Below are positions 1 to 38,281 of a stretch of DNA of 38,281 bases, piece by piece. Location: assembly GCA_902785905.1 (NCBI GenBank), contig CADAAM010000053.1:1-38281 (forward strand), written 5' to 3'. The first letter of the stretch is position 1. Each line of letters opens with the position of its first letter. The notes under the pieces are model-generated. The model saw only the letters and a program-made list of their open reading frames with translations. It did no database searches and was not told the origin of the DNA. The position numbers were made by a program, and so were the translations under genes. The stretch comes from Oscillospiraceae bacterium (GTDB lineage Bacteria > Bacillota > Clostridia > Oscillospirales > Oscillospiraceae).

Positions 1-2
1 TC

Positions 3-80
3 TGCCAGCATGAGCCCTACTCCGGCGCGCACGTCGGCCCCGGCATGCTGGGCCTCTTCTTCCGCGGAAAAGAGCGGTAA
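3..80 (+). CDS. DegV family protein, C-terminal end (partial)
   Basis: Only the last 25 codons are in the window, read in frame from base 3 to a TAA at 78-80. The tail reads HVGPGMLGLFFRGKER, which matches the conserved C-terminus of DegV-family fatty-acid-binding proteins (typically ~280 residues, usually ending in a GAHVGPG(A/M)LGLFF-like motif). In characterised Firmicutes relatives (FakB) the protein delivers a bound fatty acid to the FakA kinase; whether this copy does so cannot be judged from the fragment. It is followed after about 20 bp by a strong intrinsic terminator, so it is the end of a transcription unit. Confidence 0.8.
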   Translation, partial: CQHEPYSGAHVGPGMLGLFFRGKER

Positions 81-100
81 GCAAAACAGAACGATCAAAA

Positions 101-135
101 CCCCTTCGAGCATATATGAACTCGAAGGGGTTTTT
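101..135 (+). terminator. Rho-independent terminator of the DegV-family gene
   Basis: A perfect 10-bp stem (CCCCTTCGAG at 101-110 with CTCGAAGGGG at 121-130), a 10-nt AT-rich loop and a TTTTT run at 131-135. It lies 20 bp after the DegV stop codon. The A-run before the stem suggests it may also work, less efficiently, for minus-strand transcripts coming from the nifX-like gene. Confidence 0.93.
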
Positions 136-163
136 CATGTTTGGGGATTGCCACAATCTTCTT

Positions 164-295
164 TGGCTCTCCTGCAAGGGAAGCTGTCGAGGGAGCGCAG
201 CGAGTGAGACTGAGAGGTAAAAAAAAGCAGCTGTTTCCCCCCTCCGGTTTTGCGCTGCAAGCAGCTCAAAACCACCTCCCCTTGCAGGGGAGGCA
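164..295. repeat. TGGCTCC-type palindromic repeat, copy A
   Basis: Non-coding element running from TGGCTCTCCTGCAAGGGAAG to the hairpin CCTCCCC-TTGCA-GGGGAGG and ending AGGCA. Its last ~50 bp (from CCTCCGGTTTTG to AGGCA) is almost identical to the end of copy B at 11801-11935, and it has the same internal order: hairpin, GACTGAG box, CCTCCGG box, CAGCTCAAAACCACC box, hairpin. It fills the convergent space between the DegV terminator and the nifX-like stop codon. No open reading frame is convincing here. Confidence 0.75.
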
Positions 296-305
296 AAAGC
301 CCGGT

Positions 306-653
306 TCAGCAGCCGCAGCCGCAGTCGCCCGCGCTGCCGCAGCCGCCGCATTCACCGCAGCCGGTGCAGCCGCCCGCGCAGAAGCCCTCGCCCTGCAAAA
401 TGGGCAGCTCGCCGAGGATGAGCAGGTCGGCGGCCTTGTCGGCGTCGCCCTCACTGCCGGAGATGACGGCGTCGACCTTGAGCTCGCGCATGAGCTGCGC
501 CATCTGCTCGTGGCCGCGGCGCTCGCCCGTCTCGACCAGGCGCTTTACGCAGCGGTTGACGTCCGCGCCCTCGTATTCGTAGATGGCAAACATGTCGGCG
601 TGGCCGAAGTGCTGTCCGATCTCGCCGTTGTGGTATGCTACCGCGACCGTCAT
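306..653 (-). CDS. NifX/NifB-associated dinitrogenase iron-molybdenum cofactor family protein with Cys-rich tail
   Basis: 115 residues. The body (about residues 1-90) has the small alpha/beta fold pattern of the dinitrogenase Fe-Mo cofactor biosynthesis family: MTVAVAYHNGEIGQHFGHAD at the start, where GQHFGHA is the family's hallmark, then a VDAVISG segment. Family members bind iron or FeMo-cofactor precursors; in non-diazotrophic Clostridia they commonly sit beside Mrp-type ATPases and their role is unproven. The last ~24 residues are almost only Gly and Cys (eight cysteines), an obvious potential metal-binding tail. The start ATG has AAAGGAGC seven bases upstream, inside the end of mrp, and only one base separates mrp's stop from this start, so the two are translationally coupled. 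No nif genes are visible, so nitrogen fixation is not implied. Confidence 0.85.
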   Translation of the reverse strand: MTVAVAYHNGEIGQHFGHADMFAIYEYEGADVNRCVKRLVETGERRGHEQMAQLMRELKVDAVISGSEGDADKAADLLILGELPILQGEGFCAGGCTGCGECGGCGSAGDCGCGC

Positions 654-654
654 C

Positions 655-1479
655 TCAGAGCTCCTTTTCGATCACGTCGACAATGGGGCTGATGTTCTCG
701 CCGCTGACCTGCTCGACCTCGCCCGCGTCGACCATGGTGGTGACGACAGGGTCGATGGGGAGTTTGACAAAGTGGGCGATGCCGTGCTGTTTGGCGAGCT
801 CCTCCACGGTGCTCTTGCCGAAGATGGAATACTCTTTGCCGCAGTCGGGGCACTTAAAATAGCTCATGTTCTCGACCAGGCCGATGACCGGGATGTTCAT
901 CAGGCCCGCCATGTTGACGGCCTTCTCCACGATCATGCCGACGAGGTCCTGCGGGGTGGTGACGATCACGATGCCGTCCACCGGGAGAGACTGGAAGACG
1001 GTCAGCGGCACGTCGCCCGTTCCGGGAGGCATGTCGACGAACATATAGTCCACATCCTGCCACAGCACGTCCGTCCAGAACTGGGTCACAGCGCCCGCGA
1101 TGACGGGGCCGCGCCATACGACGGGGGTGGTTTCCTCCTCGAGAATGAGGTTCATGGACATAATCTGCATCCCCGTGTGGGTCCGCGCGGGCAGGAGGTA
1201 CTCGTCGGTGCCCATGCAGGGCTCATGGATGCCGAAGGATTTGGGGATGGAGGGGCCGGTGATGTCCGCGTCCAGGACGGCGCAGTTGTGGCCGCGGCGC
1301 TGCATCTCGGACGCCATCAGGGAGGTGACCAGGGACTTGCCCACGCCGCCCTTGCCGCTGACGACCGCGATGACCTTTTTGACGCTCGCGCCCTCGCGCA
1401 GATTCTTTTTGAAGCTCTCCGCCTCGCGCTCGGAGCAGTTCTGGCCGCAGGTGGAGCAATCGTGTGTGCATTCGCTCAT
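655..1479 (-). CDS. mrp: Mrp/NBP35 (ApbC) family Fe-S cluster carrier P-loop ATPase
   Basis: 274 residues. A deviant Walker A motif GKGGVGKS lies at residues 42-49, followed by DADITGPSIPKSFG and MPPGTGDVPLT, all diagnostic of the Mrp/Nbp35/ApbC family of cytosolic Fe-S cluster carriers. The N-terminus carries four cysteines at 4, 8, 11 and 15 (CX3CX2CX3C), and there is a CPDC motif near the C-terminus, equivalent to the bridging CXXC of the family. It probably assembles or transfers a cluster as a dimer. It is the first gene of a two-gene unit with the Cys-rich nifX-like gene, whose tail could be a client or partner (inference). The ATG start has only a weak AGAAAGG upstream, and a 7-bp hairpin lies just before it. 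Confidence 0.92.
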   Translation of the reverse strand: MSECTHDCSTCGQNCSEREAESFKKNLREGASVKKVIAVVSGKGGVGKSLVTSLMASEMQRRGHNCAVLDADITGPSIPKSFGIHEPCMGTDEYLLPARTHTGMQIMSMNLILEEETTPVVWRGPVIAGAVTQFWTDVLWQDVDYMFVDMPPGTGDVPLTVFQSLPVDGIVIVTTPQDLVGMIVEKAVNMAGLMNIPVIGLVENMSYFKCPDCGKEYSIFGKSTVEELAKQHGIAHFVKLPIDPVVTTMVDAGEVEQVSGENISPIVDVIEKEL

Positions 1480-1511
1480 GTTTGTTTTCTGCCTTTCTGT
1501 TGATTGTGATG

Positions 1512-1530
1512 CGAGGGCAATACGCCCTCG
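1512..1530. other. Small perfect hairpin in the mrp leader
   Basis: CGAGGGC (1512-1518), AATAC loop, GCCCTCG (1524-1530). It lies about 33 bp before the mrp start codon on the minus strand and next to repeat element 1541-1730. It could be an mRNA leader hairpin or a protein site; nothing in the sequence decides. Confidence 0.45.
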
Positions 1531-1540
1531 GATATACTAA

Positions 1541-1730
1541 GGAGACACCGCATAATTCGGCAAGAGCAGATTTCGAGAAAAATTGAGTTCTGATGAAGGC
1601 AGTTTTTCGCAGGAATACTTAAGTGAGCGTCCAAATCTTTGATTTGGCTACGCGAACTTATACATGTGAGCGAAGCGAATCGGATGCAATTTTTCCGGAA
1701 GATGCCGAAGACGGATTATGCGGTGTTTCC
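1541..1730. repeat. MITE-like long inverted-repeat element (GGRRACACCGCATAAT family)
   Basis: About 190 bp with terminal inverted repeats: the left end begins GGAGACACCGCATAATTC and the right end, read in reverse, begins GGAAACACCGCATAATCC. The inner arms also pair imperfectly (CGAGAAAAATTGAGTTCTGAT against CCGGAAAAATTGCATCCGAT), and a central CCAAATC-TTT-GATTTGG hairpin is present. CTAA directly flanks both ends (1537-1540 and 1731-1734), which is consistent with a target duplication, although TA is also possible. There is no transposase inside. This is how a non-autonomous inverted-repeat element looks. Confidence 0.7.
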
Positions 1731-1757
1731 CTAAATTAAAAGTGTTCGCAATACGCA

Positions 1758-1878
1758 TGGCTCCCCGGCGTCTCACGCAAGCCGGATGACTGAGGGGGTG
1801 CGTCCGTCCTGCGTAAACCCCTCCGGCTCGCCCCTCGCGGGAGATCGGGTCAAGCCACCTCCCCTTTCAGGGGAGGCA
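1758..1878. repeat. TGGCTCC-type palindromic repeat, copy C
   Basis: Begins TGGCTCCCC, contains the GACTGAGGGGG box and ends in the CCACCTCCCC-TTTCA-GGGGAGGCA hairpin shared with copies A and B. The middle is diverged (GCGTCTCACGCAAG and GTCCTGCGTAAACCCCTCCGG). It lies just past the stop codon of the Gx transporter gene and its terminal hairpin (1860-1876) may serve as that gene's transcript end. With element 1541-1730 it accounts for nearly all of the 406-bp gap 1480-1885; no gene is seen there. Confidence 0.7.
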
Positions 1879-1885
1879 GGGGCGC

Positions 1886-2386
1886 TCAGAACTTTGTCTT
1901 TTTCAGCGCCTTGAGCAGATACTGCGCCGCAAGGCCGGTGAACACGCCGGTGATGACGCCGGAGGCGGCCAGAACCGGGGCGTAGGCGAAGACGCCCGGT
2001 GTCTTCACGACGAAGACGCAGGCGGCGAGCTGTCCCGCGTTGTGCGCAACTCCCGCGAGTGCCGAGACGATCCAGAGCTGATTCTCCTCGAAGACGCCCG
2101 CGGTCAGGCACATCACAAGATACGCAAGCAGACCGCCCGCCGCGCTGAACAGGAGCGTGGATGGGCTGCCCGCGAACATGGAGCCCATCAGCACGCGCAC
2201 GAGCAGCACCGCCCCGGCCTCCCTCTTCCCCAGCAGCTTCATCGTGATGAGGGTGACGATGTTGGCAAGGCCGAGCTTGACGCCCGGGACGGGGACCGGC
2301 GCGGGGATCTGGTTTTCGATCACGAACACCGTCAGGGCGATCGCGGTCAAAAGCGCCATCAGCGTGAGTTTTCTGGTCTTAGGCAT
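1886..2386 (-). CDS. Gx transporter family membrane protein (heptaprenyl diphosphate synthase component I-like)
   Basis: 166 residues with about five predicted membrane segments. The N-terminal part contains IENQIPAPVPVPGVKLGLAN, the signature of the Gx transporter / Hpre_diP_synt_I family (PF07456). These are small ECF-S-like integral membrane proteins of unproven substrate; the old link to heptaprenyl diphosphate synthase is positional. The ATG at 2386 is chosen because the GTG nine bases upstream lacks spacing to a ribosome-binding site, while the ATG has AAGGCGG eight bases before it. It overlaps the stop codon of the upstream NusG-II gene by eight bases, so the two are co-translated. Confidence 0.85.
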   Translation of the reverse strand: MPKTRKLTLMALLTAIALTVFVIENQIPAPVPVPGVKLGLANIVTLITMKLLGKREAGAVLLVRVLMGSMFAGSPSTLLFSAAGGLLAYLVMCLTAGVFEENQLWIVSALAGVAHNAGQLAACVFVVKTPGVFAYAPVLAASGVITGVFTGLAAQYLLKALKKTKF

Positions 2387-2738
2387 CAATGTCACCGCCT
2401 TCGATTTCGATCACCAGGCGATGGGGCATGCAGATGATGGGGATGCCGCTGCCGGTGAGCCTGCCCTGGTACATGCAGACCTTGTCCGGGCAGTCGGCCT
2501 CGGAGACGGAGATCGCGCCCTTTTCCACATGGACGGTATTGTGCCCATATTCGGTGGAGATATCAATGTCGTAGGGCTTTCTGACTTTTGAGAGGTCGAT
2601 CCTTTCCAGCACCTCTCCGTCGACAGAAATGACCGCGACCGTCCCCTCTCCCCGGCCGAGCAGGAAAGTACTGAGCAGCCCGCCGATGACGATGACGGCA
2701 AACAGCAGGCCGAAAATGATGGACGTTCTTTTTTTCAT
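2379..2738 (-). CDS. NusG domain II-containing protein, membrane-anchored
   Basis: 119 residues. An N-terminal hydrophobic anchor (MKKRTSIIFGLLFAVIVIGG onwards) is followed by an extracytoplasmic NusG domain-II-like beta domain containing VISVDGEVLERIDLSK and the conserved end segment CPDKVCMYQG...GIPIICMPHRLVIEI. The CPDKxC and CMPHR motifs are typical of this Clostridial family, which nearly always lies next to a Gx transporter gene as here. Function is unknown; a role as accessory of a membrane redox or transport complex is only inferred from the pairing. A longer reading frame exists upstream, but MKK has GGGAGG just before it and begins a proper signal anchor. Confidence 0.83.
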   Translation of the reverse strand: MKKRTSIIFGLLFAVIVIGGLLSTFLLGRGEGTVAVISVDGEVLERIDLSKVRKPYDIDISTEYGHNTVHVEKGAISVSEADCPDKVCMYQGRLTGSGIPIICMPHRLVIEIEGGDIDA

Positions 2739-2747
2739 GGCCTCCCT

Positions 2748-2776
2748 ATTGTAGTTTAGTTGCGCACGGTTGTCAA
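2748..2776 (-). promoter_or_regulatory. Sigma-A promoter of the NusG-II / Gx transporter unit
   Basis: On the minus strand, TTGACA (2776-2771), a 17-bp spacer and TACAAT (2753-2748). The expected start of transcription falls only about 3-5 bases before the ATG at 2738, so the mRNA would be nearly leaderless even though GGGAGG precedes the ATG. The -35 box overlaps that of the divergent promoter at 2770-2799. Confidence 0.65.
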
Positions 2777-2799
2777 TATGGCCAGTCATGTGGTATAAT
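2770..2799 (+). promoter_or_regulatory. Sigma-A promoter of the FHA-FtsW / PBP unit
   Basis: TTGTCA (2770-2775), 18-bp spacer, TATAAT (2794-2799) with an extended -10 TGG immediately before it. It directs a leader of roughly 180 nt that carries repeat element D before the start codon at 2986. Confidence 0.68.
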
Positions 2800-2816
2800 A
2801 AGAAAGTTATTGTGCG

Positions 2817-2975
2817 GCCCTCTCAGTCACGGCGGCAAGCCGCCGCGACAGCTCCCCCGGAGGAGGAGCCAAGGCCGGACTTGCCCCGGTGCGCACACCA
2901 GGCGGAGAGCTTGCCTCCCCCTCCGGGGGAGGTGCCCCGGTGCGCACACCGGGGCGGAGAGGGCAGCTTGAGAGG
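2817..2975. repeat. TGGCTCC-type palindromic repeat, copy D (rearranged, inside a 5' leader)
   Basis: In reverse orientation it contains the family's left end (2871 back to 2817: GGCTCC, GGGGGAGCTGTC, GCCGCCGTGACTGAG) and, separately, a right-end hairpin (2912-2933, CCTCCCCCGGAGGGGGAGG), as if ends of two neighbouring copies were joined. It also holds a direct repeat CCCCGGTGCGCACACC at 2884-2899 and 2935-2950. The whole block sits between promoter and start codon of the FHA-FtsW gene and ends at its AGGAGGTGA ribosome-binding site. Confidence 0.65.
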
Positions 2976-2985
2976 AGGTGACCCC

Positions 2986-4716
2986 ATGAACGGCCTGGCG
3001 GACTATACCCTCGCTTTAAGTAAATACGTGCTTATCATCGTGTCCATCATGATGCTGCTGCGCTGCATCCGCTCCCTCCTCTCCGAGCATGTGGAGCCCG
3101 AGGTCTGGGGCTATCTCCGCTGGGAGGGCGAGAGCTACCCGCTCACGCACTGGGAAAACCTGATCGGCCGTTCCCTCAGCGCGGACGTGCGCGTGATCTC
3201 CCCCGGCGTGCGCCGCGCCCACGCGGTGCTCCGGCGCGGCGGCAGCGGCAAATGGCGCGTGTACGACGTGTTCCAGCGCGGGGGCGTGTGGATCAAATAC
3301 GCGAAGGCCGGTCCCGGGGGCCTGCCGGTCGAAAACGGCGACACCCTGAATCTCGGCGGCGAGAAGGTACGCTTTCGCGCCGTCACGCCCGAGAAGCGCG
3401 AGAAGGCGGACTTAAAGCGCAAGCGCGCGGGCTATGAGGTCTCCCCCGCCGGGACGCTTCTGGAGCTGACGGTATTTCAGCTCACCCTTCTCTTGCAGCA
3501 CGCCCTGTCGCCGAGGCAGGAGAACATCGGCGCGGTGGCCCTGTCCTTTACCGCCCTGATCGCTTTGGAGTGGAGCTGTTATCATTTTATGCGCTTTATG
3601 AAGCGATCCGGCTTTGAGATCGAGACCATCGCCTTTTACTTAACCTCCCTCGGCATGTCGGTCGCGGCCTCGTCCTCACCGGACGGAATGCTCAAGCAGC
3701 TCCTGCTCACCATTGCGGCGGTGCTGCTGTTTGCGATACTCGGCTGGTGGCTGCGCGATCTTGAGCGCTCCACGGCCGCCCGCTCGGCGGTTGTGATCGG
3801 CACGGTTCTGCTCATGTTCATCAACATCGCCTTCAGCGACAAGGTCCTGGGCGCGCGAAACTGGCTGACCATCGGGGGCCTCTCCCTCCAGCCGTCGGAG
3901 CTTGTGAAGGTCGGCTACGTCTACGCGGGCGCGTCTACGCTGGACAGACTCTTTCGCAGGCGTAACCTGTACATGTTCATCATGTTCTCCGCCTTCTGCG
4001 TGGTCTCCCTCGCGCTGATCGGGGACTTCGGCACGGCGCTGATCTTCTTTGTGACCTTCCTGGTCATCTCCTATCTCCGCTCGGGCTCCATTGCGACTGT
4101 GCTGCTGGCGGTCTCGGGTGCGGCGATGGCGGCGTTCCTCGCCGTGAGCCTCAAGCCCTATATCGCGCGGCGCTTCTCCACCTGGGGCCATGTGTGGGAG
4201 GACGTGTACGGCGCGGGCTTTCAGCAGACGCGGGCCATGTCCGCCGCCGCCTCGGGCGGGCTCTATGGCAAGGGCGCGGGCTCCGGCTGGCTCAAGGAGA
4301 TTTTTGCGGCGAACACCGATATGGTCTTTGCCGTCGTGTGTGAGGAGCAGGGCCTCATCATCGGCGTCATCATGGTGGCGGCGATGCTGGTGCTGGCCCT
4401 CTTTGCGGTCAGAAGCGCGCGGCACGGCCGCTCGGCGTTTTATTCCATTGCGGCCTGCGCGGCCATGAGCATGCTGCTGACCCAGCTTGCGATGAACGTG
4501 TTCGGCTCGCTGGACATCCTGCCGTTTACCGGCGTGACCTTCCCCTTCGTCTCGCGCGGCGGCACGTCTTTATTATCCTGCTGGATGATGATGGCCTTCA
4601 TCAAGAGCGCCGACAACCGGCGCGAGGGCAGCTTCGCCGTGCGGGAGGCGTCCATGGACACGGACGCGGAGGAGGATCTGTCCGACTGGGAGGTGTGGCA
4701 GCCACGAGAAAAATAA
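2986..4716 (+). CDS. FHA domain-FtsW/RodA/SpoVE (SEDS) fusion protein, peptidoglycan glycosyltransferase
   Basis: 576 residues. After one N-terminal membrane segment (about 10-28) comes a cytoplasmic FHA-like domain (about 45-135) with the phosphothreonine-binding pattern GRS...SPGVRRAHAVL. Residues ~160-555 form a polytopic SEDS domain with GARNWLTIGGLSLQPSELVK, GDFGTALIFFVTF and PFVSRGGTSLL, the family's key loops. SEDS proteins polymerise lipid II at the membrane and work with a class B PBP; that partner is the next gene, overlapping by 22 bp. The FHA domain suggests control by a Ser/Thr kinase, as in actinobacterial fha-rodA-pbpA loci; no kinase is in this window. The start ATG has AGGAGGTGA five bases upstream; an earlier in-frame ATG at 2770 lies inside the promoter and is rejected. 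Confidence 0.9.
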   Translation: MNGLADYTLALSKYVLIIVSIMMLLRCIRSLLSEHVEPEVWGYLRWEGESYPLTHWENLIGRSLSADVRVISPGVRRAHAVLRRGGSGKWRVYDVFQRGGVWIKYAKAGPGGLPVENGDTLNLGGEKVRFRAVTPEKREKADLKRKRAGYEVSPAGTLLELTVFQLTLLLQHALSPRQENIGAVALSFTALIALEWSCYHFMRFMKRSGFEIETIAFYLTSLGMSVAASSSPDGMLKQLLLTIAAVLLFAILGWWLRDLERSTAARSAVVIGTVLLMFINIAFSDKVLGARNWLTIGGLSLQPSELVKVGYVYAGASTLDRLFRRRNLYMFIMFSAFCVVSLALIGDFGTALIFFVTFLVISYLRSGSIATVLLAVSGAAMAAFLAVSLKPYIARRFSTWGHVWEDVYGAGFQQTRAMSAAASGGLYGKGAGSGWLKEIFAANTDMVFAVVCEEQGLIIGVIMVAAMLVLALFAVRSARHGRSAFYSIAACAAMSMLLTQLAMNVFGSLDILPFTGVTFPFVSRGGTSLLSCWMMMAFIKSADNRREGSFAVREASMDTDAEEDLSDWEVWQPREK

Positions 4717-6005
4717 CCAACCGCGCTTTTTCGGTGCTGCTGATCGCGGCGCTGGTCGTCTGCGGCATGGGCGTCTATGTCATGCGCTATATTGAGCATG
4801 GCGAGGACTGGGCCCTGTATTTTGCCCGCGCAAACTCCGGCGCGACCGGCCACATTGTGGACCGCAACGGCATCACTCTCGCCTATTTTGACGAGGTAAG
4901 AAGCGTCTACTCCCCCGACCGCGTGACCCGCGCGGCCAATTACCACATCACCGGCGACTACTGGGGCCGCACGGGCACGGGCATCCTGTCCCGGCTCTGG
5001 GACGACGTGCACGGCTTCAGCCTGCTGACCGGCACGACCCACGTCGGGCGCAGCACCCAGCTGGAGCTGACCTACGACGCGCGGCTCAACAACGAGATCT
5101 ACAAGGCCATCGGTGAGTGGGCCAGCGGCTGCATGATGGTCTGCAACTATCGCACGGGCGAGCTGCTGGGCATGGTGTCGGCCCCCTCGGTCGACCCTCT
5201 GGATACCAGCGGCGAGCAGCGCGACGGCGCGTTCATCAACCGCTGCATCTCGGCCTCCTTCACCCCCGGCTCCATCTTTAAACTCGTGACCGCCGCGGCA
5301 GCCATCGAGAACATCAAGGGTCTCGACAGTATGCAGTGGTACTGCGAGGACGAGTTCAAGATCGCGGGCGTGCCCTTCATCTGCGTCGCAAACCACTACA
5401 CGCAGAACTTTGAGCAGGCCATGGCCAACTCCTGCAACGTGGCTTTCGCGCAGATCGCGGTCAAGGTGGGACAGAACACCCTGATCCGCTACGCGCGCGA
5501 CTACGGCTTTCTGGACGGGCACAGCATCGACGGCATCCCCACCGTGCGCGGCAGCTTCCCGCTCGAATTTGTGGGCGACCCCGAGACCGGCTGGGCCGGA
5601 ATCGGCCAGTCCACCGACATGGTGGTCCCCTACTCCATGCTGCGCTTTCTCTGCGCGGTGGCAAACGGCGGCACGCTCATTGAGCCGCACTTCGTCCCCG
5701 GCGAGCAGGCGGAGACCAGCCAGCTTGTCCTGCCCACCACCGCCGACAGGCTCAAGGCCCTGATGCGCAATAACGCGATCACGCACTACGAGGCGGACTC
5801 GAACTTCCCGGGCCTCCCCATCTGCGCCAAGACCGGTACGGCGGAGCTCGGCGACGGGGATTCGCACTCCTGGTTCGTCGGCTTTCTGGACGACGAGGAC
5901 CACCCCTACGCCTTTGTGACGCTCATCGAGCGCGGCGGCTTCGGCCTCTCGCGCGCTGGCGTCATCACGAACAAGGTTTTGCAGTGGGCCGTGAAGAATA
6001 TGTAG
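4695..6005 (+). CDS. Class B penicillin-binding protein, peptidoglycan transpeptidase
   Basis: 436 residues, starting with GTG at 4695 preceded by GGGAGG. One N-terminal membrane anchor (about 11-30) leads to a short dimerisation region and the transpeptidase domain, with active-site SIFK (Ser193, Lys196), SCN (246-248) and KTG (379-381). All three penicillin-binding motifs are intact, so the enzyme should cross-link peptidoglycan. It is shorter than PBP2/FtsI (usually 550-700 residues) and resembles the PbpA-like proteins encoded beside rodA. It overlaps the FHA-SEDS gene by 22 bp, giving a glycosyltransferase-transpeptidase pair made from one mRNA. Whether it serves elongation, division or sporulation cannot be told here. 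Confidence 0.92.
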   Translation: MAATRKITNRAFSVLLIAALVVCGMGVYVMRYIEHGEDWALYFARANSGATGHIVDRNGITLAYFDEVRSVYSPDRVTRAANYHITGDYWGRTGTGILSRLWDDVHGFSLLTGTTHVGRSTQLELTYDARLNNEIYKAIGEWASGCMMVCNYRTGELLGMVSAPSVDPLDTSGEQRDGAFINRCISASFTPGSIFKLVTAAAAIENIKGLDSMQWYCEDEFKIAGVPFICVANHYTQNFEQAMANSCNVAFAQIAVKVGQNTLIRYARDYGFLDGHSIDGIPTVRGSFPLEFVGDPETGWAGIGQSTDMVVPYSMLRFLCAVANGGTLIEPHFVPGEQAETSQLVLPTTADRLKALMRNNAITHYEADSNFPGLPICAKTGTAELGDGDSHSWFVGFLDDEDHPYAFVTLIERGGFGLSRAGVITNKVLQWAVKNM

Positions 6006-6065
6006 GTTTTGCATTTGTGGTACATTCTTCCGCTCAGAGATCGCTGCCTGAGACTTGCGCCCCCC

Positions 6066-6102
6066 ATTCTTTCTTTTCGGCTCTTGCCCGAAAAGAAAGA
6101 AT
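6066..6102. repeat. Long perfect hairpin downstream of the PBP gene
   Basis: A perfect 15-bp inverted repeat, ATTCTTTCTTTTCGG (6066-6080) with CCGAAAAGAAAGAAT (6088-6102) and a 7-nt loop. It begins 60 bp after the PBP stop codon. There is no U-tract, so it may be a repeat-family hairpin or an mRNA 3' stabiliser rather than a classical terminator. A partial echo of one arm, AAGAAAGAAAAGG, follows at 6119-6131. Confidence 0.6.
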
Positions 6103-6290
6103 GCGCCGCGCCCGGTGTAAGAAAGAAAAGGGCCGCTGGACGCGGGTATTGTTTCTCATGTCCGAAGTTTTCTCTCGCGGATAACGCGCATCACACAGCT
6201 CTGCCCGCAAGTGGTATACGTTCCTGCGTCACGCCGACCGCGGAAGGCTTCGCTTACGCTCGCGCCGCTAAGTGGGCGTATATTTCATAC

Positions 6291-6445
6291 TATCCCCTAA
6301 TAGAAACCCGACAGCCCTTCCGGCAAAATTTGCGCCATGCTGCGTTGAAGCCCTTGACCATTTATCTCCATTATGCTCTGCGGGCTTCGCCTTGCCTGAC
6401 ACAAATTTTGCTCGGAATTCCTTGTCTGCTTTCTATCAGGGAATC
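6291..6445. repeat. MITE-like long imperfect inverted repeat
   Basis: Left arm (about 6291-6352) and right arm (about 6383-6445) are imperfect inverted copies over ~60 bp: CCCTAATAGAAA against CCCTGATAGAAA, TTCCGGCAAAATTTG against TTCCGAGCAAAATTTG, GTTGAAGCCC against GGCGAAGCCC. No protein-coding content is seen. It occupies the centre of the 552-bp gap 6006-6557, the rest of which (apart from the hairpin at 6066-6102) shows nothing recognisable. Confidence 0.6.
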
Positions 6446-6557
6446 GTATTGCCGCCTGTTTTGTAAGTGTGAGCAGGATTCTTTTCCACTCAGAAATCGC
6501 AGCCAATGTCTTTCGCGTGAAAAAAAACAAAATTTTTATTACAGGAGAAAATTCAAA

Positions 6558-6806
6558 ATGATGTTCTTACTTCAGCTCATCAAGGACGGAAAGATTCAGG
6601 CTCTTCTGAAGAGTGGTCTGCGCATCGTCAAGCAGCACGGTATTTTGAAGGAAGGTCGGCACAGCATGACCGTCACCCTCACGATCACGGGGGAGGACGG
6701 GAAACAGGTCAAAACCGACATCCGCGTGAGCTACAATCAGGGCAAATTCGCCAAGCTCCCGCAGATTGAAACGCTGGACACCGAAGACTGGAAGTTTGAA
6801 GAATAA
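6558..6806 (+). CDS. Small uncharacterised protein, 82 residues
   Basis: Starts at the ATG at 6558 with ACAGGAGA nine bases upstream; the open frame continues upstream but that part crosses palindromic repeat DNA and is rejected. The first half (LLQLIKDGKIQALLKSGLRI) is amphipathic helix-like; the second half (MTVTLTITGEDGKQVKTDIR) looks like a beta-strand pair; the end is acidic. It has no signal peptide and no cysteine. I do not recognise the family. It stands alone, with repeats on its left and a low-complexity spacer on its right. The good ribosome-binding site and ordinary codon use support it as a real gene. Confidence 0.6.
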   Translation: MMFLLQLIKDGKIQALLKSGLRIVKQHGILKEGRHSMTVTLTITGEDGKQVKTDIRVSYNQGKFAKLPQIETLDTEDWKFEE

Positions 6807-6863
6807 AACCGCCGTCCACCGCCCCTGCCCTTCTTTTTAATCCGTCCCCGCAGGGGACACCAT

Positions 6864-6923
6864 AACTCCACTCTTCACTCTTCACTCTCCTCACTCCACT
6901 CTCCACACTCCAAACTCCAAACT
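6864..6923. repeat. Low-complexity C/T/A-rich spacer of CTCCACT/CTTCACT units
   Basis: About 60 bp of degenerate 6-8-bp units (ACTCCACT, CTTCACT, CTTCACT, CCTCACT, CCACT, CTCCACACT, CCAAACT, CCAAACT) with no G at all. It directly precedes the start region of the ABC-F gene. A short GTCCCC-GCA-GGGGAC hairpin lies just before it at 6844-6858. Confidence 0.6.
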
Positions 6924-6940
6924 AGTTAGGAAAACTTACC

Positions 6941-8812
6941 ATGACAGATCTATCCGTCAGCAATCTTGTAAAATCCTTTGAGATCGGTCGAAACGTGCTC
7001 GACGGTCTCAGCTTCACCGTCACCGAGGGCGAGCGGATCGGCATTCTCGGCCACAACGGCTGCGGGAAAACCACGCTCTTTCGCCTGTTGACGGGAGAGC
7101 TTCGCGCCGACGAGGGCGAGATCGCCATTGCGCCTGGCAAGCGCCTCGGCCTCATCTCCCAGATCCCGGTCTACCCCGAGGGCTGGACCACCGAGATGGT
7201 GCTCAAGGACGCACACCGCCGCCTCTACGCGATCAGCGAACGCCTTGACGAGCTCACCGAGCGCATGGAGCATGACCAGTCACCCGCCCTGCTGCGGGAG
7301 TATGACAGGCTCCAGGAGGACTTTCGCCGTCTCGGCGGCTATGAGATGGACGTGGACCGCGCCCGCGTGGCCAACGGTCTGGACATCCCGCCCGCGATGC
7401 TCGCGCAGGAATTTGCCCTGCTCTCCGGCGGGGAGAAGACCCGCGTCAACCTCGCGCGCCTGATTCTCGAAAACACCGACATCCTCCTGCTGGACGAGCC
7501 GACAAACCACCTCGACCTCCGGGCGACGGAGTGGCTGGAGGACTATCTGCTGCACTTCAAGGGCACCGTCCTCGCCATCAGCCACGACCGCTTCTTCCTC
7601 GACAAGGTGGTGCAGCGCTGCATTGAGATCAGCGACGGCAGGGCCGAGTTTTTCAGCGGCAACTACAGCTTCTACGTTGAGGAGCGCCAGCGCCGCTTTG
7701 AGGAAAAGCTCAGGAAATACGAGAAGGATCAAGCGAAGATCGAACAGCTCACGCGGGCGGCCGAGCAGATGCACCTCTGGGCCTTCATGGGCAACGACAA
7801 GCTGCACAAGCGCGCCTTTTCGATGGAAAAGCGCATTGAAAAGCTCAGCCGCAGCGAAAAGCCCAGCGAACAGAAAAAGCTCAGCGTGAAGTTTAAGGAG
7901 CGCGAGTTTGTGGGCGACGAGGTGCTGGTGATGGACGGCGTCGAAAAGCGCTACGGGGACCGCACCCTCTTCTCCGGCCTTGACGCCCTGGTCACCGGCG
8001 GGGAGCGCATCGCCCTCGTCGGCGACAACGGCACCGGCAAATCGACCCTCGTCAAGCTCATCATGAACCTTGAAAAGCCGGACCGGGGCTGGCTCTATCT
8101 CGGCCCCACGGTGAGAACCGCGTATCTGCCGCAGCTCGTCGGCTTTTCCAATGAGGAGCGCTCCGCCCTCGACACCATGCTCTGGGACTGCCGCTGCCAG
8201 CCGCAGGAGGCGCGTGACCGCCTCGCGGCCTTCGGCTTCCGGGGCGAGGATGTGTTCACCCCCGTCGGGGCCCTCTCCGGCGGTGAGAAGAGCAGGCTGC
8301 GCCTGTGCATGCTCATGGGCGCGGACATCAACTTTCTGATCCTGGACGAGCCGACCAACCATCTCGACATCGCCAGCCGCGAGTGGATGGAGGACGCCCT
8401 GTCCGATTACGAGCAGACGCTTCTGTTCGTCTCACACGACCGCTACTTTATCGACAAGTTCGCCACCCGCGTCTGGGAGCTCCGGGACGGGCACATTACC
8501 GATTTTCGCGGCAGCTATCAGGAGTTTCGCGCCTGGCGGGACCGGCAGGAGCTGGTCGCGCAGATCGAAAAGCAGAAGGAGCCGCCGAAGGAGAAGAAGG
8601 GCAAGCCGGTCAGAGCGAAGAACAACGACAAGGCCGTCCAGAAGCTCGAGCGTGAGATCGCCAAATTGGAGGAGAAGACCGCCGCCCTTGACCGGGAGGC
8701 GGAGGAAAACGGCAGCGACTATCAGAAGCTCATGGAGCTCGCCGCCGAAAAGGAAGAGCTGGAAGCGCAGCTCATGGAGCTGTACGAACGCTGGGAGGAG
8801 CTGAACGCATGA
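6941..8812 (+). CDS. ABC-F family ATPase (ribosome-associated, Uup/YkpA-like)
   Basis: 623 residues with two ATP-binding cassettes and no membrane segments. Cassette 1: Walker A GHNGCGKTT (37-45), signature LSGGEKT, LLLDEPTNHLDL. Cassette 2: GDNGTGKST, LSGGEKS, LILDEPTNHLD. A charged linker of about 80 residues separates them, and the last ~75 residues form a Lys-rich linker and a coiled coil, as in Uup and other ABC-F proteins with a C-terminal domain. ABC-F proteins bind the ribosomal E site and relieve stalled translation; some give antibiotic resistance, but nothing here shows that. The start ATG has only a GTTAGGAAA-type site. It is followed by a ydcF-like gene with an ATGA overlap. Confidence 0.9.
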   Translation: MTDLSVSNLVKSFEIGRNVLDGLSFTVTEGERIGILGHNGCGKTTLFRLLTGELRADEGEIAIAPGKRLGLISQIPVYPEGWTTEMVLKDAHRRLYAISERLDELTERMEHDQSPALLREYDRLQEDFRRLGGYEMDVDRARVANGLDIPPAMLAQEFALLSGGEKTRVNLARLILENTDILLLDEPTNHLDLRATEWLEDYLLHFKGTVLAISHDRFFLDKVVQRCIEISDGRAEFFSGNYSFYVEERQRRFEEKLRKYEKDQAKIEQLTRAAEQMHLWAFMGNDKLHKRAFSMEKRIEKLSRSEKPSEQKKLSVKFKEREFVGDEVLVMDGVEKRYGDRTLFSGLDALVTGGERIALVGDNGTGKSTLVKLIMNLEKPDRGWLYLGPTVRTAYLPQLVGFSNEERSALDTMLWDCRCQPQEARDRLAAFGFRGEDVFTPVGALSGGEKSRLRLCMLMGADINFLILDEPTNHLDIASREWMEDALSDYEQTLLFVSHDRYFIDKFATRVWELRDGHITDFRGSYQEFRAWRDRQELVAQIEKQKEPPKEKKGKPVRAKNNDKAVQKLEREIAKLEEKTAALDREAEENGSDYQKLMELAAEKEELEAQLMELYERWEELNA

Positions 8813-9534
8813 AAAAATCATTCTGGGCGCTGATCGCCGCCCTCACCGCGGCGGCGGCTTTCCTGCGCTTTGCCCTCAGGGGCTACGCCTGGTGGGGCTA
8901 TCTCTGCCTCTTTATCGCGGCGCTGCTGCTGGCCCACCGCTTTCTGCCCGCCCTGCTCTGGCGCATCGTCGTCATTCTGACATGCATCGGCCTCGCTTAC
9001 TTCTGCTTTGTGGAATATTTCATCATCAAAAACGCCTGCACCGACGCGGACGCCGGGCGGGATTATCTGATCGTACTGGGTGCGGCGGTCTACGGGGATC
9101 AGCCCTCCCTGACTCTGGTTCGCCGTCTGGAGGGGACGAAGGCCTATCTCGACGCCCACCCCGAGACCGTTGCCATCGTCTCCGGCGGCATGGGCAAGGG
9201 CGAGACGATCACCGAGGCCCAGGCCATGCACGACTGGCTGATCGCCCACGACGTCGCGCCCGAGCGCGTCATCATGGAGCCGAGGGCCACCAGCACGCTG
9301 GAAAACCTCACATACGCCTTTGACCTCATACGCGGGCGCGGGGATGAGCCCGCCGGCCGTGTCGCCATCGTCTCGAGCGCCTACCACCTCTATCGCGCCA
9401 AGCTCATGGCTCGCAATCTCGGCGTCCCGGACGCCGCCGGTGTGGCCGCGCCCTGGGGTTACTTCTTTGTGATGCTCAACTACTTCATCCGCGAGGCCTT
9501 CGGCGTGACCCATCTCTGGGTCTTCGGAAACTGA
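8809..9534 (+). CDS. YdcF/SanA family (DUF218) membrane protein
   Basis: 241 residues. Two or three hydrophobic segments in the first ~75 residues precede a DUF218 domain: YLIVLGAAVYGDQPS, VAIVSGGMGKGETITEAQAM, EPRATSTLENLTYAFDLI and VAIVSSAYHLYRAKLMA. These are the conserved acidic and Ser/His motifs of the ElyC/SanA/YdcF family, linked to envelope integrity in Enterobacteria but without a settled biochemical activity. The start ATG overlaps the stop of the ABC-F gene (ATGA), so both are one transcription unit. A second YdcF-family gene lies downstream at 10948-11799. Confidence 0.9.
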   Translation: MKKSFWALIAALTAAAAFLRFALRGYAWWGYLCLFIAALLLAHRFLPALLWRIVVILTCIGLAYFCFVEYFIIKNACTDADAGRDYLIVLGAAVYGDQPSLTLVRRLEGTKAYLDAHPETVAIVSGGMGKGETITEAQAMHDWLIAHDVAPERVIMEPRATSTLENLTYAFDLIRGRGDEPAGRVAIVSSAYHLYRAKLMARNLGVPDAAGVAAPWGYFFVMLNYFIREAFGVTHLWVFGN

Positions 9535-9545
9535 GGTGGCGCGGG

Positions 9546-10848
9546 ATGGACAGACTCTCACGTTTCAGCCGCTCCCGGCTCGCGGCGGCGCTGGTTTTGG
9601 CGGCGGTGTTTCTGCTGCTGCTCTTTCTGAACCACGAGACCGACCTTGTGGCGGACGATTACCGCTACTGCTTCAGCTACCTGGACGACAGCCGCATTTT
9701 CGCAGATCTTCCCCTCCATGGCGGCGCACCGGCAGACGATGAACGGCCGCGTGATCGCGCACGCCCTGGTGCAGCTCTTTCTGATGCTGCCAAAGACTGT
9801 CTTCGACGTTGTCAACGCCGCGGTCTTCGCCGCGCTGCTGCGGCTGATCTGCCGCCTCTGTGACCGCAGGAGGCCGAACGCCCTCCTGCTGCTCACGGCC
9901 TTCGGCTGTCTGTGGGTTTTGCAGCCGGATTTTGGGCAGGTCTTTCTGTGGCTCGACGGCTCGATCAACTATCTCTGGTGCGCGGCGCTGAGTCTTCTGT
10001 GGCTGCTGCCCTGGGCGGCGCGGCTCACAGAGGGGAAGAGTCCCGCAAAGGCCGTGCAGCTTTTGTATGTCCCCTTCTCGTTTGTCGTGGGCGCGTACTC
10101 GGAAAACGCCACAGTCGCCCTCGTTGCGATGGGTCTGTGCTTTCTGCTGCCGGAAGTTTTCGAGAAGAAGCGCCGCCCGGAGCTCTGGGCCCTGCTCAGT
10201 CTCGCGGCGATGATGCTCGGCTTCTTTTACATGATGCTCGCTCCGGCGGAGAGCGTGAACAAGTCCGCCGAGATGCGCCTTGCGGTTCTCTTTGAAAACT
10301 TCCTCGAGACAGGCCGCTTCTATCTCCGCTTCTGGCCTCTGCTTCTGAGCTTTCCCCTGCTCTATTGCCTGGCAATAAAAAACGGCGTCTCCCGTGAAAG
10401 TCGTCTTCTGTCGCTGGTACTGCTCTTCGGCTCGCTCGCGGGGCATTTCGTGCTGACCTTCGCGATGTACACCGCCGCACGCAGCACCTATATTGGTCTG
10501 ATCCTCCTGCTCTGCGCAGACGGCGTGCTGTTCTCTTCCCTGCTTGAAACGCGGAGCCGCGCCGTCCCCGCCGCCCTCTGCGCCGTCTGCCTCGCGTTTA
10601 CGCTGTACCTTCTCCCGGTAGGAGTCAGGGACATCATCCGCACCCACGCAGCGCTGCAATACAACGTGGAGCTCATCCGTGAGTGCGCCGCCGACGGGGA
10701 GACGCTCATTCAGGTCCCGCGCCCCTATCCCGACACCAGCTACCCCGCCTTCGCGGGTCTGCCCTATCTGAACGTCGAAGACCCCGGCGACTGGCCCAAT
10801 GTCTACATGGCGAAGTACTACGGGGCCGAGCGGATCATCGGCTACTGA
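9546..10848 (+). pseudogene. DUF6056-like polytopic membrane protein, frameshifted
   Basis: The N-terminus reads from the ATG at 9546 through a membrane segment and LNHETDLVADDYRYCFSYLD, the family's typical start. The continuation, FPSMAAHRQTMNGRVIAH and then about nine membrane segments to RIIGY, is in the +1 frame, ending at 10848. The switch lies near 9693-9710, where the residues linking the two parts also look too few, so a small deletion is more likely than a one-base slip. The full protein would be ~430 residues, the size of DUF6056 membrane proteins, thought to relate to cell-surface glycan assembly. It may be a true pseudogene, a recoded gene or an assembly error. Codon use downstream still looks like selected coding DNA. 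Confidence 0.75.
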
Positions 10849-10947
10849 GGGGGGATCCTTCTGCTGCTCCTGTGTCTGTCGCTTTCGGCGCTGCTGTTTC
10901 TGCGCTGGCAGGCGAAGGACGTCGACGCGCCGCCGACGCCCGCTGTC

Positions 10948-11799
10948 ATGACCGCAGAGCCGGCGACAGCGCCTTTGCCGACGCCTGTGCCGACCGAAGC
11001 GCCGACACCCGATCCCACCCCGGTCCCGACGGCAGCGCCCACGCCATTTGTGCCGCCCCAGGGCTACACGGAGGAAAGCTACCGGCTCGTGAGCGACATG
11101 GCCTTTGCCTACGCGGATAAGCAGGAGGCGGCGTCCGAGCTCATCGGGCATGATCTGGAAGAGCTCTCCGACCTCGATCCCGCGCTCGGCTCGCTCTGGA
11201 CAGAGCTCATGGCCCTGTGGAGCGAGGTCAACACAACGCTCACGCTCAACCCCGGCGTGCTGCCCGACGGTCTGCCGGAGGATGACAGCCTCTGCATCGT
11301 AGTCCTCGGCTTCCAGCTCCACCCGGACGGCTCCATGAGCGAGGAGCTGGTCGGCCGCTGCGAGACGGCGCTGGCCTCCGCCGAAAAGTACCCGAACGCG
11401 CTGATCGCCGTGACCGGCGGCGGCACCGCGTGGCAGAACCCCTCGGCTACCGAGGCGGGCGTCATGGCCGCGTGGCTCACGGCGCGCGGGGTCAAGCCCG
11501 AACGCATCCTGACCGAGGACGCCTCCATGACCACGGCGGACAACGCCGCCTTTACCTGCAGGCTGCTTTGTGAGCAGCACCCCGAGGTCAGAGCCCTCGC
11601 CATTGTCTCAAGCGACTACCATCTCCCGCTGGGCGTGCTGCTGTTTCAGGAGGAGGCCCTGCTGACCGAGTACGAGACCGGGACGCGCCCCTTTGAGGTG
11701 ATCTCCAACGCCGCGCTGGACACCCAGGGCCGCGTCAACCCCGACAGCCCCATGATGCAGAAGTCGTACCTGTGGAGTCTCGCCGACCCGAAGTATTAA
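10948..11799 (+). CDS. YdcF/SanA family (DUF218) protein with Pro/Thr-rich stalk; true start unclear
   Basis: 283 residues from the first in-frame ATG. Residues 1-40 are a PTP-rich stalk; the DUF218 domain follows with SLCIVVLGFQLHPDGSMSEE, VTGGGTAWQNPSATEAGVMA, EDASMTTADNAAF and LAIVSSDYHLPLGVLLF. Upstream of the ATG the same frame stays open to 10849 and encodes a hydrophobic run (LLLLCLSLSALLFL) that looks like the protein's signal anchor, but it contains no ATG, GTG or TTG. A GAGGGGGG site at 10847-10854 is six bases before a CTG at 10861, which could be a rare start; alternatively a start codon was lost. The frame directly follows the stop of the DUF6056-like gene. Confidence 0.8.
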   Translation: MTAEPATAPLPTPVPTEAPTPDPTPVPTAAPTPFVPPQGYTEESYRLVSDMAFAYADKQEAASELIGHDLEELSDLDPALGSLWTELMALWSEVNTTLTLNPGVLPDGLPEDDSLCIVVLGFQLHPDGSMSEELVGRCETALASAEKYPNALIAVTGGGTAWQNPSATEAGVMAAWLTARGVKPERILTEDASMTTADNAAFTCRLLCEQHPEVRALAIVSSDYHLPLGVLLFQEEALLTEYETGTRPFEVISNAALDTQGRVNPDSPMMQKSYLWSLADPKY

Positions 11800-11800
11800 A

Positions 11801-11935
11801 TGGCTCCCCTGAAAGGGGAGCTGTCACAGCGGCAGGCCGCCGTGACTGAGGGGTTATCCATCGGGCAAGGCGCTGTTACCCCTCCGGTTTTGGGCTGCTT
11901 GCAGCTCAAAACCACCTCCCCTTTCAGGGGAGGCA
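11801..11935. repeat. TGGCTCC-type palindromic repeat, copy B (best preserved)
   Basis: 135 bp, starting one base after the stop codon of the second ydcF-like gene. It opens with the hairpin CTCCCC-TGAAA-GGGGAG, has the inner dyad GTCACAGCGGC-AGGCC... GCCGCCGTGAC, the boxes CCCCTCCGG and CAGCTCAAAACCACC, and closes with CCTCCCC-TTTCA-GGGGAGG and ends AGGCA. The two end hairpins are inverted relatives of each other. It may act as the transcript end of the operon before it. Confidence 0.75.
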
Positions 11936-11987
11936 TGGTCTTTCTGCATTCAAGGTAAACCCTGGGCGACCCATTTACTTTCCAATC

Positions 11988-12016
11988 TTGCAAACAGCCT
12001 GTATTTTTGCTAAAAT
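11988..12016 (+). promoter_or_regulatory. Sigma-A promoter of the lipoprotein / epimerase unit
   Basis: TTGCAA (11988-11993), exactly 17 bp, TAAAAT (12011-12016), in an AT-rich patch that contrasts with the GC-rich surroundings, 28 bp before the lipoprotein start codon. It lies just after repeat copy B. Confidence 0.7.
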
Positions 12017-12044
12017 ATTATGATACTTACCCATGGAGGTCACG

Positions 12045-13103
12045 ATGAAGAAGCGTTCTTTTCTGATTCTGTTGATCGCTGCGCTCGCGTTTTCGCTTGC
12101 CGCCTGTTCCTCTCCCGCCCCCGTGCCGGTCGAAACGTCCGCGCCCTCTGTGACGGAGACGCCCGCACCGACGGCGGAGCCCGTCGCCCTGCCGAACCCC
12201 ATCCATGAGACGAACGCCGAGGGCCTTGTGCAGGCCACCGGGATCCCGCTCCCCGCGCCTGAGGGGGCCGAGGATGTGCGTTACAGCTGGATCGAGCTCA
12301 CAGACGGCGCGCCGATCGCCCAGATGGATTTCACGCTCGGAGATGCCAGAGCCTTTCTGCGCGCGCAGCCGACCGCCGGCTTTGAGCCCGAGGACATCTC
12401 CGGCCTGTATTTTGACTGGACAGAGGCCAGCGCCGCCGAAGTCAGCTACTGCAAGGCCGCGCTCTATACCAACGGAGAGGCCGGGTATATTGCCTGGGTC
12501 GACGTCGTGCCGGGTCTACTGTACAACCTCGGCATGACGCAGGGCGCGAGCGCCGATACGCTGATTGCGCTTGCCAGCGCCGCCTTCGTCCCCGTGCAGG
12601 GCGACGCCGACGGCGAGGTCCCGGAAGAAAAGAGCGCCGAGCGTGACGAGCGCTACGCCCTCTATTGGGAGCTGATCGACAAGGTCACCGCGGGGCTCAG
12701 AGACGGCCTGAGCTCTGACCAGACCGCTCAGCTCGGCATCAGCGACGTCTTCGCGCGCCCCGGGGCCGAAGAACTCGGCTGGCTGCTCCGCGACCTCAAC
12801 AGCGACGGCGTGGACGAGCTGCTCTTCGGCCGGTCGAAGGAGGGCGACGAGCTGACCCCGACCTACGATATTTTCTGCCTGCTCGGCGGCGTGCTCAGCC
12901 ACCCCGCGACCGGCTGGGAGTTCAACTGCTGGTATCTGCTGCCGTACGGCATGCTCATCAACGAGTGGAGCGGCGACGGCTATGACCACTATCGCAGCGC
13001 CTACGGCTACTTCAACGGCTCCCTCATCCCCGGCTTCAGCTCCGCCGGACGCGAGCAATACCTGAAACTCGACTTTCAGCGCTTTATTGAGGATGAAACA
13101 TGA
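12045..13103 (+). CDS. Secreted lipoprotein, uncharacterised
   Basis: 352 residues from the ATG at 12045, which has GGAGG six bases upstream; an earlier in-frame ATG at 12033 overlaps that site and is rejected. A lipoprotein signal peptide (KKR, hydrophobic core, lipobox LAAC) is followed by a Ser/Pro/Thr-rich tether (residues ~22-55) like those of surface lipoproteins. The rest has two segments: a first around residues 70-190 and a second with DLNSDGVDELLFG, an Asp-rich calcium-binding-like loop as in VCBS/EF-hand-type repeats, then Trp/Tyr-rich sequence. No enzyme family is recognised. The stop overlaps the epimerase start (ATGA), so it is co-transcribed with nucleotide-sugar genes. Confidence 0.8.
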   Translation: MKKRSFLILLIAALAFSLAACSSPAPVPVETSAPSVTETPAPTAEPVALPNPIHETNAEGLVQATGIPLPAPEGAEDVRYSWIELTDGAPIAQMDFTLGDARAFLRAQPTAGFEPEDISGLYFDWTEASAAEVSYCKAALYTNGEAGYIAWVDVVPGLLYNLGMTQGASADTLIALASAAFVPVQGDADGEVPEEKSAERDERYALYWELIDKVTAGLRDGLSSDQTAQLGISDVFARPGAEELGWLLRDLNSDGVDELLFGRSKEGDELTPTYDIFCLLGGVLSHPATGWEFNCWYLLPYGMLINEWSGDGYDHYRSAYGYFNGSLIPGFSSAGREQYLKLDFQRFIEDET

Positions 13104-14185
13104 ACGAATTTATGAACAAGACCGTCCTGATCACGGGCGCGGCGGGCTTTATCGGCTGCTTTCTGTCGCAGGAGCTGCTGCGCCGCAATGAAAACATCCA
13201 CGTCGTCGGTATCGACAGCATGAACGATTACTACGAGGTCTCGCTCAAGGAGTACCGCCTCGGGCTGCTGGAAAGCCTCGCCGCCAAGAGGGCGGGCGAC
13301 GGCTGCCGCTTCAGCTTCGTGCGCGGCAACATGGCGGACAAAGCCGTTTTGGACAGGCTCTTTGCGGACTATGCGCCGGACATCGTTGTGAACCTCGCGG
13401 CCCAGCCCGGCGTGCGCTATTCCATCGACCACCCTGACGTGTACATTGAGTCGAACCTTATCGGCTTTTACAATATCCTCGAGGCCTGCCGCCACTCCTG
13501 CGACGGCGGGAAAAAGGGCGTGGAGCATCTGGTCTACGCCTCCAGCTCCTCGGTCTACGGCAACAACAAAAAGGTCCCCTACTCCACCGACGACAAGGTC
13601 GACCACCCGATCAGCCTCTATGCCGCGACGAAGAAGTCGGACGAGCTGCTGGCCCACGCCTATGCAAAGCTCTACGACATTCCGAGCACCGGCCTGCGCT
13701 TCTTTACGGTCTACGGCCCCGCCGGGCGGCCCGATATGGCCTACTTCGGCTTTACCAACAAGCTGCGCGCGGGCGAGACCATCAAAATTTTCAACTACGG
13801 CAACTGTAAGCGGGACTTCACCTACATCGACGATATTGTGGAGGGCATCATGCGCGTCATGGCAAAGCCGCCCGCGCGCAAAACCGGCGCGGACGGCCTG
13901 CCCGTTCCGCCGTACAAGCTCTACAACATCGGCAACAGCCACCCGGAAAACCTGCTGGACTTCGTGCGCATCCTCTCGGAGGAGCTGGTCAGCGCGGGCG
14001 TGCTGCCGGAGGATTACGACTTTGAGGCGCACAAGCAGCTTGTGCCCATGCAGCCGGGCGACGTGGAGATCACCTACGCCGACACGGAGCCGCTGGAGCG
14101 GGACTTCGGCTTTAAGCCGCACACCCCGCTGCGCGAGGGGCTCAGGCGCTTTGCGCAATGGTACAAAGAATACTATAAGATGTAA
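13100..14185 (+). CDS. NAD-dependent epimerase, UDP-glucuronate 4-epimerase-like
   Basis: 361 residues, short-chain dehydrogenase/reductase fold. It has the NAD-binding motif GAAGFIG (residues ~14-20), NLAAQPGVRYSIDHPDVYIESNLIG, the catalytic Ser region YASSSSVYG and the YAATK (YxxxK) motif, then GRPDMAYFGFTNKLRAGETI and RDFTYIDDIVEGI. The GVRYSIDHP and GRPDMA segments are those of UDP-glucuronate 4-epimerases (UDP-GlcA to UDP-GalA), distinguishing it from GalE and RmlB. The next gene makes UDP-glucuronate, so the pair would supply galacturonate for a capsule or secondary wall polymer. Its start overlaps the lipoprotein stop. Confidence 0.88.
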   Translation: MNEFMNKTVLITGAAGFIGCFLSQELLRRNENIHVVGIDSMNDYYEVSLKEYRLGLLESLAAKRAGDGCRFSFVRGNMADKAVLDRLFADYAPDIVVNLAAQPGVRYSIDHPDVYIESNLIGFYNILEACRHSCDGGKKGVEHLVYASSSSVYGNNKKVPYSTDDKVDHPISLYAATKKSDELLAHAYAKLYDIPSTGLRFFTVYGPAGRPDMAYFGFTNKLRAGETIKIFNYGNCKRDFTYIDDIVEGIMRVMAKPPARKTGADGLPVPPYKLYNIGNSHPENLLDFVRILSEELVSAGVLPEDYDFEAHKQLVPMQPGDVEITYADTEPLERDFGFKPHTPLREGLRRFAQWYKEYYKM

Positions 14186-14197
14186 GGAGGCAATACG

Positions 14198-15403
14198 ATG
14201 AAAATTGCGGTTGCGGGCGTCGGCTACGTCGGCCTCTCCCTCGCGGTGCTGCTCAGCCAGCACCATGAGGTCACTGCTGTGAGCACCACGCCCCGTAAGG
14301 TGGAGCTCATCAACAGCGGCAAATCCCCGATTCAGGACAAGGAGATCGAAGATTTTCTGGCGCACAAGGAACTGAATCTCAAGGCCACGCTCGACAAGGA
14401 GGCGGCCTATCGGGAGGCGGAGTTTGTCATCATCGCCACCCCCACAAACTACGACCCGAATCTCAACTACTTCGACACCTCCGCCGTTGAGGACGTGATC
14501 GAGACGGTGATGAAGGTGAACCCGGACGCGATCATGGTCATCAAGTCCACGGTCCCCGTCGGCTACACCGCGCGCGTGCGGGCGAAATACCAAAGTGAGA
14601 ACATCCTCTTCTCCCCCGAGTTTCTGCGGGAGGGCCGGGCGCTGTACGACAATCTCTACCCCTCGCGCATCATCGTGGGCGCTCCTCTGGACAACGCGCG
14701 TCTGGCCGCCGCGGCGCACCGCTTCGCGGAGCTTCTGGAGGAGGGGGCCGAGAAGGAGAACATCAGCGTCCTCTTTACCGATCTCACCGAGGCCGAGGCG
14801 GTCAAGCTCTTCGCCAACACCTATCTCGCCCTGCGCGTCAGCTTCTTCAACGAGCTGGACACCTATGCCGAGGCGCGCGGGCTCAACACCAAGCAGATCA
14901 TTGAGGGCGTGTGCCTTGACCCGCGCATCGGCTCCTTCTACAACAACCCCTCCTTCGGCTACGGCGGCTACTGCCTGCCGAAGGACACCAAGCAGCTGCG
15001 CGCCAATTACCAGGATGTGCCGGAAAACCTCATCTCCGCCATCGTGGAGAGCAATAAGACGCGCAAAGACGTGATCGCCGACAGCGCGCTCAGGAAAGCG
15101 GGCTTCTTTGACGGCAGGCGTAACTGTGTGATCGGCGTCTACCGGCTGACGATGAAGGAGGGCTCCGACAATTTCCGCGCCTCCAGCATCCAGGGCGTGA
15201 TGAAGCGCATCAAGGCCAAGGGCGTGGAGATGGTCGTGTACGAGCCGACGCTCAAGGAGGACAACTTCTACAACAGCCGCAGGATTGACGATCTTGACGA
15301 GTTCAAGCGTGTCTCCGACGTCATCATCGCCAACCGCTTCAGCAAGGATTTGGAGGATGTGGCGGACAAGGTGTACACCAGGGATCTGTTCTCCAGAGAT
15401 TGA
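14198..15403 (+). CDS. ugd: UDP-glucose 6-dehydrogenase
   Basis: 401 residues. N-terminal Rossmann motif [10 protein letters not shown], then [29 protein letters not shown], the [21 protein letters not shown] dimer helix and the catalytic cysteine segment [14 protein letters not shown]. These define UDP-glucose/GDP-mannose dehydrogenases; SPEFLREG with [12 protein letters not shown] is typical of UDP-glucose 6-dehydrogenase, which oxidises UDP-glucose to UDP-glucuronate with two NAD+. AAGGAGG lies seven bases before the ATG, 12 bp after the epimerase gene, and the two enzymes act in sequence. No glycosyltransferase follows; the next gene is convergent. Confidence 0.93.
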
Positions 15404-15418
15404 GCCGTTAAAAGTCTG

Positions 15419-15778
15419 TTACCCGATTCTGATGATCGCCGTAGCCTCCTGGGAGACCTGACCCTCGCCGTCGATGGCGCGATAGCCGAAGTAATCACGG
15501 CCCCTCTTGTTCTGCCGAGGCGTGTAGACAAAGCGCCCGTTGTCCAAAAGCCGCAGCTCCCCCTTGACGGGCCGCGTCGTGATTACAAACGTGAGCGTCT
15601 CCCCCTCCCCGGCGCGGGCGCTCAGCCGCCCTTCAAGCGGCGTATTGCGCCGCGTCACAAGCTCCAGATTCTCGGCCTGCGGCGCACCGCTGTATGCTTC
15701 CGCCGCGAGCTCCACACCGAAAAGCAGCATCAGAAACAGCGCTGCAAAGGAGATCACCGCCCGTTTCCAGTTGTCCAT
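15419..15778 (-). CDS. Small secreted protein with a bacterial cadherin/Ig-like domain
   Basis: 119 residues. A signal peptide or anchor (about residues 6-28) precedes one ~85-residue beta domain: AENLELVTRRNTPLEGRLSA, GETLTFVITTRPVKGELRLL, GRFVYTPRQNKRGRDYFGYR and DGEGQVSQEATAIIRI. The pattern (intro of parity, L-x-F-x-I, P-x-KG-x-L, F-x-YTP-x-x-x-x-GxDxFxYxAxDG) is the tandem cadherin-like / Big_9 repeat usually found in long adhesins; here it stands alone. It may be a surface or wall-binding module. AGGAGGG lies eight bases before the ATG. It faces ugd tail to tail with only 15 bp between stops and no terminator. Confidence 0.8.
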   Translation of the reverse strand: MDNWKRAVISFAALFLMLLFGVELAAEAYSGAPQAENLELVTRRNTPLEGRLSARAGEGETLTFVITTRPVKGELRLLDNGRFVYTPRQNKRGRDYFGYRAIDGEGQVSQEATAIIRIG

Positions 15779-15807
15779 CCGTATACCCTCCTGTGCGTTT
15801 TTGCCTT

Positions 15808-15891
15808 ATTGCTCCCCAATAAATTCTTGAATGATTTGGGAGCAATTCAGCCATATTTCGCGGTTGCCCCATCAAGGGGCGAGCGAAATGG
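15808..15891 (-). other. Two nested hairpins in the leader of the cadherin-like gene
   Basis: Hairpin 1: ATTGCTCCC (15808-15816) pairs with GGGAGCAAT (15838-15846). Hairpin 2: CCATATTTCGC (15851-15861) pairs with GCGAAATGG (15883-15891) and encloses GCCCC-ATCAA-GGGGC. Both would form in the mRNA leader of the 15419-15778 gene, 30-113 bases upstream of its start. I do not recognise a known riboswitch class. The remaining bases up to 15969 hold nothing I can name, apart from a weak dyad ATACTGATGT / ACATCAATAGTAT. Confidence 0.4.
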
Positions 15892-15972
15892 CGATCAACT
15901 CAATACTGATGTGCCAAGAAAATGTTGTGTCTTGATTTAACATCAATAGTATCTGCGCTTTCGGAGGTTTTA

Positions 15973-16122
15973 TACTGGTCTCCCATAAAACGGCTTAAAG
16001 CCGTTTTATAGCGCCAAAGGCGCGTCGGAGACCTATGAGACGTGTTTTGTGCCCAAGGGCACAAAAGCGCGCTTTGCGCGATGCCTTTTCGTTAAAACGA
16101 GCCGTTTTAACGAAAAACAGTA
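15973..16122. mobile_element. TACTG-CAGTA modular hairpin element, copy 1 (full form, 150 bp)
   Basis: Terminal inverted repeat TACTG / CAGTA, flanked on both sides by TTA (15970-15972 and 16123-16125), a 3-bp target duplication. Inside, in order: GGTCTCC paired with GGAGACC enclosing ATAAAACGGC-TTAAA-GCCGTTTTAT and GCGCC-AAA-GGCGC; then TTTTGTGCCC-AA-GGGCACAAAA; GCGCGC-TTT-GCGCG; and TTTTCGTTAAAACG-AGC-CGTTTTAACGAAAA. It encodes no protein, so it would be mobilised in trans. It lies upstream of the PAP2 promoter. Confidence 0.78.
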
Positions 16123-16157
16123 TTAGTCAATAAAGGCTGGCGTTTTTTCGCTGTCTG

Positions 16158-16166
16158 TGCTATACT
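16158..16166 (+). promoter_or_regulatory. Extended -10 promoter of the PAP2 gene
   Basis: TGC followed by TATACT (16161-16166), an extended -10 element, 31 bp before the start codon. No good -35 hexamer is seen (the expected position reads GCGTTT), as is usual for extended -10 promoters. Confidence 0.5.
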
Positions 16167-16197
16167 GTCAGCACTTTTACTGATAGAGGTACACACT

Positions 16198-16842
16198 ATG
16201 GAAATCAACGCCCCCGCGCTGTGGCTCAACGACTTCTTTGCCGGTTTCGACGAGTCGATCACCCTGGCCGTCCATAAGCTCTATACACTCGCAGGCGGCT
16301 TCTTTACTCCCTTCTTTGAGGGGGTCTCCGTCCTCGGCAAGGGCGGCATCTTCCTGATCCTGCTCTCGGCTCTGCTGATGCTCTACCGCCCGACGCGGCG
16401 CTTCGGCACGTCGATGCTGCTGGGCCTCACGATCGGCTTTGCCATCACGAATCTGTTCTTGAAGGTCGCGATTGCAAGACCCCGGCCCTATACCGACACG
16501 GACAGCGTTTTCTATCAATTGTGGCTGACGGTCAACCAGCACACGGAGAGCGACAAGAGCTTTCCCTCCGGCCATATGACTGCCGCCTGCGCCAGCATGA
16601 TACCGCTTGTCATTCTCGCCAGACCCTGGCAGAAGCTTCTGGCCGCCCTGTTTGCGATCCTGATGGGCCTTTCGCGGATTTACCTCTGCGTCCACTTCCC
16701 GAGCGACGTGCTCGGTGGTCTGATCGTCGGCCTCTTCGCGGGCAGCCTCGCGGTGCTGATCGCGCAGAAGCTCCCGCGCGGCTGGTATCAGTGGGATTTT
16801 GCAAGGAAGAAGCAGCCCGCAGGCAAGCACGAACTGCAATAA
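16198..16842 (+). CDS. PAP2 superfamily membrane phosphatase
   Basis: 214 residues with five or six membrane segments. The three catalytic motifs of the lipid phosphatase / acid phosphatase superfamily are intact: KVAIARPRP, SFPSGHM (catalytic His) and SRIYLCVHFPSDVLGG. Enzymes of this type in Firmicutes dephosphorylate phosphatidylglycerol phosphate or undecaprenyl pyrophosphate, so it may act beside UppP (21913-22746) in carrier-lipid recycling, but the substrate is not decided by sequence. The C-terminus is a basic cytoplasmic tail. AGAGGT lies eight bases before the ATG. The gene is monocistronic, with its own promoter and hairpin end. Confidence 0.9.
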   Translation: MEINAPALWLNDFFAGFDESITLAVHKLYTLAGGFFTPFFEGVSVLGKGGIFLILLSALLMLYRPTRRFGTSMLLGLTIGFAITNLFLKVAIARPRPYTDTDSVFYQLWLTVNQHTESDKSFPSGHMTAACASMIPLVILARPWQKLLAALFAILMGLSRIYLCVHFPSDVLGGLIVGLFAGSLAVLIAQKLPRGWYQWDFARKKQPAGKHELQ

Positions 16843-16846
16843 ACAA

Positions 16847-16875
16847 TCGCCCCGCCGCACGATGCGGCGGGGCGA
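16847..16875 (+). terminator. GC-rich terminator-like hairpin after the PAP2 gene
   Basis: A perfect 13-bp stem: TCGCCCCGCCGCA (16847-16859), CGA loop, TGCGGCGGGGCGA (16863-16875), starting 5 bp after the stop codon. The T-run after it is short (AGTTTAT), partly replaced by mobile element copy 2, which begins seven bases on. Confidence 0.75.
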
Positions 16876-16881
16876 AGTTTA

Positions 16882-16986
16882 TACTGGTCTCCCATAAAAC
16901 GGCTTAAAGCCGTTTTATAGCGCCAAAGGCGCGTCGGAGACCTATGAGACGTGTTTTGTGCCCAAGGGCACAAACGAAAAACAGTA
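16882..16986. mobile_element. TACTG-CAGTA modular hairpin element, copy 2 (105 bp, short form)
   Basis: Identical to copy 1 from TACTGG through the GGGCACAAA block, then jumps to CGAAAAACAGTA, lacking 45 bp (the GCGCGC hairpin and most of the CGTTAAAACG hairpin). TTA flanks both ends (16879-16881 and 16987-16989). The right-hand TTA is, on the minus strand, the TAA stop codon of rqcH. The element therefore abuts that gene exactly at its stop codon. Confidence 0.8.
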
Positions 16987-18711
16987 TTATTTCACTCTCA
17001 GCTTCCTGACCAGCTCCTCGTCGCTCTCGACGGTGATGGTCCTGTAGTCGGTGTAGATCACCTTGCCGGGCAGGGAGCCGGAGGGCTTGCGGACAAATCT
17101 GAGCATCGTGTAGTCCACCGGGAGCTTCCCGCCGCCGCGACCCTGTGAGTAGTAGGCCGCAATGACCGCCGCCTCCGTGAGGCAGCGCTCCGACGGTGCC
17201 TCGCCCTCGCAGCGGACGATCACATGGCTGCCGTGGATTTTCTGCGTGTGCAGCCAGTAGTCCGTGCGGCGGCCGATTTTGGTCGTGAGCTCATCGTTTT
17301 GCAGATTGCTGCGCCCGACCAGAATCTCCCGCCCGTCCGTGGACAGGAAGCGCAGCGGGGCCTGGGCCCTGTTCTTCTCCTGCTTTCTGCCGCCGGAGGG
17401 CTTCACATAGCCGGTCTCGATCAGCTCGCGCCGCAGATCGGACAGATCCTTCTCCGTCTCGGCAGCTCCGATCAGCTCCAGCACGCTGCTGAGATAATCA
17501 AGCTGCTCCTCGCCGTCCGCGATCAGCTTCGTCAGATGCTCGGACGCCGCCTTGCGCTTGTTGTAGTCTTTGAACATGGCGGCGGCGTTCTGCTGCGGGG
17601 TCTTGAGTGGGTCGAGGGCGATCTCGATCTCGGGGCAGTCGTCCTGATAGTAATCCTGGCAGACGAGCCTTGCGTCCCCTTTTTTGAGCTTATACAGGTT
17701 GGCCGTGATGAGCTCCGCCGTCTTGCGGATGCTCTCGCGGTCTTCGCTTTTGGAAAGCTCCGCGCGCTGGGCGATCAGCTTTCGCTGCTGGCGGTCGCGC
17801 AGGGTGCGCACGGTCTTCTGCAGCTCATGCCCGCGCCGCCGCTGCTGCTCCAGCCTGTCACGGCCGGAATAGAACTCGTCGAGCAGGGCGGAAAAGCTCT
17901 CGCATTCCTCACAGCGAAGGCGATCCCCGTACTGATTGAGGCGCATGAAGCTGAAGTCCGCCGGCTTCTTTCCGTCGTAATAGAGATAGGGGCGCAGCTC
18001 CCCGGCCCGGACGCTCTCACAGAAGGCGTCCAGCACCAGCGGCAGGAGCGTCCAGTCACCGCCGCAGCGGAAGGCGAGCTCCCGGCACGCAAGCGGCGAG
18101 AGGCCAGCAAAAGAATCCAGCAGCCACTTGTCGATAGGCTGTGACTTGTCCGCCGCGTCGATCATCGCGCGCAGCGTCTGCATCTCACATTCGAGCAGGG
18201 CGGGCTTAACCTGCCTCGGCGGTTCGCGGTAGAACAGGCCGGGCAGCATACGCCGCAGCGCGTCCCCGCCGAAGTCCATGCGCCGCATACAGTCCACGAT
18301 GCGCCCGTCACTGTCCACGAGGATGAGATTGGCGCTGCGTCCGATGAGCTCCGCAACCAGGGTCTTGCGCCCCTCCACGCCGAGCTCGTCCCTTGTCTCA
18401 AGCTCGATTTTGAGCATGCGCTCAAAGCGCGGCTGCGTGACAGACAGGATGCGCGCGCCGATCAGGTGCTTCCGCAGCAGCATGCAGAACATGGGCGGCT
18501 CCGCGGGGTTTTCAAAGGGCATCTTCGTAAAGTGTACCCGGGCGTTCCCGGTCCCGGCGGCAATCAGCAGGCGGCGGTTTTCCCCTTTTGCGCGCAGGGA
18601 GAACAGCACCATGTCCCGCTCCGGCTGCTGAATCTTGTCGATCTTCGCGCCCTCCAGCTCCGCCGCCAGCTCCTTTGCCAGCGCGGACAGGCATATCGCG
18701 TCAAGGGGCAT
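16987..18711 (-). CDS. rqcH: Rqc2/NEMF homologue RqcH (NFACT family), ribosome quality control
   Basis: 574 residues, the usual length. NFACT-N domain from MPLDAICLSALAKEL with the usual QPERDMVLF and PPMFCMLLRKHLIGARI segments; helix-hairpin and coiled-coil centre (about 290-420); C-terminal NFACT-R domain with RFLSTDGREILVGRSNLQND, HGSHVIVRC and VDYTMLRFVRKPSGSLPGKVIY. RqcH binds obstructed 50S subunits and adds alanine tails to stalled peptides. The functional Asp-Arg pair of the family (residues 97-98) is Glu-Arg here. Its GGAGG site lies inside the end of mrnC, three bases upstream. Its TAA stop is the target triplet of mobile element copy 2. Confidence 0.92.
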   Translation of the reverse strand: MPLDAICLSALAKELAAELEGAKIDKIQQPERDMVLFSLRAKGENRRLLIAAGTGNARVHFTKMPFENPAEPPMFCMLLRKHLIGARILSVTQPRFERMLKIELETRDELGVEGRKTLVAELIGRSANLILVDSDGRIVDCMRRMDFGGDALRRMLPGLFYREPPRQVKPALLECEMQTLRAMIDAADKSQPIDKWLLDSFAGLSPLACRELAFRCGGDWTLLPLVLDAFCESVRAGELRPYLYYDGKKPADFSFMRLNQYGDRLRCEECESFSALLDEFYSGRDRLEQQRRRGHELQKTVRTLRDRQQRKLIAQRAELSKSEDRESIRKTAELITANLYKLKKGDARLVCQDYYQDDCPEIEIALDPLKTPQQNAAAMFKDYNKRKAASEHLTKLIADGEEQLDYLSSVLELIGAAETEKDLSDLRRELIETGYVKPSGGRKQEKNRAQAPLRFLSTDGREILVGRSNLQNDELTTKIGRRTDYWLHTQKIHGSHVIVRCEGEAPSERCLTEAAVIAAYYSQGRGGGKLPVDYTMLRFVRKPSGSLPGKVIYTDYRTITVESDEELVRKLRVK

Positions 18712-18714
18712 GTC

Positions 18715-19113
18715 TCATTCCTCCATAATGGCGTTAAAGAGCGCTTCGACCCGCTCCGTCTTCCCCTGCAGGTACAGCCACCCGAAGAGGGCCTCAAGGC
18801 CAGTCGCCGCGTGGTACTGGGCGATCTCCGCGTGGTGGGGCGCGGAGTTGACCTTCGTGTTGCGCCCGCGCTTGTAGACGGCAAGCTCGTCCTCGGAAAG
18901 CAGGGGCAGGATCTTCTTCACGGCCTCGGCCTGAGCCTCCGCCCTCACCTTCTCCACCGTGAGGCGATGGAGCTTGACGACGGCGGCATTTTTCTCCCGG
19001 CAGAGCATGGAACGCACCAACAGCTCATACACCGCGTCCCCCACATGGGCGAGGGCCAGCATGTTCAGTTGGTTGACCTCCCGCTCGGAGAGCTGCTGGA
19101 ACAGGCTTTGCAT
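18715..19113 (-). CDS. mrnC: Mini-ribonuclease III
   Basis: 132 residues, typical length. It has the RNase III catalytic helix LAHVGDAVYELLVRSML (the metal-binding Asp in GDAVYE) and the second acidic site near LEALFGWLYLQG, without a double-stranded RNA-binding domain, which defines Mini-III. In Bacillus subtilis this enzyme matures 23S rRNA. GGAGGAATACCT lies just before the ATG. It is followed by rqcH with a three-base gap, so both belong to one RNA-metabolism unit downstream of ftsK. Confidence 0.92.
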   Translation of the reverse strand: MQSLFQQLSEREVNQLNMLALAHVGDAVYELLVRSMLCREKNAAVVKLHRLTVEKVRAEAQAEAVKKILPLLSEDELAVYKRGRNTKVNSAPHHAEIAQYHAATGLEALFGWLYLQGKTERVEALFNAIMEE

Positions 19114-19135
19114 AGGTATTCCTCCAAAAACTGTT

Positions 19136-19219
19136 CGTAGGGGCCGATGCCCTCATCAGCCCGCCGTTTTGCGTCTGTGTGCGTCGCTCGGCGGGTCGAT
19201 CTGGGGATCGACCCCTACG
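19136..19219. repeat. CGTAGGGG-type palindromic repeat between ftsK and mrnC
   Basis: Outer arms CGTAGGGGCCGATGCCC (19136-19152) and GGGGATCGACCCCTACG (19203-19219) are inverted with 14 of 17 positions matching; inner arms CCCGCCG (19160-19166) and CGGCGGG (19189-19195) pair perfectly. It is an 84-bp hairpin typical of dispersed palindromic repeats in Oscillospiraceae-like genomes. It lies eight bases after the ftsK stop codon and may limit read-through into mrnC-rqcH or protect the ftsK mRNA end. Confidence 0.65.
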
Positions 19220-19227
19220 GGTATAAA

Positions 19228-21891
19228 TCAATTCTCAAACGATGCGTCGGCGTCCTCGCTCATACCGGCGGCAAGGGCCATGTCGTCTCCGCCCAGACCG
19301 TACTGGCGGCGGATCTCCTCCCAGCCCGCGCGGTCCACGATCACGGAGCGGGGCTTCGCCCCCTCGTAGGGGCCGACGACGCCGATCTCCTCCATCTGGT
19401 CGACGATACGCGCGGCGCGGGAGTAGCCGAGCTTGATGCGCCTTTGCAGCATGGACACTGAGCAGGACTTGGTCTCCAGCACGACCTCCACCGCCTGGGG
19501 CAGCATATCGTCGTAGCCGGATCCGCCGCCCTTCTCCTCCTTGGAGGAGGCGCCGGAATCGCCGCCGTTCTTGTCCTCGGCCGCCTTGTTCATAAACTCC
19601 TCGATCTCGGTGTTGCGCTGGCTCTCGCCGGTGTTCTCCTTGATGAACTGGATGATGTCCTCTCTCTCCTCGTCCGAGACATAGGCGCCCTGGATGCGGA
19701 TGGGCTTGCCCACGCCGACCGGGGAGAAGAGCATATCGCCCATGCCGATGAGCTTTTCCGCGCCGCCCTGGTCCAGGATGATGCGGCTTTCGAGCGTGGA
19801 CGAGACGGCGAATGCGATGCGCGAGGGGATGTTCGCCTTCATCAGGCCCGTGATAACGTCGGCGGAGGGGCGCTGCGTCGCGATGACGAGGTGCATGCCG
19901 GCGGCGCGGCCCATCTGGGCGACGCGGCAGATGCTCTCCTCCACGTCCTTGGAGGCAATCATCATCAAATCGGCCAGCTCGTCGATCACGATGACGACCT
20001 GGGGCAGCGTCGGCTCGCCCGCCTTGAGACAGTGCTTGTTGTAGTTTTCCAGATCGCGCACACCGACCTCGGAGAAGGAGCGGTAGCGCTTGAGCATTTC
20101 GACCACCGACCACTGCAGAGCGCCCGCGGCCTTCTTCGGATCGGTCACGACGGGGACATAGAGGTGCGGGATGCCGTTGTAGATGCCGAGCTCGACCATC
20201 TTCGGGTCGATCATAATGAGCTTGACCTCGTCCGGCCGCGCCTTGTAGAGCAGCGACAGGATCAGCGAGTTCATACACACGGATTTGCCGGAGCCGGTGG
20301 TTCCCGCAATCAGCAGGTGCGGCAGCTTGGCGATGTTGCCGACGATGCCCTCGCCGCTGATGTCCTTGCCGATGGCGAAGCTGAGCTTGGACTTGGCGGT
20401 CGCAAACTTCGGCGTGTCAATGATGTCGCGCAGGCAGACAGTGCTGACGATCTTGTTCGGCACCTCGATGCCGACGGTGGAAATTTTCTCCGGGATCGGC
20501 GCGATGCGCACGTTCACGACGCCGAGGGCCAGGGCCAGATCGCCCGCGAGGTTTGTCACGCGTGAGAGCTTCACGCCCTGCTCGAGCTCGATGTCATAGC
20601 GCGTGACCGTGGGGCCGCGCGTCACGCCGACGATGCCGGCAGCGATGCCGAAGCTGTGCAGCGCCCCCTCGAGGCGCTCCTTGTTGACCAGGATCTCTTC
20701 CCGCGAATCGCCCGCAGTCGCCGTGCTGCTGCGCAGCAGATCGACCGGCGGGAAAGCGTAGTCCGGCGCGTCCTCGGTGGCCTTGATGGCGTTGGAGACG
20801 GCCTGGGTCTCGGCGCTGAGTTCTTCCCGGCTCATGCGCTGCTTCGGGGGATCGGAGATCTCGGCGGAGACCTTGGCCGCGCGGGAGGGCTTCACGCTCA
20901 CGCCCTTGTCGGCCTTCTTCGCGCGCGTCGACGCCTTGGCCTCGTCGTAGGCCTTGAGATCAATACCCGCGATGGCGGCGGCCTCCTCGGTGCTCAGAGG
21001 CTTGACGTCGTCGGTCGGCCGCTCGTTGATGACGGTGATCTTCGGAGCGCGCCGGGGCTTCGGCTCCGGCTCCTCCGCGCCCGGGAAGCTGTCCTTGTCG
21101 ATCTTCGGCTGTTTCGCGGGCTTCTCCTTCAGCAGACTCATGGCATCGTCGTCCCCGAGCGGAATATCCGTGCTGTAGGCGGCGTCGCGCTGCACGCGCT
21201 CGATCCGGCGCTGCTTGCTCGCCTGGATGTTGTTCGCGACGGCGGTGATGGGCGTGAGGGAGTTTTCGTACAGGGAGGGGTCGTACTGGCCCTGCATCTG
21301 AATCTTGACCTTCTCGGCGGTCTTCTTCATGCTGCCGCTGCACGCATAGACACCGCAGACCAGGGTCAGCACGATGAGCACGGGCAGAGCCCCGTAGATG
21401 CTCAGCGCGCTTTCCAGCCCCACGGCGAGCAGGCCGCCGAAGACGCCCGCGCTGTCAAGATTCTGGCCGTGCTCGAACAGGAGATCGGCCATGTCCATGA
21501 TGTCCGCGCTGCCGAAAGCGTACTCCTTTTCCAGCAGGCTCACGATCGCGGCGACGAAGATGGGGACCACAAACGCGCAGAAGCTCCTGAGCGCGACGGG
21601 TCTGCCCCGGTGGAAAAACAGGATGTACGAGATCAGCAGGAAGGTCGGCGCGGCGAGCCAGTAGCCCCAGCCGGCAAAGCCCTTGATGAGTCCGGAGAAG
21701 AACTGCACAAAGGCCCCCTCGTCCCGAAAATAGCTGATCGCGATCACAAGCGTCAGGAAAAGGAAGAAGACCCCGCCGATCTCCCGGCGGATCGGAACCA
21801 CCGGCTCGGGCGGCATCTCCTGCTTGGGGCTGGACCTTTTTGCGGGCGCTTTCTTTGTTGTTTTCTTGGATGTGCTCTTACTGTTTGCCAT
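19228..21891 (-). CDS. ftsK: DNA translocase FtsK/SpoIIIE
   Basis: 887 residues. N-terminal Lys-rich tail, four or five membrane segments (about 38-185), an acidic/proline-rich linker (about 190-400), then the motor: alpha/beta domains with TRGPTVTRYDIELEQGVK, Walker A GTTGSGKS at about residue 528, Walker B VVIVIDELADLMM, and the C-terminal gamma winged helix (SMLQRRIKLGYSRAARIVDQME) that reads orienting DNA motifs. It pumps chromosomal DNA through the division or sporulation septum. The ATG follows AAAGGAAA by eight bases, 21 bp after uppP, so both are probably co-transcribed. The linker is longer than in Bacillus SpoIIIE (787 residues). Confidence 0.95.
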   Translation of the reverse strand: MANSKSTSKKTTKKAPAKRSSPKQEMPPEPVVPIRREIGGVFFLFLTLVIAISYFRDEGAFVQFFSGLIKGFAGWGYWLAAPTFLLISYILFFHRGRPVALRSFCAFVVPIFVAAIVSLLEKEYAFGSADIMDMADLLFEHGQNLDSAGVFGGLLAVGLESALSIYGALPVLIVLTLVCGVYACSGSMKKTAEKVKIQMQGQYDPSLYENSLTPITAVANNIQASKQRRIERVQRDAAYSTDIPLGDDDAMSLLKEKPAKQPKIDKDSFPGAEEPEPKPRRAPKITVINERPTDDVKPLSTEEAAAIAGIDLKAYDEAKASTRAKKADKGVSVKPSRAAKVSAEISDPPKQRMSREELSAETQAVSNAIKATEDAPDYAFPPVDLLRSSTATAGDSREEILVNKERLEGALHSFGIAAGIVGVTRGPTVTRYDIELEQGVKLSRVTNLAGDLALALGVVNVRIAPIPEKISTVGIEVPNKIVSTVCLRDIIDTPKFATAKSKLSFAIGKDISGEGIVGNIAKLPHLLIAGTTGSGKSVCMNSLILSLLYKARPDEVKLIMIDPKMVELGIYNGIPHLYVPVVTDPKKAAGALQWSVVEMLKRYRSFSEVGVRDLENYNKHCLKAGEPTLPQVVIVIDELADLMMIASKDVEESICRVAQMGRAAGMHLVIATQRPSADVITGLMKANIPSRIAFAVSSTLESRIILDQGGAEKLIGMGDMLFSPVGVGKPIRIQGAYVSDEEREDIIQFIKENTGESQRNTEIEEFMNKAAEDKNGGDSGASSKEEKGGGSGYDDMLPQAVEVVLETKSCSVSMLQRRIKLGYSRAARIVDQMEEIGVVGPYEGAKPRSVIVDRAGWEEIRRQYGLGGDDMALAAGMSEDADASFEN

Positions 21892-21912
21892 GAATATGTT
21901 TCCTTTCCAGGG

Positions 21913-22746
21913 TCAGAAAATCAGATGCAAAATAATTGACAATACGCCGACGACCCAGCAGTAATAGGAAAAGCCGCCGAATTTGCGCTTCCTGCTTATG
22001 TAGCGCAGAAGGTGGATACAGATGACGCCGCTGAGCATGGCGACTGCCGTTCCGACGAGGTAGGCGGGGACGCTCTGCCAGTCTATCCCCTCGCGAAACG
22101 CGTCGGCAAAGGAGAGGATGGCTGCGCCTAAGACGGCGGGGATGCTCAGCAAAAATGAGAAGGTCACCGCGAAGTCGCGCCGCAGCCCCGTGGCGATGCC
22201 CGCGGTGATGGTCACGGCGGAGCGGGACAGGCCGGGGATGGTCGCCACGCTCTGGCACAGGCCGATGATGAGCGCGTCAAACACGGTCATGCTCTTGTTG
22301 TTCTTGTTGCCCGGCAGCATTCTGTCCGAGACATAGAGCAGGCAGCCCGTCAGAATCAGCATCACGCCGATGAGGATGTTCCTGTCGTTGAGCGTCTCAA
22401 TCCGGGCATTCAGCGGCAGGGCCAGAAACAGCGGCAGCGTGCCGAGCAGGATCATGCAGAAGCAGCGCGCCGCCGGGTAGTGCGCCTGCTCATACCCCGC
22501 CAGGGGGCCGAGATTGGCGAAGGACAAGATTTCCCTCACCATGGCGCTGATTTCCGGCCAGTAGACGATGCACACCGAGATGATGGCCGCCACATGCAGC
22601 AGGGCCTGGAACAGGGCATGGCCGTCCGAGAGATTGGAGAGCTTGAAAAGGTTATTGACGATGGCAAGGTGTCCCGAGCCGGAGATCGGCAAAAACTCCG
22701 CGATCCCCTGGACCAGGCCCAGCAGCACCGCGTTCCATACCGTCAT
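21913..22746 (-). CDS. uppP: Undecaprenyl-diphosphate phosphatase (BacA/UppP)
   Basis: 277 residues, polytopic. The first catalytic motif, QGIAEFLPISGSGHL, and the second, PGLSRSAVTITAGIATGLRR, are those of the BacA family, which dephosphorylates undecaprenyl pyrophosphate to recycle the wall carrier lipid and gives bacitracin tolerance. The ATG at 22746 (MTVWNAV) is chosen because GGAGG is eight bases before it; the GTG at 22755 overlaps that site. In motif one, the usual SSSGHL is SGSGHL. It has its own promoter with an inverted repeat, and ftsK follows. Confidence 0.94.
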   Translation of the reverse strand: MTVWNAVLLGLVQGIAEFLPISGSGHLAIVNNLFKLSNLSDGHALFQALLHVAAIISVCIVYWPEISAMVREILSFANLGPLAGYEQAHYPAARCFCMILLGTLPLFLALPLNARIETLNDRNILIGVMLILTGCLLYVSDRMLPGNKNNKSMTVFDALIIGLCQSVATIPGLSRSAVTITAGIATGLRRDFAVTFSFLLSIPAVLGAAILSFADAFREGIDWQSVPAYLVGTAVAMLSGVICIHLLRYISRKRKFGGFSYYCWVVGVLSIILHLIF

Positions 22747-22764
22747 TTTCAGCACCTCCCAAAA

Positions 22765-22807
22765 GTATCATAAATGGTATGATACCACAAAGCAGCGATA
22801 AAAACAA
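22765..22807 (-). promoter_or_regulatory. uppP promoter overlapped by a 7-bp dyad
   Basis: On the minus strand: TTGTTT (22807-22802), 17-bp spacer, TATCAT (22784-22779) with an extended TGG. A perfect inverted repeat GTATCAT (22765-22771) / ATGATAC (22779-22785) covers the -10 and the start of transcription, as an operator would. Confidence 0.5.
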
Positions 22808-22828
22808 GGGCGATACCGCACAATTCCA

Positions 22829-23452
22829 TTACATCCCTGTCCGCTCGTGCAGATAGCGCAGGGCGTCGGAGAGGGTGCCGATCCCGTCGATCAGGCCCTC
22901 TTTGACCGCCTCGTGCCCGGTGAGGATGCTGCCCACGTCGTTTGCAAGCTGGGTGGTGTCCGCACTCAGGGCCTCAAAGCGCGCCTGCGTGATCTTTGAG
23001 TGCGCGGTCACGAAGGCGGTGATCCGCTCCTGCATCCGCGCGAGGTAGTCATAGGTCTGGGCGGCCCCGATCACCACGCCCGTAATGCGCACGGGATGGA
23101 CGGTCATGGACGCCGACGGCGCGATAAAGCTCCGGTCCGCCGAGACGGCCAGCGGCACGCCGATACTGTGCCCGCCGCCGAGAACGAGAGACGCGGTCGG
23201 CTTGCTCATGCCCGCGATCATCTCCGCGATGGCAAGGCCCGCCTCCACGTCCCCGCCCGCGGTGTTCAGCAGGATCAGCAGGGCCGTGATCTCCGGGGAC
23301 TCCTCGATCGCCGCGATCGTGGGCAGGATGTGCTCATATTTTGTGGTCTTCACGTCGTCCGGCAGGAGCTGATGCCCCTCGATCTGCCCGATGATGGTCA
23401 GGCAGTGGATGCCTCCCTGCCGCGTTTGACCACTCTCCCTGATGTCGTCCAT
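22829..23452 (-). CDS. ClpP-class serine protease, TepA-like
   Basis: 207 residues, ClpP/crotonase fold: LILLNTAGGDVEAGLAIAEMI (the ClpP NSPGG region), LGGGHSIGVPLAVSAD with the nucleophile Ser96, and MTVHPVR with His119. It resembles Bacillus TepA (YmfB), a membrane-associated ClpP-like protein found next to ftsK/spoIIIE, which fits the neighbourhood (uppP and ftsK follow). The target is unknown. No ATPase partner is encoded nearby. GGGGGGTGA precedes the ATG. Confidence 0.85.
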   Translation of the reverse strand: MDDIRESGQTRQGGIHCLTIIGQIEGHQLLPDDVKTTKYEHILPTIAAIEESPEITALLILLNTAGGDVEAGLAIAEMIAGMSKPTASLVLGGGHSIGVPLAVSADRSFIAPSASMTVHPVRITGVVIGAAQTYDYLARMQERITAFVTAHSKITQARFEALSADTTQLANDVGSILTGHEAVKEGLIDGIGTLSDALRYLHERTGM

Positions 23453-23504
23453 AGGCTCACCCCCCGGATAGTGTTGCCGGGAGATGGTATTCTTATCCGA
23501 AAGG

Positions 23505-23534
23505 AACTCCCGCCGGTTTGTACCGGCGGGAGTT
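23505..23534 (-). terminator. Terminator hairpin after the M18 aminopeptidase gene
   Basis: A perfect 12-bp stem, AACTCCCGCCGG (23505-23516) and CCGGCGGGAGTT (23523-23534), 6-nt loop. It begins 4 bp after the aminopeptidase stop on the minus strand, where the trailing sequence CCTTTCGG is a weak U-tract. It separates that operon from the tepA gene. Confidence 0.75.
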
Positions 23535-23537
23535 TTA

Positions 23538-24920
23538 TCAGTCGTCGCTGTAGGCGGCGAGGACGCCCTTGTAGGTCATGTAGCAGTCGAGCTTGGCGAC
23601 CAGCTCAAACGGGGCGTGCATGCTCAGCACCGGGACGCCCGCGTCGATGGTGTCGATGTTGCGGTTGGCCATGTAGAGGGCGATGGTACCGCCGCCGCCC
23701 TGGTCGACCTTGCCCATCTCGCCGAGCTGCCAGACCACGCCCGCCTTGTCGAAGAGGCGGCGCAGATAGGCCACCACCTCGGCGGAGGCGTCGCTTGTGC
23801 CGGACTTGCCGCGGGCGCCGGTAAACTTGGCGATGCCCATGCCGTAGTTGAGCTTGGCCTCGCTGCGCTTCTCGGAGACCTCGGGGTACAGGGGATCGAA
23901 GGCCGCCGTCACGTCCGCGGAGAGGCAGAAGCTCTTCTCAAAGCAGCGCCGGACCTCCACGTTCTGGGCCGCGCACAGGTCCTCCATAAAGGTGTCAAAG
24001 GCGCGGCTCTGCATACCGCTGACGCCGTCGGAGCCGGTCTCCTCCTTGTCGGCCAGGATGCACACGCAGGTGCGCACCGGGTTTTCCACGTCGAGGATGG
24101 CCTTGAGCTCGGCATAGGCGCAGACCCTGTCGTCGTGGCCGTAGCCGCCGATGAGGCTGCGGTCGAGACCCACCTCGCACACGTCGAAGGCGGGCACGGC
24201 GGTGAGCTCGGCGGACAGGAAGTCCTCCTCGCCGATGCCGTACATGTCGTTGAGTATGCTCATCACCGCGAGCTTGACGCGGTCCTTGCCGTCGTCGTCA
24301 TAGGGCACGGAGCCGATGAGGATGTTCAGCGCCTCGCCCGTGATGCCCTCGGTCATGGACTTCTTCATCTGATCTTTGGCCAGATGGGGCAGCAGGTCCG
24401 TGATGACGAAGCGGGGCTCGCCCGGCTCGCGCCCGATGCGGACGTCCACCGTCTCGCCGCTCTTGAGCACCACGACGCCGTGCAGCTCCAGCGGGATGGT
24501 GACCCACTGGTATTTCTTGATGCCGCCGTAGTAGTGCGTGCGGAAGTAGCAGAGCTCGTCCGACTCATACATCGGGATCTGCTTGAGGTCGAGGCGCGGG
24601 GCGTCCACGTGCGCGCCCGCGATCACCACGCCGTCGGCGAGGCTGCGCTGCCCGATCACGGCGAGCATCAGGGCCTTGCCGCGGTTGCAGCTGTAGAGCT
24701 TCATGCCGGGGGTGAGGGCCATGCCGGGGACGTACTCCACGAAGCCCTTCTCACGGGCGAGCTTGATGGCGTTGACAACAGCCTCGCGCTCGGTGCGGGA
24801 GTCGTTCAGGTATTCCATATAGCCGCGGCAGTAATCCTCGGCGGCGATATGCTCCTCGCGGGAGATGCGGTCGTAGCCGTTCTTCGGCTCATAAAACAGG
24901 TTCTTTCTCGGATCATCCAT
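23538..24920 (-). CDS. M18 family aminopeptidase (aspartyl aminopeptidase-like)
   Basis: 460 residues, full length for the family. The zinc-site motifs are in order: AGAHVDAPR (His104 and Asp106), IGGYGHDDRVCAY, DKEETGSDGVSGMQSR (catalytic Glu pair), SADVTAAFDP and, at the end, VLSMHAPFELVAKLDCY. M18 enzymes form large tetrahedral complexes in the cytosol and remove N-terminal acidic or hydrophobic residues from peptides. The start overlaps the stop of the TsaC-CoaE gene by eight bases, so it is the last gene of the prfA operon. A hairpin terminator follows. Confidence 0.92.
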   Translation of the reverse strand: MDDPRKNLFYEPKNGYDRISREEHIAAEDYCRGYMEYLNDSRTEREAVVNAIKLAREKGFVEYVPGMALTPGMKLYSCNRGKALMLAVIGQRSLADGVVIAGAHVDAPRLDLKQIPMYESDELCYFRTHYYGGIKKYQWVTIPLELHGVVVLKSGETVDVRIGREPGEPRFVITDLLPHLAKDQMKKSMTEGITGEALNILIGSVPYDDDGKDRVKLAVMSILNDMYGIGEEDFLSAELTAVPAFDVCEVGLDRSLIGGYGHDDRVCAYAELKAILDVENPVRTCVCILADKEETGSDGVSGMQSRAFDTFMEDLCAAQNVEVRRCFEKSFCLSADVTAAFDPLYPEVSEKRSEAKLNYGMGIAKFTGARGKSGTSDASAEVVAYLRRLFDKAGVVWQLGEMGKVDQGGGGTIALYMANRNIDTIDAGVPVLSMHAPFELVAKLDCYMTYKGVLAAYSDD

Positions 24921-26046
24921 GGTTCAGTATCTCCTTATACAGCCGACGGCAGTCCTCGCGGAAGCTCGGCGCTGCGGCAGCCTCGCGGCTGATACCGTCA
25001 CGCGCGGTGATGCGCTCAAGGCGGCGCTCCCGGTCGGCGAGTACCCCGATCACGGCGGTGCAGCGTCCGGCGATCCCGGCGGAGATGAGCTCCACCGCGT
25101 CGATGGCGGCGAGCGTCCCGCCCTTCATGGCGAAGTTTCGCAGGCGCCTGTCGACCTCGCGTCTGACGGCGCTGTGCGTGATCTCATTGAGTATTTCCAG
25201 CTTTTCCTTTGATGCAAAGACGATCCTGCCCAGCGCCCTGCGGTCGAGGACCCCGTCCCGGACCGTGCCGGGGAAGGCGCTGTCCAGGGCCGCGATCAGA
25301 TCCGCGTCGGTTTCCAGCAATTCGTGATACACCGCGTCGCAGTCGAGGGCCAGCGCGCCGAGGGCGGAGAGCTCCCGGAGCGCCGTGGTCTTTCCGCATC
25401 CGGAGGGCCCGGTCAGGCCGATCACGGTCATATCATCCGCCAGGGCGTCCGCAATCTCGGACTCCGGCAGCGCTCCCTCGCGCAGAACACGGTATGGCGT
25501 TTTGCTTACATCTATCAGCGTGGACTCGCGCCCGATGCCGCAGGGGCCGCCGTCGATCACCGCGTCGATTTTGCCGTCGAAGTAGGCCAGCACCTGTTCG
25601 GCGGTCTTGGGGCTCGGCTCTCCCGAGGGGTTGGCTGACGGGGCCGCGAGCGGCAGGCCGCATGTGCGCAGCAGCGCGAGCGTCAGCGGATGGTCCGGGC
25701 AGCGCAGGCCGACGGTACTTCCGCCCGCCAGGACAATGCCGGGAATATCGTTCTTCGCTTTCAGCACAATGGTCAGCGGCCCTGGCCAGAAGCGCTTCGC
25801 CAGCGCGTGGGCCTGCGGCGGCACATCCAGACAATAGCGCTCCATGGCGCTCTCGTCCGGGACCATGAGCGACAGCGGCTTAACGGAGGGCCGCCCCTTG
25901 ACCTCGTAGATCTCCGACACGGCCGCCTCATTCAGGCCGTTTCCCGCGAGGCCGTAGACCGTCTCGGTCGGCACCGCGACGAGGCCGCCGCTCCGGATAA
26001 TACGCGCGGCGTCTTCGATTTCGCTTGTTATCAGCTTTGTCTCCAT
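24913..26046 (-). CDS. tsaC: Fusion of threonylcarbamoyl-AMP synthase (TsaC/Sua5) and dephospho-CoA kinase (CoaE)
   Basis: 377 residues. Residues 1-205 are a YrdC/TsaC domain: IRSGGLVAVPTETVYGLAGN, VKGRPSVKPLSLMV, PLAAPSANPSGEPSPKTAEQ and GRESTLIDV. It makes threonylcarbamoyl-AMP for tRNA t6A37. Residues 206-377 are a CoaE domain: GLTGPSGCGKTTALREL (P-loop), ALDCDAVYHELL, DGVLDRRALGRIVF and ITARDGISREAA. CoaE phosphorylates dephospho-CoA in the last step of CoA synthesis. There is no stop codon between them. The CoaE part is short: after SREAAAA it goes straight to FREDCRRLYKEIL, lacking about 25-30 residues (the RI..Q...AD.VI.N region), so its activity is doubtful. GGAGGCATAA precedes the ATG, and the prfA stop codon abuts it with no gap. 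Confidence 0.88.
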   Translation of the reverse strand: METKLITSEIEDAARIIRSGGLVAVPTETVYGLAGNGLNEAAVSEIYEVKGRPSVKPLSLMVPDESAMERYCLDVPPQAHALAKRFWPGPLTIVLKAKNDIPGIVLAGGSTVGLRCPDHPLTLALLRTCGLPLAAPSANPSGEPSPKTAEQVLAYFDGKIDAVIDGGPCGIGRESTLIDVSKTPYRVLREGALPESEIADALADDMTVIGLTGPSGCGKTTALRELSALGALALDCDAVYHELLETDADLIAALDSAFPGTVRDGVLDRRALGRIVFASKEKLEILNEITHSAVRREVDRRLRNFAMKGGTLAAIDAVELISAGIAGRCTAVIGVLADRERRLERITARDGISREAAAAPSFREDCRRLYKEILNHG

Positions 26047-27092
26047 TTATGCCTCCGTCTGCGCCTGCAGCAGTTCCGCCTGCCGGGCGGTGACAAGGCT
26101 GTCGATCAGCGCATCCAGATTGCCGTTCATCACGGACTGGAGGTTGAAATTTTTTGCGTCCCCGCTGAGCCGGTGGTCGGTGACGCGGTTTTGCGGGAAG
26201 TTGTAGGTGCGTATCTTCTCGCTGCGGTCACCGGAGCCGATCTGGCTGCGCCGTTCGCTTGCGACGGCGGCGTGCTGCTTTGCCTGCTCGGCCTCATAGA
26301 GCTTGGCGCGCAGGATCTGCATGGCGCGGTCCTTGTTCTTATACTGGCTGCGCTCATCCTGGCACTCGACCACCGTGCCGGTGGGCAGGTGGGTGATGCG
26401 GATGGCGCTCTCGGTCTTGTTGACGTGCTGACCGCCCGCGCCGGAGGAGCGGTAGGTGTCGATTTTGAGATCGCCGGGGTCTAAATGGAAGTCGATCTCC
26501 TCCACCTCGGGCAGGACGGCGACGGTGGCGGCGGAGGTGTGGATGCGGCCGCCGGACTCCGTGACCGGGACGCGCTGGACGCGGTGCGGCCCGGCCTCAA
26601 ACTTGAGGCGGGACCAGGCCCCCTCGCCCTCCACGACAAAGCTGATCTCCTTGATGCCGCCGAGTCGATCTTCCAGCCCTTGGATTCGGCGTACATCGAG
26701 TACATGCGGAATAGGTCGGCCGCGAAGAGCATACCCTCCTCCCCGCCGACGCCGCCGCGTATCTCCATGATGACGTTTTTACCGTCGTTCGGGTCTTTCG
26801 GCAGCAGGAGAATTTTGATCTCCCGCTCAAGCCGTTCTCTGTCCTCCTTGGCGGAAGCGTATTCCTCCTGCGCAAGCTCCTTCATCTCGGGGTCGGACAT
26901 GAGCGAGACGGCCTCCTCCATGGCGGAGCAGGCCCGCATATGGGCGCGGTAGGCCGTTACAAGGGGCTCCAGCTCCCTTGCCTCGCGCTCATATCTCGAA
27001 TAGACGGCGGGATCGGAGTAGGTCTCCGGTTCCTCCATCCTGGCGCGCAGAAGATCATATTTATTATCAAGCTGCCTGAGTTTCTCAAACAT
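26047..27092 (-). pseudogene. prfA: Peptide chain release factor 1, with an internal deletion/frameshift
   Basis: The first part (27092 to about 26668) gives a normal RF1 N-terminus from [15 protein letters not shown] to AESKGWKID and includes [20 protein letters not shown]. The second part, in another frame, gives [20 protein letters not shown] and then [14 protein letters not shown], the GGQ motif in [15 protein letters not shown], and a normal C-terminus. At the join (about 26662-26668), some eight residues of the family (IIDSSETD-like) are missing and the frame changes: the gene is 1046 bp, not a multiple of three; a 25-nt loss would explain both. RF1 reads UAA/UAG and is normally essential, so this is an assembly error, a recent lesion in a mixed population or, less likely, recoding. 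It heads an operon with tsaC-coaE and the M18 gene. Confidence 0.88.
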
Positions 27093-27118
27093 GGTTGCAC
27101 TCTCCTAAATGACGGCAT

Positions 27119-27147
27119 ATTATACCACGCCGGTCCGGGAAAGTAAA
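27119..27147 (-). promoter_or_regulatory. Sigma-A promoter of the prfA operon
   Basis: Minus strand: TTTACT (27147-27142), exactly 17 bp, TATAAT (27124-27119), with TGG before the -10 as an extended element. It is 27 bp before the prfA start codon, which has AGGAGA nine bases upstream. Confidence 0.75.
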
Positions 27148-27155
27148 CCGCAAAA

Positions 27156-27211
27156 ACAGCGCCGCTGTCAGACGCTTTCCGGCAAATCCTCTGTTTGACG
27201 AACAGCGGCGC
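27156..27211. promoter_or_regulatory. Candidate operator: inverted repeats at the mntA-hepT promoter
   Basis: GCGCCGCTGT (27159-27168) and ACAGCGGCGC (27202-27211) are perfect 10-bp inverted repeats. The left arm is itself part of the palindrome ACAGC-GCC-GCTGT (27156-27168). The right arm sits in the spacer between the -35 and -10 of the mntA promoter, where a bound repressor would block transcription. Toxin-antitoxin pairs are often self-repressed; for MntA/HepT this is inference. Confidence 0.5.
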
Positions 27212-27223
27212 ATGGGTTATAAT
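27195..27223 (+). promoter_or_regulatory. Consensus sigma-A promoter of mntA-hepT
   Basis: TTGACG (27195-27200), 17-bp spacer, perfect TATAAT (27218-27223), 23 bp before the mntA start codon, which is preceded by AGGAGGGGG. Confidence 0.85.
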
Positions 27224-27246
27224 GATAAACAAAAGGAGGGGGCCAT

Positions 27247-27534
27247 ATGCTTACCGTACAGCAGATTGCGGACGGCGTTCATGTCGCATCGCGTGAGTAC
27301 CCGCTTCGCAAGGTGGAGCTGTTCGGCTCCTACGCCAGCGGAAAAAACACGCCGCAGAGCGACGTCGATCTTCTGGTGGAGTTTATGCAGCCCCGCGTGT
27401 CGCTGCTTACCATCAGCGCGCTGAAGGTCCGCATGGAAGAGCTGCTGGGTACGGACGTCGACATCGTCCACGGTCCCCTGCCGGAGGACGCCATGCTGGA
27501 ACTTGACAGGAGGATTCCGCTTTATGGAGCGTAG
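27247..27534 (+). CDS. mntA: MntA-type minimal nucleotidyltransferase antitoxin
   Basis: 95 residues. The nucleotidyltransferase motif GSX10DXD is exact (Gly27-Ser28, Asp39, Asp41, in LFGSYASGKNTPQSDVDLLV), followed by a second acidic strand VDIVHG. In the characterised type VII system, MntA adds AMP groups to the tyrosine of the HepT toxin and so inactivates it. The gene overlaps hepT by 11 bp, and the pair has its own strong promoter with inverted repeats. It stands between the divergent prfA operon and a mobile hairpin element. Confidence 0.9.
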   Translation: MLTVQQIADGVHVASREYPLRKVELFGSYASGKNTPQSDVDLLVEFMQPRVSLLTISALKVRMEELLGTDVDIVHGPLPEDAMLELDRRIPLYGA

Positions 27535-27853
27535 AGACCGTATTATTCTGCAAAAAGTGCTCAGTGAGATCGATATTGCACAGGAGATGATGGGCGGCTG
27601 CACACTGAAGCAGTTCAAAGGAAACGAAATGCTCATGCGCGCGGTGGGTATGACGGTCATCAACATCGGTGAGCTTGTCAAGAATCTCAGCGATGAAACA
27701 CGCCTTGCCTTCCCGCATATTCCCTGGAAAGCCATTGCCGGCTTCCGAGATGTCGCGGCGCACAAGTATCAGACCCTTCGCATGGAGGACGTATACGAAA
27801 CCGTTGTGACGGATTTTCCGACACTCAAACAGCAAATTGAACAGATCCTGTAA
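27524..27853 (+). CDS. hepT: HepT-type RNase toxin (HEPN domain)
   Basis: 109 residues, all-helical HEPN fold. The catalytic RX4HXY motif is intact (Arg75, His80, Tyr82 in FRDVAAHKYQT); the tyrosine is the AMPylation target of MntA in the described system. The preceding NIGELVKNLSDETRLAFPHIPWKAI is the DUF86 family's signature. HepT cleaves RNA when free of its antitoxin. The ATG at 27524 is preceded by AGGAGG at ten bases; a longer upstream frame lies inside mntA and is rejected. The TAA stop begins a TAATACTG sequence identical to the end of the mobile element that follows. Confidence 0.9.
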   Translation: MERRDRIILQKVLSEIDIAQEMMGGCTLKQFKGNEMLMRAVGMTVINIGELVKNLSDETRLAFPHIPWKAIAGFRDVAAHKYQTLRMEDVYETVVTDFPTLKQQIEQIL

Positions 27854-27870
27854 TACTGTTTCTTGATTAA

Positions 27871-27977
27871 TACTGTTTTTCGTTAAAACGGCTCGTTTTA
27901 ACGAAAAGGCATCGCGCAAAGCGCGCTGCCAGTTTTGTGCCCTCGGGCACAAAACACGTCTCATAGGGAGACCAGTA
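27871..27977. mobile_element. TACTG-CAGTA modular hairpin element, copy 3 (107 bp, reverse orientation)
   Basis: Reverse orientation relative to copies 1 and 2. TAA flanks both ends (27868-27870 and 27978-27980), the reverse complement of the TTA seen at the others. It has the CGTTAAAACG, GCGCGC and GGGCACAAAA hairpins but lacks the 47-bp block with the two hairpins enclosed by GGTCTCC/GGAGACC; five extra bases CTGGC (in the copy-1 sense) follow the GGGCACAAAA hairpin. A partial extra end, TAATACTGTTT, lies 17 bp upstream, where its TAA is the stop codon of hepT (27851-27853). Confidence 0.8.
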
Positions 27978-27988
27978 TAAAGTCTATC

Positions 27989-28036
27989 ATCAAAAAAGCC
28001 TGCCATCCCTTGTTTGGGACAGCAGGCTTTTTTGAT
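27989..28036. terminator. Bidirectional terminator between hepT and livF
   Basis: Arms ATCAAAAAAGCCTGC (27989-28003) and GCAGGCTTTTTTGAT (28022-28036), with an inner TCCC/GGGA stem in the loop. A run of six T follows the GC stem on either strand, so it should end transcripts of both hepT (plus) and livF (minus). Confidence 0.92.
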
Positions 28037-28043
28037 TCTGCGC

Positions 28044-28748
28044 TCAGCTTCCGAGATACGCCCGCTTGACGTCCTCGTTGACCAGCAGCTCGCGGCCGGT
28101 GCCGGTCAGCCCGATGAGGCCCGTCTCCAGCACATAGGCGTAGTCCGCGATCTTGAGGGCCATGTTGGCGTTCTGTTCGATGAGCAGGACGGTCACGCCC
28201 TGGTCGTTGATCTGGCGGATGATGTCGAAGATGCCCTTGACCACCAGCGGGGCGAGACCCAGGGACGGCTCGTCCATCATAATGAGCTTCGGCTTGCTCA
28301 TCAGAGCGCGCGCCACCGCCAGCATCTGCTGCTCGCCGCCGGAGAGCGTGCCCGCGAGCTGCCAGTCGCGCTCTTTGAGGCGTGGGAACAGTTCGTACAC
28401 CCAGTCGAGGTCCTTCTCGATCTGCGCCTTGTCGTTGCGGAGATACGCGCCGATCTTGAGGTTTTCGCGCACGGTGAGGTTTGTGAACACGCGCCGCCCC
28501 TCGGGGACCATGGCGATGCCCTTTTCGAGGATCTTGTAGATCGGCATGCCCAGCAGCTCTTCCCCGTCGTAGCTGATGGAGCCGCTGTCCGCCTTGACAA
28601 GGCCGGAGATGGTGCGCAGGGTCGTGGACTTGCCCGCGCCGTTTGCGCCGATCAGGGTCACGATCTTGCCGTCCGGCACCTCGAGGCTGATGCCCCGGAG
28701 GGCGCGGATGCCGCCATAGGACACATGCAGGTTTTCAATTTTCAGCAT
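28044..28748 (-). CDS. livF: Branched-chain amino acid ABC transporter, ATP-binding protein LivF
   Basis: 234 residues. Walker A GANGAGKST, Q-loop/family segment MVPEGRRVFTNLTVRENL, signature LSGGEQQML, Walker B LIMMDEPSLGLAP and LIEQNANMALKIAD. The VPEGRR and EPSLGLAP motifs are those of LivF rather than LivG. It powers uptake of Leu/Ile/Val-type or related amino acids with LivG. It overlaps livG by 14 bp and ends at a bidirectional terminator, closing the livKHMGF operon. Confidence 0.94.
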   Translation of the reverse strand: MLKIENLHVSYGGIRALRGISLEVPDGKIVTLIGANGAGKSTTLRTISGLVKADSGSISYDGEELLGMPIYKILEKGIAMVPEGRRVFTNLTVRENLKIGAYLRNDKAQIEKDLDWVYELFPRLKERDWQLAGTLSGGEQQMLAVARALMSKPKLIMMDEPSLGLAPLVVKGIFDIIRQINDQGVTVLLIEQNANMALKIADYAYVLETGLIGLTGTGRELLVNEDVKRAYLGS

Positions 28749-29589
28749 CGTCTACCACCCCCAGATAGGCGTCGATGACCTTCTCGTTCTTCTGGATCTC
28801 CTCGGGCGTGCCCTGTGCGATCAGGCGGCCGAAGTCCAGCACATAGATGCGGTCGGAGATGTCCATGACAAGGTCCATGTGGTGTTCGATCAGGACGATC
28901 GTCACGTCAAAGTCTTTTCTGATCTGTCCGATGAACTGCGTCAGCTCCTGGGTCTCCTGCGGGTTCATGCCAGCGGCCGGCTCGTCGAGCAGGAGGAGCT
29001 TCGGCTTGGTGGCGAGGGCGCGCGCGATCTCCAGGCGGCGCTGCTTGCCGTAGGGCAGAGAGGTCGCAAGCTCGTCCTTTACGTCCGCGAGACCAACGAT
29101 TTCCAGCAGAGCCAGAACCTCTCTCCGCTGCTGCGCCTCCTCTTCCCTGTTCATGCGGAAGGCGGCGGAGAAGAGATTGCTGCTGCGCTTGAGGTGCTTG
29201 GCAACCAGAATATTGTCAAACACCGTCATGCTCTTCCACAGGCGGATGTTCTGGAAGGTGCGCGCCATGCCGAGCGCTGTGAGCCTGTCGGGCGTGGGCT
29301 CCTTCACCTGGGTGTAGAGTCCCGCGTTTTCGCCCAGGTAGTTCTTTTTCATTTTGCCGCGGGGATAGTTCTCCACGACGCACCGGCCGTCGAAGCTGAC
29401 ACGGCCGTTGGTCGGCGCGTAGACGCCGGTGATAACGTTGAAAGCCGTGGTCTTGCCCGCGCCGTTGGGGCCGATGATGGCGACGATCTCGCCCTCCCGG
29501 ACCTCCATCGACAGGTTGTTGACAGCCACGACGCCGCCGAACTGCATGGTGACATTCTCCACCAGCAGCATGGTTTTCTGCTCGCTCAT
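28735..29589 (-). CDS. livG: Branched-chain amino acid ABC transporter, ATP-binding protein LivG
   Basis: 284 residues from the ATG at 29589 (MSEQKTMLLVENVTMQFGG). Walker A GPNGAGKTT, the LivG-type ARTFQNIRLWKSMTVFDNI, signature LPYGKQRRLEIARAL, Walker B LLLLDEPAAGMNP and IEHHMDLVMDISDRI. The segment between Walker A and ARTFQN is longer than usual (PRGKMKKNYLGENAGLYTQV), a small lineage insertion. The start overlaps the livM stop (ATGA); a longer open frame upstream lies within livM and is rejected. Confidence 0.94.
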   Translation of the reverse strand: MSEQKTMLLVENVTMQFGGVVAVNNLSMEVREGEIVAIIGPNGAGKTTAFNVITGVYAPTNGRVSFDGRCVVENYPRGKMKKNYLGENAGLYTQVKEPTPDRLTALGMARTFQNIRLWKSMTVFDNILVAKHLKRSSNLFSAAFRMNREEEAQQRREVLALLEIVGLADVKDELATSLPYGKQRRLEIARALATKPKLLLLDEPAAGMNPQETQELTQFIGQIRKDFDVTIVLIEHHMDLVMDISDRIYVLDFGRLIAQGTPEEIQKNEKVIDAYLGVVDDAEN

Positions 29590-30746
29590 GCCTGTCCCTC
29601 CTTTGCCGGGGCTTCCTTCTTCTTTTTGCGGAACAGGTCGGGCAGCTCTTTCTCGCCCATGATGCCCTTGCGGAAGAAGAGCACCACGACCATGATGATG
29701 ACGGAGAAGACGACAAGCCTGAAGCCGTTGCGGAAGATGTTGGGCGCCTCGATGCCGAGGAACTTGCCGGAGTCGAGACCGCGGAGCCACCACTCGGACG
29801 CCGCCACAAACAGCAGCGAACCGATGACCGAGCCGGTGATGGACCCGATGCCGCCGAGCACGACCATGAGCAGGATCTCATAGGTCATGGCGGATTTGAA
29901 GTTGTTCGCCTGCGCGATGGACAACACCATCGCCAGCGTCGCCCCCGCGACGCCCGCGAAGAAGGAGCTGGTCACGAAGGAGATCATCTTGTGCTTTGCA
30001 AGGTTGATGCCCATGGCCTCCGCCGCGATCTCGTCGTCGCGGATGGCCTTGAAAGCGCGGCCGTAGGTGGAGTTGACGATCAGGACGATGAGGATGATGC
30101 ACACCGTCGCGATCAGCACCGGCACAAAGGTTGACAGACTCAGCTTTGTCCCGGCGATCTCGAGCTTAAACTTACTCGCGCGGGCGAAGTTTTTCAGCAG
30201 GTTCGAGCCGTTGGTGACGGGGCCGAGCTTGCTCCACTGGAAGACCGCGCGGATGATCTCGGCAAAGCCGAGCGTCGCGATGGCGAGGTAGTCGGACTTG
30301 AGGCGCAGCACGGGCAGGCCGATGAGCCACGCCATCAGCGCCGCGACAAGACCCGCCAGCACCAGGGCGATAAAGACGCCCAGCGCCGTGCCGAAGCCGC
30401 CCATGTGGTTGGAGAGCTGCTCCGGGATGGAGAAGCGGATGGCCGCGTCAAAGTACTGATACACCGCGTCGCGGGACTTGTCGGGGATGGTGAAGATGGC
30501 GTAGGTGTAGGCGCCGAGCAGCATGAAGCCCGCGTGGCCCAGGGAGAAAAGTCCCGTATAGCCGTTTAAGAGGTTCATGGACACGGCGGCGAGGGCGTAG
30601 ACAGAGCCCTTCTGCAAAACAATCAGCAGCATGCCGAGCTTGTCCGTCGGCTTAATGAGCTGGTCGAGGGCGAAGATCAGGGCGAGGAAGAGAAAGACGC
30701 AGACAAAGGCGATCCACGCGCCTTTTTTGTTCTTGGTTTCGATCAT
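29586..30746 (-). CDS. livM: Branched-chain amino acid ABC transporter permease LivM
   Basis: 386 residues from the ATG at 30746 (MIETKNKKGAW), preceded by GAGGAGGGGG. About nine or ten membrane segments; the family segments NLLNGYTGLFSLGHAGFMLLG, KSDYLAIATLGFAEIIR and the EAA-like loop AFKAIRDDEIAAEAMGI are present, with VLGGIGSITGSVIG near the end. It forms the membrane channel with LivH. The C-terminal tail is basic (FRKKKKEAPAKEGQ). It lies 13 bp after livH and overlaps livG by four bases. Confidence 0.93.
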   Translation of the reverse strand: MIETKNKKGAWIAFVCVFLFLALIFALDQLIKPTDKLGMLLIVLQKGSVYALAAVSMNLLNGYTGLFSLGHAGFMLLGAYTYAIFTIPDKSRDAVYQYFDAAIRFSIPEQLSNHMGGFGTALGVFIALVLAGLVAALMAWLIGLPVLRLKSDYLAIATLGFAEIIRAVFQWSKLGPVTNGSNLLKNFARASKFKLEIAGTKLSLSTFVPVLIATVCIILIVLIVNSTYGRAFKAIRDDEIAAEAMGINLAKHKMISFVTSSFFAGVAGATLAMVLSIAQANNFKSAMTYEILLMVVLGGIGSITGSVIGSLLFVAASEWWLRGLDSGKFLGIEAPNIFRNGFRLVVFSVIIMVVVLFFRKGIMGEKELPDLFRKKKKEAPAKEGQA

Positions 30747-30759
30747 GTTCCCCCTCCTC

Positions 30760-31686
30760 TCAGACCTTGTCGGTGCTCTTCTCACCGAAGAGGCCGGTCG
30801 GCTTGAAGACCAGAATAATAATCAGCAGCACGAAGGTGAAGGCGTCCGAGAACGTGGCAAGGCCAATCTGCTCGTCGATCGCGCCGTTGACGATCAGGAT
30901 GGTGTCGAGGCCCTTGATGACGCTTTCGGCAATGCCGATGATGAATGCGCCGATCACCGCGCCGGGGATGGAACCGATACCGCCGAACACCGCCGCGACG
31001 AAGGCCTTCAGACCGGGCATGGCGCCCGAGGTCGGCACGACGCCGGGGTAGTTTGTGAAGAAGAGGATGGAGCCCACCGCGGCGAGGAAGGTGCCGATAA
31101 TGAAGGTGGCGGAGATGACGCGGTTGATCTGGATGCCCATGAGCTGAGAGGTCTCAAAATCACGGGAAACGGCGCGCATCGCCATGCCGATCTTGGTGTG
31201 GTTGATAAGCTGCACCAGTGCGGCCACCAGGATGATGGTCAGAAAGGGCGTGATGACCGTGACCCTTGAGGTCTCCATCCCGAAAATGCTGATGCGGTCG
31301 GAGATCCAGGGGATCGCGGGATAGTTCTTGTTCAGGCCGCCGGTGATGTACAGGGCCAGGTTCTGGAGCAGATAGCTCACGCCGATGGCCGAGATCATGA
31401 CGGACATGCGCGGTGCGGTGCGCAGCGGCTTGTAGGCCACGCGCTCGATCGTGAAGCCGAGCGCCACCGTCAGCAAAATCACCAGTGGGATTGCGAGATA
31501 CAGCGGCAGGGAAGCCGCGAGATACACCATCATCAGGCCCGCCACCATAAACACGTCGCCGTGAGCGAAGTTGATCAGGCGCAGAATGCCGTATACCATG
31601 GTGTACCCGATGGCGATCAGCGCGTACTGGCCGCCGACGGAAATGCCCGAGATGATATAGGGCAGCGTTGTTTTTAATGCATCCAT
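30760..31686 (-). CDS. livH: Branched-chain amino acid ABC transporter permease LivH
   Basis: 308 residues with about eight membrane segments. Signatures: GGQYALIAIGYTMVYGILRLINFAHGD (the start of nearly all LivH proteins), AYKPLR, the EAA-like loop GMAMRAVSRDFETSQLMGI and FVAAVFGGIGSIPGAVIGA. It pairs with LivM. It is separated from livK by 98 bp containing a stable hairpin, which would let livK be made in excess over the membrane parts. Confidence 0.93.
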   Translation of the reverse strand: MDALKTTLPYIISGISVGGQYALIAIGYTMVYGILRLINFAHGDVFMVAGLMMVYLAASLPLYLAIPLVILLTVALGFTIERVAYKPLRTAPRMSVMISAIGVSYLLQNLALYITGGLNKNYPAIPWISDRISIFGMETSRVTVITPFLTIILVAALVQLINHTKIGMAMRAVSRDFETSQLMGIQINRVISATFIIGTFLAAVGSILFFTNYPGVVPTSGAMPGLKAFVAAVFGGIGSIPGAVIGAFIIGIAESVIKGLDTILIVNGAIDEQIGLATFSDAFTFVLLIIILVFKPTGLFGEKSTDKV

Positions 31687-31727
31687 AGACAGGTTTCCTT
31701 CCTGAGGGAATTACGAAAATACGCACA

Positions 31728-31759
31728 TTGCTGGCGGGAGCTGCAGCCCCCGCCAGCAA
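31728..31759 (-). terminator. Intra-operon hairpin between livK and livH (partial terminator or mRNA stabiliser)
   Basis: TTGCTGGCGGG (31728-31738), 10-nt loop, CCCGCCAGCAA (31749-31759), a perfect 11-bp stem 26 bp past the livK stop. The sequence after it on the minus strand (TGTGCGTATTTTCG) has a weak T-run, so leaky termination or 3' protection of livK mRNA is likely. Confidence 0.65.
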
Positions 31760-31784
31760 CGAAGTTTTGGGATTATTCGGAATC

Positions 31785-32939
31785 TCAGTCGACGGTAGCC
31801 ACCGCGACGAAGTCCCAAACGCCGAGCTCGGTGTTGCACTCCTTGACGAAGGCGCTGTCGCGCAGAGCGTCGCCGATGTCGTCGAAGGCGATCGCGCCGG
31901 TCACACCCTCATAGGTGACGGAAGGCAGAACCTCCAGCACGTCGGCCGGATCAACGGAGCCCGCGGCCTTCAGGGCCTCGAGGGCCACATAGTAGGCGTC
32001 ATAGCCCATGACGGTGACGGCAGCCAGCTCGTCATTGCCGCCGTTGTTGGCCAGGGCGGTGGGATTGTTGTTCATCCAGTACTTGATGCCCATATCGAAG
32101 TCGGGATCGGCGCCCTCCTGATAGAAGGTGGTCACGCAGATCTTGACATTGGTGCCCTTGGCGGCCTGGAGGATGACGTTGGAGTCCCAGGTGTCGCCGG
32201 CCAGGATGGGCATGCCCAGAGCCTGGGTGTCAGCCTTGGCGATGATCTGGGCGGCAGCCTCGGTGGACACAGGGGAGAAGAACACGTCGCAGCCCTGGTT
32301 CTGGGCATTGGTGATGTAGGTGGAGTAGTCGGAGGTGCCTTCCGGGAACTGCTCATAGACGCAGGCGTCCTTGCCGAAAGCGTCGATGAAGTAGTTGCAC
32401 AGACCGCCGGAGTAGTCATCGCCCTGCTTGGCCAGGCAGTAGGCCTTGGTTGCGCCGAGCTCATTCTTGGCGAAGTTTGCCAGAACGGTGCCCTGGAAGG
32501 GATCGAGGAAGCAGATGCGGAAGTACACGTCGCAGCCCGCGGTGACCTGGGGGTTGGTGCAGGTGACGCCGATGGCGGGTACGCCGGCCGCGTCAAACGT
32601 GTCGCTCGCCGCGATGGAGACGCCGGAGCCGTAGGAGCCGAGGACCAGGGACACGCCGCTGGAGATCAGGGTCTGGGCGGCCGTGGGGGCCTTGTCGTTG
32701 GAAGAGGCGTTGTCGGCGTAGACAAGCTCGACATCGTAGGTGGTGCCGTCGATCTCGACGGTCGGGGTGAGGACGTTGGCGTACTGCATGCCGAGGACTT
32801 CCTGCTTGCCGCCCGCGCCGTTGTCGCCAGACTGGGGCTCAAACACGCCGATCTTGACAACCGGGTTATCGGCATAGGCGCTCGCGCCGAGGGCGACGAT
32901 CATCGCCAGAACCAATACCAGAGACAGAACTTTTTTCAT
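31785..32939 (-). CDS. livK: Branched-chain amino acid ABC transporter substrate-binding protein LivK/LivJ-like
   Basis: 384 residues from the ATG at 32939, preceded by AGGAGG. Signal peptide (KK, then a hydrophobic core) ending ASAYA-D, a signal peptidase I type site; unlike most Gram-positive binding proteins it has no lipobox cysteine. The mature part has the Leu/Ile/Val-binding fold: VVKIGVFEPQSGDNGAGGKQ, a VELVYADNASSNDKAPTAAQ segment, GVPAIGVTCTNPQVT, FRICFLDPFQGTVLANFA and MGYDAYYVALEAL. The ligand may be a branched-chain or other amino acid. It heads the livKHMGF operon, with its own promoter and a palindrome in the leader. Confidence 0.92.
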   Translation of the reverse strand: MKKVLSLVLVLAMIVALGASAYADNPVVKIGVFEPQSGDNGAGGKQEVLGMQYANVLTPTVEIDGTTYDVELVYADNASSNDKAPTAAQTLISSGVSLVLGSYGSGVSIAASDTFDAAGVPAIGVTCTNPQVTAGCDVYFRICFLDPFQGTVLANFAKNELGATKAYCLAKQGDDYSGGLCNYFIDAFGKDACVYEQFPEGTSDYSTYITNAQNQGCDVFFSPVSTEAAAQIIAKADTQALGMPILAGDTWDSNVILQAAKGTNVKICVTTFYQEGADPDFDMGIKYWMNNNPTALANNGGNDELAAVTVMGYDAYYVALEALKAAGSVDPADVLEVLPSVTYEGVTGAIAFDDIGDALRDSAFVKECNTELGVWDFVAVATVD

Positions 32940-32972
32940 GGTGATTCCTCCTGTTTTATTGCGTCCGTATTT

Positions 32973-32990
32973 CAAGGACAGTTGTCCTTG
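32973..32990. promoter_or_regulatory. Perfect 18-bp palindrome in the livK leader
   Basis: CAAGGACA-GT-TGTCCTTG, with 8-bp arms, between the livK promoter and its ribosome-binding site. The short spacer suits a dimeric regulator better than an mRNA hairpin. No regulator gene is nearby. Confidence 0.5.
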
Positions 32991-33005
32991 ATCCAACATA
33001 GCCCT

Positions 33006-33034
33006 ATTATGTACTTTCTCAAGCTAAATTGCAA
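33006..33034 (-). promoter_or_regulatory. Sigma-A promoter of livKHMGF
   Basis: Minus strand: TTGCAA (33034-33029), 17-bp spacer, CATAAT (33011-33006), in an AT-rich block (32996-33060) between tmcAL and livK. The leader is about 60 nt. Confidence 0.6.
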
Positions 33035-33084
33035 TTGTGTATTTTTTGAAAATTTTGAAGGGCTTTCCTTCCCCTTTCGTCATT

Positions 33085-34287
33085 TTAGACAATGCGCGGC
33101 CCCGTGCGCCAATCCTCGTCCGGTAATACGCCGTCTCTTTGTCCAAAGCCAAGGGTGTATAAATCGTGGGCGTGCGCCCCCAGCATGAAGAGTGCGGCGC
33201 TGTCCGCACCCAGCGCACGCACGGCTGCGGGCTTGGTCACAAGGGGGATCTCCCCCTCCCCGCTGCGCTGCCGGAGCCAGGCCCGGCCCTTCCGGTCCGC
33301 CGCCAGCACGCGGGCATAGGGCGGGACCCCGGCAGCCATGCCCTCCCTCACGCCGAGGCAGGCGCAGAGGCAGAGGCGGCGAATACGCGCGAGGGCGTAG
33401 CGCCTGGTCTTGGCTGCCGTGAGGATCGCGTCCAGACCCCCGTTTTCCCGCACCGCGCGGTACAGCCGGTTTTCGAGACCGTCGGCGGCGTCGGGCAGGG
33501 CGGCGAAATCCTCCGCGCTTAAAAGCAGCAGGCGGGACAGCATGGCCGTCTCCAGCGCCGCCGTTTTCAAGACCGCCCTCCCCTTCTCAAGCTCCCGCGC
33601 ATAAACGGCGTAAGCCGCCGCCGGGATGTCGTTCTCGACGGACACGCCTGCCGCCATGCGCCGCCGGATCTCCGAGGCCGAGCGCGTCTCGCCCTCCATA
33701 GCGTTTTGATCATGTCCGCTCCCCTTGCGCAGAACGGGCAGAGGGCGCATGGATAGGCCCAGCGTCCGGACGGCCTTAAGGTATTCCACCGCGAGGATGT
33801 CGTTCGGCCTCTCCAGCAGCTTTGCCGCGTCTCCGATCACTGCCTCGGCCTCCGACTGCCGCGCCGCGGCGTAGGACAGATTCGGCTCCCGCGCAAGCCG
33901 CGCCCTGACGCTCTCGTTGAACGCGGGGTCAAGCAGCAGCTCCGCGAGTTGTTCCAGCCCTTCCAGTTTCCCCGATTCACTGCCGAAGCAGACGGCCTCA
34001 GAGCCCATCGCGCCGAGCAGGCCGACCGCCCCTCTCGCAAAGCCCTCGGCAGAGCTTAAACACCAGGGCAGGGGCAGCTCCAGGACTAGGCTGGCCCCGC
34101 ATCTGCAGGCGGCCTCGGCGCGGGCAAATTTGTCGAACACCGCCGCCTCACCGCGCTGCACAAAGTCTCCGGACATGGCGCAGACTACGGCAGCGTCCTC
34201 TCCTGCGATTTCCCGAAGCGCCTTGATTTGATAGAGATGGCCCCTATGAAAGGGGTTGTATTCACAGACGATCCCGACCGCGCGCAA
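33085..34287 (-). CDS. tmcAL: tRNA(Met) cytidine acetate ligase TmcAL
   Basis: 400 residues, full length. N-terminal nucleotidyltransferase motif GIVCEYNPFHRGHLYQI (the HxGH-type site), then MSGDFVQRGEAAVFDKFARA, LELPLPWCLSSAEGFARGAV and RPNDILAVEYLKA, all signatures of the family formerly called DUF795/YlbM. The Bacillus enzyme uses acetate and ATP to make N4-acetylcytidine at the wobble position of elongator tRNA-Met. The start is TTG, with AAGGAGGG six bases upstream. It is transcribed away from acetate kinase (ackA), an interesting neighbour given its acetate substrate. No terminator is seen after it. Confidence 0.92.
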   Translation of the reverse strand: MRAVGIVCEYNPFHRGHLYQIKALREIAGEDAAVVCAMSGDFVQRGEAAVFDKFARAEAACRCGASLVLELPLPWCLSSAEGFARGAVGLLGAMGSEAVCFGSESGKLEGLEQLAELLLDPAFNESVRARLAREPNLSYAAARQSEAEAVIGDAAKLLERPNDILAVEYLKAVRTLGLSMRPLPVLRKGSGHDQNAMEGETRSASEIRRRMAAGVSVENDIPAAAYAVYARELEKGRAVLKTAALETAMLSRLLLLSAEDFAALPDAADGLENRLYRAVRENGGLDAILTAAKTRRYALARIRRLCLCACLGVREGMAAGVPPYARVLAADRKGRAWLRQRSGEGEIPLVTKPAAVRALGADSAALFMLGAHAHDLYTLGFGQRDGVLPDEDWRTGPRIV

Positions 34288-34310
34288 CGCCGTCCCTCCT
34301 TAAAAACATC

Positions 34311-34338
34311 TTGCTTTTTCCCGTATTTGTATTAAAAT
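34311..34338 (+). promoter_or_regulatory. Sigma-A promoter of ackA
   Basis: TTGCTT (34311-34316), 16-bp spacer, TAAAAT (34333-34338). The leader is about 50 nt, AT-rich, ending in AAGGGAAG before the ATG. Confidence 0.65.
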
Positions 34339-34397
34339 AGAGACGAGCATTATTTTAGTCACCAAGCGCGACAATTACAATAGAAAGGGAAGAAAAT

Positions 34398-35594
34398 ATG
34401 AAAATTCTTGTCATCAACGCCGGCAGCTCCTCGCTCAAGTACCAGCTCATCGATATGGAGACCGAACAGGTCATGGCCAAGGGCCTCTGCGAGAGAATCG
34501 GCATCGACGGCCACCTCAAGCACAGCCCCCTGGTCGGCGGCAAGCCCGTCTTCAATGAGGACGTGCCCATGCCCACTCACTCCGAGGCGATCGCCGCGGT
34601 CATCGACAAGCTCACCAGCGCGGAGTACGGCGTTGTCGGCTCCATGAAGGAGATCGACGCGGTCGGCCACCGCGTGGTCCACGGCGGCGAGAAGTTTGCG
34701 GAATCCGTCAGGATCGACGACTCCGTCATGGCCGCCATTGAGGAGTGCATCCCCTTCGCCCCTCTGCACAACCCCGCCAACATCACCGGCATCAAGGCCT
34801 GCCGCGACGTCATGGGCGACGTGCCGATGGTCGCCGTGTTCGACACCGCCTTCCACCAGACCATGCCCGGCAAGGCCTACATGTACGCCGTCCCCTATGA
34901 GTACTACCAGAACGACGGCATCCGCCGCTACGGCTTCCACGGCACCTCCCACCGCTACGTCTCCGGCCGCTGCGCAGAGCTGATGGGCAAGCCCATCGAA
35001 GAGCTCAAGCTCGTCTCCTGCCACATGGGCAACGGCTCCTCCATCTGCGCCATCGACGGCGGCAAGTGCGTGGACACCTCCATGGGCTTCACGCCTCTGG
35101 TGGGCCTGCCGATGGGCACCCGCTGCGGCGATCTCGACGCGGGCGTCATCCAGTTCATCATGAACAAGTACGGCTTCAGCATCGATGAGATGCTGAACAT
35201 CCTCAACAAAAAGTCCGGCGTGCTCGGTGTGTCCGGCGTGTCCTCCGACTTCCGCGATCTGTCCGCCGCCGCCGAGAACGGCAACGACCGCGCCCGGCTC
35301 GCCCTCGACATGTTCAGCTATTGGGTCGCCAAGGTCGCCGGTTCCTATGTCGCCGCGATGAACGGCGTTGACGCCATCATCTTCACCGCCGGCGTCGGCG
35401 AGAACGACAAGGACACCCGCGCCGCCATCGCCAAGTACTTCGGCTACCTCGGCGTCAAGCTCGACGAAGCCGCGAACTCCAAGCGCGGCGAGGACATCAT
35501 GATCTCCACGCCCGACTCCAAGGTCAAGGTCTTCGTCATTCCCACGAACGAGGAGCTTGTCATCGCCAGAGACACCAAGGCCATCGTCGGCTGA
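34398..35594 (+). CDS. ackA: Acetate kinase
   Basis: 398 residues, full length. Family motifs [11 protein letters not shown] at the start, [73 protein letters not shown] and [11 protein letters not shown]. It makes ATP and acetate from acetyl phosphate, the last step of acetate fermentation. Phosphotransacetylase is not beside it. The gene has a strikingly C-ending, even codon use, as expected for a highly expressed gene. Its own promoter and a strong terminator make it monocistronic. Confidence 0.97.
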
Positions 35595-35606
35595 TTTCTC
35601 CATTTC

Positions 35607-35637
35607 AAATGGCCGCACCGAACCGGTGCGGCCATTT
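35607..35637 (+). terminator. Terminator hairpin after ackA
   Basis: AAATGGCCGCACCG (35607-35620), AAC loop, CGGTGCGGCCATTT (35624-35637): a perfect 14-bp stem, 12 bp past the stop, followed by only TTTCTG as U-tract. Confidence 0.82.
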
Positions 35638-35666
35638 CTGCAAGCAGTATCTAAGGGGGTATACAC

Positions 35667-36599
35667 ATGTCCGTTTTTGAGGACTTTTATTTTGAATCCA
35701 GCACCGGCTGCAACACGATCCGCGCGCTCAAGTGCGTTCCCGACGGGAAGCCCCGGGCCGTAGTCCAGATCTCGCACGGCATTGCCGAGCACATCGACCG
35801 CTACCGGGATTTCATGGTCTTTCTCGCCGAAAACGGCTTTGTTGCGGTCGGTGACGACCACCTCGGCCACGGCAAGACCATTGAAAAGCCGGAGGATCAG
35901 GGCTTCTTCGCAGAGAAAGACGGGTGGGAGCATGTCGTTCAGGATATGGACAAGCTGCACGATCTCATGCGGGAGACTTACCCCGACATTCCCTATGTCT
36001 TCTTCGGCCACAGCATGGGCAGCTTTCTGACCCGCACCTATCTGATCGAGCACCCGAATAAATACGACGCCGCCATCATCAGCGGCACCGGCCACCAGGC
36101 GCGGGCCATGGTCCTGGGCGGCTATGCGGCGGCGAGCTTCTTTGTCAAAAAGGAGGGCGCGCGCGCCGTCGGTACGACGCTCAACAACATTGCCTTCGGC
36201 TCTTACAACAAGGGCTACGACAATCCCCGCACGATCTACGACTGGCTCAGCCGCGACCCCGCCGTGCCGGACGCCTACGCCGCCGATCCCCTCTGCGGCT
36301 TCATTGCGACGAATGGCCTCTTCCGCGACATGATGGGCGGCATCAAGTTCATCACGAATCAGAAGAACATCGACCGCATGAACAAGGAAAAGCCCATCTA
36401 CTTCATGTCCGGCGACGCCGACCCCGTGGGCGAAAACGGCAAGGGCGTCACGCGCGCCTATCAGGCCTTCTGCAAGGCGGGCCTCCATGACGTGACCATC
36501 CGCCTCTACCCTGGCGGACGGCATGAGATGCTCAATGAGACCAACAAGGAGCAGGTGTATCGGGATATCCTCAACTGGCTCAACGCGAAAATTGGATAA
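35667..36599 (+). CDS. Alpha/beta hydrolase (monoglyceride lipase / serine aminopeptidase S33 type)
   Basis: 310 residues, cytoplasmic (no signal peptide). Oxyanion region VVQISHGIAEHIDRYRDF, the DDHLGHGKT motif typical of monoacylglycerol lipase-like (Hydrolase_4) enzymes, nucleophile elbow GHSMGSFL, acid in MSGDADPVGENGKG and His in YPGGRHEMLNET: a complete Ser-Asp-His triad. The likely substrate is a lipid ester, perhaps a monoglyceride or lysophospholipid; not decided. GGGGG precedes the ATG by seven to nine bases. Flanked by terminators on both sides, so monocistronic. Confidence 0.9.
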   Translation: MSVFEDFYFESSTGCNTIRALKCVPDGKPRAVVQISHGIAEHIDRYRDFMVFLAENGFVAVGDDHLGHGKTIEKPEDQGFFAEKDGWEHVVQDMDKLHDLMRETYPDIPYVFFGHSMGSFLTRTYLIEHPNKYDAAIISGTGHQARAMVLGGYAAASFFVKKEGARAVGTTLNNIAFGSYNKGYDNPRTIYDWLSRDPAVPDAYAADPLCGFIATNGLFRDMMGGIKFITNQKNIDRMNKEKPIYFMSGDADPVGENGKGVTRAYQAFCKAGLHDVTIRLYPGGRHEMLNETNKEQVYRDILNWLNAKIG

Positions 36600-36609
36600 A
36601 CTCCCCTGT

Positions 36610-36650
36610 AATAAAAATGACTGCACCGGGCGGTGCAGTCATTTTTTATT
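36610..36650. terminator. Bidirectional terminator between the hydrolase and ispH-rpsA genes
   Basis: AATAAAAATGACTGCACC (36610-36627), GGGC loop, then GGTGCAGTCATTTTTTATT. The stem is GC-rich at the top, with A-run and T-run flanks giving U-tracts on either strand. Confidence 0.93.
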
Positions 36651-36661
36651 AGAGTCGGGAA

Positions 36662-38281
36662 TTACTCCTCAACCTCGGGGGCAATGCCGGTGGCGACGCC
36701 GTCGGCGGAGACCTCATAGACGAGGGCGTCCTCCTCGGCGGCGGGCTCCTCCTCATACTCCTCTTCGGGCTCGGCGGCCTTGACGGGCGCGGGCTCGGAC
36801 AGGGCGCGGATGGAGAGGGAGATCTTGTGCTTGTCGTCGTCGATGGCGGTGATCTTGGCCTCGACCTCGTCGCCGACGGTCAGCACGTCCTCGGGCTTGC
36901 CGATGCGGCGGTTGGCGATCTGGGAGATGTGGATCAGGCCGTCAACGCCGGGCAGAACCTCGGCAAACGCGCCGAAGGGCATGAGCTTGACGATCTTGAC
37001 GTTGGCCACGTCGCCGACCTGGTAGCGGCTGGTGAACTGGGTCCAGGGGTTGCCGTTGGGATCCTTGTAGCCGAGGGAGATCTTGCGCTTCTCTTTATCG
37101 AAGGAGATGACATAGACCTCGATCTCGTCGCCGACCGCGACGACCTCGGAGGGCTGGTGGATGCGGCCCCAGCTCAGCTCGGAGACATGGACCATGCCGT
37201 CGATGCCGCCGATGTCGACGAAAGCGCCGTAGCTGGTGAGGGACTTGACAACGCCCTTGTACTTCTTGCCGACTTCGATCTCGTTCCAGATGTTCTCGAT
37301 GCGCTCACGGCGCTCGGCCTGAGCGACGCGGCGGATGGAGCCGACGACGCGCTTGCGGGCCTTGTTGACCTCGGTGATCTTGAGGCGGACGGTCTTCTTG
37401 AGAAGCTGGGCAAGCTCAGCCTCGCGGGGCAGATCGGTCTGGGAAGCGGGGACAAACACGCGCACGCCCTTGACGTTGACGACAACGCCGCCCTTGTTTT
37501 CTTCGGTGACAGTGCCTTCGAGGACAGCGCCGCTCTCAACGGCGTCCTCAATATCGTTCCACATCTTGGCGGCGTCAAGGCGCTTCTTGGACAGCATCGC
37601 GGTGCCTTCCACGTCGTTGACGCGGACCACGACGGCCTCGATGGTGTCGCCGACCTTGACGACATCCTCGACCTTGATGCCGTCGTCCGTGAACTCGGAC
37701 GTCGGGATGAAGCCGGAATACTTGGTGCCGAGATCAACGCTGATCTCGGTGCCGGTAATCGCAACTACAAGGCCGGTCACCTTATCTCCATTATATATTG
37801 TTTTGAGAGTCTCCTCCAGCATCTGGTCGAAGGACATCTCATTTTCCTTTTCAACTGCGGATTCTTCCACTTTGATTTCGTCACTCATTTTGTTTCTTAC
37901 CTCCTTAATTATCCACGCCGGGGTTGACGCGCCGGCAGTGAGGCCCACTGTGTCAGCGGCCTTGAGCCTGTCCATATCGAGTTCTTCCGTTCTCTCAATG
38001 AACTGAACGCTGCCGCAGTGCTCCTGACAGATTTGCGCCAGGTGCACGCTGTTCGCGCTGTGCTTTCCGCCGATGACGACCATTGCGTCACACTCCAAAG
38101 CGATCTCAGCCGCCTCTTGCTGCCGCGTGGACGTAGCAAGGCATATTGTATCAGATATTTTTGCGTTTGTACATCTTTTTTTTAGTAACTCGCAACATTC
38201 GGTAAAATTACTGTGGGTCTGCGTGGTCTGTACCACCACAGTTATGGGTTTTTCCCAAGGATTCGGCTTGGTTTTAAGCCA
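36662..38281 (-). CDS. ispH: Bifunctional HMBPP reductase (IspH) / 30S ribosomal protein S1 fusion, N-terminus cut by window
   Basis: The reading frame is open to base 38281; the true start lies outside. 540 codons are visible. The first ~130 residues are the C-terminal half of IspH: TICLATSTRQQEA (third Fe-S cysteine), GGKHSANSVHLAQIC and GLTAGASTPAWII. IspH makes IPP and DMAPP from HMBPP with a [4Fe-4S] cluster. After KMSDEIKVEES come four S1 (OB-fold) RNA-binding repeats, e.g. KVTGLVVAITGTEISVDLGT and YKGVVKSLTSYGAFVDIGGI, then an acidic Glu-rich tail. This fusion is known in many Clostridia. An internal ATG at the S1 start could also give free S1. Confidence 0.95.
   Translation of the reverse strand, partial: WLKTKPNPWEKPITVVVQTTQTHSNFTECCELLKKRCTNAKISDTICLATSTRQQEAAEIALECDAMVVIGGKHSANSVHLAQICQEHCGSVQFIERTEELDMDRLKAADTVGLTAGASTPAWIIKEVRNKMSDEIKVEESAVEKENEMSFDQMLEETLKTIYNGDKVTGLVVAITGTEISVDLGTKYSGFIPTSEFTDDGIKVEDVVKVGDTIEAVVVRVNDVEGTAMLSKKRLDAAKMWNDIEDAVESGAVLEGTVTEENKGGVVVNVKGVRVFVPASQTDLPREAELAQLLKKTVRLKITEVNKARKRVVGSIRRVAQAERRERIENIWNEIEVGKKYKGVVKSLTSYGAFVDIGGIDGMVHVSELSWGRIHQPSEVVAVGDEIEVYVISFDKEKRKISLGYKDPNGNPWTQFTSRYQVGDVANVKIVKLMPFGAFAEVLPGVDGLIHISQIANRRIGKPEDVLTVGDEVEAKITAIDDDKHKISLSIRALSEPAPVKAAEPEEEYEEEPAAEEDALVYEVSADGVATGIAPEVEE

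Follow-up and report, generated by a model that had tools for sequence, protein, structure and literature searches.

MITE-like hairpin elements of an Oscillospiraceae genome duplicate T-N-A target triplets and lie at stop codons more often than expected by chance

Introduction

Why does a short non-coding hairpin lie exactly at the end of a gene, with the stop codon of that gene forming one of the two triplets that flank it? This question arises from three elements in a contig of an Oscillospiraceae bacterium. An earlier note on this DNA proposed that they belong to a mobile family that targets TTA, that they can use a TAA stop codon as a target site without changing the encoded protein, and that an IS5-group transposase might act on them in trans. 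We followed the elements through the source assembly, a sister species and other genomes of the genus, and asked how often they touch stop codons and what might account for it.

Materials and methods

The window, the whole stretch of DNA that was analysed (38,281 nt), comprises positions 1 to 38,281 of the forward strand of contig CADAAM010000053.1 (contig C53) from Oscillospiraceae bacterium GCA_902785905.1 (GTDB lineage Bacteria; Bacillota; Clostridia; Oscillospirales; Oscillospiraceae). The assembly has 2.73 Mb in 191 contigs and is rated 85% complete. The source genome is referred to as G000 and the genome of a sister species in the same genus as G094; the genus set comprised 102 genomes. 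Around the second element of the window, the two genomes have an identity of 92-96%.

Copies of the family in the window (family A) were collected by using the 150-bp copy and the two ends as queries, plus fetched stretches. Genes were called with a purpose-written codon-usage caller, the final training of which used 334 called genes. Loci of a further family, D, came from the returned genus matches and chosen fetched stretches, together with some A loci (40 stretches).

Results

The three elements of the window lie at the positions originally given for them, have the ends TACTG/CAGTA and are flanked by 3-bp repeats, TTA/TTA for two of them and TAA/TAA for the inverted copy (Table 1). The claim that the stop codon of rqcH is a flanking triplet of copy 2 was also correct, and the G094 orthologue has the same end codon. 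At the HepT-like gene the order is stop TAA, TACTGTTTCTTGAT, TAA and then A copy 3. Thus, the stop is joined to a partial element end as described, although this end (TACTGTTTCTTGAT; compare L077 12057-12214) comes from a different family, B, and not from A.

Table 1. Element copies, flanking triplets and adjoining genes in the window.
Feature	Position	Strand	Description	Evidence or state in G094
A copy 1	15973..16122	+	150 bp; 6-bp internal deletion relative to 156-bp form	Ends, matching triplets
A copy 1 duplications	15970-15972 and 16123-16125		TTA	G094 site empty, single TTA
A copy 2	16882..16986	+	105 bp; internal deletion on right side	Ends, matching triplets
A copy 2 duplications	16879-16881 and 16987-16989		TTA	G094 site empty, single TTA
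Stop of NFACT/RqcH gene	16987..16989	-	TAA; is the right TTA duplication of A copy 2	
NFACT/RqcH gene	16987..18711	-	574 aa; stop is the target triplet	Pfam NFACT_N E=3.7e-123
A copy 3	27871..27977	-	107 bp; internal deletion on left side	Ends, matching triplets
A copy 3 duplications	27868-27870 and 27978-27980		TAA (+ strand)	
HepT-like gene	27524..27853	+	TAA stop (27851-27853) abuts B remnant	E=3.7e-19
B-family end remnant	27854..27867	+	14 bp; immediately 3' of HepT-like stop	Comparison with B copies; remnant also in G094
Old D-family element	6288..6448	.	161-bp foldback	TCA left (6285-6287), TTG right; repeats unequal

The source assembly has 33 complete A copies of 49 to 157 bp, a count that leaves out copies without an end and those running into a contig end or N. 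In every one of them the triplets on the two sides are the same, which exceeds chance and agrees with the duplication that had been proposed. The triplets are TCA (16 copies), TTA (15), TGA (1) and TAA (1). Because the middle base varies and yet always matches, these are true target duplications that follow the rule T-N-A, and not the TTA-specific target that had been suggested. In the orientation of the element the target is mostly T-pyrimidine-A, and the two bases before it are T-rich (T in 19/33 copies at -1 and 16/33 at -2).

Most A copies (24/33) carry internal deletions, 23 of them distinct and 22 with 0-2 bp of microhomology. The deletion ends cluster near hairpin bases; on the 156-bp form, 13 deletions, including that of copy 1 in the window, start at positions 91-97 and seven end at 59-61. 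A central module is retained in every copy except that of 49 bp. One-sided losses also occur, with left-truncated copies that have an intact right end and right-truncated copies in RUG674 (L119, L128).

To compare the insertion sites between species, the joined flanks of all 33 A sites were searched against G094, where 11 aligned across the junction and 22 were unusable. No empty site was scored from matches that ended within 14 bases of the junction (such as L006, L025 and L047), from those in dispersed repeats (L005, L010) or from a weak match (L030). Nine of the 11 aligned sites are empty in G094 and have a single triplet, which supports the idea of a mobile family with empty sites in relatives. 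The triplet is the same as in the source genome at seven of these sites, and TCG and TTA, each in place of TCA, at the other two, differences that we interpret as substitutions of a later date. Both genomes share the 49-bp copy at C105. At the hepT site, G094 has a different deletion derivative of A, after which comes a repeat that has GGCAACACC ends. The different deletions at this site in the two species suggest that internal deletions arise after insertion, although separate insertions at one site might also have produced them.

A scan of 630 kb (overlaps counted) for equal TNA triplets around TACT...AGTA revealed three more families in the same genome that obey the same end and target rule as A. 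These are B (TACTAGAACCTC...), C (TACTGATTTTCA...) and D, a 161-bp foldback. Two loci (L077, L154) have a B element nested within C, in both cases at one and the same TCA in the conserved motif of C. D has matches in at least 59 of the 102 genus genomes. The A-type pattern was found in 13 stretches of named contigs from assemblies titled Clostridiales, Clostridia, Ruminococcaceae or Oscillospiraceae, 12 of which bear RUG/RUI isolate names that we take to denote rumen genomes. No matches were obtained with the D element in phages and plasmids or with three patterns in viral_contigs.

Families A, B and C have a common hairpin plan with a ATGAGACGT motif; among the 13 sequences aligned, one has the variant ATGGGACGT and one ATGAGACGC. 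Double changes occur in 24 of the 49 pairs in this alignment compared with a mean of 13.0 after shuffling, and the covariation score was equalled by none of 500 shuffles. Further pair types were not above shuffles (211/500 as high). In the long right helix, 26 cells show double changes and none of the 174 cells counted holds a G-U pair, suggesting that this helix is maintained as DNA. In D, outer pairs 5-11 covary too (44 copies). The terminal inverted repeats are TACTG/CAGTA in A and about 11 bp, covarying, in D.

We then determined how often the target triplet is a stop codon. In 13/33 A copies the triplet coincides with the in-frame stop of one of the called genes, 12 of them antisense to the element; two of the 13 depend on short ORFs (37 and 39 aa), without which the count is 11. 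In a sample of the source genome, stops make up 342 of 3455 stop-or-intergenic T-pyrimidine-A sites (9.9%). For D in other genomes, 17/39 copies with equal TNA triplets are at a stop (16 when ORFs of at least 80 aa are required), compared with 96/1067 sites (9.0%) in the same loci (p=1.2e-8). No two of the 39 D copies share flanks, and copies of 161-162 bp alone gave 16/33. The count of 39 leaves out 29 of the 68 D copies with both ends, which have unequal triplets (eight of these were called at a stop), and 30 BLAST matches, from any family, in which no ends could be recognised; end-finding for D favoured equal triplets within 14 bp. Class-I copies in relatives with equal triplets, de-duplicated on 12-bp flanks, are at a stop in 5/12 cases. 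Insertion rates per site peak at the stop codon in both families (Table 2). Together, these counts reject chance contact and bear out the expectation that stop contact is more frequent than chance allows.

Table 2. Insertions per 1000 TNA sites by site class (background for both families from the source-genome sample).
Site class	A	D
Stop codon	38	50
1-30 bp downstream of stop	10	13
31-60 bp downstream of stop	7.6	7.6
61-100 bp downstream of stop	2.9	11.5
Other intergenic	5.7	3.3
Last 30 bp of gene	0	4.3
Other coding	0.07	0.15

The excess was seen when stops were compared with all intergenic sites (30:37 insertions, background 340:3099, p=4e-13) and with the next 30 bp (30:9, background 340:385, p=2e-4). 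It is stronger between convergent genes, where the ratio of stop to other insertions is 9:6 versus a background of 83:590 (p=1.6e-5), which rejects promoter avoidance as the sole cause. The excess is weaker between tandem genes (4:8 versus 182:1587, p=0.03). Local base context is not a sufficient cause, since a preference for bases in the 8 bp to either side would give 7.7% or 13% stops.

The genes that have an element directly after the stop include housekeeping-type genes such as those for NFACT/RqcH, serine dehydratase alpha, pyruvate kinase and ETF alpha. For nine stop genes compared with their G094 orthologues, the stop codon is at the same position in all nine, and in eight the element is absent directly after the G094 stop. 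In five of these eight both flanks align and the site is fully empty; the other three (L006, L025, L047) align on the gene side only. Some C-terminal residues differ in the orthologues, and one stop is TAA where the source genome has TGA. These data support the proposal that insertion into a stop leaves the protein end in place, and for these nine genes they reject the idea that the stop was created by the insertion.

We also looked for the enzyme that might move the elements. All 35 exact A left ends have a right end within 260 bp or hit a contig end, leaving no coding element with A ends, and a looser scan of 1.4 Mb (overlaps counted) gave five end pairs (including L152 and L018), none recognised as a transposon. 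An insertion sequence with the same ends was thus not seen in the source assembly, which is 85% complete and has several copies at contig ends. Metagenome assemblies readily lose insertion sequences that are present in many copies, and the absence of the enzyme is therefore weak evidence. Beyond TACT, the families have different element ends, which would be odd if a single enzyme moved them.

Among known transposases, DUF4096 (PF13340) was found in none of the source-genome sequence and in 5/102 genus genomes, so the elements do not classify as IS5/IS1031 derivatives. PF01609 was found in 5/9 genomes searched, with two matches in the source genome, one of them a transposase gene (L157) that looks IS5-like and lies between GGGCAACACCGCAC-type ends, unlike the element ends. 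The idea of an IS5-group transposase acting in trans was therefore not supported. PF13359 (DDE_Tnp_4) matched 5/102 genomes with weak scores, and the source-genome match is again the L157 gene; with no DDE_Tnp_4 gene between TACT ends, a PIF/Harbinger or ISL2-like derivative is not indicated either. Y1_Tnp matches occur in 10/12 genomes searched, and several of these genes are RAYT-like by eye. RAYT was rejected as the mobiliser, with one of seven library elements present at only 1/26 Y1_Tnp loci. A REP moved by a RAYT has a GTAG-type tag at the hairpin base and no target duplication, and a true target duplication speaks against Y1 chemistry; here, the TNA duplication is present in 33/33 copies and the tag at the hairpin base is TACT/AGTA. 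A 2.1-kb candidate element in L142 was set aside because its ORFs resemble ordinary genes by eye. The IS5-type GGCAACACC repeats were too few (seven copies, with TTAA-like flanks) to serve as a control for selection.

Discussion

Duplication of the target, mobility as seen from empty sites, one end and target rule in several families and conserved pairing were all observed directly. We think it probable that A to D are non-autonomous, MITE-like DNA transposable elements mobilised in trans, with a TNA duplication and with both insertion preference and selection shaping where they are found. The mobilising enzyme would make a cut with a 3-bp stagger at a T-N-A triplet and join to it the short ends (TACT...AGTA beside hairpin bases). 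Because TAA and TGA stops are T-N-A triplets, insertion into one of them would regenerate the stop at the junction. The stop excess would then reflect purifying selection on top of a genuine tendency to insert at stop codons or the ends of genes.

The evidence for this insertion preference comes from surviving copies, which selection has already filtered and which cannot prove a preference. Selection clearly acts, since the coding interior is nearly empty (1/33 A and 2/39 D copies in other coding sequence). It is possible, though in our view doubtful, that purifying selection alone is responsible, with blind TNA insertion and survival at harmless sites, the stop being the safest TNA in a compact genome; the weaker stop enrichment between tandem genes fits this. 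However, simple arithmetic shows that selection alone could produce the stop share only if about 13% of the TNA sites in intergenic DNA were tolerated, 27% in the stretch 1-30 bp downstream of stops and about 9% between convergent genes. Convergent regions are expected to be promoter-free, so that tolerance of about 9% there means severe selection. It is very improbable that the elements really target an intrinsic terminator hairpin or its T-tract, the stop being just the nearest TNA. Terminator-like hairpins are seen by eye in many flanks, and flank folding is above background in three of four comparisons (stop left p=0.018, stop right p=0.027, non-stop right p=0.002; non-stop left p=0.14). 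However, the stop excess is present with or without a hairpin within 20 bp (stop:other 12:13 and 18:29; background stop fractions 0.119 and 0.093), and weighting by left hairpins predicts 2.6 stop insertions where 12 were observed. A terminator hairpin as the main cause is thus largely refuted, hairpins near the sites being only mildly enriched. Based on the convergent, hairpin, base-context and selection-arithmetic results, we favour a real insertion preference acting together with selection. That the machinery recognises gene ends, in effect reading stops through, for example, terminating ribosomes or the end of transcription, so that elements enter TAA or TGA and duplicate the stop, and that it handles foldback DNA with hardly any constraint on the stem sequence, seems rather unlikely.

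Two other accounts concern the elements themselves. Stop-adjacent copies could have been retained by positive selection because they benefit the host in mRNA 3'-end protection or termination. Strong hairpins right after the stop and the 49-bp copy shared with G094 would fit such a role, but with eight of the nine compared missing after the corresponding G094 stop, most stop copies look young, and a pattern scan inside A copy 1 gave terminator-like matches of 5 pairs only. This leaves a host benefit improbable. Alternatively, a reverse transcriptase might copy the elements as mobile structured RNAs, with deletions and one-sided truncations caused by template skipping. The many distinct deletions ending near hairpin bases and the left-truncated copies are what this predicts. 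Polar truncation was dropped as a sign of reverse transcription once right-truncated RUG674 copies appeared, and both the different deletions at the hepT site, which suggest deletion after insertion, and the lack of G-U pairs, which points to upkeep of the DNA, count against it. We give reverse transcription hardly any credence and retain trans-mobilised DNA elements as the best explanation.

If the preference lies at the insertion step, it would be a target rule that avoids harm by choosing the most harmless triplet of a gene, as well as a principle by which DNA could be added where genes end and proteins left unchanged. Even if selection explains the excess, the copies provide a natural assay of non-coding sites that tolerate insertions. 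Whichever is the cause, mobile hairpins sit directly after the stops of housekeeping-type genes.

Several known systems resemble these elements in part. Group IIC introns also insert near terminators at gene ends, but they use a reverse transcriptase, have a larger ribozyme and make no target duplication. No known RNA family was recognised with the Rfam 15 covariance models, which gave no match at gathering score in the window and five weak matches, far below gathering scores, in five loci. The elements are short, have no coding capacity, occur as dispersed near-identical copies and have target duplications, empty sites and terminal inverted repeats, as MITEs do; with no partner coding insertion sequence seen, we call them MITE-like only. 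As far as the available text of a review describes them, bacterial MITEs are similarly short and noncoding, with inverted ends, target duplications, a mostly intergenic location and nested insertions (PMC10969869). By contrast, A shares only 4-5 bp of its ends, and the elements here have a covarying hairpin plan, no partner insertion sequence that we could find and a strong stop excess; the wording 'stop codon' does not occur in the available main text of that review (PMC10969869). Elements with 3-bp TWA or TNA duplications are described, in the portion at hand, for PIF/Harbinger, other PHIS groups and IS5 (PMC4482050). Unlike these, the present families use TCA and TGA besides TTA and TAA and have no linked DDE transposase that we found. 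In the literature covered, which included few subscription papers, we recognised no bacterial mobile element that prefers stop codons. Copies of QMITE1 and QMITE2 in Coxiella burnetii overlap or abut gene 3' ends, as here, according to the accessible sections of the report; QMITE2 has variable repeats of 7-11 nt and one copy extends a protein (PMC5896051), whereas here the repeat is a 3-bp TNA and the stop stays in place. The nearest precedent in the material available appears to be the GTAG REPs, high-copy hairpin repeats associated with RAYTs that often give flanking ORFs a TAG stop (PMC3733652), and Y1_Tnp matches also occur in most of the genomes searched here. A GTAG REP itself supplies the TAG (PMC3733652), whereas in the present families it is the target duplication that regenerates TAA or TGA.

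Deletion boundaries and the hairpin beside copy 2

The inner boundaries of internal deletions recur among copies of the A family of MITE-like hairpin elements in the source assembly, with 7 of 24 ending at positions 59-61 and 13 of 24 beginning at 91-97. These recurrent boundaries flank the central hairpin, loss of which is very rare, and they lie close to where some truncations reaching into the flanks begin. The pattern looks as if a nuclease had cut at the base of the central hairpin.

Beside copy 2, the A element at the NFACT/RqcH stop codon, there is a strong hairpin whose pattern is terminator-like on either strand. This hairpin is likely the native 3' end common to PAP2 and NFACT/RqcH, predating the insertion.

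Other repeats and transposase genes

At two separate loci, B elements lie inside C elements, both inserted at the same TCA in the conserved motif of C. Two D copies of the same orientation surround a called ORF of 235 aa: the first lies shortly ahead of the ORF's start region, the second exactly on its stop codon, and the whole is possibly a composite cassette.

One transposase gene and short repeats are bounded by GGCAACACCGCAC ends and lie at TTA(A)-like sites. Such sequences adjoin an A element in L219 and B-family sequence in L157. Genes matching the Y1_Tnp transposase domain in L172 (G021), L178 (G091), L179 (G088) and L184 (G017) contain in-frame repeat-like peptides (RGDPCGRP, VGALHEAPA, ARATARVAPT); apparently, repeats have inserted into the transposase genes themselves.

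Coordinates of the features
Feature	Sequence	Position	Strand	Context
Terminator-like hairpin	window	16847-16875	both	between PAP2 gene and copy 2
Transposase gene/short repeats with GGCAACACCGCAC ends	L157	1073-2162		
	L219	1341-1500		
	L033	660-885		
B inside C	L077	11971-12287		
	L154	4184-4481		
D-ORF-D	L152 (genome G121, contig C79)	311-1266
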